A stretch of 64,000 nt of DNA, from NCBI RefSeq assembly GCF_019966535.1, contig NZ_JAIMID010000006.1, forward strand, positions 1 through 64,000, in the 5' to 3' direction. Each line of letters begins with the position of its first letter. Position 1 is the stretch's first letter. The stretch is from Mesobacterium pallidum (GTDB taxonomy: Bacteria > Pseudomonadota > Alphaproteobacteria > Rhodobacterales > Rhodobacteraceae). The notes under the pieces are model-generated. The model was given only the letters and a program-made list of their open reading frames with translations, did not search any database and was not told the origin of the DNA. Position numbers and translations under genes: made by a program. Below are positions 1 through 64,000 of this stretch, in pieces.

Positions 1-2
1 GA

Positions 3-71
3 TACGACAGATGCCCGAAGGTCTTCCTCTCAGCCATCGCCCTCGCCGCAATCGTCATCTACTGGCTATGA
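3..71 (+). CDS. C-terminal end of an upstream gene (partial, membrane segment)
   Basis: An open frame enters from the left edge and stops with TGA at 69-71. It encodes about 22 residues, of which the last 14 or so are strongly hydrophobic (rich in Ala, Ile and Leu) and end in Tyr-Trp-Leu. This looks like the tail of a membrane protein or a small C-terminal anchor. The other two frames give Ser/Pro-rich sequence without protein-like character. Only the fragment is visible, so the family cannot be named, and the call rests on hydrophobicity alone. Confidence 0.3.
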   Translation, partial: YDRCPKVFLSAIALAAIVIYWL

Positions 72-183
72 GTCCTGACCCTAGGCAGGTCGTGGTGCAG
101 ACAAATGCAATGAGCAGAACGCGATCTTGGATGTCTGCATTTGTTCCGATACACCATTCCTGCCGAGTTCATTAAGACTGCTT

Positions 184-927
184 CTACCACCAAGTCCAAA
201 CTTCAAGACCGTTCTTATTAGCCTCCTTTTGCACTCTCCTCACTGTATCCATCCACTCTTGAATCAAAGTGCCGATATCATCCCAAGCTGTCGCGAAGGA
301 CGCCAACAGGGTCGGACTTGGCCCAAGCATCGGATCCAAAAATCGGTATGGCTGCCATTCACCATTTTCTCTTTGCAACAGAACTTTGGCGAGGAGGAAA
401 AAGTATGCGTCTGGCAGTTTCGCGTCGTCGTTCTTTTCATAGTACAAGTAACGGTCATTGCCCTGCTCAATCAGGTCGATGACGGAGTCGCTGTTGTCAA
501 CGAAAACAAGGTAGTTCAAGTCGGCTTCGAACGCCGTGATCCAATCTCCTATGATATCGTCGCTAGCCTCATGATGTCTTCGAAGTGGAATTCGCATCAT
601 GAAGTGTGCCGCCAGCGCACAATCACCGTACTCGATGTCGGATAACTCTCTGCCGAATTCATTTCTTGCGGCACCAGCCAATGTAAGTGCAACCGTCTGA
701 CCGGTAGCATGACCATATTTGGACAGCGCGCGCATAGCTCCGCGTTCGAACATGCCCTTCGGAAAAGACTTTTTTGCCGTATCCAAGATGGCATCACGCT
801 GAGTAGTTAGAAAAGGGGCAGCTTTCTTGACAACAAAGTTTGCATAGGGCGCTAGCTCTGGCTCAACTTCCCTTTTTCGGCCCTTACTAAAGAACATCCA
901 ACGGTCTCCCCGACATAACTCTTTCAT
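184..927 (-). CDS. hypothetical protein, low-GC orphan
   Basis: A 247-residue protein that I do not recognise. It has no signal peptide or membrane segment. A basic N-terminus (Lys-Gly-Arg-Lys-Arg) is followed by mixed helical sequence, an Asp-rich centre and a Trp-rich end (Val-Trp-Thr-Trp-Trp). Its base composition is near 50% G+C, well below the flanking transhydrogenase genes, and codon use is correspondingly unlike its neighbours, which suggests horizontal acquisition. It lies alone, tail to tail with the upstream fragment and in the same direction as pntB, but is separated from it by the pntB terminator. No function can be assigned. Confidence 0.7.
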   Translation of the reverse strand: MKELCRGDRWMFFSKGRKREVEPELAPYANFVVKKAAPFLTTQRDAILDTAKKSFPKGMFERGAMRALSKYGHATGQTVALTLAGAARNEFGRELSDIEYGDCALAAHFMMRIPLRRHHEASDDIIGDWITAFEADLNYLVFVDNSDSVIDLIEQGNDRYLYYEKNDDAKLPDAYFFLLAKVLLQRENGEWQPYRFLDPMLGPSPTLLASFATAWDDIGTLIQEWMDTVRRVQKEANKNGLEVWTWW

Positions 928-1045
928 TTAAACACGCTAAAGCTAGCAGGGAGAAGTAGGTTACCCCAAGGACGGAGGCAGTTCGAAGTGGACACATGCT
1001 GTACCATTGCAAAGCAATCTTCCGAGCACATCGCTCCCCCATGAA

Positions 1046-1073
1046 AAAGGGCGGCCCCGAGGGACCGCCCTTT
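1046..1073 (-). terminator. intrinsic terminator after pntB
   Basis: A GC-rich inverted repeat (AAAGGGCGG arm, CCGAGG loop region, CCGCCCTTT arm) lies 24 bases beyond the pntB stop. Read on the minus strand, the stem is followed by a run of T. This fits Rho-independent termination of pntAB and insulates the low-GC gene downstream. Confidence 0.75.
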
Positions 1074-1096
1074 CCTGTTTCGCGCAACCCGACAGA

Positions 1097-2530
1097 TCAG
1101 CTGATCTTGCCCAGCAGCTCTTCGAGGCTCTTCTTGGCGTCGCCGTAGAACATCCGCGTGTTCTCCTTGTAGAACAGCGGGTTCTCGATGCCCGAATAGC
1201 CTGTGCCCTGGCCGCGCTTCGACACGAAGACCTGCTTGGCCTTCCAGCATTCCAGCACCGGCATGCCGGCGATGGGGCTGTTCGGGTCTTCCTGCGCGGC
1301 CGGGTTCACGATGTCGTTCGAGCCGATGACGATGGCGACATCCGTCTCGGGGAAGTCGTCGTTGATCTCGTCCATCTCGAGCACGATGTCGTAGGGCACC
1401 TTGGCCTCGGCCAGCAGCACGTTCATGTGCCCGGGCAGGCGGCCGGCGACCGGGTGGATGGCGAACCGCACCTCTTTCCCCTTGGCGCGCAGGCGGCGGG
1501 TCAGTTCGGCCACGTTCTGCTGCGCCTGCGCCACGGCCATGCCGTAGCCGGGGATGATGATGATGCTGTCGGCCTCGTCCAGGGCGCTTGCCACGCCGTC
1601 GGCGTCGATCGCAACCTGCTCGCCCTCGACCTCCATCGCCGGGCCCGAGGTGCCGCCGAAGCCGCCCAGGATCACCGACACGAAGCTGCGGTTCATGGCC
1701 TTGCACATGATGTAGCTGAGGATCGCACCCGAAGAGCCGACCAGCGCGCCGACCACGATCAGCAGGTCGTTGCCGAGGCTGAAGCCGATGGCCGCCGCCG
1801 CCCAGCCCGAGTAGCTGTTCAGCATCGACACCACCACGGGCATGTCGGCGCCGCCGATGCCCATGATCAGGTGGTAGCCGATGAAGAGCGCCGCCAGCGT
1901 CATCAGGAACAGCGGGAAGAACCCGCCCGAGGCGAAGTACCAGACCAGGCAGACGACCGAGATCACCGCCGCGGCGATGTTCAGCATGTGCCCGCCCGGC
2001 AGTTTCTTCGCGGCCGAGCTGACCTTGCCCGCCAGCTTGCCATAGGCGATGACCGAGCCCGTGAACGTCACGGCCCCGATGAAGATGCCGAGGAACAGCT
2101 CGACCCGCAGGATGTTCTGCTCGACCCCCGACTTGTGGGCCAGCAGTTCGGCAAAGCCGTGCAGGTTCTCACGTTGCTCAGCCGTCATGGCCAGCACGTT
2201 GTTCAGCTCGAAATGCGCGTTGAAGCCGACGAAGACGGCGGCGAGGCCGACGAGGCTGTGCATCGCCGCGACCAGCTGTGGCATTTCCGTCATCTGAACG
2301 CGCTTGGCGACGACAAAGCCGATGGCCCCGCCGGCCGCGATCAGCAGCACCGACAGCAGCCACAGGCCCGAACCGGGGCCGATCAGCGTGGCAAAGACCG
2401 CAAGGCCCATGCCGACGATGCCGTACCACACGGCGCGCTTGGCGCTTTCCTGGCCCGAAAGCCCGCCCAGCGACAGGATGAAGAGGACCGCCGCGACCAC
2501 ATAGGCCGCCGTCGTGAATCCGAATTCCAT
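1097..2530 (-). CDS. pntB: NAD(P) transhydrogenase subunit beta
   Basis: The 477-residue beta subunit of the membrane-bound proton-translocating transhydrogenase, which transfers hydride from NADH to NADP+ using the proton gradient. The N-terminal two thirds is a multi-span hydrophobic domain (dII). The C-terminal domain (dIII, from about residue 300) is the NADP(H)-binding Rossmann unit with the [10 protein letters not shown] motif near residue 325 and the late G-Y-S and D-A-K-K-S segments. Length matches the family. The gene begins 14 bases after the pntA stop, so the two form one operon ended by the terminator at 1046-1073. It is a main NADPH source for biosynthesis and redox defence in this family. 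Confidence 0.97.
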
Positions 2531-2544
2531 AATCCCCTACCCCC

Positions 2545-4119
2545 TTACGATTTCTGGAACATGGCGAGCATGCGCCGTGTCACGAGGAAGCCGCCGAAAA
2601 TGTTGATCCCGGCCATGAAGACCGACAGCGCGGCCAGCAGGATCACCAGGAACGACCCCGACCCGATCTGCATCAGAGCCCCGAGGATGATGATCGACGA
2701 GATGGCGTTGGTGACGGCCATCAGCGGCGTGTGCAGCGAGTGGCTGACGTTCCAGATCACCTGGAAGCCGACAAACACCGACAGAACGAAGACGATGAAG
2801 TGCTGCATGAAGCTGGCCGGCGCCACGAGGCCCACCGCCAGCAGCAGCGCACCGCCGACCGCGAGCAGGGTCACCTGGCTCTTGGTCTGCGCCTTGAACG
2901 CGGCGATTTCGTTCGCGCGCTTTTCTTCCGGCGTCAGCTCCTTGGGCGGCGGCGCCTTCTTCTGCGCCGCGATGGCGGCCACTTTCGGCGGCGGCGGCGG
3001 GAAGGTGATCTCGCCCTGGTAGGCGACCGTGGCCCCGCGGATCACGTCGTCTTCCATGTTGTGGTTGATCTGACCGTCCTTCTCGGGGGTCAGGTCGGTC
3101 ATCATGTGCCGGATGTTGGTGGCGTAAAGCGTCGAGGATTGCGCCGCCATCCGGCTGGGGAAGTCGGTGTAGCCGATGATCGTGACGCCGTTGTCGGTCA
3201 CGACCTTCTCGTCCATCTTGGTGCCTTCGACGTTGCCACCCTTTTCGGCGGCAAGGTCGACGATAACCGAACCGGGCTTCATCGCCGCGACCATGTCGGC
3301 CAGCCACAGTTTGGGCGCCTCGCGGTTCGGGATCAGTGCGGTGGTGATGACGATGTCGACCTCGGGGGCCAGTTCGCGGAACTTGGCCAGCTGCGCCTCG
3401 CGGAACTCAGGGCTCGAGACCGAGGCGTAACCGCCCGTGGCCGCGCCGTCCTGCTGTTCTTCCTCGAAATCGAGGTAGACGAATTCCGCGCCCATCGATT
3501 CGACCTGCTCGGCCACTTCGGGCCGCACGTCGAAGGCGTATGTGATCGCGCCCAGCGAGGTCGAGGTGCCGATGGCGGCAAGGCCCGCGACGCCCGCGCC
3601 GACGACCAGCACCTTGGCCGGGGGCACCTTGCCCGCCGCCGTGATCTGCCCGGTGAAGAAGCGGCCAAAGTTGTTGCCCGCCTCGATCACCGCGCGGTAG
3701 CCGGCGATATTGGCCATCGAGCTCAGCGCGTCCATCTTCTGCGCGCGGCTGATGCGCGGCACCATTTCCATGGCGATCACGTTGCCGCCCTTGGACTTGG
3801 CCAGCTCGAGCCCCTCGGCGTTGCCGCCCGGATTGAAGAACGTGATCAAGGTCTTGTCCCTGGTCATGCGCTTCAGCTCGGTGTCGGTCGGGATCCGCAC
3901 CTTGGCGATGATGTCGGCCTCTTTCCAAAGCGCGGCCGCCGTCTTGATCACGGTCACGCCGGCCTTTTCATAGGCGGCATCGTCGAAACCGGCCTTGGCG
4001 CCGGCCCCGGTTTCGATCAGGCACTCGTAGCCCAGTTTCTGCAGCTGGAGCGCGGAGTCCGGCGTCATCGCGACCCGGTTCTCGCCCTCCATCACCTCCT
4101 TGGGTGTTCCGATCTTCAC
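2545..4119 (-). CDS. pntA: NAD(P) transhydrogenase subunit alpha
   Basis: The alpha subunit. The N-terminal part resembles alanine dehydrogenase and holds the NAD(H) site (GAGVAGLAA near residue 170). After an Ala/Pro-rich linker with a run of five prolines comes a C-terminal membrane part of about four spans (residues ~410-524). The two parts are fused as in E. coli, not split into PntAA and PntAB as in Rhodospirillum rubrum. Two non-ATG starts compete: TTG at 4125 and GTG at 4119. The GGGGGA ribosome-binding sequence is 8-9 bases from the GTG but only about 2 from the TTG, so GTG (524 residues) is preferred. First gene of the pntAB operon. Confidence 0.95.
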
Positions 4120-4188
4120 GTCCAAAGTCCCCCTTCATGACATGGTTCGCTCACCCTCCGCGCAACGGAGGGGGAAATTCACTAAGCC

Positions 4189-4216
4189 TTAATACCTGCC
4201 CCGGTCAAAGACGCAA
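4189..4216 (-). promoter_or_regulatory. candidate sigma-70-type promoter for pntAB
   Basis: On the minus strand TTGCGT (4216-4211) and TATTAA (4194-4189) are separated by 16 bases and lie about 70 bases upstream of the pntA start, in a patch noticeably richer in A+T than its surroundings. Spacing is acceptable and the hexamers are near consensus. There is no supporting operator, so this is a by-eye prediction only. Confidence 0.3.
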
Positions 4217-4294
4217 GAATAGCCGCCATATAGTCACGCAATAATATTTCGCGACCGTGGCACAGCGGCACAACAAAGCATCCAGCCGGGCGAA

Positions 4295-4747
4295 TCACAC
4301 CCAGCGGCGGGTTTTTTGCGCGTAGCGGGCAAAATCGGCGCGGAACTTGCGGCGCAGCCGGTCCTCTTCGGGAATGACGAAGCGGCGTTCGAGCGTCCAG
4401 AGCAGGATCGGCACCAGAGGCAGCGAGAGAATCGCGTCCCAGGTCAGGATGAACCCCAGCAGGATCAGCACGTCGCCGGCGTAGATCGGGTTGCGCGTGC
4501 GGCTGAAGATGCCCGTGGTGACAAGGCGGTCGGCCTCGAGATGCGGGATCACCGTGGTCCGTTGGCGCCGCATCTCATAGACCGCCAGAGCCATCAGCAG
4601 CAGCCCCGCGCCCACCAGCAGCCCGCCGACGAGGTCCGGCAACACCTCGCCCAGGCTCAGCCCCAGCGGCAGGGCCTGCGCCTGCAACCAGGCGATCGCG
4701 AGGAAGGCGATCAGCCAGACGGGTGGGATGTCGATCCATTTCAGCAC
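4295..4747 (-). CDS. isoprenylcysteine/phospholipid methyltransferase-like membrane protein
   Basis: A 150-residue integral membrane protein with four or five hydrophobic spans. The C-terminal half carries the family signature: R-N-P-I-Y-A-G near residue 90, an E-E pair and a F-x2-Y-x4-R-R-W tail. This pattern defines the ICMT/PEMT-type methyltransferases that use S-adenosylmethionine at the membrane; the substrate cannot be deduced. The GTG start at 4747 is chosen because AAGGAG lies 7 bases upstream; a TTG at 4765 would overlap that site. It is divergent from the SDR gene. Confidence 0.75.
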   Translation of the reverse strand: MLKWIDIPPVWLIAFLAIAWLQAQALPLGLSLGEVLPDLVGGLLVGAGLLLMALAVYEMRRQRTTVIPHLEADRLVTTGIFSRTRNPIYAGDVLILLGFILTWDAILSLPLVPILLWTLERRFVIPEEDRLRRKFRADFARYAQKTRRWV

Positions 4748-4867
4748 GGACGGGCTCCTTGGCAAGTGGCAGGAATTTCGCCTCTCGGAACAAGTCGGGC
4801 AAGCCCCTGCGTCACTCTTGCGCGGACCTCTGCCGTGGCTAGGCTGGCCGGGATAGAGGGAGGATCA

Positions 4868-5620
4868 ATGATGCTGACAGGGAAACACGCGATCGTCACG
4901 GGCGGCGGCACCGGGATCGGCCTGGCCATCGCGCGCGAGCTGGCGCGGGCAGGGGCGCAGGTGACGATCACGGGGCGGCGGCTCGAGGTGCTGGAAGAGG
5001 TGGCCGAGGAAAACATGCACCCGATGGTCATGGACGTGACCAACGAGGACGAGGTCGTGCGCGTCACCGCCGAGGCGGTCGCGGCCCGTGGCCCGATCCA
5101 GATCTGCGTCGCCAATGCGGGCATCGCCGAGGGCCGGGCCCTGCACAAGACCGAGATGGAGTTCTGGCGCAAGGTCATGGCCACCAACCTCGACGGGGTC
5201 TTCCTGACGCTGCGGGAATCGATGAAGTCGATGGCGACGACCGACTGGGGCCGGGTCATCGTGATATCGTCCATCGCCGGGGTGCGCGGGCTCAAGGGCG
5301 CGGGCGCCTATTCGGCCAGCAAACACGCCGTCATCGGGTTGATGCGGTCGCTCAGCGAGGATTTCATCGGCGGACCGATCACCTTCAACGCGATCTGTCC
5401 CGGCTATGTCGACACGCCCATCGTCACCCACAACACCGACCTGATCGCCCAGCGCGCCGGGATCAGCGAAGACGAGGCGCTGGCCGTCATGGTCAAGTCG
5501 AACCGCCACAAGCGCCTGATCGCGGCCGAGGAAATCGGGTCAGCCGCGCTTTGGCTCTGTTCGGACGGGGCGCAAAGCTACAATGGCCAGACCATGATGA
5601 TTTCGGGCGGGCACATCTAG
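4868..5620 (+). CDS. SDR-family NAD(P)-dependent oxidoreductase
   Basis: A classical short-chain dehydrogenase of 250 residues. The nucleotide-binding glycine motif is T-G-G-G-T-G-I-G at 11-18, N-A-G at 83-85, and the catalytic Ser135, Tyr148 and Lys152 (Y-S-A-S-K) are all present, with the P-G-Y-V-D-T-P segment after beta-6. Arg37-Arg38 at the end of beta-2 favours NADP(H). The overall pattern resembles 3-hydroxybutyrate or 3-oxoacyl reductase-like SDRs, but the substrate is unknown. GAGG lies 4 bases before the ATG. Its stop overlaps the stop of the convergent TetR gene, and together with iorAB this suggests a shared catabolic task. Confidence 0.88.
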   Translation: MMLTGKHAIVTGGGTGIGLAIARELARAGAQVTITGRRLEVLEEVAEENMHPMVMDVTNEDEVVRVTAEAVAARGPIQICVANAGIAEGRALHKTEMEFWRKVMATNLDGVFLTLRESMKSMATTDWGRVIVISSIAGVRGLKGAGAYSASKHAVIGLMRSLSEDFIGGPITFNAICPGYVDTPIVTHNTDLIAQRAGISEDEALAVMVKSNRHKRLIAAEEIGSAALWLCSDGAQSYNGQTMMISGGHI

Positions 5621-6222
5621 CCCTTCGGCGCCAGCCCCCGGGCGAACAGCAGCGCGAGGCGGCGCATCGCCGCCAGCGCATCCGCGTAAGCAACGCCCGG
5701 CCGCTTCTGCGCATGCAGCGCATCCAGCATGGTGCGGGCACAGGCCAGCGGGTCGCCGACCGCCTCGGCATCCGCCTTGCCGTCCGCCACCATGCGTGCC
5801 AGCCAGTCGCCCATCATGACGGCCATGGCGGCCTTGCCGTCCTCGACCACGTCGGCGGCCGAGGACGCCTTTTCGTCGATGAACTCGTCGCCATGCGGGG
5901 AGGACAGCAGCGCCTCCATGATCTCCCCGCCCTGCGCCTCGAAGGCGCGGGTAAAGGCCGTCTCGAGATCCGGCGCGCCCTCGAGCGCCGCCCGCAGCCC
6001 CGCCACCGCCATCTCGAAATAGACCGTGAGGATCGACCGGAAGATGTCCTGCTTGTTGCGGTAATACTGGTACAGCGCCGCCCGGCTCATCCCCGCGCCG
6101 CGGGCGATATCCTCCATCGACACGCGCTTGTAGCCGTAGAGGCGGAACGCCTCGAAGGCCGCGAGCAGGATGGTCGCCTGCCGCGGTTCGATCTGAAAGT
6201 TATCCGGGAACGTAATCTCCAT
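5617..6222 (-). CDS. TetR/AcrR-family transcriptional regulator
   Basis: A 201-residue TetR-type repressor. The helix-turn-helix occupies about residues 35-60 (S-M-E-D-I-A-R-G-A-G-M-S followed by Y-Q-Y-Y-R-N-K). The rest is the variable helical ligand-binding domain with an Ala/Met-rich pocket. It diverges from iorA across a 121-bp region that contains two inverted repeats, so autoregulation and control of iorAB are likely. The C-terminal stop (TAG) overlaps the SDR stop through a shared CTAG. The inducer is unknown; an aromatic or N-heterocyclic compound would fit the oxidoreductase neighbour. Confidence 0.9.
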   Translation of the reverse strand: MEITFPDNFQIEPRQATILLAAFEAFRLYGYKRVSMEDIARGAGMSRAALYQYYRNKQDIFRSILTVYFEMAVAGLRAALEGAPDLETAFTRAFEAQGGEIMEALLSSPHGDEFIDEKASSAADVVEDGKAAMAVMMGDWLARMVADGKADAEAVGDPLACARTMLDALHAQKRPGVAYADALAAMRRLALLFARGLAPKG

Positions 6223-6234
6223 GAAACGATCTGC

Positions 6235-6258
6235 TGACAGATTGGTCGAAACCTGTCA
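6235..6258. promoter_or_regulatory. candidate TetR operator 1
   Basis: Inverted repeat TGACAG-N12-CTGTCA, 12 bases upstream of the TetR start codon and within the divergent tetR/iorA promoter region. The half-sites are the same as in the second repeat 17 bases away, which supports a real regulatory pair. The placement would block TetR transcription. Confidence 0.55.
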
Positions 6259-6275
6259 ATTCAGCAGTTGACGGC

Positions 6276-6301
6276 CTGACATTTTTTGCTCATTTTGTCA
6301 G
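6276..6301. promoter_or_regulatory. candidate TetR operator 2
   Basis: Inverted repeat CTGACA-N14-TGTCAG, 42 bases upstream of the iorA start. It overlaps a possible TTGACG -35 element at 6268-6273. Same half-site as operator 1 with slightly wider spacing. Binding here would repress iorAB. Confidence 0.5.
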
Positions 6302-6343
6302 AAGCCAAAGCACAGCCAGGACGCGAACAGGGAGAACACCCCA

Positions 6344-6808
6344 ATGGCCACCACGCTCACCATCAACGGCACGTCGCATGACGTGGACCTGCCGGGCGAG
6401 GTCCCGCTGCTGTGGGTCCTGCGCGACGGGCTGAACATGACCGGAACGAAATTCGGCTGCGGTGTCGCGGCCTGCGGCGCCTGCACCGTTCATATCGACG
6501 GAGAGGCGGTGCGGTCGTGCCAGGTCGCGCTCGAGGATGTCTGGGGCGAGGTCACGACGATCGAGGGGCTGGGCACGCCCGAGCGCCTCGGCCGGTTGCA
6601 GGCCGCCTGGATCGAACACCAGGTGGCGCAATGCGGCTATTGCCAGTCGGGCCAGATTATGCAGGCCGCCGCCCTGCTGGCCGAAACGCCGCAGCCCACG
6701 GATGCCGAGATCGACGAAGCCATGCAGGGCAACCTTTGCCGCTGCGGCACCTACCCCCGGATCCGCGCCGCCATCCGCGCGGCCGCCGGCATGAGCCAGG
6801 AGGGCTGA
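6344..6808 (+). CDS. iorA: [2Fe-2S] subunit of a molybdenum hydroxylase (isoquinoline 1-oxidoreductase alpha-like)
   Basis: A 154-residue electron-transfer subunit of the xanthine oxidase superfamily. The plant-ferredoxin-type cluster is bound by Cys39, Cys44, Cys47 and Cys59, and the second helical-domain cluster by Cys97, Cys100, Cys132 and Cys134 (C-G-x-C and C-R-C-G motifs). It passes electrons from the molybdopterin subunit to an acceptor. iorB starts 2 bases after its stop, so the two are cotranscribed. There is no FAD subunit here, which matches the Ior/aldehyde-dehydrogenase type that donates to cytochromes or other external acceptors. The exact substrate is uncertain. Confidence 0.9.
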
Positions 6809-6810
6809 CC

Positions 6811-9051
6811 ATGGCTTCCATCGGAAAGATCGCCCGCCGCACCTTCCTTTTCGGCACCGCCGCCATCGCCGGGGGCGCCGCCTTTGGCGCCTGGTACGTC
6901 AGCCGCCCCGCGCCGATGCCGCTGACCTCGGCCCCCGGGCGCACCGCGCTGAACCCCTGGATCATCATCGACGAAACCGGGGTGACGGTCGTCGCCGCCC
7001 GGGCCGAGATGGGCCAGGGCGTCTATTCGACCCTCGCCGCCATGGCCGCCGAAGAGCTGGACGTCGCGTGGGACCAGGTCCGCGTGATCCACGGCCCGCC
7101 GGCGCAGGCCTATTTCAACGGCGCCATGGGTGGGGCGGCCATCCCGACGCCCGAATACCAGCAAAGCGCCTTCCAGCACAGGATCGGCGACTGGCTCGAG
7201 GTGATCCCCAAAGTGTTCTCGATGCAGATCACCGGCGGATCGACCTCGACCCGCGACGGGTTCGACAAGCTGCGCCTGGCCGGCGCCACCGCGCGTGAGG
7301 CGATGAAGGAGGTCGCGGCGGACCGCCTCGGCCTGCGCCGGTCGCAGCTGCGCACCGAAGGCGGGCAGGTCATCGCGCCCGACGGCACCACGCTGGCTTA
7401 CGCCGAACTGGCCGAGGCCGCGGCGGGCGTCGAGCTGGGCGAGGTGCCGCTGCGGCCCCGGTCCGAGTGGACGCTGCTCGGCAAGACGCTACCCCGCCTC
7501 GACATGCCCGCGAAATGCACCGGCACGGCCACCTTCGGCATCGACGTGCGCCCCGAGGGGCTGCGCTTTGCCGCGCTGCGCCGAAATCCGAACCTTGGCG
7601 CCGGGATGCGCGGCTTTGACGCCAGCGCGGCCAAGGGCATGGCCGGGGTCGAGCATGTCGTGGAACTGCCCGATGGCGTGGCCGTCGTGGCGACCAACAC
7701 CTGGCTTGCCCAGCAGGCGGTGAACGCCATCGAGGTGGACTGGGAGCCTGCGCCCTACCCCGAGACCACCGAGGCCATCTTCGAGGCGATCGAGGCGGCC
7801 TTCGACACCGACCCCAACTCCACCATGCGCGATGACGGCGACGTGACCGCCCTGCCCGCCGGCGCGCAGGTGATCGAGGCCAGCTACCGCACGCCCTACC
7901 TCGCCCATGCGACGATGGAGCCGATGAACGCCACCGTGCTTTTCACCGGCGACGCGCTCGAGATCTGGGCCGGCAACCAGGGGCCCGTCATCGCCCGCGA
8001 CCGCGCGGCCGAGGCAGTGGGGCTGGACCCCGAGGCGGTCACCTTCCACACCACGCTGATGGGCGGCGGCTTTGGCCGGCGGGGCGAGTTCGACTACGTG
8101 CTGCAAGCCACGCATGTCGCCAAGGCGGTGCCGAACGTGCCGATCCAGCTGAGCTGGAGCCGCGAGGAAGACATGAGCCACGACTTCTACCGCCCCGCGG
8201 CGCTGACCCGCTGGCGCGGGGCCGTGGCCGATGGCGGCGCTGTGATGCTCGACGGCCAGATCGCCGGGCAATCCTGCTCGCAGCAGGCGATTACCCGCTG
8301 GATGGGCTTTGCCCCCGGCGGGCCTGACAAGACCCATGTCGAAGGCGCCTCGGACCAGCCCTACGGCGTGCCGGCCTACCGGGTCCGCGGCCATATCGCC
8401 GACCTCGCGGTGCCGATCGGCTTCTGGCGCTCGGTCGGGGCCAGCGGCAATGCCTTCGGTCTGGAATGCTTCATGGACGAGATGGCCCATGCGGCGGGCA
8501 CCGATCCCATCGACTTCCGCCTGGCGCTGATGCGCGGCGAACACGCGCCCTCGGCCGCGGTGGTCGAGGCGGTGCGCGACATGTCCGGCTGGACCGGCCG
8601 GACGCCCGACGGCGTGGGGCGCGGCATGGCGTTTTCCATGAGCTTCGGCACCCCGGTGGCCGAGGTGATCGAGGTGGTTCAGGAAGACGCGGGCATCCGC
8701 ATCGCCCGCGCCTGGATCGCGGCGGATGTGGGCGTGGCGCTCGACCCCGGCAACCTCGAGGCGCAGCTGGTCGGCGGCATGATCTACGGCCTGTCGGCGG
8801 CGGTGCAGGGCCAGATCACCTTTGCCGGCGGCGCGGTCGAACAGCAGCAGTTCTACGATTACGACGGGCTCAGGATGCACAACACGCCGGCCTTCGAGGT
8901 GCAGGTGCTGGAAAACCTCGGCCACATCTCGGGCGTGGGCGAGCCGGGCACGCCGCCCGCCGCGCCGGCGCTGGCGAATGCGCTTTTCGATCTCACCGGA
9001 CGGCGGGCGCGGAGCCTGCCTCTCAACACGGAGTTCGACCTGCTGGTGTAA
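6811..9051 (+). CDS. iorB: molybdopterin subunit of an Ior-type hydroxylase, Tat-exported
   Basis: A 746-residue large subunit that binds molybdopterin cytosine dinucleotide. The N-terminus has a twin-arginine signal (A-R-R-T-F-L-F at about 8-14) followed by a hydrophobic Ala/Gly stretch, so the holoenzyme is probably exported folded to the periplasm. Family landmarks include G-Q-G-V-Y near residue 70, M-E-P-M-N-A, the G-G-G-F-G-R-R loop near 420 and the C-terminal G-V-G-E-P-G-T-P with the catalytic glutamate. It begins 2 bases after iorA. Known relatives oxidise N-heteroaromatics or aldehydes; the nearby SDR and TetR support an aromatic or aldehyde catabolic role, but the substrate is inference. 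Confidence 0.9.
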   Translation: MASIGKIARRTFLFGTAAIAGGAAFGAWYVSRPAPMPLTSAPGRTALNPWIIIDETGVTVVAARAEMGQGVYSTLAAMAAEELDVAWDQVRVIHGPPAQAYFNGAMGGAAIPTPEYQQSAFQHRIGDWLEVIPKVFSMQITGGSTSTRDGFDKLRLAGATAREAMKEVAADRLGLRRSQLRTEGGQVIAPDGTTLAYAELAEAAAGVELGEVPLRPRSEWTLLGKTLPRLDMPAKCTGTATFGIDVRPEGLRFAALRRNPNLGAGMRGFDASAAKGMAGVEHVVELPDGVAVVATNTWLAQQAVNAIEVDWEPAPYPETTEAIFEAIEAAFDTDPNSTMRDDGDVTALPAGAQVIEASYRTPYLAHATMEPMNATVLFTGDALEIWAGNQGPVIARDRAAEAVGLDPEAVTFHTTLMGGGFGRRGEFDYVLQATHVAKAVPNVPIQLSWSREEDMSHDFYRPAALTRWRGAVADGGAVMLDGQIAGQSCSQQAITRWMGFAPGGPDKTHVEGASDQPYGVPAYRVRGHIADLAVPIGFWRSVGASGNAFGLECFMDEMAHAAGTDPIDFRLALMRGEHAPSAAVVEAVRDMSGWTGRTPDGVGRGMAFSMSFGTPVAEVIEVVQEDAGIRIARAWIAADVGVALDPGNLEAQLVGGMIYGLSAAVQGQITFAGGAVEQQQFYDYDGLRMHNTPAFEVQVLENLGHISGVGEPGTPPAAPALANALFDLTGRRARSLPLNTEFDLLV

Positions 9052-9062
9052 CCCGGACCCAG

Positions 9063-9086
9063 AAAATTCTTCTGACGAAGAATTTT
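9063..9086 (+). terminator. hairpin after iorB
   Basis: A perfect 10-bp stem, AAAATTCTTC / GAAGAATTTT, around the loop TGAC, 12 bases after the iorB stop. It ends in TTTT and so can act as a terminator for iorAB. Its core TTCTGACGAA is the reverse complement of the core in the next hairpin. Confidence 0.6.
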
Positions 9087-9102
9087 CGGCCGCCCCGCCG
9101 CT

Positions 9103-9132
9103 CCTAAAATCGTTCGTCAGAACGATTTTAGG
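9103..9132 (-). terminator. hairpin after the FG-GAP gene
   Basis: A perfect 13-bp stem, CCTAAAATCGTTC / GAACGATTTTAGG, with loop GTCA, located 7 bases past the stop of the minus-strand gene. With 9063-9086 it forms a twin pair of related hairpins between convergent genes, probably ending transcription from each side. Confidence 0.55.
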
Positions 9133-9138
9133 GGTCAG

Positions 9139-9938
9139 TCACCGACAATCAGCGCCGGACCCGGCATCGATGTCGCGCCACGGCCCCAGGTCGTGGCGTG
9201 TCCAGCCCGTCCCGTCCCAGCGCACCGCCATCCGCCGCGACCACGCGCCATCGGCCAGCACCATTTCGGGCCCCGCGCCGCAGTCCCGCAGACCGCCCGC
9301 GATGAATTCCCAGCCGATGCGGTGGTTCGTCAGGTCCGGCAGGTCCGCCACAGGCTCCAGCTGGCCCTGCTGCCAGCGCCAGATCCGCAGGGTCTTGGCC
9401 AGGTGCGGCCGGTCGACATAGGCGATCTCGACCGCGCCATCGTCATCGAGATCCGCCGCCCCCACCGGCGCCAGCCAGCGGAAGGGCTGCCCGATGTAGG
9501 GCGTGGCGTCCAGCAGCCCCTCGGCGCCATAAACCGCCAGCCGCGCGCCGCGCGTGGCATCGCTTTCCACCACGATCACCTCGGGCGCGCCGTCGCCGTC
9601 CAGATCGGCCAGCCGGGGGGCAATGTCTTCGAAAACACGCGTCTCGGGCAGGCGCAGCACGCGCCCCGTCCCGTCCGCCAGGCGCAGCTCGAGCGCGCCC
9701 CATTCCACCGCATCGCCCAGCACGCCATGGGCATAGCGCCCCGTCGGCTCGGCATAGCGGGCCTCGACGATCTGCGCGGCGGCCGCCACGGGCGCCAGCA
9801 GCGCCAGCCACAGGCCAAGACCTGTCAGCGCGCCGCGGGCAAGACGTGGCCACGGGCGCAGCGGCAGACGCGGCGCCCCGTCGGATCGCAGAACGCGGGC
9901 GCCGGGGGTCTGACCCGCCTGCCCCGCGCCGCCCTGCA

Positions 9939-9939
<1 letters not shown>
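9139..9939 (-). CDS. FG-GAP/VCBS repeat protein, membrane-anchored or secreted
   Basis: 266 residues. A basic Arg-rich N-terminus precedes one hydrophobic segment (about 34-58), so it is a type II anchored or cleaved exported protein. The outer part contains at least two FG-GAP-type units with Ca-binding D-L-D-G-D-G and D-L-D-D-D-G loops, as in beta-propeller repeats. Its ATG overlaps the stop of the ferredoxin gene (TGATG), so translation is coupled. No enzymatic motif is visible; propellers of this type bind partners or ligands. The functional link to the ferredoxin is unknown. Confidence 0.75.
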
Positions 9940-10868
<929 letters not shown>

Positions 10869-10910
10869 TTATCCTGCCGCCGAACCCGCCCAGAGAGGCC
10901 GCCCGAGCAG

Positions 10911-11447
10911 ATGATCCGCCCCGCCCGTTTCCCGACCGGCCCTGCCCGCACGGCCGCCCTTGCGGGCGCGCTGCTGGCCCTGCTGGCCGGCTGCGGCGCC
11001 GATGGTCCGGTGATCCGGCGCGACTTCGGCGCCGTGGCGCCCCCCGGCGCCCCGCCCGGCACCTGCTGGGACAAGACGATCCAGCCAGCCGTGATCGAAA
11101 CGGTGACCGAGCACGTGCTCGTCTCCCCCGCCACGGCCACAAGCCCGGCCGAATATCGCACCGAGACCGCGCAGCGCATCGTCGCGGACCGGCAGGAAAG
11201 CTGGTTCGAAACGGTCTGCCCGGGCGACCTCACCCCCGAGCTCGTCGCCTCGCTGCAACGGGCCCTTGCCGCGCGCCGCGCCTATGGCGGCGCGGTCACC
11301 GGCCGGCTCGACGCCCCCACCCGCGAGGCCCTGCGCGCCTGGCAGGCGGCAGAGGGGCGCGACAGCGCGGCGCTCGGCCTCGACACCGCGCGCGAGCTGG
11401 GGCTGGTCGCGGTGCCCCGTCTGGACGCCGACACCGCAACGGAATGA
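10911..11447 (+). CDS. lipoprotein with peptidoglycan-binding-like domain
   Basis: 178 residues. The N-terminal signal ends with the lipobox L-L-A-G-C (Cys27), so it is a lipoprotein. The middle carries a conserved pair of cysteines around C-W-D-K and V-C-P-G-D. The C-terminal 60 residues resemble a PG_binding_1 domain (L-V-A-S-L-Q-R-A-L then G-x-V-T-G-R-L-D-A-P-T-R-E-A-L-R-A-W-Q). This suggests an envelope protein that touches the cell wall. It lies 60 bases before purE but is probably an independent unit. Confidence 0.8.
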   Translation: MIRPARFPTGPARTAALAGALLALLAGCGADGPVIRRDFGAVAPPGAPPGTCWDKTIQPAVIETVTEHVLVSPATATSPAEYRTETAQRIVADRQESWFETVCPGDLTPELVASLQRALAARRAYGGAVTGRLDAPTREALRAWQAAEGRDSAALGLDTARELGLVAVPRLDADTATE

Positions 11448-11506
11448 GATTGCGGAATCGCCCGATCGCCTTATAACGCAAGGCTCTGACAACGCAGGGG
11501 ACAGGC

Positions 11507-11995
11507 ATGAGCGACGTGGAAGTCGGCATCATCATGGGCAGTCAGTCGGACTGGCCCACCATGAAGGAAGCAGCCACCATCCTGGACGAGCTGGGCGTGC
11601 CCTACGAGACCCGCATCGTCTCGGCCCACCGCACGCCCGACCGGCTCTGGTCCTACGGGAAAGAGGCCGCGGGCCGGGGCCTCAAGGTGATCATCGCCGG
11701 GGCCGGCGGCGCGGCCCACCTGCCGGGCATGATGGCCTCCAAGACCCGCGTGCCGGTGATCGGCGTGCCGGTGCAGACGCGGGCGCTGTCGGGTGTCGAC
11801 AGCCTCTATTCCATCGTGCAGATGCCCAAGGGCTTTCCCGTCGCGACCATGGCCATCGGTGCCGCCGGCGCGGCCAATGCCGGGCTGATGGCGGCGGGCA
11901 TCCTCGCCACCGCCGATCCCGCGCTGGCCGAACGCCTCGACGCCTGGCGCGCGGCGCTCGCCGCCTCGATCCCCGAGGAGCCCTCGGATGACTGA
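11507..11995 (+). CDS. purE: N5-carboxyaminoimidazole ribonucleotide mutase
   Basis: A 162-residue class I PurE that rearranges N5-CAIR to CAIR in purine synthesis. It shows the M-G-S-Q-S-D-W phosphate-binding start, the S-A-H-R-T-P loop with the catalytic His near 46, and the [11 protein letters not shown] segment. AGGGG stands 8 bases before the ATG. Its last 8 bases overlap purK, the usual coupled arrangement, since PurK makes its substrate. Confidence 0.97.
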
Positions 11996-13061
11996 GCCTC
12001 TCGCCCCCGGCAGCACCATCGGCATCCTTGGCGGCGGCCAGCTAGGCCGAATGCTGTCCGTGGCGGCCAGCCGCCTCGGCCTGCGCTGTCATGTCTTCGA
12101 GCCCGGGCAAAGCGCCCCCGCCGCGCAGGTCTGCGAACGCATCGTGACGGCCGATTACGAGGACCTCGACGCCCTGCGCGCCTTTGCCGAGCCCTGCGAC
12201 GTCATCACCTACGAGTTCGAGAACATCCCCACCGCCGCGCTGGACACGCTCGAGGCGCTGCGCCCGGTCCGCCCCGGCCGCGAGGCGCTGCGGGTGAGCC
12301 AGGACCGGCTGACCGAAAAGACCTTCCTGTCGGATCTCGGCCTCTCGGTCGCCCCCTTCGCCGCCGTCGACACGGCCGAGGACCTGGCGCGCGCGCTCGG
12401 GACCATCGGCACCCCTGCGATACTCAAGACCCGCCGCTTCGGCTATGACGGCAAGGGACAGGCGCGGATCACGGACCCCGCGGACGCAGGCCAGGCCCTG
12501 GCCGACATGGCCGGCGCCCCGGCGATCCTCGAGGGGTTCGTCGATTTCAGCGCCGAGATCTCGGTCATCGCCGCGCGCGGCCTCGACGGCCAGGTGTCCT
12601 GCTACGACCCCGGCGAGAATGTCCACGAGGGCGGCATCCTGCGCACCACCACCGTGCCCGCCCGCATCTCGACCAAGCTGCGCACCGATGCCGTCCTGCT
12701 GGCCGCCCGAATCCTCGGCGCCCTCGATTACGTCGGGGTCATGGGGGTCGAGCTTTTCGTGACGCCCAAGGGCCTCGTGGTGAATGAAATCGCCCCCCGC
12801 GTGCACAATTCCGGCCATTGGACGCAGAACGGCTGCACGGTGGACCAGTTCGAACAGCACATCCGCGCGGTGGCCGGCTGGCCACTGGGCGATGGCACGC
12901 GCCATGCCGATGTCGAGATGGAGAACCTGATCGGCGACGACATGGACCGCGTGCCCGCGCTCTCGGCCGCCCGTGACACCGCCCTGCACCTCTATGGCAA
13001 GGCCGAAACCCGCGCCGGGCGCAAGATGGGCCACGCCAACCGGATCATCCGGCAAGGGTGA
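11988..13061 (+). CDS. purK: 5-(carboxyamino)imidazole ribonucleotide synthase
   Basis: A 357-residue ATP-grasp enzyme that carboxylates AIR with bicarbonate to N5-CAIR. It starts with [12 protein letters not shown]; the ATP-grasp core shows [12 protein letters not shown], and the metal site is in the [13 protein letters not shown] block near residue 265. Length is standard. It overlaps purE by 8 bases and works directly with it. Confidence 0.97.
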
Positions 13062-13080
13062 TCCGGCCCGGAAGCGAGGG

Positions 13081-13313
13081 GGCCGCCCCTCGCGCTCTCC
13101 GGAGTTCTTGGAAAGATGAAAGGCGAAGCGACCCCTTGGCTTTCCTCCTTCACAAAATACGCAGGCAAAGCGCGCTTGGCCGGTGTCGGCGTGAGGGGCC
13201 AGCCCCTCACACTCCCCGGAGTTTAGGGGCAAGATGAACAGGGGATCGGGGCGCCCCTGCTTTCACTTTTCACCAAATACTCCCGCCGGAGGCTCCGACC
13301 TCTCCCCACGGCC
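13081..13313. repeat. mosaic dispersed repeat B, two tandem modules
   Basis: The 401-bp gap between purK and phnM is non-coding and filled by two related modules (13081-13170 and 13192-13313). Each has a GGGGC hairpin, a CTCC(CC)GGAGTT box, an AAGATGAA box, then GCTTTC-x-CTTTTCACCAAATAC or a similar string, ending (second module) in TCCCGCCGGAGGC. Matching elements lie at 36.4-36.6, 42.9 and 63.5 kb. The rest of the gap (13314-13462) is GC-rich with no gene. Confidence 0.7.
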
Positions 13314-13462
13314 CGACGTCTCAGTATCGGGGTCGGCCTGCCACGCGCTCCCTCCTCCCCGCGCGGGGAGGAGGACAGGAGGAGGGGCCCGCAGTCGTGG
13401 CTTGCGCCCCGCGCAAGGCCGCAAACGAACCTGTGACTGCGCGCAGGCGCAGGCCGCATAGG

Positions 13463-14596
13463 TCAGGCCGCGGCGGAGAGGAATCGGTCGGCTGCGATGC
13501 CAGAGAGGCAGGTGATCCGGCCATCGGCCAGGGTGGCGCCGACGCGGCCCGTGCCGGGGTCGAGCACCACGAGGTCGGCGCGCAGGCCGGGCGCGATCCG
13601 GCCACGATCCGCAAGGCCCAGCAGGCGGGCCGGGCCGGTCGAGACCAGGTGCCAGTTCGCGGCCAATCCGCCCGGCAAGACCATCACCGCGCGCAGCGGT
13701 GCGGGGTAATGGTAGTCCGAGGCCAGCGCATCGCAGAGCCCCGCCGCGATCACCTCGCGGGCCGAGACCTTGCCGGCGTGGCTGGCGCCGCGCATCACGT
13801 TGGGGGCGCCCATGATCGTCATGGCCTCGCCGTCCCTGGCAGCCTGCGCCGCCTCCATCGTCTCTGGGAATTCCGATATGGCACAGCCCCGCGCCGCCCA
13901 GTCGGCCCGCATCGCGGCCGTGTCGTCGTCGTGGCTGCCCAGTCGGACGCCCTGCGCCGCAAGCCGGGCCGCCAAGGCCGAAACCGCCTCGGGCACCTCC
14001 GCCGACCGCGTGTGCAGCGCCTGCATCAGGGCCAGGTGCGCCTCGGGCGAGCGGCCGGATTTCAGCGCCTGGCCGGTCAGGCGCGGCGGCTTGCGGCCCG
14101 CGGCCAGCCGGTCATGCGGCAGGTGGTCGTTGAACACCGCGTAGCCGATGCCGAAGCGCGCGATCTCCGCCTCGATCTCGGCGAAATCGTCCATCATGTG
14201 GGTCTCGATCCGCAGCTGCACCCGCAGGTCGGTGCCGAGGCTACGGTAGTCCTGCAGCGCCCGCAGCAGCCGGCGCGCAAAATCGGGGCTGCGCATCCCG
14301 CCCTCCCAGCTCCAGAACTGGGCCAGAACCGCCGTCGTGATCCCGTTGGCGGCCAGCTCCGCCTCGACCCCCATGAGCCCCGCGCCCATGTCGGTCACCG
14401 CGCCGCGTCGGGGCGCGACATGCCGCTCGAAGGCATCGCCGTGCACGTCGACGATCCCCGGCAGCACCGCGAACCCGGTCAGGTCGATCGTCGCGCCGCC
14501 ACCCTCGACGATCAGCCCCTCGGCCACCGAGACCTCGCCAACCTCCAGCCGCCCGTCCCGCCAGACCTGCGCGCCGACCAGCCGCAGCGGTCTCAT
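13463..14596 (-). CDS. phnM: alpha-D-ribose 1-methylphosphonate 5-triphosphate diphosphatase
   Basis: A 377-residue amidohydrolase of the PhnM family, which removes pyrophosphate from the ribose-triphosphate intermediate of the C-P lyase pathway. Diagnostic segments are [14 protein letters not shown] near residue 50, the T-H-M-M-D-D and S-H-D-D-D motifs, and A-S-D-Y-H-Y-P near 305. The start overlaps the end of the lipase-like gene upstream by 4 bases (ATGA). No other phn genes are in the window, so either the C-P lyase cluster lies elsewhere or this copy does another job. Confidence 0.9.
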
Positions 14597-15345
14597 TCGC
14601 CGCTCTCGGGGCAGAAGGCGCAGGGCCAGTCGAGGCCCTGGACGGCCTCGGGCCAGGTCAGGTCCGGATCGAACCGGCCATGGCGCAGGAACTCCACCAC
14701 CTCGGCGATCACCAGGGGATTGTTCATCATGAAGGTATGGGTCACGGGCAGCACGATATGCGCCTCCATCCCCTCGACCCGGGTCGAGGTGACCGAGACC
14801 TTGCCGTCATCCGGCCCGGTGATCAGCGCGGAATAGACCGGGTTCAGCGTCTGGTTGCCGGCGATCACGCCCAGTTCGAAATCGACCGGCGGCAGCAGGG
14901 CGGGCAGGTCATCCTCGGAGGTGCCCAGCTGCAGACCGGCCGGGCCGTTCAGCAGGCGGAAGAGGTCGAGCTCTCCGAACACATCCACCAGCTCGCTGCC
15001 GCCATTGGGCGGGGCAAGCATGACCACGCGGCCAAGGTTCTCGGGCCGGGTCTGCGACAGCCAGAGCCGCAGCAGGATGCCGCCCATGGAATGGGTCACG
15101 AAATGCACCGGCGCGGCCGCGCCGCAGTCGGCCACCGCCCGTGGCAGCGCATCGATCAGCTCCTGCACCGGCGCCTCTGTTGACGGATAGCCGGGCGCGA
15201 CGACGGTGTAGCCTTCCTCGCGCAGGACACGTTCGGTGACGGCAAAGGACGCCTCGGTCCGGGCAAGGCCATGCAGCAGCACGACGCAATCGGCGCGGGC
15301 CGCAAGGGGCAGAAGCGAAAGGCAGAGGGCAAGGATCAGGCGCAT
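14593..15345 (-). CDS. secreted alpha/beta hydrolase (lipase-like)
   Basis: 250 residues. A cleavable signal peptide (L-P-L-A-A-R-A-D) precedes an alpha/beta fold with oxyanion H-G near residue 25 and nucleophile elbow T-H-S-M-G-G near 90. A late T-H-T-F-M-M-N-N segment near 210 provides the probable catalytic His. It resembles extracytoplasmic lipases/esterases with an unknown ester substrate. The stop overlaps the phnM start (ATGA), so the two are translated together, which is hard to explain metabolically. It is divergent from the Nudix gene. Confidence 0.85.
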
Positions 15346-15405
15346 GGGGATTGAGATAGGGCCAGACGCGGCGCTACAAAAGCCCTGTCGAAGGAGAGGG
15401 CCCAA

Positions 15406-15843
15406 ATGCCGCTGCGTCTTGCCGTCCGCGCGATCATCCTGAGCCAGGATCGACTGTTGATGGTCAATGCCTGGTCCGACCCGGCCAACCCGCTCTGGTG
15501 CGCACCGGGGGGCGGGGTGGAACCGCATGCCTCCCTGCCCGACAACCTGGCGCGCGAGGTGCGCGAGGAATGCGGGATCGACGTGACCGTGGGCGCGCCC
15601 TGCCTCGTCAACGAGTACCACGCGCCCGAGCGGGGGTTTCACCAGGTCGAGGTATTCTTTCGTTGTCACTGGGCGGGCAACGCCCTGCCCGAGGACTGGC
15701 GCGACCCCGAAGGTGTCGTCTCGCGCCGCCGGTTCTTTTCGCGCGAAGAGCTGGCGCAGGTGCCGCACAAGCCCTCGAGCCTCTCGGAGGTCGCCTGGGG
15801 CGAGGGGCCGGGCTATGATCCGCTTGAACCCTTGATGCTGTGA
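15406..15843 (+). CDS. Nudix hydrolase
   Basis: 145 residues. The Nudix box is near 35-60 with [13 protein letters not shown] intact, so the metal-binding glutamates are in place, but the upstream conserved Glu (position 7 of the motif) appears as Ala. It hydrolyses a nucleoside diphosphate linked to another moiety; the substrate cannot be told from sequence. GAAGGAGA precedes the ATG. A small hairpin (GACAGTT / AACTGTC, 15842-15862) follows the stop. Confidence 0.9.
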
Positions 15844-15995
15844 CAGTTTGAGTCGAACTGTCGCGGATCGCCACGCGACCGCCCGGATTGCGGCCCGCCA
15901 TGGCCCGACCGCCCCGTCATCACGGGGTCACGCGAAAGACCCGGGGGCGTCGTGGCCGAAAGGCCCGGCGTCCCGCCAAGTCGACCCGAGGCCCC

Positions 15996-16280
15996 ATGAT
16001 CCGACGCCCTGCCCTGCTTGTCCCGCTGTGCCTGATGGCCTTGACCGCCCCGGCATTCGCCGCGCTGGGTCCGGCCGCCGCGCCCGAGCATCCGGCGCTG
16101 GAACCGGACCGGGTGACGCGGCTGTGCCGCCAGGTCGTGGACCTGCCGCCCGGATTGACGCCGGCCATGCAGGCGCAGTTGGAAGAAGTGTTGCGCGCCG
16201 CGGGCCTGTCGGTCTCTTCCGGCGCCGAGGCCGCGCGGGCCAAGCTGACCCATCGCGGTGCCGTTCAGCCCTGCCGCTGA
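15996..16280 (+). CDS. small secreted protein, hypothetical
   Basis: 94 residues. A clear signal peptide (basic start, hydrophobic Leu/Ala run, cleavage near A-F-A-A) is followed by a Pro-rich stretch and a helical mature part containing two cysteines that could pair. I recognise no family. Its last 16 bases overlap the end of the convergent DMT gene, and the ribosome-binding site is weak, so the gene is likely but not certain. Confidence 0.5.
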   Translation: MIRRPALLVPLCLMALTAPAFAALGPAAAPEHPALEPDRVTRLCRQVVDLPPGLTPAMQAQLEEVLRAAGLSVSSGAEAARAKLTHRGAVQPCR

Positions 16281-17113
16281 CGCCCGGGCCACAGGGCAAT
16301 CACGATCCCCGCCATCACCACCACGGCCGCGCCCAGCGTCTGCAGCCCCGGCGCCTCGCCCAGCAGCAGGATCCCGCCGGCCAGCGCGATGACCGGGACC
16401 GAGGATTGCGCCACCGCCGCCCGCGTGGCGCCAAGCCCCGGCAGGATCGCGTACCACAACGCATAGCCCATGCCCGAGGCGACGGCCCCCGAAGCCACGG
16501 CGAGGCCCAGGCCCGCCGGGCTCAGCACCCCCGCCGTCCCGCCCAGCAGCGCCAGCAGCGACAGCGGCGCGGCCCAGATGAAATTCGCGGCCGTTTCCGC
16601 CAGCGAGTCGCGCGCGCCGCGCCCGGCCAGCGAATAGACGCCCCAGCCGATGCCCGCCGCAACCATGAAACCGCTCGCCAGCGGCGGCAGTTGCACCCCG
16701 CCGCCCGGCAGCAGCATCCAAGCGAGGCCCGCCAGCGCCAGTGCCATCCCGGCCCAGCGCCGGGCGGGCACATGATCACCGCCGATCAGGGCACCGGCGA
16801 ACATGGTCGCCTGCACGGTGCCGAACAGCAGCAACGCCCCGACCCCTGCCCCGATGGCGCGATAGCCCAGCGAAAAGCCAAAGATATAGACAAGCAGCGC
16901 GCCGACGCCGATCATCCGCCCCCGGTTCGGCTGCCAGAGAACGGGCCGCCGGGTCAACCGCAGCAGCAGCCATAGCGCCGCCGCGCCCGAGACCAGCCGC
17001 ACCACGCCAAAGACCACCGGGTCCATCCCGGCCTCGTGGACGCCGGCCCGGTTCAGCAGGGAATTGGCGGCAAAGGCGACCATGACAAGGGCCGCGATCC
17101 CGAGTTTACGCAT
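16265..17113 (-). CDS. DMT-superfamily (EamA) transporter
   Basis: A 282-residue inner-membrane protein with about ten hydrophobic spans arranged as two EamA repeats. It starts M-R-K-L-G-I-A with a first span immediately after, and has the typical G-x-x-L-L-L-F-G and A-x-x-x-P-V-I-A-L-A-G-G segments. Such proteins export amino acids, nucleosides or other metabolites; no substrate is indicated. ATG at 17113 gives the family's usual length, while an upstream extension would be hydrophilic Arg-rich sequence and is rejected. Convergent with the small secreted gene. Confidence 0.87.
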   Translation of the reverse strand: MRKLGIAALVMVAFAANSLLNRAGVHEAGMDPVVFGVVRLVSGAAALWLLLRLTRRPVLWQPNRGRMIGVGALLVYIFGFSLGYRAIGAGVGALLLFGTVQATMFAGALIGGDHVPARRWAGMALALAGLAWMLLPGGGVQLPPLASGFMVAAGIGWGVYSLAGRGARDSLAETAANFIWAAPLSLLALLGGTAGVLSPAGLGLAVASGAVASGMGYALWYAILPGLGATRAAVAQSSVPVIALAGGILLLGEAPGLQTLGAAVVVMAGIVIALWPGRQRQG

Positions 17114-17275
17114 GGCATGCCTCCGACGGTCCAGCCCGCGCACCAGACCCTGCGCCACGGCCCGGGTCAAGCGCCCGGCCGTAGCATCAGCGTCACCTCT
17201 GTGCTGTCGGAGCAAAGGCGCGCGGTCGCGCCCAATTGGACCACGCCCCGTCCGAAGTGCAGGGCACAAAAGAAA

Positions 17276-17300
17276 AAGGGCGCCCCGAGGGACGCCCTTT
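17276..17300 (-). terminator. intrinsic terminator after groEL
   Basis: Stem AAAGGGCG(CC)/(GA)CGCCCTTT lies 23 bases past the groEL stop; read on the minus strand it runs into a T-rich tail. It terminates the groESL operon and resembles the pntB terminator in sequence. Confidence 0.75.
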
Positions 17301-17322
17301 TCCGTATGTCTGCAGGGGCAGA

Positions 17323-18996
<1,674 letters not shown>

Positions 18997-19011
18997 TCAG
19001 ACGACGTGGGC

Positions 19012-19299
19012 TCAGGCGATGACGCCCAGGATGTCGCTTTCCTTCATGATCAGCAGCTCTTCGCCTTCGATCGACACTTCGGTGCCCGACCACTTGCCGA
19101 AGAGAACGCGATCACCAGCCTTCACGGCCATCTCGATCAGTTCGCCCGAATCCTTGCGCGCGCCTTCGCCGCAGGCGACGATTTCGCCCTCAGCCGGCTT
19201 TTCCTTGGCGCTCTCGGGGATGATCAGCCCGCCCTTGGTCTTTTCCTCGCTCTCGACGCGACGGACCAGAACACGGTCATGCAGCGGTTTGAATGCCAT
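19012..19299 (-). CDS. groES: co-chaperonin GroES
   Basis: The 95-residue GroEL cap protein. It begins [14 protein letters not shown], has the mobile-loop region around [10 protein letters not shown] and ends D-I-L-G-V-I-A, all standard. First gene of groESL. GGGAG lies 8 bases upstream of the ATG. The CIRCE operator is 62 bases upstream. Confidence 0.98.
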
Positions 19300-19360
19300 T
19301 GGTAGAAGCTCCCTGGCTTATACAGTTCCTCCAGACCCTCCGGGGCATCCGTGAGGGGCG

Positions 19361-19387
19361 CTAGCACTCACCGTAGTCGAGTGCTAA
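19361..19387 (-). promoter_or_regulatory. CIRCE operator (HrcA binding site)
   Basis: CTAGCACTC-N9-GAGTGCTAA. It matches the CIRCE consensus TTAGCACTC-N9-GAGTGCTAA with one mismatch at the outermost base. Its position upstream of groES predicts repression by HrcA and release under heat stress or titration of GroEL. hrcA itself is not in this window. Confidence 0.93.
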
Positions 19388-19663
19388 CGCAGCCGTAGTT
19401 AGGCAGCGGATCAAGCCGAGTCAACAGGTCGTGTGGGGAAAATTTTTCCGGTTTGGCCGGCGGGAGCGGACCGATCCGTGGACGTCTTCGCCGCGCCGGC
19501 AAGGGGGCGGGCGCAGGCGCGGCGTGTCGCCAGAAGCCGGATTTATGCAGCCCGGTGGCCGATTGCAACAGGGCGCCGCGCGCGCTGCATCGCAGCGCTG
19601 CCGACTACCGGACCGACCGGGTCGCAGCCCCCTTGAAAGACGGGAGCGACTTCTCTAGATAGC
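19388..19663. other. intergenic region, no gene seen
   Basis: 276 bases between the CIRCE operator and the SRP RNA. No convincing frame or hairpin was found. It presumably holds the groESL promoter on one side and the ffs promoter on the other. Confidence 0.5.
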
Positions 19664-19766
19664 CCCTCGAGAGGTTGGCGCGGGCGAGCGCCTCGCCAAC
19701 CCGGTCAGGTCCGGAAGGAAGCAGCCGTAACGAGCCCCGCTTGGGTCGTTGTCCAGCCTCTCACCT
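19664..19766 (+). ncRNA. ffs: signal recognition particle RNA (4.5S type)
   Basis: Contains the conserved SRP RNA core GGTCAGGTCCGG with GGAAGCAGCC, which forms the domain IV loop bound by Ffh. The ends pair: GAGAGGTTGG at 19669-19678 with CCAGCCTCTC at 19753-19762. The ~100-nt size fits the short bacterial form without an Alu domain. With Ffh and FtsY it targets membrane proteins. Exact ends are estimated. Followed directly by a strong hairpin. Confidence 0.95.
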
Positions 19767-19807
19767 CTAGACAAAGGCCGCCCCGTGGGGCGGCCTTTGT
19801 CTAGAGG
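19764..19807 (+). terminator. 44-base perfect palindrome, ffs terminator
   Basis: A perfect inverted repeat with 21-bp arms (CCTCTAGACAAAGG followed by CCGCCCC, then the mirror) and a GT centre. The inner part AAAGGCCGCCCC / GGGGCGGCCTTT looks like an ordinary Rho-independent stem, but the stem runs on through TCTAGA on both sides and lacks a long T tail. It probably ends ffs transcription in either direction. Confidence 0.75.
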
Positions 19808-19816
19808 CTTGCCCAA

Positions 19817-19874
19817 GCCCGTTTGCTTGCAAGCGGGCGCCGGCCCGGCAGTCGCTTTTGCTTTGCAAAAGCGA
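19817..19874. repeat. two tandem hairpins
   Basis: GCCCGTTTGC-TT-GCAAGCGGGC (one G-T mismatch, 19817-19838) followed by TCGCTTTTGC-TTT-GCAAAAGCGA (perfect, 19852-19874). They lie between the ffs palindrome and ggt. Function unknown; together with 19764-19807 they make three stems in a row. The remaining stretch up to ggt (19875-20058) shows no gene. Confidence 0.55.
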
Positions 19875-20058
19875 TGAGAGGGCTCACGGCACACCCAACC
19901 CCCCACCGCCAGACACGCCCATCCAAGATGTTCGGCTCTTGGACCGGCCCTCCGGGTCGCCCCCGTCCCCCGCACACCCCCTTGCGCGACCATTCATTTG
20001 CCACGCGGCCACCTGTCCCCCTACACTCGCGCACGACCCTGACGCGAAAGGACACGCC

Positions 20059-21849
20059 ATGCCGCTCGACCTCCGCCCGCTGGTTCTGGCCATCGGTCTC
20101 GCCAGCCCCGCACTGGCCCAGCAGACCGCCGATGCCGTAGCCCCCGAAGAGGCCACCGCCCCCGCCACACTTGCCGGCCTGTCGCCCGCCGCGCAGGCCG
20201 CCTGGGACACCAAGGCCGCCGGCCAGCCAACCCAAGCGCAGGACTGGATGGTCGCCGCCGCGAACCCGCTGGCGGTCGAAACCGGCGCCCGCGTGCTGCG
20301 CGAAGGCGGGACCGCCGCCGATGCCATGGTCGCCGTGCAGGCCGTTCTGGGGCTGGTGGAGCCGCAAAGTTCCGGCCTTGGCGGCGGCGCCTTCCTTGTT
20401 TGGTACGATGCCGCAAGCGGAGAGGTCACCACGCTCGACGGCCGCGAGACCGCGCCGCTGGCCGCCACGCCGCGCCTCTTCCAGGACGAGACCGGCGAGC
20501 CGCTGGGCTTTTTCGACGCCGTGGTGGGCGGCCGTTCGGTCGGCACACCCGGCACCCCCGCGCTGATGGAGGAAGCGCACCGCCGCTGGGGCACAGCCAA
20601 CTGGCCGGGTCTCTTCACCGAGGCGATTGCCCTGGCCGAGGACGGGTTCACTGTCTCGCCCCGCCTGGCCGAGCTGGTCGCGGGCGATGCCGACCGGCTG
20701 GGCCGCTTCCCGGCCACGACCGACTACTTCTACCCCGGCGGCACGGCCATCGCGGCCGGCGACATCCTGACCAACATCGCCTATGCCGACACGCTGCGCC
20801 AGATCGCGGCGGGCGGCGCGCGGGCCTTCTACGAGGGGCCGATTGCCGAGGACATCGTCACCGCCGTCCGCACTGCCGCAGGCAACCCCGGCGTGCTTTC
20901 GACGACCGACCTTGCCCTTTACGAGGTCAAGGAACGCCCGGCCGTCTGCGTGGGGTACCGCGTGCACGAGGTTTGCGGCATGGGCCCACCCTCTTCGGGC
21001 GCGCTGACGGTCGGACAGATCCTCGGAATGCTGGGCAGCTACGACCTTGCAGCGCTGGGTGCCGAGGCGCCCGAGGCCTGGCGTCTGATCGGCGATGCCT
21101 CGCGGATCGCCTTCGCCGACCGGGGCCGCTACATGGCCGACAGCGATTTCGTGCCCGTCCCGACCGAAGGGCTGGTGGCCCCCGCCTACCTTTCGGACCG
21201 CGCGCAGCTGCTGTCTGGCGACGACGCCCTGCCCGAGGTCGCCCCCGGCACGCCGGAATGGGATCACGCGCTGCTCTGGGCCGACGACCAGGCACTCGAG
21301 CTGCCCTCGACCTCGCATATCTCGATCGTGGACAGCGCCGGCAATGCCCTGTCGATGACCACGACGATCGAGAACGCCTTCGGCTCGCGCCTCATGGCGC
21401 GCGGGTTCCTCTTGAACAACGAGCTGACGGATTTCTCTTTCCGGTCCCATTCGGACGGGGTGCCCATCGCCAACCGGGTCGAGCCGGGCAAGCGGCCGCG
21501 CTCCTCCATGGCGCCGAGCATCGTGCTGACCGATGGCGCGCCGTCGCTGGTGATCGGCAGCCCGGGCGGCAGCCGGATCATCGGCTACGTGGCGCAGGCC
21601 ATCATCGCCTGGGCCGACTGGGGGATGGACGTGCAGCAGGCCGTAGCCCTGCCCCATGGCGTCAACCGCTTCGGCACCTTCGACCTAGAGGCCGGCACCC
21701 CGGCCGAGGCGCTGCAAGCCCCGCTCGAGGCCATGGGCTTCGAGGTGAGCATCCGCGAGCTGAACTCGGGCCTTCATGCCATCGCGGTCGGAGACGTCCT
21801 GCAAGGCGGCGCCGATCCGCGCCGTGAGGGGATCGCGATGGGGGAATGA
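20059..21849 (+). CDS. ggt: gamma-glutamyltransferase (periplasmic)
   Basis: A 596-residue Ntn-hydrolase that cleaves glutathione and other gamma-glutamyl compounds. A signal peptide (cleavage near S-P-A-L-A-Q) sends it to the periplasm. The proenzyme should self-cleave before Thr418 in S-T-S-H-I-S-I-V-D, giving large and small subunits; Thr418 is then the nucleophile. G-S-P-G-G-S-R-I near residue 500 and R-P-R-S-S-M-A-P-S near 480 are family landmarks. AAAGGA precedes the ATG. It is monocistronic and convergent with a GNAT gene. Confidence 0.95.
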   Translation: MPLDLRPLVLAIGLASPALAQQTADAVAPEEATAPATLAGLSPAAQAAWDTKAAGQPTQAQDWMVAAANPLAVETGARVLREGGTAADAMVAVQAVLGLVEPQSSGLGGGAFLVWYDAASGEVTTLDGRETAPLAATPRLFQDETGEPLGFFDAVVGGRSVGTPGTPALMEEAHRRWGTANWPGLFTEAIALAEDGFTVSPRLAELVAGDADRLGRFPATTDYFYPGGTAIAAGDILTNIAYADTLRQIAAGGARAFYEGPIAEDIVTAVRTAAGNPGVLSTTDLALYEVKERPAVCVGYRVHEVCGMGPPSSGALTVGQILGMLGSYDLAALGAEAPEAWRLIGDASRIAFADRGRYMADSDFVPVPTEGLVAPAYLSDRAQLLSGDDALPEVAPGTPEWDHALLWADDQALELPSTSHISIVDSAGNALSMTTTIENAFGSRLMARGFLLNNELTDFSFRSHSDGVPIANRVEPGKRPRSSMAPSIVLTDGAPSLVIGSPGGSRIIGYVAQAIIAWADWGMDVQQAVALPHGVNRFGTFDLEAGTPAEALQAPLEAMGFEVSIRELNSGLHAIAVGDVLQGGADPRREGIAMGE

Positions 21850-21869
21850 CCCGGTCCGGGGCGCGTCCC

Positions 21870-22292
21870 CTATTCCCATGAATAGATGACGATGCCCCGC
21901 GTGATCCGCGCGCCCAGCCCGGCATAAAGCGCCCGGGCCGAGGCGTTGTCTTCCTCGGTCGCGACCCAGGTGCCGGCAGCGCCCAGATCCGCGCCTTCCT
22001 CCATGAGAAGGCGGCTCACCGCCTGGCCCAGCTTCTTGCCGCGGAAATCCTCGTGGCAGCCGACCTCGTTGATGAACAGCGACGGCAGCTTGTCCGGGTG
22101 GCGGATGATCGTGCCACTGGCAAAGGCGACGATTTCCTCGTCGACCCGGGCGACGGCCAGCAGGTTGTCGGGGTTGGCGAGGTAGGCGGCCAGCTCTTCG
22201 GCCAGGATGTCGTAGTCGAAGGTGCCCGGGCGCACCCGCGCCAGCATCAGGGCCTTGTCGGGCCCGATCAACAGCACCTCAGCCTCGTCCAT
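21870..22292 (-). CDS. GNAT-family N-acetyltransferase
   Basis: 140 residues. The acetyl-CoA site is around residues 80-95 (V-G-C-H-E-D-F-R-G-K-K-L-G-Q-A, a variant R/Q-x-x-G-x-G/A loop), preceded by the beta-4 strand I-N-E-V. The later N-A-S-A-R-A-L-Y-A-G-L-G-A motif is classical. Substrate unknown; AAC(3)/RimI-like acetylation of an amine is possible. ATG at 22292 chosen over an upstream start because the domain begins immediately. Divergent from the enolase-like gene. Confidence 0.88.
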   Translation of the reverse strand: MDEAEVLLIGPDKALMLARVRPGTFDYDILAEELAAYLANPDNLLAVARVDEEIVAFASGTIIRHPDKLPSLFINEVGCHEDFRGKKLGQAVSRLLMEEGADLGAAGTWVATEEDNASARALYAGLGARITRGIVIYSWE

Positions 22293-22395
22293 TCCCGACT
22301 CCCCGCTTGCCACGACGGCCCACTTGGGCAACCCTGCCCGAAACCTTGAAATCCATCTTCCACAACCCGGCACACAGAACAACCCTGCGTCATTC

Positions 22396-23628
22396 ATGAA
22401 ACTGCAAGACCTTGACATCCTAGTCACAGCACCGCCGGCCCCGGGATGGGGCGGGCGCTACTGGATCCTCGTCAAGCTGACGACCGCCTGCGGCGTGACC
22501 GGCTGGGGCGAATGCTATGCCGCAAGCGTCGGGCCAGAGGCGATGCGCGCCGTGATCGGGGATGTCTTTGCCCGCCACATGGCGGGAGAGGACCCGGCGA
22601 ACATCGAGCTGATGTTCCGTCGCGCCTATTCCGCGGGCTTCACCCAGCGCCCTGATCTCACCGTCATGGGCGCCTTTTCCGGGCTGGAAATCGCCTGCTG
22701 GGACATACTGGGCAAGGCGCTGGACCGGCCGGTCCATGCGTTGCTGGGCGGGCGGACGAACGACCGCATCCGCGCCTATACCTACCTCTACCCCGACGCG
22801 CGGCATGACTTGCCCGCATTCTGGGGCGATGCCGATGCCGGCGCGCAGGTGGCCGCGGACCTCGCGGATGCCGGCTGGACCGCCGTCAAGGTCGACCCGG
22901 CCGGGCCCTACACGATCCGGGGCGGGCACATGCCCTCGCTCGACGATATCGCCACATCGGTGAAATTCTGTGCAAAGATCCGCGAGGCGGTGGGCACGCG
23001 GGCCGACATCCTCTTCGGCACCCACGGCCAGTTCAGCACGGCCGGCGCGTTGCGTCTCGCCAAGGCGATCGAGCCCTACGACCCGCTCTGGTACGAGGAA
23101 CCCGTGCCGCCGGACAACGTCGCCGCCATGGCGCGGGTGGCCGGCAGCACCTCGATCCCCATTGCCACCGGCGAGCGGCTGACCACCAAGGCCGAGTTCG
23201 CCCCGATCCTGCGCACCGGGGCCGCCGCGATCCTGCAACCGGCGCTTGGCCGCGTCGGCGGGCTGAACGAGGCGCGCAAGATCGCCGCCATGGCCGAGGT
23301 CTACAACGCGCAACTCGCCCCGCACCTTTATGCCGGGCCGGTGGAATGGGCGGCCAACCTGCACCTCGCCACCGCGATCCCCAACATCCTGATGGCCGAG
23401 ACGATCCAGACGCCCTTTCACGACGCGCTCATCCACGGCACGATCCGGGTGGAACGCGGGTTCATCACGCTGTCGGATGCGCCGGGCCTTGGCATCGAGG
23501 TGGACGAAGGCCTCGCCCGCGCGCATCCCTATACCGGCGACCGGCTGCACCTCGAGATGCAGGAGGCGCCCTGCGACTACACGGCGCCCAATCTCTTCGG
23601 CGGCGGCGCCCCGCCCGAGCGGACTTGA
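22396..23628 (+). CDS. mandelate racemase/muconate lactonizing-type enolase
   Basis: A 410-residue enolase-superfamily enzyme that abstracts a proton next to a carboxylate, usually a sugar-acid dehydratase or cycloisomerase. The capping domain fills the first ~120 residues. In the barrel, W-Y-E-E-P and A-T-G-E-R supply two metal ligands and A-P-H-L-Y a catalytic-type His. At the first ligand position the sequence reads L-F-G-T-H-G-Q instead of the common D-x-N/H, a variant I associate with a subgroup of MR proteins. The exact sugar acid is unknown. It precedes an ArsR-type regulator by 49 bases, possibly in one transcript. Confidence 0.85.
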   Translation: MKLQDLDILVTAPPAPGWGGRYWILVKLTTACGVTGWGECYAASVGPEAMRAVIGDVFARHMAGEDPANIELMFRRAYSAGFTQRPDLTVMGAFSGLEIACWDILGKALDRPVHALLGGRTNDRIRAYTYLYPDARHDLPAFWGDADAGAQVAADLADAGWTAVKVDPAGPYTIRGGHMPSLDDIATSVKFCAKIREAVGTRADILFGTHGQFSTAGALRLAKAIEPYDPLWYEEPVPPDNVAAMARVAGSTSIPIATGERLTTKAEFAPILRTGAAAILQPALGRVGGLNEARKIAAMAEVYNAQLAPHLYAGPVEWAANLHLATAIPNILMAETIQTPFHDALIHGTIRVERGFITLSDAPGLGIEVDEGLARAHPYTGDRLHLEMQEAPCDYTAPNLFGGGAPPERT

Positions 23629-23677
23629 CCCCGCGCGCCCAAGGCCCCATTTTAAGGGCAATCCAGCGAAAAAGCAT

Positions 23678-24040
23678 GTGATCCCCGTGACCATCGAACC
23701 CCAGATCGACACCGACGACTTCCCGTCCCCGCCCCCGTCCGAGATGGCCGGCAGCGCCGCCATGGCCGCCGCCTACCTCAAGACGCTGGCGCATGAGGGG
23801 CGGCTGATGATCCTGTGCCACCTGGGCCAAGGCGAGAAATCGGTGGGCGAGTTGGAAGAAGCGCTGGGCATCCGCCAGGCCGCCGTCAGCCAGATGCTGG
23901 CCCGCCTGCGCGAAGAGGGCCTGGTGCAGACCCGCCGCGACGGCAAGGCGATCTACTACTCGCTGGCCGACCAGAACACCCAGCGGGTGATCGGGCTGCT
24001 CTACGAGCTCTTCTGCTCAAAGGGGCCGGTGGCCTGTTGA
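23678..24040 (+). CDS. ArsR-family regulator with SqrR/BigR-type cysteines
   Basis: A winged-helix regulator of 120 residues from GTG 23678, or 98 from ATG 23744. Counted from the ATG, the wHTH spans about 30-75 (S-V-G-E-L-E, A-A-V-S-Q-M-L-A-R-L, G-K-A-I-Y-Y-S-L). Cys25 in M-I-L-C-H-L and Cys91 in Y-E-L-F-C are 66 residues apart, the same spacing as the reactive pair Cys41/Cys107 of the persulfide sensor SqrR and Cys42/Cys108 of BigR. This predicts control by a disulfide or polysulfide bridge. No sulfide-quinone reductase or rhodanese gene is adjacent, so its regulon lies elsewhere. A third cysteine is the last residue. Confidence 0.85.
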   Translation: MIPVTIEPQIDTDDFPSPPPSEMAGSAAMAAAYLKTLAHEGRLMILCHLGQGEKSVGELEEALGIRQAAVSQMLARLREEGLVQTRRDGKAIYYSLADQNTQRVIGLLYELFCSKGPVAC

Positions 24041-24044
24041 GCGT

Positions 24045-24067
24045 GGTGGGGTGAAACCCCACCCTAC
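24045..24067. repeat. REP palindrome, copy 1
   Basis: GGTGGGGT-GAA-ACCCCACC followed by CTAC, in the inverse orientation relative to copies 3, 5 and 6. It begins 4 bases after the ArsR stop codon. Shares the 23-nt consensus of the RAYT-linked REP family at 28.6-29.3 kb. Confidence 0.85.
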
Positions 24068-24548
24068 GGATCGTGGATGGGTGTACGAGGCGGGGCTGGG
24101 CCCTGCCTTTATTGTTTGAAAAAGAAATTATGGCCATCGAAACAGTTCAGCCCTGGCAATAAGGGCAGTCCCCGGCGGCGGGCGTGGGAGAAGCCCCCGC
24201 CGTCGCGCCAAAGACGCGCCGTCAGTATTTCGAAGCGCGCCTTTGGCGCGACGGGGCGGTCGGGGGCTGCCCGGCGTTCCGCCGGGCGAAACATCTGTGA
24301 TGTGCCGTTACAATGTCCAGCCCTCCCCCCGCGCAAGCCGGGCCGGCGGCTGCCCGGGGGATGCCGCTGCTCCGGTCGAGCGGGGCACTTTATCCCGGTC
24401 AAATCCGCGTGACCTACGAAGGAAGCGCAAGCCTCGACAAAGCGGCAGCCCGTGGGGCCGGGCAGCCGCTGGCCCGGCGCCCTTCGGGCTTGATTCCGGG
24501 CTGGGGGCAAGTGCCAAGCTGCGTCCGGCAAAATTCGGAAGTTTTTTT
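24068..24548. repeat. structured intergenic region with a long imperfect stem
   Basis: A 480-bp non-coding stretch. AGCCCCC(GCC)GTCGCGCCAAAG at 24192-24213 pairs with CTTTGGCGCGACGGGG... at 24241-24268, a stem of 20+ bp around GTCAGTATTTCGAA, which resembles part of dispersed repeat B. A second hairpin, GCCCGGCG / CGCCGGGC, follows at about 24269-24290. Frames across it are short and not protein-like. Composition changes abruptly along the stretch, suggesting an accumulation of mobile repeats. Confidence 0.5.
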
Positions 24549-25931
24549 CTACGGTCCGGGATCAATGCAATAATCCGGTCCCATCGTTTCGCCATACAGC
24601 TCTTGGAACACATTCCTGTATTCTTGAAGGGTCTCTACTCTCTGTCTGGCCCCGACTTCGTCGCCTGAGACAGTCCAAACAGCCGTCGCGAGTGTTCCGA
24701 CTACTCCCCACGCGATGGCGGTTCCCGCCGCGACCTTCTTCCATTTCTGACCGCTCAAGTCAGTGACCTGCTTGTTGGCGGCATCCAACGCAGCAGTCAA
24801 TTCCTCGATCCGCTTGTTCAGTCGCCCGATCTCCTCACGCAACTGCTGCTCGATCTCGGGGCTTCGGTCGCCTTCTCGCAAGATGTCTGCGATCCGCCGC
24901 AAATGCAGCGGAACAGCTTCGAGTGGGACCAGCGTTTCGGGCGTTTCGTTGAGACCGGTCTCCGCGCGGAACGCCTCGAACCCTTGAGTGATCGAATATG
25001 CTACCGAGATCGCACCGGCCGATACCGCTCTTGGCGCCTCAAACAGATGCTGCACGGACGGAGGTTCAAATTCAGGCGCACGGTTTGCGTTCGCCGCTTG
25101 TTCCTTGCGCCATTCAGGCACGATCTTCTCGATCTCGGCGGCCACCGCCTCAGGCCCCTGCTCCCAGATCTTGGGGTCGATCAGGGCCACGCGCTCTTGC
25201 AGGTCCCAGGGGAGGGGTTTGCCCTCCACCATGCCGCGATACCAGCGGGCGAAGAAGGCGAAGGCGGGGTCGGTGTCGAGCAAAGTGTCGCCCACATGCT
25301 TGAGCCTGAGGCCCTCCGGCGTTCCGGCCTCATGCCACACCGGCAATGCGAAAAGGGTCTCGGGATCCAAGCCGGCATCTGAATAGATGGCGGAGGCGGC
25401 GGAGGCGGCGAAGCGGGCGAAGAAGGCGGCGGAAGCGGCGGAGGCGGCGGCGGCGGCGAAGCGGGCGGCGGAGGCGGAGGCGGCGGAGGCGGCAGCCGCG
25501 GCGAAGCGGGCGGCGGAGGCGGCGGAGGCGGCGGAGGCGGAGGCGGCGGAGGCGGAGGCGAAGCGGGCGGCGGAGGCAGAGGCGAAGGCGGCCGAGGCGG
25601 CGGAAGCGGCGGAGGCGGCGAAGCGGGCGGCGGAGGCGGCGGATTTGACTTCGGGGGTTGGTCGGACCGCCGCAACCGCCGCAGTCAGCAGCGCCCATCC
25701 TGTCAAGAGCGCAAGTATTCTGTGCGCCTTGCGCGCATCTTCGCCGGTCTTCCAGAATCGAATCCCGGTCACGTTCGGCCAGGCCCGCGACGCCGCTCGC
25801 GTCGCAATCGCCACGCAGACCTCCTGGCTTTGCTCTTTCAGCCAGGCCTCGAATGCCTCTTCACTCTCAAATTCCACCACGTCCCCCACACGCGCCCGCA
25901 CCGCGACCCTACCACCCCCCGCCCCCCGCAC
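24549..25931 (-). CDS. membrane protein with alanine-rich repeat, function unknown
   Basis: 460 residues from an ATG at 25931; a GTG about 14 codons further in (beginning G-D-V-V-E-F) may be the true start. Order: a ~50-residue N-terminal domain (S-E-E-A-F-E-A-W-L), a hydrophobic segment near 70-90, an ~85-residue Ala/Ser/Phe/Arg repeat (A-A-R-F-A-A-S-A-A type), a conserved-looking block with [13 protein letters not shown] and [11 protein letters not shown], a coiled coil near 360-400 and a second hydrophobic segment near 405-425. The C-terminal part is lower in G+C than the surroundings. No enzymatic motif. Divergent from lepA. Confidence 0.75.
25386..25646. repeat. GCG/GAG trinucleotide-based microsatellite inside the alanine-repeat gene
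   Basis: About 260 bases made of GGCGGAGGCGG-type units on the plus strand, broken by GAAGCGGGC and AAGAAGG interruptions every 40-60 bases. Most units are multiples of three, so the minus-strand protein frame stays open and encodes Ala-Ser/Ala-Ala runs punctuated by Arg-Phe. All frames on the minus strand are open through much of it. Slippage would change repeat length in frame. Confidence 0.85.
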
Positions 25932-25975
25932 AAGCCACCTTGACCGGCACCAGTTTCAGCCTCATATGCCGTGCC

Positions 25976-27778
<1,803 letters not shown>

Positions 27779-27876
27779 GGCGGCTACAGTCTAGTTTTGC
27801 ATGAGTTTTTGGTGCTATACTCCGCATGGTAGTAGCGCGCCAGCAGAACTCAAACTCTTTGCATTGAGGCCAAATA

Positions 27877-28596
27877 ATGGATGACCTCGAAAAGATCGAA
27901 CTATATCGAAAGAAGTTGGGGTTTCCGGAAGCCTCTGACAAGGACCGCCGCGAACGTGCTTTCGACCTAGCTCATCAATTGCGACAGTTTGAAATTGAAT
28001 TAACCTGGAAGAGATCGACTTACTTCTGGGGTCTTCAGATCGCAGCTTTCGTTGCCTATGCAACCATATTTCGTTCTGTCGATTTTGCCGAACCACCAAT
28101 CACCAGAGGCGCAGAGGTGCTGCAGTCGAAGTCGACTTTTGGCGCATTTCTACTACTAATAACTTCTCTTTTTGGGTTGGCATCCTCGGTAATTCTATCG
28201 AAAAGCATTAAATCCTCGAAGCAATGGCAATACAACTGGGAGAAGCACATTGACTTCTTGGAGCATGAATTTTCAGGTGACTTGTATAAGACTGTGTACA
28301 GGAGGGAAAAAGACTTTGAGGTCAGTTTGACCGGTCTCAATTTGGCTTCCTCTTCTGTCGCCGCTTTGACGTGGTGTGCGATCCTGATATTATCAATTTG
28401 TGTGCTACATGCAGTACGCGCCCCATTTTCCAGTGTGGACTTAGTCGCTGGTCTGCTAATATTTTTTGTAATCGCGATTATCTTTGATCGCCTCTCTTCG
28501 AGCACAGAAAGTCGGCTCTCTGAGATATCGCAACCTTTGGACATACTCGAAAGCGAAGCTGATTTCACGAAAAGAAGACTTGATCCAATGAAATGA
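27877..28596 (+). CDS. RipA-like four-helix membrane protein, low GC
   Basis: 239 residues with four predicted spans in two hairpins (about 48-66, 88-108, 158-176 and 182-200). The stretch E-I-E-L-T-W-K-R-S-T-Y-F-W before the first span and K-Q-W-Q-Y-N-W-E-K-H-I-D between the hairpins match the pattern I know from RipA-type octameric membrane proteins. The gene is far poorer in G+C (roughly mid-40s percent) than lepA or the sulfotransferase gene, so it was probably acquired. It sits beside the RAYT transposase and its repeats. Function is unknown; a role in accessory defence or stress is only a guess. Confidence 0.7.
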   Translation: MDDLEKIELYRKKLGFPEASDKDRRERAFDLAHQLRQFEIELTWKRSTYFWGLQIAAFVAYATIFRSVDFAEPPITRGAEVLQSKSTFGAFLLLITSLFGLASSVILSKSIKSSKQWQYNWEKHIDFLEHEFSGDLYKTVYRREKDFEVSLTGLNLASSSVAALTWCAILILSICVLHAVRAPFSSVDLVAGLLIFFVIAIIFDRLSSSTESRLSEISQPLDILESEADFTKRRLDPMK

Positions 28597-28634
28597 TCAT
28601 GTGTGGCTGATCACGCAACAACGACCAACCGCAT

Positions 28635-28646
28635 ACCCCACCCTAC
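28635..28646. repeat. REP half copy at the RAYT stop
   Basis: ACCCCACCCTAC on the plus strand. The RAYT stop codon (TAG on the minus strand, 28645-28643) is formed by the GTAGGG end of this half repeat. It marks the downstream edge of the transposase unit. Confidence 0.75.
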
Positions 28647-29188
28647 ATCGTCATATCCATGTCGGCGCGGAAACGCGGATCGCGGTGAATCGACGAAAAC
28701 GGCCACTCCTCCGCCCGCGCGACCAGCCCATGTTTCACAGGGTTCAGCCAGCAATACCGCAGATGCGCCGCGTGGTCGGCCTCGTCACGGATGTGGTGCT
28801 CCCAGAACCGCCGCTGCCACAGCCCGACCTCACCCTTCCGGACCTTCGACCGACTCCGTAGGGTGGGGTTCCACCCCACCGTCCCGTCCTCGCCACAGGT
28901 GGGGTCAAACCCCACCCTACCCCGGACCGTCCGGGTGAATCGCGCCTTGATCGCGCCCCAGCGCCGGCCATAGTCCCGATCCCCCACAGGCAGCCGCCAG
29001 ATGCAATGCAGGTGGTCGGGCAGCACGACCCAGGCGTCGATCTCGAAGGGCCGTTCCTCTCGCGTCTGCCGCACCGCGTTGCGCAACGCGTCGATCTCAT
29101 CGACCAGCAGCGCGCTGCGCCGATCCTGCAGGGCAACCGTGAAAAAGATCGTCGCCCCGGTCACCCGGGGCCGAAGATAACGTGACAT
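28643..29188 (-). CDS. REP-associated tyrosine transposase (RAYT), with internal REP pair
   Basis: A 181-residue Y1 (IS200/IS605-like) transposase. The HUH metal motif is H-L-H (His59, His61) in P-D-H-L-H-C-I-W, and the catalytic Tyr is Tyr145 in L-R-Y-C-W-L-N-P-V-K-H-G-L. W-Q-R-R-F-W-E-H at 124-131 is typical of the RAYT family. Residues ~90-110 (V-G-F-D-P-T ... V-G-W-N-P-T-L) are not found in ordinary relatives as I know them: they are the translation of two inverted REP copies at 28858-28920, a 63-bp block inserted in frame. Both catalytic motifs flank it intact. REP copies also lie 42 bases upstream of the start and at the stop codon. Confidence 0.92.
   Translation of the reverse strand: MSRYLRPRVTGATIFFTVALQDRRSALLVDEIDALRNAVRQTREERPFEIDAWVVLPDHLHCIWRLPVGDRDYGRRWGAIKARFTRTVRGRVGFDPTCGEDGTVGWNPTLRSRSKVRKGEVGLWQRRFWEHHIRDEADHAAHLRYCWLNPVKHGLVARAEEWPFSSIHRDPRFRADMDMTM
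28858..28880. repeat. REP palindrome, copy 3 (inside RAYT)
   Basis: GTAGGGTGGGGT-TCC-ACCCCACC-type, 23 nt. It lies within the RAYT coding sequence and forms an inverted pair with the copy at 28898-28920. Confidence 0.9.
28898..28920. repeat. REP palindrome, copy 4 (inside RAYT)
   Basis: GGTGGGGT-CAA-ACCCCACC followed by CTAC, inverted relative to copy 3, with 17 bases between the two. Together they make a BIME-like doublet of 63 bp, exactly 21 codons of the RAYT frame. Confidence 0.9.
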
Positions 29189-29230
29189 GGGCGCAAGGCT
29201 GGCGGCCCATGGTTAACATCTCGTCAACGG

Positions 29231-29253
29231 GTAGGGTGGGGTTTCACCCCACC
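29231..29253. repeat. REP palindrome, copy 5
   Basis: GTAGGGTGGGGT-TTC-ACCCCACC-type. It sits 42 bases upstream of the RAYT start codon, between RAYT and the stop of the sulfotransferase-like gene, and so could be the substrate REP of the RAYT unit or part of its leader. Confidence 0.9.
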
Positions 29254-29270
29254 GCCCGCTTGGCCCCCTC

Positions 29271-30227
29271 TCACCGCCCCTTCGCCATCTCCGCCACCAG
29301 CGTCTCGACCAGCCGCATCACGCGGGCGGAGGTCCAATCGGGCTCGCTCGCGTCCGGGTACATGTCCATCGACATGTCGAAGAACCTCTTTGGCCCATCG
29401 GGCGCGAAGGTTGCCGCGAGCGCCGCGTTGCTCTGCGCAAATTCCGCAAGGAACGCCTCGGCCTCGGCGCGGGGCGGCGTCAGCTTGGGCGTGTCCGCCG
29501 GCAGCGCCTTTTTCATCAGCTTGCGGGCGCGGTCTGGCAGGCCGGCCTTGACCATGGCCATGCCGACGATCGCCCGCTCGGCCGATTGCGAGACATTCAT
29601 CACCTCCACCTCCAGCCCCGAGAAATCCACGCCCGTCCGCTGCGCGAAATCGGCCACCACGTCGCCGTCCCGCAACCGGGGCCGCTCGAAGGGCGCGACG
29701 ATGACGTTCTCGGCGCCGAAGACCGGCAGCCAGAGCGCGGTCAGTTTGCGGTGATAGTCGAGATAGGCGCGCACGGGCGCGGTCAGGGCGGGCAGCGACG
29801 CGACCTCGGCGCCGTAGAAACGCTGCGCGGGGCCGGCGCCATTGGCGACCTGGTTGCGGTGCGAGCTGGCCAGCAGGTCCTGGCGGCGCAGGTAGGCGAC
29901 CACGCGCACACGATCGAACCGCGCGCGCGCCAGCGCGGCCAGCGCCTCGACCTGGACGCGGTCGTCGAGGAAAAAGAACAGCTCGGTCGAGATCACGTTG
30001 ACCGCCGCCACGGGGTCCAGCAGCGGCCGCAGGTAGCGCTTGTTCACGCGGGCACGGAACGCCTCGCCCTCGCCCTTGAGCAGCACGATGTTCTTGTTGT
30101 CCACCACCTCGTTCAGGTAGGCAAAGGACCCGTCCTTGCGGCCGCGCGCATCGGCCAGTTCGCAGGCCTTCTGGATCGAGGTCGAGCCGGTCTTGTGCGA
30201 CCCGATGTGGATGATGAGCTCTGCCAT
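29271..30227 (-). CDS. sulfotransferase-like P-loop protein
   Basis: 318 residues. The N-terminal H-I-G-S-H-K-T-G-S-T-S-I-Q segment (about 6-18) is the 5'-phosphosulfate-binding loop of the sulfotransferase fold, with the basic Lys followed by Thr-Gly-Ser. A later Y-L-R-R-Q-D-L-L-A-S-S-H near 125 supplies the 3'-phosphate-binding Arg/Ser. Such enzymes move sulfate from PAPS to sugars, lipids or proteins; the acceptor is unknown. The ATG at 30227 places the loop right at the N-terminus as expected. The region shows no other polysaccharide genes. Confidence 0.8.
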   Translation of the reverse strand: MAELIIHIGSHKTGSTSIQKACELADARGRKDGSFAYLNEVVDNKNIVLLKGEGEAFRARVNKRYLRPLLDPVAAVNVISTELFFFLDDRVQVEALAALARARFDRVRVVAYLRRQDLLASSHRNQVANGAGPAQRFYGAEVASLPALTAPVRAYLDYHRKLTALWLPVFGAENVIVAPFERPRLRDGDVVADFAQRTGVDFSGLEVEVMNVSQSAERAIVGMAMVKAGLPDRARKLMKKALPADTPKLTPPRAEAEAFLAEFAQSNAALAATFAPDGPKRFFDMSMDMYPDASEPDWTSARVMRLVETLVAEMAKGR

Positions 30228-30302
30228 GAACTGCGCCCTTGGAATAATGTCTCGGGGCAACACCTACCACCTGCCGGGACCCGCGCAAGCCTTGGGCGCC
30301 GG

Positions 30303-30683
30303 TCAGTCCCCCTGCGCCGCCATCAGCTTGGCGAAAGCACCCGAATCCACGCGCCTGAGCCGCTCGAGCGCCTTTTCCGCATCGGCCAGCAGGGCGGCGG
30401 CCTCGGCCGCCTTCGCGGCCTCCACGTCGGTCTTCAGCTGCGCAACCTTGGCAATGCGCGGATCGTCCACGCCAGCCCCCGCGGCCAGCGCCAGCACCGC
30501 CTCGGTCAGCCAGCCCAGCTGGCGGCCGTAGCTGGCCACCTCGGTCACCACGCGCCGCTCGATCTCGGGCACGCCCGAGATGTCGTCCGAGTTGATGCGC
30601 GGCTCGATGTGCTGGATCACGTCGCCGGACCAGGGCGCCTCGAACAGGGTGGAAAACGGGCCGAAGGGAAAGACGCTGGACAT
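30303..30683 (-). CDS. hypothetical protein with C-terminal coiled coil
   Basis: 126 residues. Phe/Pro-rich N-terminus, a middle part with R-I-N-S-D-D-I-S-G-V-P-E-I-E, then an Ala/Glu/Lys-rich helix (about 85-115) likely to form a coiled coil. No signal peptide. I do not recognise the family. The ATG at 30683 has GGAGTGTCCCC just upstream. It lies 75 bases before the sulfotransferase gene on the same strand and may share its transcript. Confidence 0.65.
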   Translation of the reverse strand: MSSVFPFGPFSTLFEAPWSGDVIQHIEPRINSDDISGVPEIERRVVTEVASYGRQLGWLTEAVLALAAGAGVDDPRIAKVAQLKTDVEAAKAAEAAALLADAEKALERLRRVDSGAFAKLMAAQGD

Positions 30684-30784
30684 GGGGACACTCCTTTGCA
30701 CCAAGGACATCCCCCGGTTGCGCCGCGCGTCAAGCCGCCCGGGCCATGGGCCAGCGCAGTGCCGGCCCGATGCCTGCGAAATGA

Positions 30785-31243
30785 TCAGATCCGGCCCGCG
30801 CCCAGCGCGTCGACCAGCCCGCGCGAACAGGCCTCGACCAGGTCGAGCGCACCGTCGAAATCGCGGGTGTAATAGGGGTCGGGCACGTGATCGCGGCCAA
30901 GGTCCGGCGCGTAGTCGGTGAACACCCGCACCGGGGTCGCGTCGCCCTCGGGCCGCTGCGATTCGATGTCTGCGAGGTTGTCGGCATCCATCCCGATGAT
31001 CAGGTCGAAGCGGCTGAAATCGCCGGAGTTGAAATGCCGCCCCCTCAGGTCCGACAGGTCGTAGCCGCGCCGTCCGGCGGCGGCGATCATCGGGCCGTAG
31101 GGCGGATCGCCGATGTGAAAGGTCGAGGTGGCGGCACTGTCGATCTCGACGTCAAGGCTGCCCGACATGGCGCGGAACACGCCCTCGGCCGCGGGAGAGC
31201 GGCAGATATTGCCGAGGCAGACAAAGAGGATGCGGGTGCTCAT
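30785..31243 (-). CDS. low-molecular-weight protein tyrosine phosphatase
   Basis: 152 residues. The catalytic loop C9-L-G-N-I-C-R15-S opens the protein (C-x5-R), and the general acid Asp is in V-P-D-P-Y-Y near residue 120. It removes phosphate from phosphotyrosine or, in some relatives, arsenate. No tyrosine kinase is near. Length and placement of motifs are standard. ATG at 31243. Confidence 0.95.
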   Translation of the reverse strand: MSTRILFVCLGNICRSPAAEGVFRAMSGSLDVEIDSAATSTFHIGDPPYGPMIAAAGRRGYDLSDLRGRHFNSGDFSRFDLIIGMDADNLADIESQRPEGDATPVRVFTDYAPDLGRDHVPDPYYTRDFDGALDLVEACSRGLVDALGAGRI

Positions 31244-31382
31244 GGCCCAAGCGTGACGGATTCGACCGCAGGGGGCAACGCGAAACCCGAAGCGGCCGGT
31301 GAAACCCGGCAGAACCCTTGAAATCGTTCCGCCCTTTGGTCACCCTCTCGTCAATTGTATCTGACCATTTCGGAATAGCCTG

Positions 31383-32270
31383 ATGACTCGCCTTCTGCTG
31401 GCCCTGCCCATTCTGTCCCTTGCCGCCTGCACCGATGCAGGGCTGCCTGCCACCTCCCCCCTTGCCGATGCCACCCGCGCCTTTTGCCAGGGTGTCTTCG
31501 ACCCGGTCTGTCGCTTCTTCAACGCGCCGGTGCAACTGGCGCCCGAACGGATCGAGCTGGCGGGGCGCGCCTACCCGTTCTTCCCGGTCAGCCGGCCGCT
31601 GACCTTTGTCGATGCGCGCAATTACCGCTGGGTCGCGCCCGAGGGCACGCTGACCGATGGCGCCTCGATCCCGCCGGCCTTCGTGTCGGTGGTCGGCCAG
31701 CCAACCAGCCCCGAATTCCGGGCCGCCGCCGCGCTGCACGATGCGATCTGCGGCGTGGGCAACGAGGCGCTGCCGGGCTTCCACTCTTCGACCTGGGAAG
31801 ACGCGCACCGCATGTTCTACGAGGCGCTGCGCGTCGGCGGCACGGACGAGCGGCGCGCCAAGGTCATGTTCGCCGCCGTCTATCTTGGAGGGCCGCGCTG
31901 GAATGCCATCCGGCCCCCCGCGCCCGGGGCGGGCATCGTTTCGACCCAGGGCAGATGGATGCCGCCGGCCACGCGCGGCACCCGCGGCCGGGCCGCCGGA
32001 CAGGTCTCCGACGCGGTGCTGCGCGAGGAACTGCGCACCGTCATCCGCTGGATCGACAGCTGCGGCGGCACGGGCGAGGCCTGCTACCCCACGATCCCCC
32101 AGATCGAAGCCTATGCCTGGTCGCGTGAGCAGGCGGCGATCGACCTGAACGTCACCGGCACCCGCAGCGAAAGCGAGATCGTCCCGCCCGAGCCCGTCGA
32201 GGAGCCCACCAAGGAGCCCATCGAAGAGGAGCAGCGCGAAGAGGACGGCACCGTCGAGGAGGACCTCTGA
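31383..32270 (+). CDS. DUF1353-type lipoprotein
   Basis: 295 residues. The signal ends L-S-L-A-A-C (lipobox, Cys16). The middle has the DUF1353 pattern: L-T-D-G-A-S-I-P-P near 93-101, A-A-A-L-H-D-A-I-C near 120 and M-F-Y-E-A-L. Similar proteins occur in phage and bacteria with unknown role. The C-terminus is a strongly acidic Glu/Pro tail. The sirtuin gene begins 3 bases after its stop, so they form an operon. Confidence 0.78.
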   Translation: MTRLLLALPILSLAACTDAGLPATSPLADATRAFCQGVFDPVCRFFNAPVQLAPERIELAGRAYPFFPVSRPLTFVDARNYRWVAPEGTLTDGASIPPAFVSVVGQPTSPEFRAAAALHDAICGVGNEALPGFHSSTWEDAHRMFYEALRVGGTDERRAKVMFAAVYLGGPRWNAIRPPAPGAGIVSTQGRWMPPATRGTRGRAAGQVSDAVLREELRTVIRWIDSCGGTGEACYPTIPQIEAYAWSREQAAIDLNVTGTRSESEIVPPEPVEEPTKEPIEEEQREEDGTVEEDL

Positions 32271-32273
32271 GCC

Positions 32274-32981
32274 ATGGCCGCGCGGCGTATCACCGTGCTG
32301 ACCGGGGCCGGCATCTCGGCCGAGAGCGGGCTGGGCACCTTCCGCGACAAGGACGGTCTCTGGACGAAATACCCGCTGGAAGAGGTCGCCACGCCCGAAG
32401 GGTTCGCCCGCGACCCCGCCCGGGTACACGCGTTCTACAACGCGCGCCGGGCCAACGCGGCGGGGGCACAGCCCAACGCGGCGCACCTGGCGCTGGCGCG
32501 GTTGCAGCGGGCCGAGGGCATCGACCTGGTGATCGTCACCCAGAACGTCGACGGTCTGCACGAGGCGGCGGGCGCCACCGCCGTGCACATGCATGGCGAG
32601 CTGTCGCGCGCTTATTGCGGCGCCTGCGAGCACCGCTGGGACGCGCCGGCCGTCATGTCGCCCGAGATGCCCTGCCCCGCCTGCGGCGCCCCGGCCACGC
32701 GGCCCGACATCGTCTGGTTCGGAGAGATCCCCTACCACATGGACGCGATCCACCAGCGCCTGTCGCAGACCGAGCTCTTCGCCGCCATCGGCACCTCGGG
32801 GCAGGTCTACCCGGCAGCGGGTTTCGTGCAGATCGCGCGGCAATACGGGGCGGAAACGGTCGAGATCAACCTCGAGCAGACCGATGTCGCCTGGGATTTC
32901 GACGATCACCTCGTGGGGCCGGCCTCGCAGATGGTGCCGGCCTGGGTCGCCAGCCTGATCGGCGAAGACCCCGGGCGCTGA
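32274..32981 (+). CDS. cobB: NAD-dependent protein deacylase, sirtuin
   Basis: A 235-residue class III sirtuin. It has G-A-G-I-S-A-E-S-G-L-G-T-F-R at the NAD site, T-Q-N-V-D-G-L-H, catalytic His in V-H-M-H-G-E, and two zinc C-x-x-C pairs (C-G-A-C and C-P-A-C). The F-Y-N-A-R-R segment provides the Tyr and Arg (Y-x2-R) that mark enzymes removing succinyl or malonyl groups as well as acetyl. It follows the DUF1353 lipoprotein by 3 bases. Confidence 0.95.
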   Translation: MAARRITVLTGAGISAESGLGTFRDKDGLWTKYPLEEVATPEGFARDPARVHAFYNARRANAAGAQPNAAHLALARLQRAEGIDLVIVTQNVDGLHEAAGATAVHMHGELSRAYCGACEHRWDAPAVMSPEMPCPACGAPATRPDIVWFGEIPYHMDAIHQRLSQTELFAAIGTSGQVYPAAGFVQIARQYGAETVEINLEQTDVAWDFDDHLVGPASQMVPAWVASLIGEDPGR

Positions 32982-33003
32982 CCGTGCACCGGGGCCGTTG
33001 CGC

Positions 33004-33432
33004 CTAGCGCGTGAGGTCGACGGGTACGTCCACCGTGATCTCGCCGGCCTTCTCGAAGACCAGCGTCAGCGGGATCAGCTGCCCTTGCTCCCAGGGCGCT
33101 TGCAGGCCCATGAACATGACGTGGTCGCCGCCGCGCTGCAGAACATGGTCGCCCCCCGCCGGGATCTCGAAGCCTTCGGGCACGTGCAGCATCTGCATCA
33201 CGCCCTGGCCGTTGTCCTTGTGGGTGTGCAGTTCGACGCGCATCGCGACGTCGGCGCGCACATCCACCAGCCGATCGGCGTCGTCGCCGGCATTGTGGAT
33301 GACCAGGAACGCGGCCCCGGCACGGGTATTGGCGGCGCGGGCATAGGCATCCTCGACCGTGATGTCAGCGGCGAAAAGCGGGGTCGAAAGAACAGCCAGC
33401 AGCGCGCCGGCCATGAGGGGTCTGAAGGACAT
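33004..33432 (-). CDS. copper chaperone PCu(A)C
   Basis: A 142-residue periplasmic copper-binding protein. A signal peptide ends near P-L-F-A-A-D. The cupredoxin-like domain displays a cluster of His and Met (His69/His71, Met79/Met81, His104, Met106/Met108) as in the PCu(A)C family, which delivers Cu(I) to cytochrome oxidase. The Cys-containing small gene upstream may be functionally related. Convergent with the sirtuin gene. ATG at 33432. Confidence 0.92.
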   Translation of the reverse strand: MSFRPLMAGALLAVLSTPLFAADITVEDAYARAANTRAGAAFLVIHNAGDDADRLVDVRADVAMRVELHTHKDNGQGVMQMLHVPEGFEIPAGGDHVLQRGGDHVMFMGLQAPWEQGQLIPLTLVFEKAGEITVDVPVDLTR

Positions 33433-33477
33433 GGGTCCAACCTTTCATCTGATAGTCCATTGAATTTGCGTGGAATA

Positions 33478-33825
33478 TCAGGCGACGGGCGGCCCCCTTG
33501 CGCGCAGCGTCGCGACCGGCACGGCGGCCAGCAGCGCGGTGCGGGCCCCGGGGGCCAGCGCGACCCAGCGCTCCAGCCGCACGGGCGGCAGGGGCTGCGG
33601 CAGCAGCGCGTCGGCAAAGCCCAGCAGGGCGTCGGGGCAGATATGCGGCGCGCCCGTGGGCGCTCCGTCTTCATCGAGGTAGACGGTGGCGGTCCCCAGC
33701 CCGATGCATAGCACGATGCGATCCGTCGCCGGCGCCTGGCCGCGCGCCATGGCCGCCGTCTGCGCGGTCAGCGCGACGATCGCGGCCATCACGAGGCCCA
33801 GGCTTATGCGCATCATGCGAAGCAT
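33478..33825 (-). CDS. small exported protein, DUF2946-like
   Basis: 115 residues. A signal or N-terminal hydrophobic anchor (Met-rich start, V-A-L-T-A-Q-T-A-A-M-A) is followed by L-C-I-G-L-G-T and P-H-I-C-P-D-A, which recall the C-x..H-x-x-C arrangement of DUF2946 proteins often found with copper genes. It lies 45 bases before PCu(A)C in the same direction, so a role in periplasmic copper handling is plausible. Assignment by eye only. Confidence 0.65.
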   Translation of the reverse strand: MLRMMRISLGLVMAAIVALTAQTAAMARGQAPATDRIVLCIGLGTATVYLDEDGAPTGAPHICPDALLGFADALLPQPLPPVRLERWVALAPGARTALLAAVPVATLRARGPPVA

Positions 33826-33877
33826 CGCCGGTCATGTGGCATGCGCCGTCGCGATTGCCAAGCGTGACAAACGGAAG

Positions 33878-33909
33878 CGGCCCCGCAAGGGCGAAACCTT
33901 GCGGGGCCG
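33878..33909 (-). terminator. intrinsic terminator after rpmB
   Basis: A perfect 13-bp stem, CGGCCCCGCAAGG / CCTTGCGGGGCCG, with a 6-base loop, 24 bases beyond the rpmB stop. On the minus strand the hairpin is followed by TTCCGTTTGT. It terminates rpmB. Confidence 0.75.
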
Positions 33910-33933
33910 TCTATCCGTCGGATCGAAAAGCGA

Positions 33934-34224
33934 TCAGGCCGACGCGGCCTGCGCCTTCATGATTTCTTTCTTGACCTTCAGCGCGTTGGCCGACAGCTCC
34001 GAGTCCTTTGCCTTGGCCAGGAACTTGTCCAGGCCGCCGCGGTGGTCGACCGACCGCAGGGCATGGGCCGAAATGCGCAGCTTGATGCCGCGGCCCAGGG
34101 TTTCGGATTGCAGCGTCGTGTCGTTCAGGTTCGGCAGAAAACGACGCCGAGTCTTGTTGTTGGCGTGGCTGACGTTATTGCCAGTCATCGGCCCTTTTCC
34201 GGTCAGTTCGCAAACGCGCGACAT
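33934..34224 (-). CDS. rpmB: 50S ribosomal protein L28
   Basis: A 96-residue L28. It begins [21 protein letters not shown] and carries T-R-R-R-F-L-P-N-L, which are diagnostic. Alphaproteobacterial L28 proteins are longer than the E. coli one, as here. GAGG lies 4-5 bases before the ATG. Followed by a strong terminator. Confidence 0.98.
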
Positions 34225-34434
34225 GGGTCCATCCTCGTCTGGTTCCGGCGAAAGGGTGCTTTCGCCAAAGTGATAAAGGCGCCGCCGGCAGCAGCGCCCG
34301 GAATCTCGTTGGGTGCTCTTAGGCGGAACGCCCGCAGGCGTCAAGGGCCTCGTCCCCTTGCCGTGCAGGGTTATTGCGGGAATCTGCGCCGAACAGGGCG
34401 GGGCGTCCGGTTGCCCGGTCGAATCGATCCCCGT

Positions 34435-35421
34435 TTACCCCTGCCCTGTCCCGCCCAGCACGTCGTTCACCAGCTCGGCCGCGGCGGCGGCGGGCGTGGT
34501 CTCGCCCTGCGCGACCTGCGCCCCGAGGCGGGCCATGACGCCCTTGACCGGCTCGCGGGTCAGGCGCGACAGCAGCGCCTGGCGCACCTCCTCCTCGAAC
34601 CAGTAGCGCGCCTGCTCGGCCCGGCGGGCGTCGTAATGGCCGTGCTCGCGGCGCCAGGCGACCAGCGCCTGCATCTCGGCCCAGGCGGTGTCGAGCCCGC
34701 GTTGTTCCACCGCCGAGACAGTCATCGCCTTGGGAAAGCCCTCGGGATCCTGCTTGCGCTTGCGCAGCAGGCGCAGCGCGCCGGCGTAATCGGCGCAGGT
34801 GCGGGTGGCGGCGGACTTCAGCTCGCCATCGGCCTTGTTGACAAGGATGATGTCCGCGATCTCCATGATCCCGCGCTTGACCCCCTGCAGCTCGTCCCCG
34901 CCGGCCGGGGCCAACAGCAGCACGAAAAGGTCCGACATCTCGGCCACGACGGTCTCGGACTGTCCGACGCCCACGGTCTCGATCAGCACCACGTCGAACC
35001 CCGCCGCCTCGCAGAGCGCGACCGCCTCGCGCGACCGCCGCGCGACGCCGCCCATCTGCGCCTGGCTGGGCGAGGGGCGGATGAAGGCGTTGGGATCGCG
35101 GCTGAGGGTCTCCATCCGGGTCTTGTCGCCCAGGATCGACCCGCCCGAGCGGGCCGAGGACGGGTCGACCGCCAGCACGGCCACGCGCAGCCCCTGCCCC
35201 GTCAGCATGCCGCCGAAGGCCTCGATCAGGGTGGACTTGCCGACGCCGGGCGTGCCCGAGAGGCCAATGCGGATCGCCTCGGGGCCGTCCTTGAGGTGTT
35301 CCAGCAGCTCGGTCGCCTGGACCCGGTGATCGGCCCGGCCGCTTTCGATCAGGGTGATCCCCCGCGCCAGCGCCCGGCGGTTGCCCGCGGCGATCCCCTC
35401 GGCCAGTGCGGCGATGTCCAT
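34435..35421 (-). CDS. meaB: G3E GTPase MeaB (acyl-CoA mutase chaperone)
   Basis: 328 residues. It has P-loop G-L-S-G-T-P-G-V-G-K-S-T near 54-65, V-D-P-S-S near 90, E-T-V-G-V-G-Q-S-E near 145 and the base-recognition N-K-A-D near 195. MeaB protects and reloads B12-dependent methylmalonyl- or ethylmalonyl-CoA mutase. The ATG at 35421 is preferred to one at 35448 because GGGAGAG lies 5 bases before it, while the upstream ATG has none. The mutase gene is not in the window; the B12 link agrees with cobST at 43-48 kb. Confidence 0.95.
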   Translation of the reverse strand: MDIAALAEGIAAGNRRALARGITLIESGRADHRVQATELLEHLKDGPEAIRIGLSGTPGVGKSTLIEAFGGMLTGQGLRVAVLAVDPSSARSGGSILGDKTRMETLSRDPNAFIRPSPSQAQMGGVARRSREAVALCEAAGFDVVLIETVGVGQSETVVAEMSDLFVLLLAPAGGDELQGVKRGIMEIADIILVNKADGELKSAATRTCADYAGALRLLRKRKQDPEGFPKAMTVSAVEQRGLDTAWAEMQALVAWRREHGHYDARRAEQARYWFEEEVRQALLSRLTREPVKGVMARLGAQVAQGETTPAAAAAELVNDVLGGTGQG

Positions 35422-35511
35422 GGCGCTCTCCCTATCTGGTTCGGCCATGTTGTGCGGCGGCGCGGCGAGGTTGTCCAGACCGGCAGGCCGCCATGCGGCG
35501 CAGCGGCGCGG

Positions 35512-36288
35512 TCAGGCGCGCATCAGCCGCGCGGGCTGGCGCCCCTCGGCCCAGGCGCGGCAGGCATCGCCAAAGGCCTCGAAGAGCGGCCGCGAGACCG
35601 GGTCGTTGGCGGCGTTGAACTCGGGGTGCCACTGGACCGACAGCGTAAAGCCGGGCGCGTCCTTGACATAGGCCGCCTCGGGCGTGCCGTCGGGCGCGTG
35701 ACCGTCGATGACAAACCGCGTGCCGGCCCGGGTCACGCCCTGGCCGTGCAGCGTGTTGGTCATCACCTCGGTCGATCCCATCAGCCGATGGAACGGCCCG
35801 CCCTCGGTCAGCGTCACAACGTGGCGCAGGGCGAACTTTTCCTCGATCGTGCCATCGGGCGGCATGCGGTGGTTCATCCGGCCCGGCAGGTCGCGGATCT
35901 CCGGGTGCAGGGTCGAGCCCATGGCCACCGCGACCTCCTGGAAGCCACGGCAGATGGCCAGGAAGGGCTGGCCGCTGTCGACGCAGGCCCGCACCAGCGG
36001 CAGGGTGATCGCGTCGCGGGCGCGGTCAAAGGCGCCATGGGCCGGCGTTTCCTCTTCGCCGTACTCGGTGGGGTGAACGTTGGGCCGCCCGCCGGTCAGC
36101 AGGAAGCCATCGCAGGTCTCCATCAACTCGGCGACCGACACGTAGCGGGGATCGGCCGGAATCAGCAGCGGCAGGCAGTTCGACACCCCCGCGACCGCCT
36201 CGGAATTCATCACGCCGCCGGCATGGGTGGCGTAGGTGTCGTTGATGAGGTGATGGTTGCCGATGATGCCGACGACGGGCCGTGCCAT
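35512..36288 (-). CDS. class I glutamine amidotransferase-like (gamma-Glu-GABA hydrolase type)
   Basis: 258 residues. Nucleophile Cys lies in A-I-C-R-G-F-Q-E near 110, and the His/Glu pair in Q-W-H-P-E-F near 225. G-F-L-L-T-G-G-R-P-N-V near 62 marks the PuuD/peptidase C26 group, which hydrolyses gamma-glutamyl-gamma-aminobutyrate in putrescine degradation. No other puu genes are close. ATG at 36288 begins M-A-R-P-V-V-G-I-I-G at the first beta strand. Confidence 0.87.
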   Translation of the reverse strand: MARPVVGIIGNHHLINDTYATHAGGVMNSEAVAGVSNCLPLLIPADPRYVSVAELMETCDGFLLTGGRPNVHPTEYGEEETPAHGAFDRARDAITLPLVRACVDSGQPFLAICRGFQEVAVAMGSTLHPEIRDLPGRMNHRMPPDGTIEEKFALRHVVTLTEGGPFHRLMGSTEVMTNTLHGQGVTRAGTRFVIDGHAPDGTPEAAYVKDAPGFTLSVQWHPEFNAANDPVSRPLFEAFGDACRAWAEGRQPARLMRA

Positions 36289-36436
36289 GCCTGCGCTGTC
36301 TCCGAAAGCCTTGCGTTGTCGGTCAATATAGGACCCGGGCGGCGGCGGCGGAAGGGGAAACCCCTGTGCAGCACGGCGCAAGGGGATGGAGCGCCCGCGC
36401 ACCGGGCAGACGCGGACCGATCCGCCCTTCATTGTG

Positions 36437-36645
36437 CCGATAAACTCCGGGGAGTTTGAGGGGCAGCGCCTCTCATTCCGGGCAAGATGTATGCGCGCCT
36501 TTGGCGCGCATGCCTTGGGGCGGCGTTAAAGACGCCGTTGGCGAGAGTATTTTCGGAAAAGTGAAAGCAGGGGGGCGCAACGGTAGCCCGGCCTTGCACA
36601 CGTGGCGGGCCGGGGAGGCATATTTGGAGAAAGATGAAAGGCAGG
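36437..36645. repeat. mosaic dispersed repeat B, second locus
   Basis: The 367-bp gap between the amidotransferase and the dehydrogenase is non-coding. It contains AAACTCCGGGGAGTTTGA, GGCAAGATG, hairpins GCGCGCC-TTT-GGCGCGC (36493-36509) and GGCGT-TAAAG-ACGCC (36523-36537), then GAGTATTTTCGGAAAAGTGA with AAGCAGGGGG. A final module TATTTGGAGAAAGATGAAAG ends at 36640. Modules match those at 13.2 and 42.9 kb, partly in reverse orientation. Confidence 0.7.
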
Positions 36646-36655
36646 GCGGAGCGTG

Positions 36656-38029
36656 TCAGCCCTGCGGAACCACCTTGCCCGGGTTGAGGATGTTGTTCGG
36701 GTCGAGCGCGGCCTTGAGCTGGCCCATGACATCCCAGCCCGCGCCATGCTCACGCGCCATGTAGTCGAGCTTGCCCATGCCCACGCCATGCTCGCCCGTG
36801 GCCGTGCCGCCAAGGTCAAGCGCGCGTTCGACCATGCGGTGCGACAACGCCTTGGCGGTCTCGAGATCCGCAGGGCTGTCGGGGTCGATCAGCAGGATGG
36901 CGTGGAAATTGCCGTCACCCACATGGCCGAGGATCGGGCCCGGCAGGCCGCTTTCGGCGATGTCGGCCGACACCGCCTCGACCGCTTCGGCGAGGCGCGA
37001 GATTGGCACGCAGATGTCAGTCACCACGCCGCGCGCGCCGGGGCGCGAGGCGAGCACCGCGTAATAGGCGTTGTGGCGCATGGTCCAGAGCGCGGTGCGG
37101 TCCTCGGTCCTTGTCGCCCATTCGAACCCCTTGCCGCCGTGATCCGCGATCACCTCGCCAAAGAGCGCGGCCTGTTCCTTGACCCCTTCCGGGCTGCCGT
37201 GGAATTCGAGCAGCAGGTGCGGAGTCTCGGGCAGCGTCATCCCGGCATAGGCGTTGACGGCGCGCACGCTGGCGGCGTCGAGGAACTCGATCCGCGCCAT
37301 GGGCAGGCCCATCTGGATCGTGTCGATCACCGCCGCCACCGCGCCGGCGATGTCGTCAAAAGCGCAGACGGCCGCGCTGATCGCCTCGGGCTGGCCCTGC
37401 AGGCGCAGCGTCAGCTCGGTGATCAGGCCCAGCGTGCCCTCGGAGCCGACCATGAGCCCCGTCAGGTCATAGCCCGCCGCCGACTTGCGCGCGCGGCTGC
37501 CGGTGCGGATCACGCGGCCGTCGGCCAGCACCGCCTCGAGCGCCATGACATTGTCGCGCATGGTGCCGTAGCGCACGGTCGTGGTGCCGCTGGCCCGGGT
37601 CGCCGCCATCCCGCCGAGCGAGGCATTGGCGCCCGGATCGACCGGGAAAAAGAGGCCGGTGTCGCGCAGGGCGATATTCAGCTCTTCGCGCGTGAGGCCC
37701 GGCTGGACCGTGACGCTCATGTCCTCTGGGCGGATCTCGAGCACCTTGTTCATGTGCCGGAAATCCACCACCACCCCGCCGCGCAGCGCCAGCGCGTGGC
37801 CTTCCAGCGAGCTGCCGGCGCCCCAGCCGATCACCGGGCAATCCTGTTCGTTGCAGATGCGCAGCAGCGCTGCCACCTCGTCCGTGTTGCGCGGAAAGGC
37901 CACCGCATCGGGCGGCGTGTCGGGAAAGTAGCTCTCGGACCCGCCATGCAGGTCGCGTTCGGACTTGGACAGGGTCAGGCCATCGCCTAAGAGGGACTGG
38001 AGCGCGCCCAGCGCGGTTTCAATGCTCAT
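36656..38029 (-). CDS. FAD-dependent D-lactate dehydrogenase / glycolate oxidase-type
   Basis: 457 residues. The PCMH-type FAD-binding domain is in the N-terminal half: W-G-A-G-S-S-L-E-G-H near 70, P-V-D-P-G-A-N-A-S-L-G-G-M near 130 and G-S-E-G-T-L-G near 195. The C-terminal substrate domain has G-H-V-G-D-G-N-F-H near 375 and G-E-H-G-V-G near 415. It matches the cytochrome-type D-lactate dehydrogenase (Dld/GlcD) family, which oxidises D-2-hydroxy acids and feeds the electron chain. No GlcE or GlcF subunit is present, which favours D-lactate over glycolate. Divergent from the ClC gene. Confidence 0.9.
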   Translation of the reverse strand: MSIETALGALQSLLGDGLTLSKSERDLHGGSESYFPDTPPDAVAFPRNTDEVAALLRICNEQDCPVIGWGAGSSLEGHALALRGGVVVDFRHMNKVLEIRPEDMSVTVQPGLTREELNIALRDTGLFFPVDPGANASLGGMAATRASGTTTVRYGTMRDNVMALEAVLADGRVIRTGSRARKSAAGYDLTGLMVGSEGTLGLITELTLRLQGQPEAISAAVCAFDDIAGAVAAVIDTIQMGLPMARIEFLDAASVRAVNAYAGMTLPETPHLLLEFHGSPEGVKEQAALFGEVIADHGGKGFEWATRTEDRTALWTMRHNAYYAVLASRPGARGVVTDICVPISRLAEAVEAVSADIAESGLPGPILGHVGDGNFHAILLIDPDSPADLETAKALSHRMVERALDLGGTATGEHGVGMGKLDYMAREHGAGWDVMGQLKAALDPNNILNPGKVVPQG

Positions 38030-38110
38030 CACGGCCTCGGCTGAAAATCCGGCCCGTCTTAACGCCCGGTCCGGCATCGGGAAAGTCGCAATTTCCGGGG
38101 AGTCGCAGAA

Positions 38111-39802
38111 TTGGCGCCCAAGAGCCACCCTTCGCTGATCCGCCAGCAGCTGGCCGAGATGGCCGGCATGACCACGCGGGGCTGGCAATTGCTGCGGCAA
38201 AAGGGGCCCGGGCAGGTCCAATTCTGGTTCATCGCCCTCGCTGTGGGCACGGCGGCCGGGTTCGCCGCGCTGGGGTTCCGCAAGGGCCTCGAGGCGCTGC
38301 AGGCCTTTGCCTATGGCACCGATGACGTGAACCGGCTGCATTCCTTTGCGCTGCAGATCCCCTGGTACTGGCTGCTGGTGGTGCCGATGCTGGGCGGGCT
38401 GGTGACCGGGCTGATCCTGCATCGCTTTACCCCTGATGGGCGGGTGCGCAGCGTGGCCGACGTGATCGAGGGCGCGGCACTGAACGACGGGCGGGTGGAA
38501 AAACGCGCCGGTCTCGCCTCGGCTGCCGCGTCGATGATCACGCTGGCGACGGGCGGCTCTTCGGGGCGCGAGGGGCCGGTGGTGCATATCGCCGGCATGA
38601 TCTCGAGCTGGGTCAGCACCCTGATCCGCGCCAATGGCATGACCGGCCGCGACCTCTTGGGCTGCGCCGTGGCCGCTGCCGTCTCGGCCAGTTTCAACGC
38701 GCCGATCGCCGGGTCGCTTTTCGCGCTCGAGGTGATCCTGCGCCATTTCGCCCTGCACGCCTTTGCCCCCATCGTGGTGGCCAGCGCCGCCGGGACGGTG
38801 ATCAACCGGCTGGCGTTCGGAGACGTGACCGAGTTCACCCTGCCCGGCACCTCGGCGCTGGAATTCTACGTCGAGCTGCCCGCCTACCTGATCCTCGGCA
38901 TGGTCTCGGGGCTGGTCGCCGTGATCATGATGCGCGCGATCTTCTGGTCCGAGGATCTGGGCAACCGGGTGCAGGCGCACCTGTCCCTGCCGCGTTTCCT
39001 GCGCCCCGCCGTGACCGGGCTGATGCTGGGCGCGCTGGCGATCTTCTTCCCGCATATCATCGGCGTCGGATACGAGACGACCTCGGCCGCGCTGACCGGC
39101 AAGCTGGTGCTGCACGAGGCGCTGGTCTTTGCCGTGCTCAAGGTGATCGCGGTCGCCATCACCTTTGGCGGGCGGATGGGCGGCGGCATCTTCTCGCCTT
39201 CGCTCATGGTCGGCGCGCTCACCGGGCTGACCTTCGGGCTGATCGCCACGGGGATCTTCCCCGAGGTCTCGGGCTCGCACACGCTTTATGCCCTGGCGGG
39301 GATGGGTGCTGTGGCGGCCGCCGTGCTGGGCGCACCGATCTCGACCACGATGATCGTCTTCGAGCTGACCGGCGACTGGCAGACGGGCCTTGCCGTGATG
39401 GTGTCGGTGTCACTGTCCACGGCCATTTCCTCGCGCCTCGTGGACCGGAGTTTCTTTCTCACGCAATTGGAACGGCGCAACATCCACCTGGCCGCCGGCC
39501 CGCAGGCCTATTTGCTCGGCATGTTCCGCTGCTCGGGCGTGATGTGCCGCATGGGCGACGACAGGATGCCGGACGAGGCGCGCTGCCGCGACCTGCTTGA
39601 GAACGGCGTCTATATCGACCTGAATTCCACGCTCGAGGCCGCCATGCCCATCTTTGACAGGTCGGGCGCGCCGTTCATTCCGGTCGTGACACTCGAAGGC
39701 GAGGCGCGCGAGCCCGTCCTCAAGGGCGTCCTGTTCCAGGTCGATGCCCTGAAAGCCTACAACCGTGCACTTGCAGCAATTGCCGAGGAAGAGCATTCCT
39801 GA
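38111..39802 (+). CDS. ClC-family chloride channel/transporter with CBS-like tail
   Basis: 563 residues from a TTG start that has GGGGAG 8 bases before it; an ATG at 38159 is the alternative. About ten helices. Signature motifs: G-S-S-G-R-E-G-P (gating Glu present), and G-G-G-I-F-S-P-S. In the segment after helix G, S-L-F-A-L-E-V-I-L-R stands where ClC-ec1 has I-I-E-E, so the position of the internal proton glutamate appears to be Val, as in channel-type members. The C-terminal ~85 residues look like a partial CBS region. It moves Cl- or another anion. Confidence 0.9.
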   Translation: MAPKSHPSLIRQQLAEMAGMTTRGWQLLRQKGPGQVQFWFIALAVGTAAGFAALGFRKGLEALQAFAYGTDDVNRLHSFALQIPWYWLLVVPMLGGLVTGLILHRFTPDGRVRSVADVIEGAALNDGRVEKRAGLASAAASMITLATGGSSGREGPVVHIAGMISSWVSTLIRANGMTGRDLLGCAVAAAVSASFNAPIAGSLFALEVILRHFALHAFAPIVVASAAGTVINRLAFGDVTEFTLPGTSALEFYVELPAYLILGMVSGLVAVIMMRAIFWSEDLGNRVQAHLSLPRFLRPAVTGLMLGALAIFFPHIIGVGYETTSAALTGKLVLHEALVFAVLKVIAVAITFGGRMGGGIFSPSLMVGALTGLTFGLIATGIFPEVSGSHTLYALAGMGAVAAAVLGAPISTTMIVFELTGDWQTGLAVMVSVSLSTAISSRLVDRSFFLTQLERRNIHLAAGPQAYLLGMFRCSGVMCRMGDDRMPDEARCRDLLENGVYIDLNSTLEAAMPIFDRSGAPFIPVVTLEGEAREPVLKGVLFQVDALKAYNRALAAIAEEEHS

Positions 39803-40084
39803 TGTTCCAGGATAAAGAATTCCCTGCTTGGGGAATACTCGGAATTGGCGGCGGTCCACTACGTTAACTGGCAATATTCGCGTTTGGATATATATCGAGA
39901 CGGCGAACACCTGCCTAATGAGTTGCTTTAACAATTTCTTTTTGATCTTGCGGAATCGTTATGCGAAGGAAATAAGACAAGCGTTTAGAATCCGGAAAAT
40001 CTTCAAGGCTCGCTCTGCTTTCCAGGTATTTTGTTAACGCGTGAACAAGAGTTCGCCCCGCAGAAAAAAAAAGGTCAAAAAAAA
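39803..40084 (+). promoter_or_regulatory. AT-rich leader/promoter region of the H-NS-like gene
   Basis: 282 bases clearly richer in A+T than anything nearby, ending in two A tracts (nine or so A each) around GGTC just before the ATG. H-NS proteins bind such DNA, so autoregulation is likely. A short open frame here (39828-40037) has no coding character. No defined -35/-10 pair could be fixed. Confidence 0.55.
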
Positions 40085-40408
40085 ATGTCGACTATCGAAC
40101 TTGAAAAAATGGACCTCGACGCGCTCAAGCAATTGCGCAAGGACGTCGATGCCGCCATTGCCGGCTTTGTGGAGCGCAAGCGCCAGGAAGCCCGCGCAAA
40201 GCTCGAGGCCGAGGCGAAAGCGATGGGCTTTTCGCTCACCGAGCTCGTCGAAGGCAAAGGCAAGGCCAAGAGCCGCAGCCAGTCGCTGCCCAAGTACCGC
40301 GACCCCCAGGATGCCAGCAACACCTGGACCGGGCGTGGCCGCCAGCCGGAATGGTTCAAGGCCGCCGTCAAGCGCGGCGTCGCCCCCGAGAGCATGGAAA
40401 TCGGCTGA
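40085..40408 (+). CDS. H-NS family nucleoid protein (HvrA-type)
   Basis: A 107-residue DNA-binding protein. The N-terminal half is a charged coiled coil for oligomerisation (Lys/Glu/Ala-rich, about 5-48). The C-terminal domain has the H-NS core T80-W-T-G-R-G-R-Q-P-E-W90, whose R-G-R hook enters the minor groove of AT-rich DNA. Rhodobacteraceae relatives include HvrA, which tunes photosynthesis and nitrogen genes. It probably silences acquired low-GC DNA such as the islands at 0.2-0.9 and 27.8-28.6 kb. Ends with a strong terminator at 40539. Confidence 0.93.
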   Translation: MSTIELEKMDLDALKQLRKDVDAAIAGFVERKRQEARAKLEAEAKAMGFSLTELVEGKGKAKSRSQSLPKYRDPQDASNTWTGRGRQPEWFKAAVKRGVAPESMEIG

Positions 40409-40538
40409 ACTGGGTCGGGTGCGGGCCTCGACTAGCCGCCCCGCGCAAACCTTTCCTTGCGCGGTCCGGCGCCTGCCAGCGACGCCGGCGCATGACCACA
40501 GTGCATTCGGGACCGATCCGGAACGGGACATGACGCAG

Positions 40539-40562
40539 AAAGGCCGGCGAAACGCCGGCCTT
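40539..40562 (+). terminator. intrinsic terminator downstream of the H-NS gene
   Basis: Stem AAGGCCGGCG / CGCCGGCCTT with an AAA-type loop, followed by TTTTCC. It ends plus-strand transcription from the hns gene. 40409-40538 holds no gene. Confidence 0.8.
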
Positions 40563-40593
40563 TTCCAATCGGTCCATTCGGGTTTCTGTAGCG

Positions 40594-40938
40594 TCAGATC
40601 CGCTCTACCGTGACCTGGTCCGTGGCGTAGAAAGCCAGGTGCCCGGCAATTTGCTCGAGCCCCGCTTTCGGGCTTTCATAGCTCCAGGCCGCATCGGGAA
40701 TGGTCGTGCTTTTTGTCACGATCGAATAATAGCTCGCGTCGCCCTTGAACGGGCAATGCGAGGCGGTACCGGTCTTTTCCAGGAAGGCCATGGCAATGTC
40801 CTCGCGCGGGAAATAGACCACGAAGGGCATGTCCGCCTCGTGCAATTCCAGCGCCTTCGAGGATTCCACCAACACGGCGCCACCGGCCCGAACCGTCCAG
40901 GTGCCTTTCGCCGCGTGGATATGGATTCTCTGGTTCAT
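40594..40938 (-). CDS. DUF427 domain protein
   Basis: 114 residues that fit the single DUF427 domain: V-R-A-G-G-x-V-L-V-E-S-S-K-A near 17-30, V-V-Y-F-P-R-E-D near 40, C-P-F-K-G-D-A-S-Y-Y near 62-71 and A-W-S-Y-E-S-P near 85. This beta-tent protein family has no settled function. It lies downstream of aminopeptidase P on the same strand with a 66-base gap. Confidence 0.92.
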   Translation of the reverse strand: MNQRIHIHAAKGTWTVRAGGAVLVESSKALELHEADMPFVVYFPREDIAMAFLEKTGTASHCPFKGDASYYSIVTKSTTIPDAAWSYESPKAGLEQIAGHLAFYATDQVTVERI

Positions 40939-41004
40939 TCGTTGCGTCTCCCTCTGACGCGGGCCCTCGGGGCCACGCGTATTTTGCCCACGTCTCTCCC
41001 GCGA

Positions 41005-42789
41005 TTACAGCGGGGCGCAAACTTCGCGCAACCATAGACGGGCGGTTTCCGAAAGTCGCGGCTCAATCTTGTCGCAGACCTTCGCATGATAAGCATTCAG
41101 CCAGTCGCGTTCGGCCGGGGTGAGCATCTCGGCCACGATGAGGCGGCGGTCGATGGGCACCCAGGTCAGCGTGTCAAAGACCATCATGCCCTCGATCATC
41201 TGCCCCGGCAGCTCGGGCGCGGGCTGCACGACGACCAGGTTCTCGATCCGGATGCCATAGGCGCCTTCCTTGTAGAAGCCCGGCTCGTTCGACAGGATCA
41301 TCCCCGGCTCGAACGGCACCTCGCTGGCGCGGCTCAGGCGCACGGGCCCCTCGTGCACCGAGAGGTACACGCCGACCCCATGGCCGGTGCCATGGGCGAA
41401 ATCCAGCCCGGCCTGCCACAGCGGCAGCCGCGCGATCATCTCGAGCTCGCGCCCGGACAGACCCTTGGGCCAGCGCAGGCGCGAGATGCCGATCATGCCC
41501 TGCAACACGCGGGTGAAGTTCACCCGCTCCTCCTCGCCCGGGGCGCCGAGCGCCACGGTGCGGGTGATGTCGGTGGTGCCGTCGATATACTGCCCGCCGG
41601 AATCGACCACCATGATCTCGCCGCTGTTGAGCTGCCGGTTGGTCTTCTCCGTCACTCGGTAATGCATGATCGCGCCGTTCGGGCCCGATCCGCAGATCGT
41701 GTCGAAGGAGATGTCGCGCAGCGCATTGGTGGCGCGGCGGCAGCCTTCCAGCGCGGTGACCACGTCGATCTCGGTCAGGGTGCCCGGGTCCTGCGCATCG
41801 AGCCAGCTCAGGAATTCGCACATGGCCGCACCGTCGCGCAGATGCGCCTCGGTGGTGGCGGCGATCTCGGCCGGGGTCTTCTTTGCCTTGGGCATGAGGC
41901 AGGGGTCCTGCCCCTCGGTCACCTCGGCGCCGGTCAGCGCCAGCTTGACCGCCTGCGGGCAGGAGGCCGGGTCGATCCGCACCTTGCCCGTCAGCGCGGC
42001 CAGCGCCTCGGCGAAGGCGTCGCGGGGATGGGAGGTGATCGCCGGGTCCGGGCCAAGATGCGCCACGCGGGCCGGATCGAGGAACAGGTCGACCCGCCCA
42101 TCCGCATGCAGGATCGCGAAACACTGGGCGATCGGGTTGCGCGGGATGTCCGCGCCGCGGATGTTGAGCAGCCAGTTGATGCTGTCAGGCAGGGTCAGCA
42201 CGGCCGCGCCCTCCCCCGCCTCGGCCAGCATCCCGGCACAAAGCGCGCGTTTCTCACCCGAGGTCAGACCCGCCAACTCGGCCGGGTAATCCTCGACCGG
42301 CTCCGCGGGGCGTGCGGGGCGACCCTCCCAGATCCGGTCGACGAGGTTCTCGTCGAGCGTGACCATCTGCGGGCCGTTCGCGAGGGCCTTCTCCAAGCCC
42401 GCTATCTCGGCCACTGTGTGCAGCCAGGGATCAAAACCGATCCGGTCACCCGCCTTGGCGTGATCCTTGAGCCAACCGGCCAGCCGCACCTCGGGCCAGT
42501 CCACGGGCGTGTAGACATCCGCGGTCTGCGCCTTGACCTGCACCCGGTACCGCCCGTCGACGAAAACCCCGGCGATCCCCGGCAGCACGGCGCAGAACCC
42601 GGCCGATCCGGTGAAGCCGGTCAGCCAGGCCAGCCGCGCATCGCAGTCGGCCACGTATTCGCCCTGGTGCGCATCGGCGCGCGGCACGAGGTAGCCCTGC
42701 AGCCCCTCGGTCGCCATCTCGGCCCGCAGCGCCGCCAGCCGTTCCGGCCCCTTGGTGGGATCTGCGGTTTCCTCGAAAGTCTGGAACAT
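41005..42789 (-). CDS. pepP: aminopeptidase P (Xaa-Pro aminopeptidase, M24B)
   Basis: 594 residues, the long form with two creatinase-like N-terminal domains and a C-terminal pita-bread domain. Metal ligands are seen in V-V-D-S-G-G-Q-Y, G-T-T-D-I-T-R, G-T-G-H-G-V-G, N-E-P-G-F-Y and I-R-I-E-N-L, so the dinuclear site is complete. It releases N-terminal residues preceding proline. The ATG at 42789 begins M-F-Q-T-F-E; upstream in-frame sequence falls in repeat B and is not coding. Confidence 0.95.
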   Translation of the reverse strand: MFQTFEETADPTKGPERLAALRAEMATEGLQGYLVPRADAHQGEYVADCDARLAWLTGFTGSAGFCAVLPGIAGVFVDGRYRVQVKAQTADVYTPVDWPEVRLAGWLKDHAKAGDRIGFDPWLHTVAEIAGLEKALANGPQMVTLDENLVDRIWEGRPARPAEPVEDYPAELAGLTSGEKRALCAGMLAEAGEGAAVLTLPDSINWLLNIRGADIPRNPIAQCFAILHADGRVDLFLDPARVAHLGPDPAITSHPRDAFAEALAALTGKVRIDPASCPQAVKLALTGAEVTEGQDPCLMPKAKKTPAEIAATTEAHLRDGAAMCEFLSWLDAQDPGTLTEIDVVTALEGCRRATNALRDISFDTICGSGPNGAIMHYRVTEKTNRQLNSGEIMVVDSGGQYIDGTTDITRTVALGAPGEEERVNFTRVLQGMIGISRLRWPKGLSGRELEMIARLPLWQAGLDFAHGTGHGVGVYLSVHEGPVRLSRASEVPFEPGMILSNEPGFYKEGAYGIRIENLVVVQPAPELPGQMIEGMMVFDTLTWVPIDRRLIVAEMLTPAERDWLNAYHAKVCDKIEPRLSETARLWLREVCAPL

Positions 42790-42861
42790 GCCCGGCTCCT
42801 CTGTGCTCTTGCGGCGCAGAAGATACGGGTTGGGGCCAAGATGCAACCGGGCGGATGGGGG

Positions 42862-42955
42862 GCCAGCCCCCCCGGAGTTTATAGGCACAATGAAGAGCGG
42901 ATCGGTGCCCCTTCTTTCATTATTCCGCAAATACTCCCGCCGGAGGCCTCCGCCG
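42862..42955. repeat. mosaic dispersed repeat B, third locus
   Basis: GGGGGGCCAGCCCCCC, CGGAGTTTATAGGC, ACAATGAAGAGCGGATCGG, CTTTCATTATTCCGCAAATA and CTCCCGCCGGAGGC follow one another. Module order and sequence parallel 13192-13313. It fills most of the 256-bp space between aminopeptidase P and cobT, and no gene is seen there. Confidence 0.75.
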
Positions 42956-43045
42956 CGTTCAGCCCGCGCCGCCGCCCGCGAGGAGCGTCGCCTGGCCGCC
43001 TGGCGAAATAGAGCGCGCGGGCGCGCTTTATTGGATCCCGCGCGG

Positions 43046-44920
43046 TCAGCTGGCGCGCCTGATCCCCATGACGCGGGCGCGGGCGCGCGGGTCGCTGTCG
43101 AAGAGCGCGGCAAGCTGTTCGGTGATCGCGCCGGCCAGCTGTTCGACGTCGGTGATGGTCACCGCGTGCTGGTAGTAGCGCGTCACGTCGTGGCCGATGC
43201 CGATGGCGATCAGCTCGACCAGCTTCTTCTTTTCGACCATGGCGATCACGTCGCGCAGGTGCTTTTCAAGGTAGTTGGCCGGGTTCACCGAAAGCGTCGA
43301 ATCGTCCACCGGCGCGCCATCCGAGATCACCATCAGGATCTTGCGCGCCTCGGGGCGGTTCACCATCCGGCGGTGCGCCCATTCAAGGGCCTCGCCGTCG
43401 ATGTTCTCTTTCAACAGGCCTTCTTTCATCATCAGGCCGAGGTTCGGCCGGGCCCGGCGCATCGGGCTGTCGGCGCCCTTGTAGATGATGTGGCGCAGGT
43501 CATTGAGGCGGCCGGGCTGCTGCGGCCGGCCCTCGTTCAGCCATTTCTCGCGGCTCTGGCCGCCCTTCCAGGCGCGGGTGGTGAAGCCGAGGATCTCGAC
43601 CTTGACCGAGCAGCGTTCCAGCGTCCGCGCCAGCACATCCGCGCAGATCGCCGCGATCGAGATCGGGCGGCCGCGCATCGAGCCGGAGTTGTCCAGCAGC
43701 AGCGTCACCACGGTGTCGCGGAACTCGGTGTCCTTCTCGACCTTGAACGACAGCGGCGTGGTGGGGTTGGCCACGACACGGGCCAGGCGCCCGGCGTCGA
43801 GGATGCCCTCCTCGCGGTCGAACTCCCAAGAGCGGTTCTGTTGCGCCTGAAGCCGACGTTGCAGCTTGTTGGCCAGCCGCGACACGGCGCCCTTGAGCGG
43901 TTCAAGCTGCTGGTCGAGATAGGCGCGCAGGCGTTCAAGCTCGACCGGGTCGGCGAGTTCTTCGGCGCCGATTTCCTCGTCGAACTGGGTGTCGAACACG
44001 GTGTAATTCGGGTCGGCATCGCTGATCGGCTGCGGCGCGGGCGGTTCGAGCGGGGCCTCGCCCTCGGGCAGCTCGGCCTCGTCACCCATCTCCTGGTCGG
44101 CGAGGTCGTCCATGCTGACCTGGGCCTGCGAGGAATCGTCGGTCTCGTCCTGGCTCTGCTCGGGCGAGGCCTCGGAATCTTCCTCCTGGCTGTCGTCCTC
44201 GCCGGTGGAATCCGGCTCTTCGTCGTCCTGCTGCTCGTCCGCCGCCTCTTCGTCGGATTGGTCGTCCAGCTCGTCCGGGTCGTCGCCCAGCTGGTCGCCG
44301 TAGCCAAGGTCGGTGATGATCTGCCGGGCGAACTTGGCAAAATCCGACTGGTTGGCCAGCCGGTCCTGCAGCCCCTCGAGCGTGCCACCGGCCTGGTCCT
44401 CGATGAAGCCGCGCCACAGCTCCATCACGTTCTGCGCGCCCTTGGGCATGTCGCGCCCCGTGGCGAGGTGGCGGATCAGGTAGCCGGCGGCCACCGACAG
44501 CGGCGCCGCGTCGGAACTGGTCACCTGCTCGTAGCCGCGGCGGGTCGCCTCGGCGCCGATCTTTGCGTCGATGTTCTGCGCGGTGCCAGGCATGTCGCGG
44601 GCGCCCATCGCCTCGCAGCGCGCGACCTCCATCGCCTCGTAAAGCTCGCGCGCCATGTCGCCCGAGGGGGCGTAACGGGCATGTGTGCCCTCGTCATGGT
44701 AGCGCCGGTGCAGCGCCAGCGCATCGGCCGTGCCGCGCGCCACCAGCACCTCGTCGCGGGTCATCCGGCGGCTGACCTGCGGCAGGCGCATGTTGTCGCC
44801 CGACAGGCCCGACGGGTCCACGGTATACGAGATGTTGAGATCCGGGTCATGGGCCATGACCTTGGTCGCCTCGGCCAGGGCCTTCTTGAACGGATCTGCG
44901 GGGTTGTCGGATTGCGCCAT
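43046..44920 (-). CDS. cobT: cobaltochelatase subunit CobT
   Basis: 624 residues of the aerobic cobaltochelatase, which with CobN and CobS inserts cobalt into hydrogenobyrinic diamide. The N-terminal helical region is followed by a very acidic Asp/Glu/Ser/Gln linker (about 210-300) and a C-terminal VWA domain with the MIDAS D-N-S-G-S-M. The linker is common in CobT/BchD-type AAA+ partners. cobS lies 2.8 kb away on the same strand, not adjacent. ATG at 44920 gives [11 protein letters not shown], the usual start. Confidence 0.96.
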
Positions 44921-44991
44921 GTCTCTCGCCGTCTTCTGGTCTTGGGCGCAATCTAGGCCATCGGCCCGGCAATGACCAACGGGAATCGTGC

Positions 44992-45381
44992 CTAGCCCAG
45001 CAGCAGCGACCGGCAGGACGACAGGTGGATTTCGGCCAGCCGCAGGGCGCGGCGCGCCTCGGCCGGGTCTGTGCTGAACGTGCCCCTTTGCAGCAGGCGC
45101 GCATGGGCGAACTTGGCCTCGATCCGGCGGTGCAGCAGGGCATGGCCGGCCTCGGGCGCCAGGCCCGCGGGCGTCACCGCCTCGAGCAGGTGGATCATGG
45201 CGGCGCGTTCCGCCTCGAGCCGGTCCGACGCGGCCCCCATCAGCCAACCATGCTCCATCGCGGCCGAGAACCGCCCGGTGCAAGTCGCGAAAGAGATCGT
45301 CAGATCCTCGGCCCGCAGCGCGGAGCCTAGGCCCGAAACGGCCAGGATCATTGTCACCGCAAAAGTTTTCAAACCGCACAT
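44992..45381 (-). CDS. small exported protein, hypothetical
   Basis: 129 residues. A signal peptide ([13 protein letters not shown] ... A-L-R-A-E) precedes a helical mature protein with two cysteines (S-F-A-T-C near 34 and S-S-C near 123). Unknown family. It lies 71 bases upstream of cobT on the same strand. An inverted repeat spans its start region. Confidence 0.65.
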
Positions 45382-45437
45382 GATATGGACTTTACCGTCC
45401 AAAATTTGCCAATCAATTACTCGTTTTGAAAACTTTT
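45361..45437. repeat. 13-bp inverted repeat across the promoter of the small exported gene
   Basis: AAAAGTTTTCAAA (45361-45373, within the signal-peptide codons) and TTTGAAAACTTTT (45425-45437) are perfect complements 51 bases apart. Between them lies a smaller hairpin, TGGAC-TTTACC-GTCCA (45386-45401), just upstream of the ATG. The region is AT-rich. It could sequester the start site in RNA or bind a regulator. Confidence 0.5.
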
Positions 45438-45574
45438 TTCGCTGCGCTGACTCCGCCACATGCGGAAATCCGCACGCGGGTTCCCGCAATTGGGCCGTCG
45501 CAGGACCGATGCTAGGGTCCGGCCACCAAGTACCATCTTGGGTCAACGCATTGTTTTATAATGGATTACCAAAG

Positions 45575-46444
45575 ATGCCCGATCCCGGCGTGTTCCTGGC
45601 CACCAACTTCAACCCGGCCACCTCTCCTGTCCAATCCGTCATCTACGACGCAAACGGCATGATCGACGAAGGCCCGATCGCCAATGCGGCCGCCCTCGGC
45701 TACACCGCCAGCGCGACGGATCTCTATCTCGAACAGGGTTTTGCCTCGATCGGCTATGGCGATCTGGTCCACGACGTCTCGGCGCAGTTCCCCGGGGCGA
45801 CCTATTATTCGACCATCTCGATCGGCGTCAGCGCGAACGGCACCACCACGATCTACGACCAGCACGGCATTCGCGGCGGCAAGGGCAGCGAGGTGATCTT
45901 CGACACCGGCGGCGACGACATCTTCGTCACCCGGGGCGGCGCCGACCTGGTCGTCAGCTTCGGCGGCAACAACGCGGTCGATGCGGGCAGCGGCGACGAT
46001 ATCGTGATGCTCGGCACCGGCGACGACGTGGTGCTGGGCGGGGCCGGCAACGACTGGATCGGCACGCGCGAGGGCGCCGACATCATCGACGCGGGCAACG
46101 GCCATGACACGGTCGAGGGCGGCGCGGGCGCGGACACCATCTGGGGCGGGCGCGGCAATGACCGGATCGACGCCGGCGCGGGCGATGACTGGATGGCGGG
46201 CGGTGGCGGCCGCGACACCTTTGTCTTTGCCGCCGGCTGCGGCGCCGAGGTGATCGCCGACCTCGAGGCCCGCGACTGGATCGAGCTGGCGGCCAGCACC
46301 GGGCTCACCGACTTTGCAGCCGTGCAGGGTGCCCTGTCCCAGCAGGGGCAGGACGTGGTGCTGGACCTTGGCAATGGCGACAGCGTCCTGATCGAGGACG
46401 TGGCCCTTGGCCAACTGAATTCAGGCGATTTCATCTTCGCCTGA
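45575..46444 (+). CDS. RTX-like calcium-binding repeat protein
   Basis: 289 residues. About residues 100-225 contain a run of glycine/aspartate nonapeptides (G-G-A-G-N-D-W-I-G, G-G-R-G-N-D-R-I-D, G-A-G-D-D-W-M-A-G and similar), the parallel beta-roll that binds calcium outside the cell. The last ~60 residues (D-T-F-V-F-A-A-G, then D-L-E-A-R-D-W-I-E-L) match the usual C-terminal region of proteins secreted by type I systems. No N-terminal signal peptide, as expected. No transporter gene is adjacent. Start uncertain; the ribosome-binding site is weak. Confidence 0.85.
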   Translation: MPDPGVFLATNFNPATSPVQSVIYDANGMIDEGPIANAAALGYTASATDLYLEQGFASIGYGDLVHDVSAQFPGATYYSTISIGVSANGTTTIYDQHGIRGGKGSEVIFDTGGDDIFVTRGGADLVVSFGGNNAVDAGSGDDIVMLGTGDDVVLGGAGNDWIGTREGADIIDAGNGHDTVEGGAGADTIWGGRGNDRIDAGAGDDWMAGGGGRDTFVFAAGCGAEVIADLEARDWIELAASTGLTDFAAVQGALSQQGQDVVLDLGNGDSVLIEDVALGQLNSGDFIFA

Positions 46445-46651
46445 TGTCCCGGGCAGCGCGGCCTCGACCCGCGGTGCCAGGCCCTCCCCGAGTCGCGTCC
46501 CCAAACGCCATCGGCCCGGGGAGGGTCCGCCTTTATCTGCGCAAGAGCGCACATCATGGATGCGATTTCTCACATCCGTGCAATCTTGTGTAATCGCCTC
46601 CGAGGGCCGAGATATGCTGCAGACGCAAACAATCGCCCATCGGAGGCCCCA

Positions 46652-47233
46652 ATGACCACCCCCAATATCGCCGTCATCATCAGCACCACTCGCGCCAGCC
46701 GCTGGGGCAAGGTCCCGGCCGACTGGATCACCGCCAAGATTGCCGCCGACGGCCGCATGAACGCCACCATCCTCGACCTCGCCGAATTCGACCTGCCGCT
46801 GTTCGACGAGATGGCGTCGAACCGCTGGATGCCCTCGTCTGACCCCAAGGCCGTCGCCTGGCAGGAAGAGCTGGCCAAGTATGACGGCTATGTCTTCGTG
46901 ACGGCGGAATACAACCACTCGATCTCGGGCGCGCTGAAGAACGCCCTGGACCAGGCGTTCAAGGAATGGGTGCATAAGCCCGCAGCGGCCGTCGGTTATG
47001 GCGGCGTCGGCGCGGCCCGCGCGATCGAGCATCTGCGCGGCATCACCACCGAGCTTCGCATGGTCAACGTCGGTGACGCCGTGCACATCGGCGGCAACAT
47101 CTTCATGGAAACCCACCCCCTGGGCGGCCAGCAAAAGCCGCTGAGTGACTTCGACGCGGCGCTGGACCCGTCGGTCAAGGCGATGCTGGACGAGCTGTTC
47201 TTCTGGGTCAGCCTGACCAAGGACGCCAAGTAA
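46652..47233 (+). CDS. NADPH-dependent FMN reductase (NAD(P)H:quinone-type flavodoxin fold)
   Basis: 193 residues. Flavodoxin-like fold with S-T-T-R-A-S-R-W-G-K at the phosphate loop (11-20), the P-L-F-D-E segment, and T-A-E-Y-N-H-S-I-S-G-A-L-K-N-A-L-D near 88-104, diagnostic of the FMN_red family. It reduces FMN or quinones. CGGAGG lies 5 bases upstream of the ATG. Monocistronic with a terminator at 47271. The 207-bp upstream gap (46445-46651) shows no gene. Confidence 0.92.
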   Translation: MTTPNIAVIISTTRASRWGKVPADWITAKIAADGRMNATILDLAEFDLPLFDEMASNRWMPSSDPKAVAWQEELAKYDGYVFVTAEYNHSISGALKNALDQAFKEWVHKPAAAVGYGGVGAARAIEHLRGITTELRMVNVGDAVHIGGNIFMETHPLGGQQKPLSDFDAALDPSVKAMLDELFFWVSLTKDAK

Positions 47234-47270
47234 GCCATTTCCCCGGGTTCTCCTCCCCGGTGACCTGGTC

Positions 47271-47300
47271 AGGGGCCTCGCGTGGTGCGGGGCCCCTTTT
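47271..47300 (+). terminator. intrinsic terminator after the FMN reductase gene
   Basis: AGGGGCC (47271-47277) pairs with GGCCCCT (47291-47297), followed by TTTT. 38 bases after the stop. Confidence 0.8.
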
Positions 47301-47308
47301 CCTTTGCG

Positions 47309-47689
47309 CTAGCGCGGCGGTGCCAGCCCCTCGGCCGCGAGCAGCCGGGCGCAATCGTCCATCGCGTCGGTAAAGGACGTGAGCGCGCGCAGCCCGGACA
47401 TCGTCCCGGCCTCGGCCAGGGCGCGGTAGGTGAGCGTGTCGATCCGCGCGCGACCGGCGGCGCGGTTGACCTCGACCAGGCGCATGGCCTCGGGGGTCGC
47501 GTCAAGCCGGCGGTCGATCTCGGTCGCAAGCATCGCCGCCGCCTCGGCCCAGGCGGCATCGCCCCGCGCGGCGGCGGCCTCGTAACGCCCCCAGCAAAGC
47601 GAAAGCCCGGAGAGCCCGGGCTTTGCGTTTTCTTGCATCAATGAGTCCTGTGCCGCGCTTGCCCCCAGAAGGATCAGCGCGGCCAGCAT
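47309..47689 (-). CDS. small exported protein, hypothetical
   Basis: 126 residues. A short signal-like N-terminus (M-L-A-A-L-I-L-L-G-A-S-A-A-Q-D) leads into an Ala/Arg-rich helical protein with two cysteines. Unrecognised. It starts 2 bases after the cobS stop, so it is probably the last gene of a cobS transcript. A strong GC hairpin lies inside its early codons (47605-47628). Confidence 0.65.
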   Translation of the reverse strand: MLAALILLGASAAQDSLMQENAKPGLSGLSLCWGRYEAAAARGDAAWAEAAAMLATEIDRRLDATPEAMRLVEVNRAAGRARIDTLTYRALAEAGTMSGLRALTSFTDAMDDCARLLAAEGLAPPR

Positions 47690-47691
47690 CT

Positions 47692-48678
47692 CTACCCGAG
47701 GCTCAGGCTTGCCGCGCTTTCGGGCAGTTCCTCGTCAAAGCAGCGCTGGTAGAACTCTGCCACTGTCTGGCGCTCGAGCTCGTCGCACTTGTTGAGGAAG
47801 GTCACGCGGAAGGCGTAGCCCAGGTTGCGGAAGATCTCGGCGTTCTGGGCCCAGGTGATCACGGTCCGCGGCGACATGACGGTCGACAGGTCGCCGTTCA
47901 TGAAGGCGGTCCGGGTCAGGTCGGCCAGGTGCACCATCTGGCTGACCTGCTTGCGGCCCTTTTCGGTGTTGTAATGCGGGTTCTTCGACAGAACGATCGC
48001 CACCTCGGCATCATGGCTGAGGTAGTTCAGCGTCGCGACCAGCGACCAGCGGTCCATCTGGGCCTGGTTGATCTGCTGGGTGCCGTGGTAAAGGCCCGTG
48101 GTGTCGCCAAGGCCGACGGTGTTGGCCGTGGCGAAGAGGCGGAAGAACGGGTGCGGGGTGATGATCTCGTTCTGGTCAAGCAGGGTCAGCTTGCCGTCAT
48201 GTTCCAGCACGCGCTGGATCACGAACATCACGTCCGCGCGGCCGGCGTCGTATTCGTCGAAGACGATGGCGACCGGGTTGCGCAGCGCCCAGGGCAGGAT
48301 GCCCTCGTGGAACTCGGTCACCTGCTTGCCGTCGCGCAGCTTGATCGCGTCCTTGCCGATCAGGTCGATCCGGCTGATGTGGCTGTCGAGGTTGACGCGT
48401 ACCGCAGGCCAGTTCAGCCGCGCGGCGACCTGTTCGATATGGGTCGACTTGCCGGTGCCGTGGTAGCCCTGGATCATCACGCGGCGGTTGTTGCGAAAGC
48501 CCGCAAGGATCGCCAGCGTCGTGTCCGGGTCGAACTTGTAGGTCGAATCGATGTCCGGAACCCGGTCCGTGGCCTCGGCAAAGCCCTTGACCACCATGTC
48601 CGTGTCGATCCCGAACATCTCGCGAACCGAAATCTCCTCGGTGGGTTTGGCGGTCATGTCGCTCATCCCGTCAGCCAT
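47692..48678 (-). CDS. cobS: cobaltochelatase subunit CobS (AAA+)
   Basis: The 328-residue AAA+ ATPase that powers cobalt insertion. It has Walker [10 protein letters not shown] near 84, Walker B I-V-F-D-E-Y-D near 142 and the sensor region F-A-T-A-N-T-V. The N-terminus [13 protein letters not shown] is a family signature. Three in-frame ATGs (48687, 48678, 48666) are possible; AGGAAGG stands about 10 bases before 48678, which gives normal length. It partners with CobT at 43.0-44.9 kb; CobN is outside the window. Confidence 0.96.
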
Positions 48679-48803
48679 CTCTCTCATTCCTTCCTCAGGT
48701 GGCATGCCGGGCCACCGGGCTCCGGGATGCACCAAATCCATGGCGGACACAAGGGGAACCCCGGCGGCAATGGCCCCGTGGCACCCGCCTACCCTTGCCT
48801 TGA

Positions 48804-49301
48804 TCAGGACCCGTAGACCTCGATCGTCGGCAGATCGGTCAGCGGCGCCTCGATCAGGCGCATGGCGGCCAGCGACAGCCGGCTGCCGGCGCCGGGTTCG
48901 CCGTCGATCGGGATCAGGTCGACCTCGGCGCTTTTGCCGGTGGCGGGAAAGACCACCCGGCCCTTGCCGGCCACGCTGACCAGCGGCGTCTTGATCCAGA
49001 ACCCGGGCTGAGTCGGATCCCCGAGCGAGGCGATGGTCTCGCCCAGCTTGCGCTCGCCCGCCTCGGGCGCGGCGCTGGCGGCGGCGGCGCGCTGCTCGGC
49101 GGTGGTGGTGTCGTATTGTTCCTCGGTGCGGGCGGTGCGCGGCGGCGGCGGGGCCACGGCGACGGGCTCGGCAACCTGCGCGGATGCCTCGGCTTCGGGT
49201 TCGTCCACCGGGGGCGCGTCCATCGCCGCCTCGGTACAGGCCGCCAGCAGCGCCAGCGCGGCCAGTGGCACCATGCCCCGCGTCCATGCAAATCCGGTCA
49301 T
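48804..49301 (-). CDS. lipoprotein, unknown function
   Basis: 165 residues. The signal ends A-L-L-A-A-C (lipobox, Cys22). A Pro/Glu/Ala-rich linker (about 28-70) leads to a compact C-terminal domain with [16 protein letters not shown] near 95 and a closing E-V-Y-G-S. Such proteins are sometimes labelled galactarate dehydratase in databases, but the sequence shows no enzyme motif and I consider that label wrong. Upstream of cobS in the same direction, gap 125 bases. Confidence 0.75.
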
Positions 49302-49442
49302 TCTTCAGTCCCTTCTGCGACCCCAAATCGCTGCGCGGGCCCGGCCCGCCGTGCATCTGCGCACAAGCTAGGGCGCGCCCGTGCCTGCGTCCACCGAAAG
49401 TCTCCCTTGCGGGCAAGGGTCCGCGGACCTAGTTTCTTCTCC

Positions 49443-50450
49443 ATGAACGCGCCTCTCATCGACCCCTTCGCCCGAGCGATCACCTACCTCCGTGTCTCCG
49501 TCACGGACCGCTGTGATTTCCGCTGCACTTATTGCATGGCCGAGAACATGTCGTTCCTGCCGAAAAAGGAGCTGCTGACGCTCGAGGAGCTGGACCGCAT
49601 GTGTTCCACCTTTGTCGGCCTGGGCGTGCGCAAGCTGCGCATCACGGGCGGCGAGCCGCTGGTGCGGCGGGACATCATGACCTTTTTCCGGTCGATGTCG
49701 CGGCATCTCGACAGTGGCGCGCTGGAAGAGCTGACGCTCACCACCAACGGCAGCCAGCTGGCGCGCTTTGCCGGCGACCTCGCGGATGCGGGCGTGCGAC
49801 GGGTCAACATCTCGCTCGACACGCTGGACGAGGACAAGTTCGCCCGCGTCACCCGCTGGGGGCGCCTGCCGCAGGTGCTCAAGGGCATCGACGCGGCGCA
49901 GGCGGCGGGCCTGCGGGTCAAGATCAACGCCGTGGCACTCAAGGGCTTCAACGAGGACGAGTTGCAGCGCCTGACCGAATGGTGCGCGGAACGCGACATG
50001 GACATGACCTGGATCGAGGTGATGCCCATGGGCGACATGGGCGAGACCGACCGCATCGGACAGTTCTGGTCGGTCGAGGACGTGCGCGCCCAGCTGGCGC
50101 AACATTACACCGTCACCGACATCCCCGAGCGCACAGGCGGGCCCGCGCGCTACGTGAAGCTTGAGGAGACGGGGCAGAAGATCGGCTTCATCACCCCGCT
50201 CAGCCACAATTTCTGCGAAAGCTGCAACCGGGTGCGGATCACCTGCACCGGCGAGATCTACATGTGCCTCGGCCAGGAAGACCGCGCCGACCTGCGCGCG
50301 GCCCTGCGCAACCACCCCGAGGATGACGCGGCGTTGGAACAGGCCATCCGCGCCGCCATCGCGCTCAAGCCCAAGGGGCACGATTTCGACTATTCGCGGC
50401 AGACGGTCGCGGGCCAGGTGTCGCGCCACATGTCGCACACCGGGGGCTGA
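49443..50450 (+). CDS. moaA: GTP 3',8-cyclase (molybdenum cofactor synthesis)
   Basis: A 335-residue radical SAM enzyme that starts molybdopterin synthesis from GTP. The SAM cluster ligands are Cys24, Cys28 and Cys31 (C-x3-C-x2-C); the C-terminal cluster ligands lie in [12 protein letters not shown]; the end is the Gly-Gly tail needed for activity. It may supply cofactor for the iorAB enzyme at 6.3-9.1 kb, although the loci are far apart. Divergent from the lipoprotein gene. Confidence 0.97.
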
Positions 50451-50519
50451 CCTCCCGAGAGATGCGTGCCGCGATCACGGTTTCATGATCCGTCAATTTC
50501 TGGATGCGATACCCGCATC

Positions 50520-51479
50520 ATGACCAAGGCCCACCCACAGGATACGCCTCACCGTGCCCCGCCCCGGGGCGCGCGGGCCGCGATTCCCGAGCTTGAGCCC
50601 TGCTCGGCCCTCGGCATGATCCTGTCGCGGGTGCTGATCCCGCTGATCTTTGCCATACGCCTGCCGGCACGCCTGCGCCTGCGCCGCGACCGCGCGCGCG
50701 GGCCTGCGTCGGCGCCGCCGCGGGTGCGGCGCGATTTCGCGGTGACCGAAGAGACCCTTGGCAAGACTCGCATGTTCCGCCTCAGGCCCAGGGACCACGT
50801 GTCAACCGGACGGCTGATCTACATTCACGGCGGCGGCTACATGTTCAACCTGATCCCCGCGCAATGGATCATCCTGAGCGAGCTGTGCCGCCAGACCGGG
50901 GTCGAGGTGTTGGTCCCGCTCTACCCGCTTGCGCCCGAGGCGACGGTGGAACAGGGCCTGGCCGCCATTGCCACCGCTTGGGAGGCCGCGACTGGCGAGG
51001 TCGGCGCGCATGGCGTGATCCTGGCCGGCGATTCCGCCGGGGCCGGGCTGGCCCTGGCCTGGGCGCAGCACCTGCGCGACGCCGGGCGCGCGCCGGCGGC
51101 GGGGCTGGTGCTGTTCTCTCCCTGGCTCGACGCGACGGTCGGCGGCGAAGACCAGCCGAAACTGGCGCGGCGCGATGCCATGTTGTCGATCGAGAGCCTG
51201 CGCCAGGCCGGGCGCGCCTGGGCCGGGTCGCGCGGGGCGGATCATCCCTGGATCAGCCCCCTCTTCGGCGCCATGACCGACCTGCCGCCGATCCAGGTCT
51301 TTGCCGGCACGCGCGACGTGCTCTATTCCGACGCGCTGCGCCTCGCCGCCCGACTGCCCGAAATCGACCTGCGCCGCTATGACCAGATGTTCCATGTCTG
51401 GGTCGCCGCCCCGATCCCCGAGGCGCGCCATGCGCTGCAGGCCGCCGGGCGGTTCATCGCCGCGCGGCTGGGCCGTTAG
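50520..51479 (+). CDS. alpha/beta hydrolase, hormone-sensitive lipase family
   Basis: 319 residues. The oxyanion motif H-G-G-G-Y (about 101-105) and nucleophile elbow G-D-S-A-G (about 175-179) define HSL-type esterases. The Asp and His of the triad are in T-R-D-V-L-Y and M-F-H-V-W. Substrate is a short-chain ester or similar. The Arg-rich N-terminus may begin later than annotated. Its stop TAG overlaps the recN stop TAA (convergent genes). Confidence 0.88.
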   Translation: MTKAHPQDTPHRAPPRGARAAIPELEPCSALGMILSRVLIPLIFAIRLPARLRLRRDRARGPASAPPRVRRDFAVTEETLGKTRMFRLRPRDHVSTGRLIYIHGGGYMFNLIPAQWIILSELCRQTGVEVLVPLYPLAPEATVEQGLAAIATAWEAATGEVGAHGVILAGDSAGAGLALAWAQHLRDAGRAPAAGLVLFSPWLDATVGGEDQPKLARRDAMLSIESLRQAGRAWAGSRGADHPWISPLFGAMTDLPPIQVFAGTRDVLYSDALRLAARLPEIDLRRYDQMFHVWVAAPIPEARHALQAAGRFIAARLGR

Positions 51480-53131
51480 CCGACCGCGCCCAGCAGGGCC
51501 TGCGCCGCCGCCCGCGCCTCGGGCGTGATGCGGTCGCCCGAGATCATGCGCGCGATCTCGTCCACGCGATGATCGTCCGGAAGCGCGGTCACGGTCGACA
51601 GGGTCGCCCCGTCCGCCACGCGCTTTTCCACCCGCCAGTGATGCGCCCCCAGCGCCGCCACCTGCGGCGAATGCGTCACCACCAGCACCTGCCCCGTCTC
51701 GGCCAGCGCGGCAAGGCGCCGCCCCACGGCATCCGCCGTGGCGCCGCCGACCCCGCGGTCGATCTCGTCGAAGATCATGGTCGCGCCGCCCTGCGGATCC
51801 GACAGGCAGACCTTGAGCGCCAGCAGGAAACGGCTGAGCTCCCCGCCCGAGGCGATCTTGGCCAGCGGGCCCGAGGGCGCGCCGGGGTTGGTCGCCACGG
51901 TGAACTGCACCGCGTCCCGCCCCTCGGGCCCGGCGGGGCCCTCGGTGATCTCTGTGGTGAAGATCGCGCGCTCCATCTTGAGCGGCGCGAGTTCCGCCAT
52001 CACCGCCGCGTCGAGCCGCCCGGCGGCATCCCGTCGCGCATCGGTCAGCGCGGCAGCGGCGGCATCGTACTCGGCCTCGGCCGCCGCAAGTGCCTTGCGC
52101 AGGCTGACCACCTCTGCATCACCGGAATCCAGCGTCTCGAGCCGGCGGCGCAGCGTGCCGGCGAGATCGCCAAGATCATCGGGCGCCACCTGGTGCTTGC
52201 GCGCAAGACCCCGGATCGCAAACAGCCGCTCCTCGGCCTCTTCCAGCTCGAGCGGGTCGTACCGGAGGCTGTCGAGGCAGGCCTCGACGCCCTGCGTCGC
52301 CTCGCCCAGCTCGACCAGCGCGCGGTTCAAGGCGGCCAGCGGCTCTTCCAGCGCGCCCTCGGCGGCATCGGCGGCGCCTTCGAGCCAGCGCATCGCGTCG
52401 CCCATCGCGCCCTCGGCCCCTTCGAGCCCCAGCGCCTGCGCGGCGCGGGCGATGTCCTCGCGGATGCGCTCGGCCCCCTGCATCATCCGACGGCGGGTGT
52501 CGAGCACTTCCTCCTCGCCCTGCTGCGGATCCAGCTTGTCCAGCTCGGCCACCGCATGGCGCAGGAAATCCTCTTCCTTGGTCAGCTCGGCCAGTGCGGC
52601 TTCGACCTCGTCCAGCCGTTTGCGAGTGCTGGCGACATGCGCCCAGGCCCTGGCCGTCTCGGCCCGCTCGGCCCCGAGCCCGGCGTAATCGTCCAGCATG
52701 GCCCGGTGACCGCGCGGGTTCAAAAGGCCCCGGTCGTCGTGCTGGCCATGCAGCTCGACCAGCGTGTCGCCGAGCGCGCGCAGCACCTCGCCGCTGACGC
52801 GGGTGTCGTTGACCCAGGCGGTCTTGCGCCCCGAAGTCGTGTTGACCCGGCGCAGCAGCAGCTCCTCCCCGCCCGGCAGCCCGGCCTCTTCGAGGATCGC
52901 ATGGGCGGCATGGCCGTCGGGCAGGTCGAACTCGGCCACCACCTCGCCCTGCTCGGCGCCTTGGCGCACCAGCTCGGCCCGGCCGCGCCAACCAAGGACA
53001 AACCCGAGCGAATCCAGCAGGATCGACTTGCCGGCCCCGGTCTCGCCGGTCAGCACGTTCAGACCCGGCTGGAAGGCAAGCTCCAGCCGGTCGATGATCA
53101 GCATGTCACGGATGTCGAGATGGCGCAGCAT
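51476..53131 (-). CDS. recN: DNA repair protein RecN
   Basis: A 551-residue SMC-like ATPase that acts in double-strand-break repair. Walker A is G-E-T-G-A-G-K-S (29-36), two long Ala/Glu coiled-coil arms follow, then the ABC signature L-A-K-I-A-S-G-G-E-L-S-R and Walker B M-I-F-D-E-I-D near 450. Standard length. It closes the division cluster here, as in other Rhodobacteraceae. A REP palindrome separates it from bamD. No good SOS box was seen at its promoter. Confidence 0.97.
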   Translation of the reverse strand: MLRHLDIRDMLIIDRLELAFQPGLNVLTGETGAGKSILLDSLGFVLGWRGRAELVRQGAEQGEVVAEFDLPDGHAAHAILEEAGLPGGEELLLRRVNTTSGRKTAWVNDTRVSGEVLRALGDTLVELHGQHDDRGLLNPRGHRAMLDDYAGLGAERAETARAWAHVASTRKRLDEVEAALAELTKEEDFLRHAVAELDKLDPQQGEEEVLDTRRRMMQGAERIREDIARAAQALGLEGAEGAMGDAMRWLEGAADAAEGALEEPLAALNRALVELGEATQGVEACLDSLRYDPLELEEAEERLFAIRGLARKHQVAPDDLGDLAGTLRRRLETLDSGDAEVVSLRKALAAAEAEYDAAAAALTDARRDAAGRLDAAVMAELAPLKMERAIFTTEITEGPAGPEGRDAVQFTVATNPGAPSGPLAKIASGGELSRFLLALKVCLSDPQGGATMIFDEIDRGVGGATADAVGRRLAALAETGQVLVVTHSPQVAALGAHHWRVEKRVADGATLSTVTALPDDHRVDEIARMISGDRITPEARAAAQALLGAVG

Positions 53132-53201
53132 CGGGGCGACTCAGGGCAGCAACGGATCTACACCATATACAGCGGAATTCCAGGGAACCCCACCACATGA
53201 T

Positions 53202-53224
53202 GTAGGGTGGGGTTTGACCCCACC
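53202..53224. repeat. REP palindrome, copy 6
   Basis: GTAGGGTGGGGT-TTG-ACCCCACC-type, between recN and bamD, 5 bases from the bamD stop. A half repeat GGAACCCCACC (53184-53194) lies next to it in inverse order. Same family as the RAYT-linked copies 24 kb away. Confidence 0.9.
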
Positions 53225-53229
53225 GTCGG

Positions 53230-54093
53230 TTACAGCCATTCCCCCTTGATGACCTGGCGGTAGATCCGGGCCAGCCAGTTCTCGCCCTGCGGCTTCATCT
53301 CGAGCCCCTGGCCGGTCAGCAGCGCGTAGCTGTCCTCGTACCACTCGGTCGACCGGTAGTTGTGGCCAAGGATGGCGCCGGCGGTCTGTGCCTCGTCGGT
53401 GAAGCCCAGCGACAGGTAGCTCTCCACCAGCCGGTGCAGCGCCTCGGCGGTGTGGCTGGTGGTCTGGAAATCCTCGACCACGACGCGGAAGCGGTTGATC
53501 GCGGCCGGGTACTGCTTGCGCTTGAGGTAGAAGCGCCCGATCTCCATTTCCTTCGCCGCGAGGTGGTCGAAGGCGAGGTCGAATTTCAAGATCGCCGAAC
53601 GGGCATATTCGCTGTCGGGATAAAGCTCGATCACCGTGCGCAGCGATTGCAGCGCCTGGAAGGTCAGCCCCTGGTCGCGCCCGACCTCGTCGATCTGGTC
53701 GTAGTAGCTGAGCGCCAGCAGGTACTGCGCATAGGCCGCGTCCTCACCCGTCGGGTAGAAGTCGATGTAACGCTGCGCCGACGACCGCGAATTCTCGTAA
53801 TCCTCGTCCGAATGGAAGGCATAGGCCTGCATGATCAGCGCCCGCTTGGCCCAGTCGGAATAGGGATAAAGCCGCTCGATTTCCGAGAAATAGAAGGCCG
53901 CGTCCTCGTAGCGACGGCGCTCCATCTCGAATTCGCCGCGCTCGAAGATCTGCTCGGGCGTGAAATTCTCGATCGGGATGTTGCCGCGACCGAAGCCCCT
54001 GGATTCGCTGCCGCCAGAGCCGCCACAAGCCGAGAGCACTGCCACGAGGGCCACAGCGCCGACCCACTTCGCCCGGGAAACGCCCCCTCTCAT
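53230..54093 (-). CDS. bamD: outer-membrane assembly lipoprotein BamD
   Basis: 287 residues. The lipobox L-S-A-C (Cys23) is followed by a Gly/Ser stretch and about five TPR-like helical pairs (Y-E-D-A-A-F-Y-F-S-E-I-E-R-L-Y-P-Y-S and similar). BamD works in the Bam complex that inserts beta-barrel proteins. Located between lpxC and recN, the typical alphaproteobacterial place. ATG at 54093. Confidence 0.95.
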   Translation of the reverse strand: MRGGVSRAKWVGAVALVAVLSACGGSGGSESRGFGRGNIPIENFTPEQIFERGEFEMERRRYEDAAFYFSEIERLYPYSDWAKRALIMQAYAFHSDEDYENSRSSAQRYIDFYPTGEDAAYAQYLLALSYYDQIDEVGRDQGLTFQALQSLRTVIELYPDSEYARSAILKFDLAFDHLAAKEMEIGRFYLKRKQYPAAINRFRVVVEDFQTTSHTAEALHRLVESYLSLGFTDEAQTAGAILGHNYRSTEWYEDSYALLTGQGLEMKPQGENWLARIYRQVIKGEWL

Positions 54094-54238
54094 GCCTGAC
54101 CACCCTCTGAGTTCCTGCCCGGGGCCTTACCCGGCCCCGATTGTCGGCTTGGGTCTAGCATAGAAAATCCGGGGGCAAAATGGTCTTGGCGCGTTTTTGA
54201 TCGGCTGAGGATTTCGCGCCGCGACACGCCGCGCGGGG

Positions 54239-55159
54239 TCACGCGACGGCGGGCATTTCATCAAGCCGCACGCCCACGCCCGGCAGCAGCGCCGCGGTTT
54301 CGGCGTCGCAGGTGCGGATGCGGAAGGCGCCCGGCGTGGCGAAAAGCTTGCGCAGCAGCTTGTTGGTGATCGCGTGGCCGGCGCGATGGCCGGTGTAGCG
54401 GCCCAGGATCGGCCCGCCCGCCAGCGCGAGATCCCCCAGCGCGTCGAGCATCTTGTGGCGCACGGCCTCGTCCCGGTGGCGCAGACCGCCGGGGCTGAGG
54501 ACCTTGTCGCCCTCGACCACCACCGCGTTCTCCATCGTGCCGCCCAAAGCGAGCCCGTTGGCGCGCATCGCGTCCACGTCGGCTTGGCGGCAGAAGGTGC
54601 GGCTGTCGCAGAGCTCGCGCACGAAGGTGCCGTTGTTCAGCACCAGCGCCTTGTCCTGACGGCCGATCACCTGGTCGGCGAAATCGATGTGGAACGCCAT
54701 CTCGCTGCGCGGTGCGGGCGAGAGGCTCGCCCAGGCGTCGCCTTGGTCGAACCGCACCGGGGCGAGGATCTCGATCACCGTGACGGCGGCGGCAAGCTGG
54801 CGGGTGCCTGCCTCGAGGAAGGCCTGCACGAAGGGGGCGGAGGAGCCATCGAGGATCGGGACCTCGGGGCCGTCGATGTCGATGCGGGCGTTGTGGATGC
54901 CGAGCCCGGCCAGGGCGGCCATCACGTGTTCGATGGTCGAGACCGAGACGCCGGCCTCGTTCACCACGCGGGTGCACAGGCGTGCATCGTCGACGAGGTC
55001 CCAGCGCGCGGGCACCACGGCGTTGCCAAGGCGGATGTCGGTCCGGCGGAACCGCACGCCGCTGCCGGCCGGAGCCGGATGCACGGTCATCGTCACGGGC
55101 TGTCCGCCATGCAGGCCGACCCCGTCGAAACGAACCACCGATTTGAGCGTCTTCTGCAC
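54239..55159 (-). CDS. lpxC: UDP-3-O-acyl-N-acetylglucosamine deacetylase
   Basis: A 306-residue zinc enzyme for the first committed step of lipid A synthesis. It starts (GTG at 55159) M-Q-K-T-L-K-S, then G-V-G-L-H-G-G near 14-20. Zinc ligands are in T-I-E-H-V near 76 and H-K-M-L-D near 235. Length is standard for LpxC, while an upstream ATG at 55363 would add about 68 unrelated residues. Follows ftsZ on the minus strand after the ftsZ terminator, so it has its own promoter in 55160-55400. Confidence 0.96.
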   Translation of the reverse strand: MQKTLKSVVRFDGVGLHGGQPVTMTVHPAPAGSGVRFRRTDIRLGNAVVPARWDLVDDARLCTRVVNEAGVSVSTIEHVMAALAGLGIHNARIDIDGPEVPILDGSSAPFVQAFLEAGTRQLAAAVTVIEILAPVRFDQGDAWASLSPAPRSEMAFHIDFADQVIGRQDKALVLNNGTFVRELCDSRTFCRQADVDAMRANGLALGGTMENAVVVEGDKVLSPGGLRHRDEAVRHKMLDALGDLALAGGPILGRYTGHRAGHAITNKLLRKLFATPGAFRIRTCDAETAALLPGVGVRLDEMPAVA

Positions 55160-55408
55160 GATTGACCTCGAACGTCCAATTGTCAGAGGCAGATCGCCCC
55201 TTGTTGCAGGGTAGTTAATCACTGGGGGGCCGTGGCTCAATTCACTCTTTGCGACGCTCTGAAACATGGAAACACGCGGTGAGCGGTGGCCTGCCGACGA
55301 CCTGAAGACGCTGTCGTAACCTGTTGTTTCGACGTCGTAATTCAACCCGCCGGCCGACATCACACGGGCGCGATAAGGGGCCGATGATCACGACATTGCA
55401 ACAAAAAA

Positions 55409-55430
55409 GGGCCGCCCCAAGGGGCGGCCC
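55409..55430 (-). terminator. intrinsic terminator after ftsZ
   Basis: Perfect 10-bp stem GGGCCGCCCC / GGGGCGGCCC with loop AA, followed on the minus strand by TTTTTTGT. It is 27 bases past the ftsZ stop. Strongly placed. Confidence 0.85.
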
Positions 55431-55457
55431 GTGATCTTGTGGACAAGTGCCGTGGCG

Positions 55458-57101
55458 TCAGTTGGCCTGGCGGCGCAGGAAGGCGGGGATCTCGATCCGC
55501 TCCTGGTCGGGGTCCACGGCCTGGGCCCGCTGGGGCGCCGGCGCGGCCGCCTGGCCACCCTGCACGCGGGGCTGCTGGCGCGGTTGCTGGGCCTGGGGCT
55601 GGTTGCCCTCGGCATGGCCGGTCATGCGGTTGATCAGCGAGTTGATGCCAAAGCGCGGGCGTTCACCCTCGGCCGCGGCCGGCTTTGCTGCGGGACGCTC
55701 TTCGGCGCGCGGCGCCTGACGTGCGGCATCGACGCCCTTGTTGTGGCGCACGGCGGCCTGCAGACGGGCCAGCGCCTCGGAAGACGGGGTGCCGGCCGGG
55801 GCGGGCTGCGGAGCGACATAGGCCTCGGGCTCATGCGCCTCGGCCTCGAAATCGTCGTCGCGCGGCTGGAAGGCCGCGACCTGCGGCTTGTAGGCCGGGG
55901 CGGGCAGACCGTCGCTGCCCTCGTCGTCGAAGATGGATTCCATCTGCTCTTCGGCCGCGGCACGCTGGGTGTCGAGATCGGCAAACAGCGACGGCTCTTC
56001 GTGGCGCGCGGCGACCTGGGCCGGGGCCGGCTTGGGCGCGGGCTTCGGCGCTTCTTCCACGGCTTCGATCTCGGACGGCTGCTTGAGCGGCTCGGACAGC
56101 TTGCGGCGCGGGACTGGCACGTCATGCACGGTGTCCGAGGCGTCGATGCCGGTGGCGACGACCGACACGCGCATCGCGCCGCCCATGCTTTCGTCCAGCG
56201 TGGAGCCGACGATGATGTTGGCGTCCGCGTCCACTTCCTCGCGGATGCGGTTGGCGGCTTCGTCCAGCTCGAACAGGGTCAGGTCATGCCCGCCGGTGAT
56301 GTTGATCAGCACGCCCTTGGCGCCGCGCAGCGAGATCTCGTCGAGCAGCGGGTTGGCGATCGCCTTCTCGGCGGCCTGGATGGCGCGGTCTTCGCCCTCG
56401 GCCTCGCCGGTGCCCATCATGGCCTTGCCCATTTCGTCCATCACGGCGCGGACGTCGGCAAAGTCGAGGTTGATGAGGCCCGGGCGGACCATCAGGTCGG
56501 TCACGCCCTTGACGCCCTGATACAGCACGTCGTCGGCCATCGAGAACGCCTCGGTGAAGGTCGTCTTTTCGTTGGCGAGGCGGAACAGGTTCTGGTTGGG
56601 GATGATGATCAGCGTGTCGACCATCTTCTGCAGGGCCTCGACGCCGTCCTCGGCCTGCTTCATCCGCTTGCCGCCCTCGAACTGGAACGGCTTGGTCACG
56701 ACGCCGACGGTCAGCACGCCCAGCTCGCGCGCGGCCTGCGCGATGATCGGCGCGGCGCCGGTGCCCGTGCCACCGCCCATCCCGGCGGTGATAAAGCACA
56801 TGTGCGCGCCGGCCAGGTGATCGACGATCTGCTCGATGCTCTCTTCGGCGGCGGCGGCCCCGATGCTGGCCTTGGCGCCGGCGCCCAGACCTTCGGTGAC
56901 CTTCACGCCCAGCTGGATGCGGTTTTCCGCGTTCGACTGCTGCAGCGCCTGCGCGTCGGTGTTCGCCACCACGAAGTCCACGCCGTCCAGCTGCTTGTCG
57001 ATCATGTTGTTGACCGCGTTGCCACCAGCCCCACCAACGCCGAACACGGTGATACGGGGCTTGAGCTCTTCCTGGCCGGGCATCGAGAGATTGAGGGTCA
57101 T
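55458..57101 (-). CDS. ftsZ: cell division protein FtsZ
   Basis: A 547-residue tubulin-like GTPase that forms the division ring. G-V-G-G-A-G-G-N-A near 21, tubulin signature G109-G-G-T-G-T-G115. After the polymerising core (to about 320) comes a long Pro/Ala/Gln-rich linker of ~210 residues, then the conserved C-terminal peptide I-E-I-P-A-F-L-R-R that binds FtsA. Linker length makes it longer than E. coli FtsZ (383), as is usual in this group. A 379-bp upstream region with a CtrA-type box separates it from ftsA, so it has its own control. Confidence 0.98.
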
Positions 57102-57480
57102 TGGTCCTATCCGCCTGTCGTTGATCGAGGCCGCGTTCCGGCCATTTTTCTGCCTGTCATTGGAATACTTATCCAACTGTGTCGGAAACGTCACGCAAAA
57201 AACGCTGAAACGCCACGAAATATAGGCATCCCGCCCAGTGGCTTGGCGGGATGTTGCCGACGTGACCAGATGTGGTTGATTTGGCTGAATGACACACAAA
57301 CAACAGCACCCCGGCCCCGCGAGGGGGCCGCGCAAATCTTGGGTCAACGATGTGCGAAGGCTCTGCCCGCCCTCTTCGCGCCCTCTCCGGGACGTCTGTT
57401 AACCTTGTATTAAACTCGCCGGGTCCCGTCACCCCCTAAATTGGTGACCAAACCTGATCTTGTTGTTTCCAGGCCCGCAC
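57102..57480 (-). promoter_or_regulatory. ftsA-ftsZ intergenic region, ftsZ promoter area
   Basis: 379 bases with no gene. It holds the CtrA-type box at 57398-57413 and a hairpin CGGCCCC-GCGA-GGGGGCCG (57312-57330). Several AT-rich patches within 100 bases of the ftsZ start (for example 57150-57230) could be promoters, but no clear -35/-10 pair was identified. Confidence 0.6.
57398..57413 (-). promoter_or_regulatory. CtrA binding site upstream of ftsZ
   Basis: On the minus strand TTAA-TACAAGG-TTAAC, a complete match to the CtrA consensus TTAA-N7-TTAAC. It is about 300 bases upstream of ftsZ and 68 bases past the ftsA stop. In Caulobacter CtrA represses ftsZ through similar sites. Confidence 0.65.
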
Positions 57481-58812
57481 CTACCAGTTGTCGCGGAACC
57501 ACTTGACCGCGCGCCGCAGGCTGCGGGCGGGGTAGCGTTCGACGGGGATCTCGAAATCCCACCATTCGTCCTGCGGATGCGCCGCGAAAAGGCACAGGCC
57601 CACGGCGCTGGCAAAGCCCGGCCCGGTGGCCGCCTGTGGCAGGCCATGGACGCGCAGCGGACGGCCCAGGCGCACCTGGCTGCCCAGGATGCGGCTCGCC
57701 AGCCCGTCAAGGCCGGGGATCTGGCTGCCGCCGCCGGTCAGCACGATCTGCTGGCTTGGCAGGTGTTCGAACCCGGCCGCATCCAGACGCGCGCGGACTT
57801 CCTCGAGGATCTCCTCGACCCGCGGGCGCATGATGCCGATCAGCTCGGCCCGGCTGACCTGCCGGCGGTCGTGTTCCCAATCGCCGGTCTCGCCCCCGAT
57901 GTCGATCATCTCGCGGTCGTCCATGCCGGTGGCGACGACGCCGCCGTAGAAGGTCTTGATCCGCTCGGCCATGTTGGTCGGCACCTGCAGGCCCATCGAG
58001 ATGTCGCCCGTCACGTGGTCTCCGCCGATCTTGACGCTGTCGGCGTAGATCATGTGCTTTTTCATGAAGATCGAGATGCCGGTCGCCCCGCCGCCAAGGT
58101 CGATGCAGGCCGAGCCCAGCTCCTGCTCGTCCTCGACAAGGCTCGAGATGCCGGACACGTAGGCCGAGCTGGCGATCCCGGCGAGTTCCAGGTCGCAGCG
58201 GCGCACGGCATGGGCCAGGTTACGGATCGCGGCACCTTGCACGGTCAGCATGTGCATGTCGCAGGCCAGCTGGTTGCCGATTTGCCCGCGCGGGTCATTG
58301 AGCCCGGTGCGGTGGTCGAGCGCGAAGTTCACAGGCTGCGCATGCAGCACCTCGCGCCCCTCGCCAAGGTCGGGCACGTCGCAGGACGACAGCACGCGCG
58401 CCACGTCCTGTTCGCTGACCTGGGCCTCTTCGACCTCGATCTGCCCGGCCAGGCCATAGCTGCGCGGCTCGGCCCCCGCAAAGCAGGCGATCACGTGGTC
58501 GACGCGGATGTTGGCCATCTTCTGCGCGGCCTGCAACGCGGTGCGGATCGCGCGTTCCGTCTCGGCCATGATGTCGATCTCGCCAAAGCGGACCCCGCGC
58601 GACCGGGTGGTCGCGGCGCCGATGACACGGAACCCCGATTGCCCCGCCAGCGAGCCCACGCCGTCGTCGCCATGCTGCGCCTCGCCGTCGAAGCGCAGCA
58701 CGAGGCAGGCGATCTTGGACGTGCCCACGTCGAGGATGGCGATCACGCCCCGCTGCATCGCCGCCTTGCGCATCTGGCGCATGGCCCGTTGGGATTCGTA
58801 GAGTTCGATCAT
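57481..58812 (-). CDS. ftsA: cell division protein FtsA
   Basis: A 443-residue actin-like protein tethering FtsZ to the membrane. Landmarks: D-V-G-T-S-K near 28-33, D-L-G-G-G-A-T-G near 230, and G-G-G-S-Q-I-P-G near 375. The C-terminus ends in an amphipathic basic/aromatic helix (R-R-A-V-K-W-F-R-D-N-W), the membrane anchor. Starts 2 bases after the ftsQ stop, in the ddl-ftsQ-ftsA operon. Confidence 0.97.
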   Translation of the reverse strand: MIELYESQRAMRQMRKAAMQRGVIAILDVGTSKIACLVLRFDGEAQHGDDGVGSLAGQSGFRVIGAATTRSRGVRFGEIDIMAETERAIRTALQAAQKMANIRVDHVIACFAGAEPRSYGLAGQIEVEEAQVSEQDVARVLSSCDVPDLGEGREVLHAQPVNFALDHRTGLNDPRGQIGNQLACDMHMLTVQGAAIRNLAHAVRRCDLELAGIASSAYVSGISSLVEDEQELGSACIDLGGGATGISIFMKKHMIYADSVKIGGDHVTGDISMGLQVPTNMAERIKTFYGGVVATGMDDREMIDIGGETGDWEHDRRQVSRAELIGIMRPRVEEILEEVRARLDAAGFEHLPSQQIVLTGGGSQIPGLDGLASRILGSQVRLGRPLRVHGLPQAATGPGFASAVGLCLFAAHPQDEWWDFEIPVERYPARSLRRAVKWFRDNW

Positions 58813-58814
58813 CC

Positions 58815-59681
58815 TCAGTGGTCTCCGGGTTCGATCTGGCGGACGCGCCACAATTCCTGCACGGCCGCATCTGTCATGCGAAGCGTCGGGCGCGCGGCAT
58901 TGCGCATGTCCACGACGGAAACGTCTCGGTCCAGAAGGTCCTGGGCCGAATGCAGCGCGATCACGCGCTCGAGCGCCATGACCGGGTCGGTCTCTGGCAG
59001 AAGGATGCGCTGGCCGCGGTCCAGCACCACGTCCCAGCGCCGGTCGCCCATGCGCACGAGCCCGCGCAACCGGGTGCTGAGCGGCGCGGCGGCGGCGATC
59101 AGCTCGAGCGCGGCGGGCACGTCGGCGCCCGCCCCCTCGCCCGCGATCAGCGGCAGGTCGGGCCGGTCGAGCCGCGAGGCCAGCAGCCGCACCGGCGCGC
59201 CGGTCTTGTCCAGCATCTCGACCCCGTCGGCGGTGCGCCACAGGATCGCCGGCACCCGTTCGGTCACGTCGATCTGCAAGACGCCACCGGGGCGGATGCG
59301 CACCTGCGCCCGCGCCACGGGGTCGAGCCCGGCGACGGTGCGCCGCACCTCGTCGAGGTCCAGGTCGAAGGACGACATGGGAAAGTCCAGCGGCACGATC
59401 TCGCGGATGTCCTCGGCCACCTCTTCCGAGGCACCGTCGATGGCCATCAGGTTGACCATGAACTCGGGCCGTTCCTTGACCGCCGCCTGCAGGTCGTTGA
59501 TGCCGCCGACAAAGGCATCGCGCCGGCCCTCGTCGGCGAACCAGATCGTGCCGGCCGTCAGCGCGATGGCAAAGGGCACGCCGACGCGCAGCCCCAGCCG
59601 GAAGGCCGGGGTCAGCATCAGCCGGTGCAGCCGGTAGCGCAGCCGCGACGGCGCGGGATCGGGACGGGTCATCGATTGCAT
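58815..59681 (-). CDS. ftsQ: cell division protein FtsQ
   Basis: A 288-residue single-span protein of the division machine. A short basic cytoplasmic N-terminus, one transmembrane segment near 30-48, then the POTRA and beta domains ([16 protein letters not shown] near 130-145). It links FtsL/B and FtsW/I. The ATG at 59681 has GGAGGA 6 bases upstream and overlaps ddl by 13 bases; another at 59672 would overlap by ATGA but lacks a site. First choice preferred. Confidence 0.94.
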
Positions 59682-60583
59682 GAGGCATCCTCCACCAGCC
59701 AGCGACAGAATGCGCCGAATGTCATGCCCGCCGCCTGCGCCTGTTCGGGCGACAGCGAAGTGGGCGTCATGCCGGGCTGGGTGTTGACCTCGAGAATGAT
59801 GAGGCCATCGAGCCCCTTCGCCTCGTCCCAGCGGAAATCGGTGCGGCTGGCGCCCCGGCAGCCCAGCGCGTCATGGGCGCGGCGGGCCATGTCGAGGCAG
59901 GCGTCGTAGATCTCGCTCGGGATGTCGGCGGGGCAGACATGGCGCGACCCGCCGGGCTTGTACTTGGCGTCGTAATCGTACCAGCCGGTGGTCAGGATAT
60001 CGGTCACCCCCAGCGGCCGGTCGCCCATCACGGTGGTCGTAAGCTCGCGCCCGGGCGCATAGGCCTCGACCATCACCACGTCGGGCATCTCGGGCCCCAG
60101 CGGTGCCGGGCCGTTGTTGTCCTCGGTCACCAGGTAGACGCCGACCGAGGATCCTTCGTTGTTCGGCTTGACCACGTAGGGCGGGGTCATGACGTGACGC
60201 GCGGCGGCCTCTTCGCGGGGCACCAGGTGGCTTTCGACCACTGGCAGCCCGGCGCGGGCGAGGATCTCCTTGCTGCGCTGCTTGTCCATGGCAAGGGCCG
60301 AGGCCAGCACGCCGGAATGCGTGTAGGGGATCTTCAGCCATTCCAGCAGGCCCTGCACGCAGCCATCTTCGCCCCAGCGACCATGCAGGGCGTTGAACAC
60401 CACGTCCGGTTTGATGTCTCCAAGGCGCGCCGGCAGGTCGGGCCCTGCATCGACCTCGACTACCTCGTACCCTTCGCCCCGTAGTGCGGCCGCGCATTCA
60501 CGCCCCGTGGACAGCGACACGTCCCTCTCTGCCGAGGGACCGCCCATCAACACCGCAACCTTGGGGCCTGTCCTGCTCGACAT
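59669..60583 (-). CDS. ddl: D-alanine--D-alanine ligase
   Basis: A 304-residue ATP-grasp enzyme making the D-Ala-D-Ala end of the cell-wall precursor. It shows [21 protein letters not shown] near 67, [11 protein letters not shown] near 137 and E-V-N-T-Q-P-G-M near 272. Standard length. The stop overlaps ftsQ, indicating a single operon with ftsQ and ftsA. Confidence 0.97.
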
Positions 60584-60603
60584 GACCCATCCGCCTCAAG
60601 TTC

Positions 60604-60620
60604 CGGGCGTTTTTCGCCCG
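60604..60620. other. hairpin between murB and ddl
   Basis: CGGGCG-TTTTT-CGCCCG in the 73-base space between murB and ddl. No T tail on the minus side, so it is more likely an attenuating or RNA-stabilising stem than a terminator. Confidence 0.4.
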
Positions 60621-60656
60621 TGTATTGCGGTCATCCGCGTTGGGATGACCCTTGTC

Positions 60657-61634
60657 TTATCCAGTCCGCTGGGATTGCGCTGCCAAAATGCCGTCGGTCA
60701 CCGCGTCCTGCTCTGGGGCCGGTTCGCCGACCCTCATGATTTCCCAGTGTAACTCTATTCCAGAGCTGAGGAAAACCCTTTTTCGCACCTCTTCGCCCAA
60801 GGCTTCGAGATCATGGGCGGATGCCTGCCCGGTATTGATCATGAAGTTGGAATGCATCTCGCTCATCTGCGCGCCGCCCACCTTGGCGCCGCGCATGCCG
60901 GCATCGTCGATCACCTTCCAGGCCTTCAGATCATGCACGTCATCGGCCCGGCCGGTCGAGCTGAAGCCCGCCGGGTTGCGGAAGGTGCTGCCCGCCGTGC
61001 GGTCCTTGGTCGGCTGGGTGGCGTCGCGCTTGGCCAGCTGCTCCTCCATCCGCGCGGCGAGGGCGGCGGGATCGCCCGGCTCACCCTCGAAGGTCGCGTC
61101 GACCAGCACCGCGCCCTCGGGCAGGTCCGACTGGCGGTAGCGGAAGTTCAGGTCCTCGGGCGTCAGCGTGATGACCGCGCCCTGCCGCGTGACCGCGCGG
61201 GCGGAGACGAGGTGATCGGCCACGTAAGACCCGTAGCAGCCCGCGTTCATCCGAACCGCCCCGCCGATCGCGCCGGGGATGGTGCGCAGGAAGGTCAGGT
61301 CGACCCCCGCCTCGGCCGCCTTCTTGGCCACTTGGGCGTCCAGCATGGCGGCGCCCGCGGTAACGCGGGTGCCCGCGATCTCGACGCTGTTGAAGCCGCG
61401 CCCCAGCCGGATCACCACGGCCCGCAGCCCGCCATCGCGCACGATCAGGTTCGACCCGACGCCCATCGGGAAGACGGGCACGGACGGGTCGAGCGCGGCC
61501 AGAAAGCTCTGCAAATCGTCCAGGTCGGCCGGCTGAAACAGCCATTGCGCAGGCCCGCCCACGCGCAGCCAGGTCAGGTCGGCCAGGGGGCGGTCGGGCG
61601 TCAGGCGCCCACGGGGTGTCGGAAGATCACTCAT
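60657..61634 (-). CDS. murB: UDP-N-acetylenolpyruvoylglucosamine reductase
   Basis: A 325-residue FAD enzyme reducing the enolpyruvyl moiety to UDP-MurNAc. FAD-binding [12 protein letters not shown] near 58, [12 protein letters not shown] near 120, and A-G-S-T-F-R-N-P near 217, whose Ser is the proton donor. ATG at 61634. Part of the mur/fts cluster on the minus strand. Confidence 0.97.
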
Positions 61635-61702
61635 GCGCGGTTACTGCCCAATGCGGGTGCCAGGGTAAAGAGGCATCGCGCCGGGGCGCGGCCGGTTGGC
61701 AA

Positions 61703-61975
61703 TCACCCGCTCTGCCCGTTGCGCTCGGCCAGGCCAAAGCGCCGCTTGATCCACATGGCCAGGTAGTAGACCGGCCAGCGCAGCACGCTCATCCCGGCGG
61801 CCAGCAGAAGCAGGCCGATCCAGGGGCCATGCTGCCAGGTGACATAGCCGACGATCGGAATGCCGGTGGCGATCAGCACGTAGGCGCGGCGCCAGTGGTG
61901 GTCCTTGGACGGCAACATGGCCAGGATGTTGGCGGCCGCCGCCCAAAGCGCGGCAAGGGTCAGCGACAGGCTCAT
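61703..61975 (-). CDS. DUF2484 membrane protein, copy 2
   Basis: A 90-residue protein with two or three hydrophobic spans. It fits the DUF2484 pattern found next to murB in this group. Shared segments with the other copy include L-A-A-L-W near the start, a central G-I-P-I-V-G-Y / G-I-T-L-L-I-T-A stretch, W-I-G, and a C-terminal V-L-R-W-P / V-M-R-N-P-L-R-Y. The ATG overlaps the stop of the first copy (ATGA). Role unknown; cluster position suggests an envelope role. Confidence 0.85.
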   Translation of the reverse strand: MSLSLTLAALWAAAANILAMLPSKDHHWRRAYVLIATGIPIVGYVTWQHGPWIGLLLLAAGMSVLRWPVYYLAMWIKRRFGLAERNGQSG

Positions 61976-62226
61976 TCCGGGATCTCCGGCCGCTCGCCCC
62001 GCGCCCGCGCGATCAGGTAGCGCAGCGGGTTGCGCATCACCGACAGCACCGCCAGCAGGCAGATGGCCCCGATCCACCAGCCATGGACCAGGCCGATATA
62101 GACCAGCAGGATCGGCGCGGTGATCAGCAACGTGATCCCGGGAATGTACTGCCGGCGCATCGGCAACCAGGCGGTGGCGGTGGCGACCACCACCCAGAGA
62201 CAGGCCAGAAGCAGGGGCGTGCTCAT
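61972..62226 (-). CDS. DUF2484 membrane protein, copy 1
   Basis: An 84-residue membrane protein, paralogue of the next gene. ATG at 62226 is chosen over the GTG at 62229 because the ATG overlaps the permease stop (TGATG). The chain of overlaps (permease-DUF2484-DUF2484) shows a tightly packed operon. Confidence 0.85.
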   Translation of the reverse strand: MSTPLLLACLWVVVATATAWLPMRRQYIPGITLLITAPILLVYIGLVHGWWIGAICLLAVLSVMRNPLRYLIARARGERPEIPE

Positions 62227-63413
62227 CACGTCAGTCCTTTCAACGTCAATCCGAAGGTTACGGCAGCAATGCCCAGCCCCGCAACAGGCACGATCATCGG
62301 AACCGAAAATCCCGGCGAGGGGCCGCGCCGCTTGAGACCGATCAGGGCTGCGTTCACCAGCACGAAGACCGCCAGCAGCACGGCCGAGGTGCTCTCGGCC
62401 AGCGTCGCCACCGGCAGCGCCGTGGCGGTCGCGATCACGGCGGCGCCCACCAGCAGCGTCGCGGCCACGGGCGTGCCGAACCGGGCCGAGACATGGCCCA
62501 GCGGCGCCAGCAGCGCCCAGCGGGTCCGCATCCCGAACAGCACCCGCGCCGCCATGACGATCTGCGCCAGCACCCCGTTCAGCGCGGCCACCACGGCGAT
62601 CATCGACAGCACCCGCGCATCCCCGCCCCGGGTCTGCTGCCAGACCAGGGCCAGCGGCTGCTCTGACCCGGTCAGCACATCGGCCGGCAGGGCGCGCACG
62701 GCGGACCAGCTCACCAGCCCGTAGATCAGCGTGGCGATGCCCAGCGCGCCCAGGATTGCCAGCGGCAGGGTCCGGCCGGGGTCGCGCACCTCTTCGGCCA
62801 TGTTCACGATGTCCTCGAAGCCGATGAAGGCGAAAAAGGCCAGCACGGCCCCTGCCCCCACCCCGGCCCAGTGGATCTGCGGCGCGGCGAGGTACCCGGC
62901 CACCGGCTCCGCCCCGCTGGCCGCCCAGACCACAAGGCCCAGCCCCGCAAGCTCCACCAGCGTGAAGAGCGCGGCGAGCGCGAGGCTCTCGAGCACCCCC
63001 ACGATCGACACCGCCACCAGCGCCGCGCCGATCCCGGCAATGGCCCAGGTCGGATCGATCGCCACGACGCCGGTCAGGTACCCCACCCCGCCGCGCAGCA
63101 CGGCGGCGGCGGAAATCGTCCCGGCCAGCACGATGCCAAGCCCCACGACCACGGCCAGCCAGCGCGACCCCAGCCCGCCCTCGACATAGGCCGCCTCGCC
63201 CGCCGCCTCGGGGTAACGCACCGACAGCTCGGCATAGCTGAGCGCGGTCGGCGCCGCGATCAGCCCGGCCAGCAGGAAGGACAGCGGCGCCCAGACGCCC
63301 GCCGCGCCCGCAACCGCACCGACCAGCACGTATATCCCCGCCCCGACGATCACCCCGACCCCGTAGGCCATGAGCAACCCGGGCCCGATCCGCCGTTTCA
63401 GCGCCTCAGCCAT
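62226..63413 (-). CDS. APC-family amino acid/polyamine permease
   Basis: 395 residues with about twelve hydrophobic spans. The first helix has the G-V-G-V-I-V-G-A-G-I-Y-V unwound segment, typical of APC transporters. F-F-A-F-I-G-F-E-D-I-V-N-M-A-E-E-V near 205 is also characteristic. Substrate is likely an amino acid or amine. It separates murC from the rest of the mur genes and is followed by DUF2484 with TGATG overlap. ATG at 63413. Confidence 0.92.
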   Translation of the reverse strand: MAEALKRRIGPGLLMAYGVGVIVGAGIYVLVGAVAGAAGVWAPLSFLLAGLIAAPTALSYAELSVRYPEAAGEAAYVEGGLGSRWLAVVVGLGIVLAGTISAAAVLRGGVGYLTGVVAIDPTWAIAGIGAALVAVSIVGVLESLALAALFTLVELAGLGLVVWAASGAEPVAGYLAAPQIHWAGVGAGAVLAFFAFIGFEDIVNMAEEVRDPGRTLPLAILGALGIATLIYGLVSWSAVRALPADVLTGSEQPLALVWQQTRGGDARVLSMIAVVAALNGVLAQIVMAARVLFGMRTRWALLAPLGHVSARFGTPVAATLLVGAAVIATATALPVATLAESTSAVLLAVFVLVNAALIGLKRRGPSPGFSVPMIVPVAGLGIAAVTFGLTLKGLT

Positions 63414-63429
63414 GCCGCCCGACCGGGGC

Positions 63430-63520
63430 CACGCCCCGATCCCTCTTCATCTTGCCAATTAAACTCCGGGGGGAGTCGCCACAGGCGACGGGGGGCTGGC
63501 CCCCCTTGTCCCCCGGTCGG
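63430..63520. repeat. mosaic dispersed repeat B, fourth locus
   Basis: In inverse orientation: CCCCGATCC, CTTCATCTTGCC, TTAAACTCCGGGG, then hairpins GTCGCC-ACA-GGCGAC (63476-63490) and GGGGGGCTGGCCCCCC (63491-63506). The module order mirrors 13192-13260. It lies between the permease and murC. Confidence 0.7.
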
Positions 63521-63521
63521 G

Positions 63522-64000
63522 TCACTTTCCCAGCCTCTCGGGCAGGTTGTTCGCCCAGGCCGAGATCGTGCCGGCCCCAAGGCAGACCACCATGTCGCCC
63601 GGTTGGGTCTGTTCGCGCACCAGCCGCTCGAGGTCATCCTCGTCATGCAGGGCGCGGGCATGGCGATGGCCATGGCGGATCAGCCCGGCCACGAGGTCAT
63701 CGCGCGAAGCGCCGGGGATCGGCTCTTCGCCGGCGGCAAAGACCTCGGCGATGGCGACCACGTCCGCCTCGTTGAAACAGGCGCAGAAATCGTCAAAGAG
63801 GCTCGAGAGCCGCGAATAGCGGTGCGGCTGGTGCACGGCGATGACCCGGCCCTCCGAGGCCTGGCGCGCGGCCTTCAGCACGGCTGCGATCTCAACCGGG
63901 TGGTGGCCGTAATCGTCGATGATCGTCACGCCGTTGACTTCGCCCACCTTCGTGAAGCGCCGGTTGACGCCGCCGAACGCCGCGAGGGCCCCGCGGATCT
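63522..64000 (-). CDS. murC: UDP-N-acetylmuramate--L-alanine ligase, C-terminal part
   Basis: The last ~159 residues of MurC; the N-terminal part lies beyond the right edge. [10 protein letters not shown] is the diagnostic motif of the Mur ligase C-terminal domain, followed by V-H-Q-P-H-R-Y-S-R and the terminal [14 protein letters not shown]. It adds L-Ala to UDP-MurNAc. Repeat B lies next to its stop. Confidence 0.95.

Follow-up and report, generated by a model that had tools for sequence, protein, structure and literature searches.

The ArsR/SmtB-family regulator encoded in the window (the whole 64,000-nucleotide stretch of Mesobacterium pallidum DNA analysed here) belongs, as judged from protein sequences, to a family of sensors already known, within which it forms a real, conserved and separate branch, referred to below as clade A. 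The predicted cysteine switch in this protein is well founded at the sequence level; the neighbouring enolase-superfamily gene as its target is not. The best explanation, to which we give about an even chance, is that clade A is a second persulfide-type dithiol repressor with its own paralogous clade, acting in trans on SqrR-type dyads and not on the enolase, and that its place at the end of a gene block is inherited.

To our knowledge, the dithiol ArsR repressors characterised so far are associated with genes for sulfur oxidation, biofilms, toxins or respiration. A strictly conserved dithiol clade at a non-sulfur locus, usually in the company of a second family member, raises the question of how one signal is split between two sensors. 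A literature search of article texts found nothing on clade A, on its pairing with an enolase or on SqrR together with hemA.

The regulator and its cysteine pair

The gene and the parts of its product discussed here are located as follows.

23678–24040, plus strand: ArsR/SmtB-family regulator, clade A of the dithiol group, with an alternative start at GTG 23687
23816–23818, plus strand: codon of Cys47, first cysteine of the pair, helix 2 (sequence and model helix 40–49)
23843–23914, plus strand: helix-turn-helix, residues 56–79, with the clade signature RQAAVSQM, in which Met73 replaces Gln (alignment and model)
24014–24016, plus strand: codon of Cys113, second cysteine of the pair, directly after helix 5 (sequence and model helix 99–112)
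24035–24037, plus strand: codon of Cys120, a third, C-terminal cysteine that is not general in the clade (sequence)

The open frame translates to a 120-residue ArsR/SmtB protein. Its true start may be GTG 23687 instead of 23678, the point at which relatives align as V-T-I/V-Q/E. The domain assignment is given by PF01022 (HTH_5), with 46.7 bits against a cut-off of 22, and by NF033788, with 86.2 bits against a cut-off of 55. The AlphaFold model (mean pLDDT 83.8) shows an alpha1–alpha5 winged-helix protein with the helices and the wing in the expected order.

Cys47 in M-I-L-C-H-L and Cys113 in LFCS are exactly 66 residues apart. In the model, Cys47 lies inside helix 2 (residues 40–49) and Cys113 directly past helix 5 (residues 99–112), and both are column-matched in all five aligned proteins, namely the window regulator, SqrR, a paralog from the same genome, BigR and HlyU. 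At the SqrR/BigR columns, the window regulator thus carries the helix 2 and helix 5 cysteines that define the dithiol group; in the available part of one account, the persulfide sensors of the ArsR family are described with their cysteine pair in these same two helices (PMC10509353). An earlier note, made from the DNA alone, had placed two cysteines 66 apart at the SqrR and BigR positions and had assigned the helix-turn-helix to the SqrR subgroup. Translation, alignment and model bear out the first statement, and the second is supported as well. The third cysteine, Cys120 at the C-terminus, was absent from that note; a cysteine C-terminal to the pair occurs in 44 of 110 clade rows.

The closest solved relative is SqrR of Rhodobacter capsulatus (E 8.1e-33), followed by BigR (2.3e-21), HlyU, YgaV and NolR. 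SqrR, BigR, HlyU and YgaV are all members of cluster 4, the dithiol ArsR group, in a published similarity network. Over a core of 89 residues, the window regulator shares 65% identity with SqrR and with its own-genome paralog alike, 47% with BigR and 44% with HlyU. The top Foldseek matches of the model are SqrR structures, the tetrasulfide form 6o8n included. VIA-align places HlyU, CzrA and SqrR level with one another, so the fold alone identifies an ArsR protein and makes no choice within ArsR.

Clade A beside SqrR and the sox-type regulators

The distribution of the regulator was surveyed in 149 genomes of the same family, with clade typing among the matches listed; about 20 of these genomes have weaker matches that carry no type, and none of 17 weaker matches read belongs to clade A. 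The matches split in two. The closer ones, with E 4.4e-40 or better, come from 38 genomes, and a 39th, G127, was picked up by its signature at E 1.0e-33, which puts clade A in at least 39 of the 149 genomes among the matches listed. In a sample of 289 genomes from the class, only the window regulator itself and one further protein from the same family matched at clade level (E 1.6e-46 or better).

Clade A is set off by SQML in the recognition helix, present in 117 of 117 rows, where 92 of 93 other rows read SQQL. The cysteine pair stands at a spacing of 66 in 116 of the 117 rows (110/110 in the main row set). The lone exception, L213 from G127, has a spacing of 67 and an altered tail, and the stretch read around it shows no enolase; it is possibly a decaying copy.

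In the tree, 47 clade A rows (41 randomly thinned distinct rows and six further ones) stand on one side of a branch of length 1.12 with support 100/98, and SqrR and the sox-type rows stand on the other. A first tree had drawn BigR and HlyU into clade A on branches of length 10; both were removed and the tree was rebuilt, which leaves it in effect unrooted. A phylogeny of the kind suggested in the earlier note separates clade A from SqrR. The label SqrR/BigR, taken as an identity, has to be given up, since the regulator falls in a separate clade and scores 108.6 bits with the BigR equivalog model NF040642, whose cut-off is 155. For that reason BigR proper was rejected; the own-genome paralog scores 92.9 bits, and none of 14 control genomes has a match above the cut-off. 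SqrR proper was likewise rejected, as SqrR lies across the 100/98 branch of this effectively unrooted tree.

A looser version, in which the window regulator would be the diverged SqrR ortholog of its host, draws on the 65% core identity and on two SqrR-like (SQQL) regulators, in L134 (G003) and L140 (G147), that occupy the equivalent position after an alcohol dehydrogenase or the enolase. The same branch speaks against it, with SqrR grouping in the other set, and so does the presence of a second match in 35 of 38 clade A genomes; in all 35, the second match read belongs to the other group. We regard orthology with SqrR as distinctly unlikely. The two SQQL regulators at the same place suggest that clade A may descend from such a copy.

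Likeness to SqrR of R. capsulatus (PDB 13ct, 6o8k–6o8o) is nevertheless extensive, covering the ArsR fold, the cysteine columns 66 apart, the core identity and a near-identical recognition helix. The window regulator differs in its separate clade, in Met73 for Gln and Gly57 for Thr, and in having neither an adjacent ATTC-N8-GAAT site nor an adjacent sulfur gene. With BigR of Xylella and Acinetobacter it shares the dithiol pair and the fold; it differs in the 47% core identity, in missing the equivalog cut-off and in that no blh-type gene was found beside it. The ArsR-type SoxR regulators of sox clusters, including the one in the same genome (L157), share the dithiol pair and, for L157, 65% core identity, but lie within a sox cluster with an ATTC-N8-GAAT dyad, and the window regulator has neither. 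The recognition helix is almost identical in clade A and the sox-type paralogs, RQAAVSQ[M/Q]LxRLR; Met73 may alter the operator.

The enolase neighbour and the gene block

Directly upstream of the regulator lies its positional partner.

22396–23628, plus strand: mandelate racemase/muconate lactonizing-type gene of the enolase superfamily (domain scan, synteny)
23629–23677, plus strand: 49-base gap from the enolase stop to the annotated regulator start, with a weaker TTGACC...TTTTAA-like pair only

The nearest solved relatives of the enolase are PDB 3rcy, 3t4w and 4j3z (E 3.4e-213 and weaker), whose names in the hit list give the type of protein only, not a function. The enolase reads LFGTHGQF, with identical letters in 3rcy and 3t4w. 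Acid-sugar dehydratases carry an Asp metal ligand at this position, and the first metal ligand of the window enolase may be missing.

Enolase genes (E 1e-80 or better) occur in 109 of the 149 survey genomes and in 34 of the 39 clade A genomes. By their coordinates, enolase and regulator adjoin in 33 of the 34 clade A genomes that have both; in the remaining genome, G127, the enolase is a 56% relative. The adjacency to a mandelate-racemase-type gene that the earlier note described is conserved over many genera. Within 81 loci (80 named ones and the window), the enolase lies at most 400 bases away in 57, further upstream in three, and is absent from 21, one of which lies near a contig end.

The enolase itself is part of a larger block. 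In relatives, the genes upstream code for PcaD, an alpha/beta hydrolase, a PcaB-like lyase, an MFS exporter and a zinc alcohol dehydrogenase; PcaD scores above the cut-off of its model and the PcaB-like lyase falls short of its own. Where the enolase has been lost, the regulator abuts the PcaB, dehydrogenase, hydrolase or MFS gene. In the window, the remaining block genes are not adjacent, and enolase and regulator are still together. Nineteen enolase loci without the regulator were read, and the block genes before the enolase are kept in 18 of them. Since the block is found without the regulator, and the regulator keeps its place without the enolase, the pairing is conserved as a block-end position: the clade A regulator marks the 3′ end of the whole block. 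TmpA/TmpB-type phosphonate genes precede the enolase in Shimia and relatives (L037, L038, L050, L051, L062, L067, L075, L077 and L080) and are also found in L162 and L163, both of which are without the regulator.

A conserved promoter-like element, CTCG followed after 19–21 bases by TATA, precedes the clade A regulator (53 distinct sequences) and is retained in loci without the enolase. The same 53 sequences have no shared palindrome beside the regulator, and an autoregulatory palindrome at this place was rejected as unsupported. Enriched pentamer palindromes in the wider clade A loci proved, from their positions, to lie within genes. The sequence ATTC-N8-GAAT, which we take to be the SqrR operator and with which the sox-type loci here agree, was not found upstream of the enolase or in the enolase–regulator gap of 110 clade A loci, as far as these reach, nor anywhere in the window or on its contig. 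Accordingly, no dyad was found in the own or adjacent promoter of the clade A regulator.

These results bear on local control, the alternative in which the regulator would repress the block (pcaD, hydrolase, pcaB, MFS, alcohol dehydrogenase and enolase) or the enolase alone, and reactive sulfur or another thiol signal would govern carbon catabolism. It draws on the 33 of 34 genomes and 57 of 81 loci with close adjacency, and on the window and five other loci, counted among those with enough upstream sequence, that keep the enolase–regulator pair without any other block gene beside the enolase. The adjacency was rejected as proof of enolase control, because the block is present without the regulator in the 19 loci read. 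Furthermore, 75 of the 109 enolase genomes are without the regulator among the matches listed, 18 of the 19 regulator-less loci still keep parts of the block, the regulator stands at the block end in 21 of 81 loci that have no enolase, and it has its own promoter-like element, with no conserved operator in the block. We consider local control unlikely, and the control of the adjacent enolase that the earlier note had raised is disfavoured on the same grounds: the separate promoter-like element, the want of a conserved palindrome, the enolase genomes without the regulator and the position kept after enolase loss.

No sulfide or sulfur-oxidation gene was found among the five window proteins scanned, in agreement with the earlier note. 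Similarly, no sulfurtransferase, sulfur transporter or oxidation gene lies next to the regulator in the window and the 80 named loci. Such neighbours are usual for the dithiol group, not obligatory. Two further frames of the window were recorded. A gamma-glutamyltransferase gene (19858–21849) lies two genes upstream of the enolase, outside the conserved neighbourhood, and its glutathione link may or may not be due to chance. A 460-residue open frame at 24549–25931 on the minus strand has a long low-complexity Ala/Ser/Arg repeat, with no match in Pfam and a weak match far below the cut-off in NCBIfam.

Candidate operators in trans

The paralog in the same genome (G000:C22, L157) sits inside a sox cluster, whose SoxA, SoxB and SoxY pass their NCBIfam cut-offs. 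Genes read from their sequences as ccdA-like, thioredoxin-like and YeeE-like flank this sox regulator, and the dyad ATTCACTTACATGAAT precedes the soxX-like gene. Among 52 loci of sox-type paralogs, 38 have an ATTCA-N6-TGAAT palindrome, against 0.3 after shuffling. With cluster, regulator and dyad, the host has genes that serve sulfane-sulfur chemistry, along with a regulator of the conventional type to control them.

The genome of the window contains 28 ATTC-N8-GAAT sites, where 12.6 to 17.3 are expected from composition. This is not greatly above expectation, so only extended dyads were used. Two were found in this genome, one before the soxX-like gene and one about 70–80 bases before a hemA match; a one-base variant also precedes a SoxH-like hydrolase (L253). 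Of the 149 genomes, 27 contain the strict form, ATTCAC-N4-GTGAAT, namely 19 of 39 with clade A and 8 of 110 others (Fisher 8.6e-8, uncorrected for common descent, which confounds it).

Perfect ATTCAC-N4-GTGAAT dyads stand shortly upstream of hemA in the own genome (L252, 5001–5016) and in G088 (L341, 3001–3016). Allowing up to two mismatches, a hemA dyad is present in 10 of 14 clade A genomes and in 3 of 13 others, a count that covers 27 of 30 loci. Among the others, it is found in three of eight genomes having a sox-type regulator without clade A, in none of one with a SqrR-like regulator and in none of four with no regulator. In G088 (99% complete), the clade A regulator is the sole close member of the group, the next match having E 7.2e-6, and the perfect hemA dyad is its one strict dyad. 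The sequence of this G088 regulator reads identically to that from L039, a Salipiger. In G076 (100% complete), which also has the clade A regulator alone, both the hemA dyad and the strict dyad are absent. A third candidate, G098, was set aside: the genome is 84% complete, and the contig with its sox genes breaks off next to a soxV-like gene (L339).

The co-occurrence of clade A with dyads at hemA and sulfur genes is the best pointer to a target, a weak one. Distant sulfur genes, the other target offered in the earlier note, fit the operator survey better than enolase control does. Against action in trans, G076 has neither a hemA dyad nor a strict one, and the sox-type paralog, which is present in most clade A genomes, may own all of the dyads.

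In the reading we prefer, the window regulator would be a dimeric winged-helix ArsR repressor, one that its host has in addition to the SoxR-type regulator from the sox cluster. If it behaves like SqrR, SoxR and HlyU, it would bind DNA as long as Cys47 and Cys113 are reduced, and would let go of it once persulfides have joined the two cysteines through a polysulfide bridge. Release on persulfide bridging of the pair is reported in the accessible portions of the papers on SqrR (PMC9995734), SoxR (PMC10451225) and HlyU (PMC10509353). As the positions of the operators suggest, the repressor would act in trans on ATTCAC-N4-GTGAAT dyads and close variants upstream of hemA and of sulfur genes, and this set of dyads would be shared or divided between clade A and SoxR. 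The place after the enolase would be inherited from an old gene block, whose end the regulator occupies. As far as the excerpted text goes, Hyphomicrobium denitrificans has two dithiol ArsR paralogs, sHdrR and SoxR, with overlapping regulons (PMC12423496). They provide a precedent for two such paralogs in one alphaproteobacterium, with the difference that both, in that excerpt, serve and adjoin sulfur oxidation genes.

The cysteine pair might also sense a signal other than persulfides, such as disulfide stress, peroxide, heme, or electrophiles and quinones from aromatic breakdown. The block includes genes of protocatechuate breakdown, with PcaD scoring above its cut-off and PcaB below; this pathway can yield electrophiles. 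For heme, dyads are found at hemA, and SqrR and YgaV are reported to bind heme in the available part of PMC9774250, which makes hemA a plausible target. Against another signal, the cysteines stand where they do in the persulfide group, which the accessible text of PMC10509353 sets apart from peroxide sensors, and the fold is nearest to SqrR by Foldseek. A different signal is thus quite unlikely. A more specific form of trans action, in which clade A would repress hemA in response to persulfides and perhaps to heme, separately from the regulator of sulfur oxidation, is rather doubtful. If it were true, reactive sulfur would set the rate of heme synthesis at hemA, the first enzyme, via a separate regulator.

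Taken as a whole, the survey yields a defined set of dyads, before hemA, the SoxH-like hydrolase, soxX and a sulfurtransferase–SQR fusion, in addition to the two near-complete genomes with clade A only. Twenty stretches around strict dyads were read, all outside the known regulator loci. The SoxH-like hydrolase is preceded by a strict dyad in six stretches from clade A genomes (L336, L337, L340, L344, L345 and L348) and one from a non-clade genome (L351). Standing behind SqrR-type dyads in several genera, this metallohydrolase is likely a member of a sulfane-sulfur regulon. Strict dyads also precede soxX (L339), hemA (L341), a gene in L343 that reads as rhodanese-like (with a weak MoeB match only in NCBIfam), and TsoY-family genes in L350 and, as a homolog, L353, both non-clade. 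Seven other stretches (L335, L342, L346, L347, L349, L352 and L354) have the dyad in or near genes with no evident link to sulfur, and these sites may be due to chance. In L338, the gene behind the strict dyad is a sulfurtransferase–SQR fusion (3058–4731), in which a TIGR01244 sulfurtransferase is joined to a sulfide:quinone reductase-like part; the dyad upstream of it is perfect.
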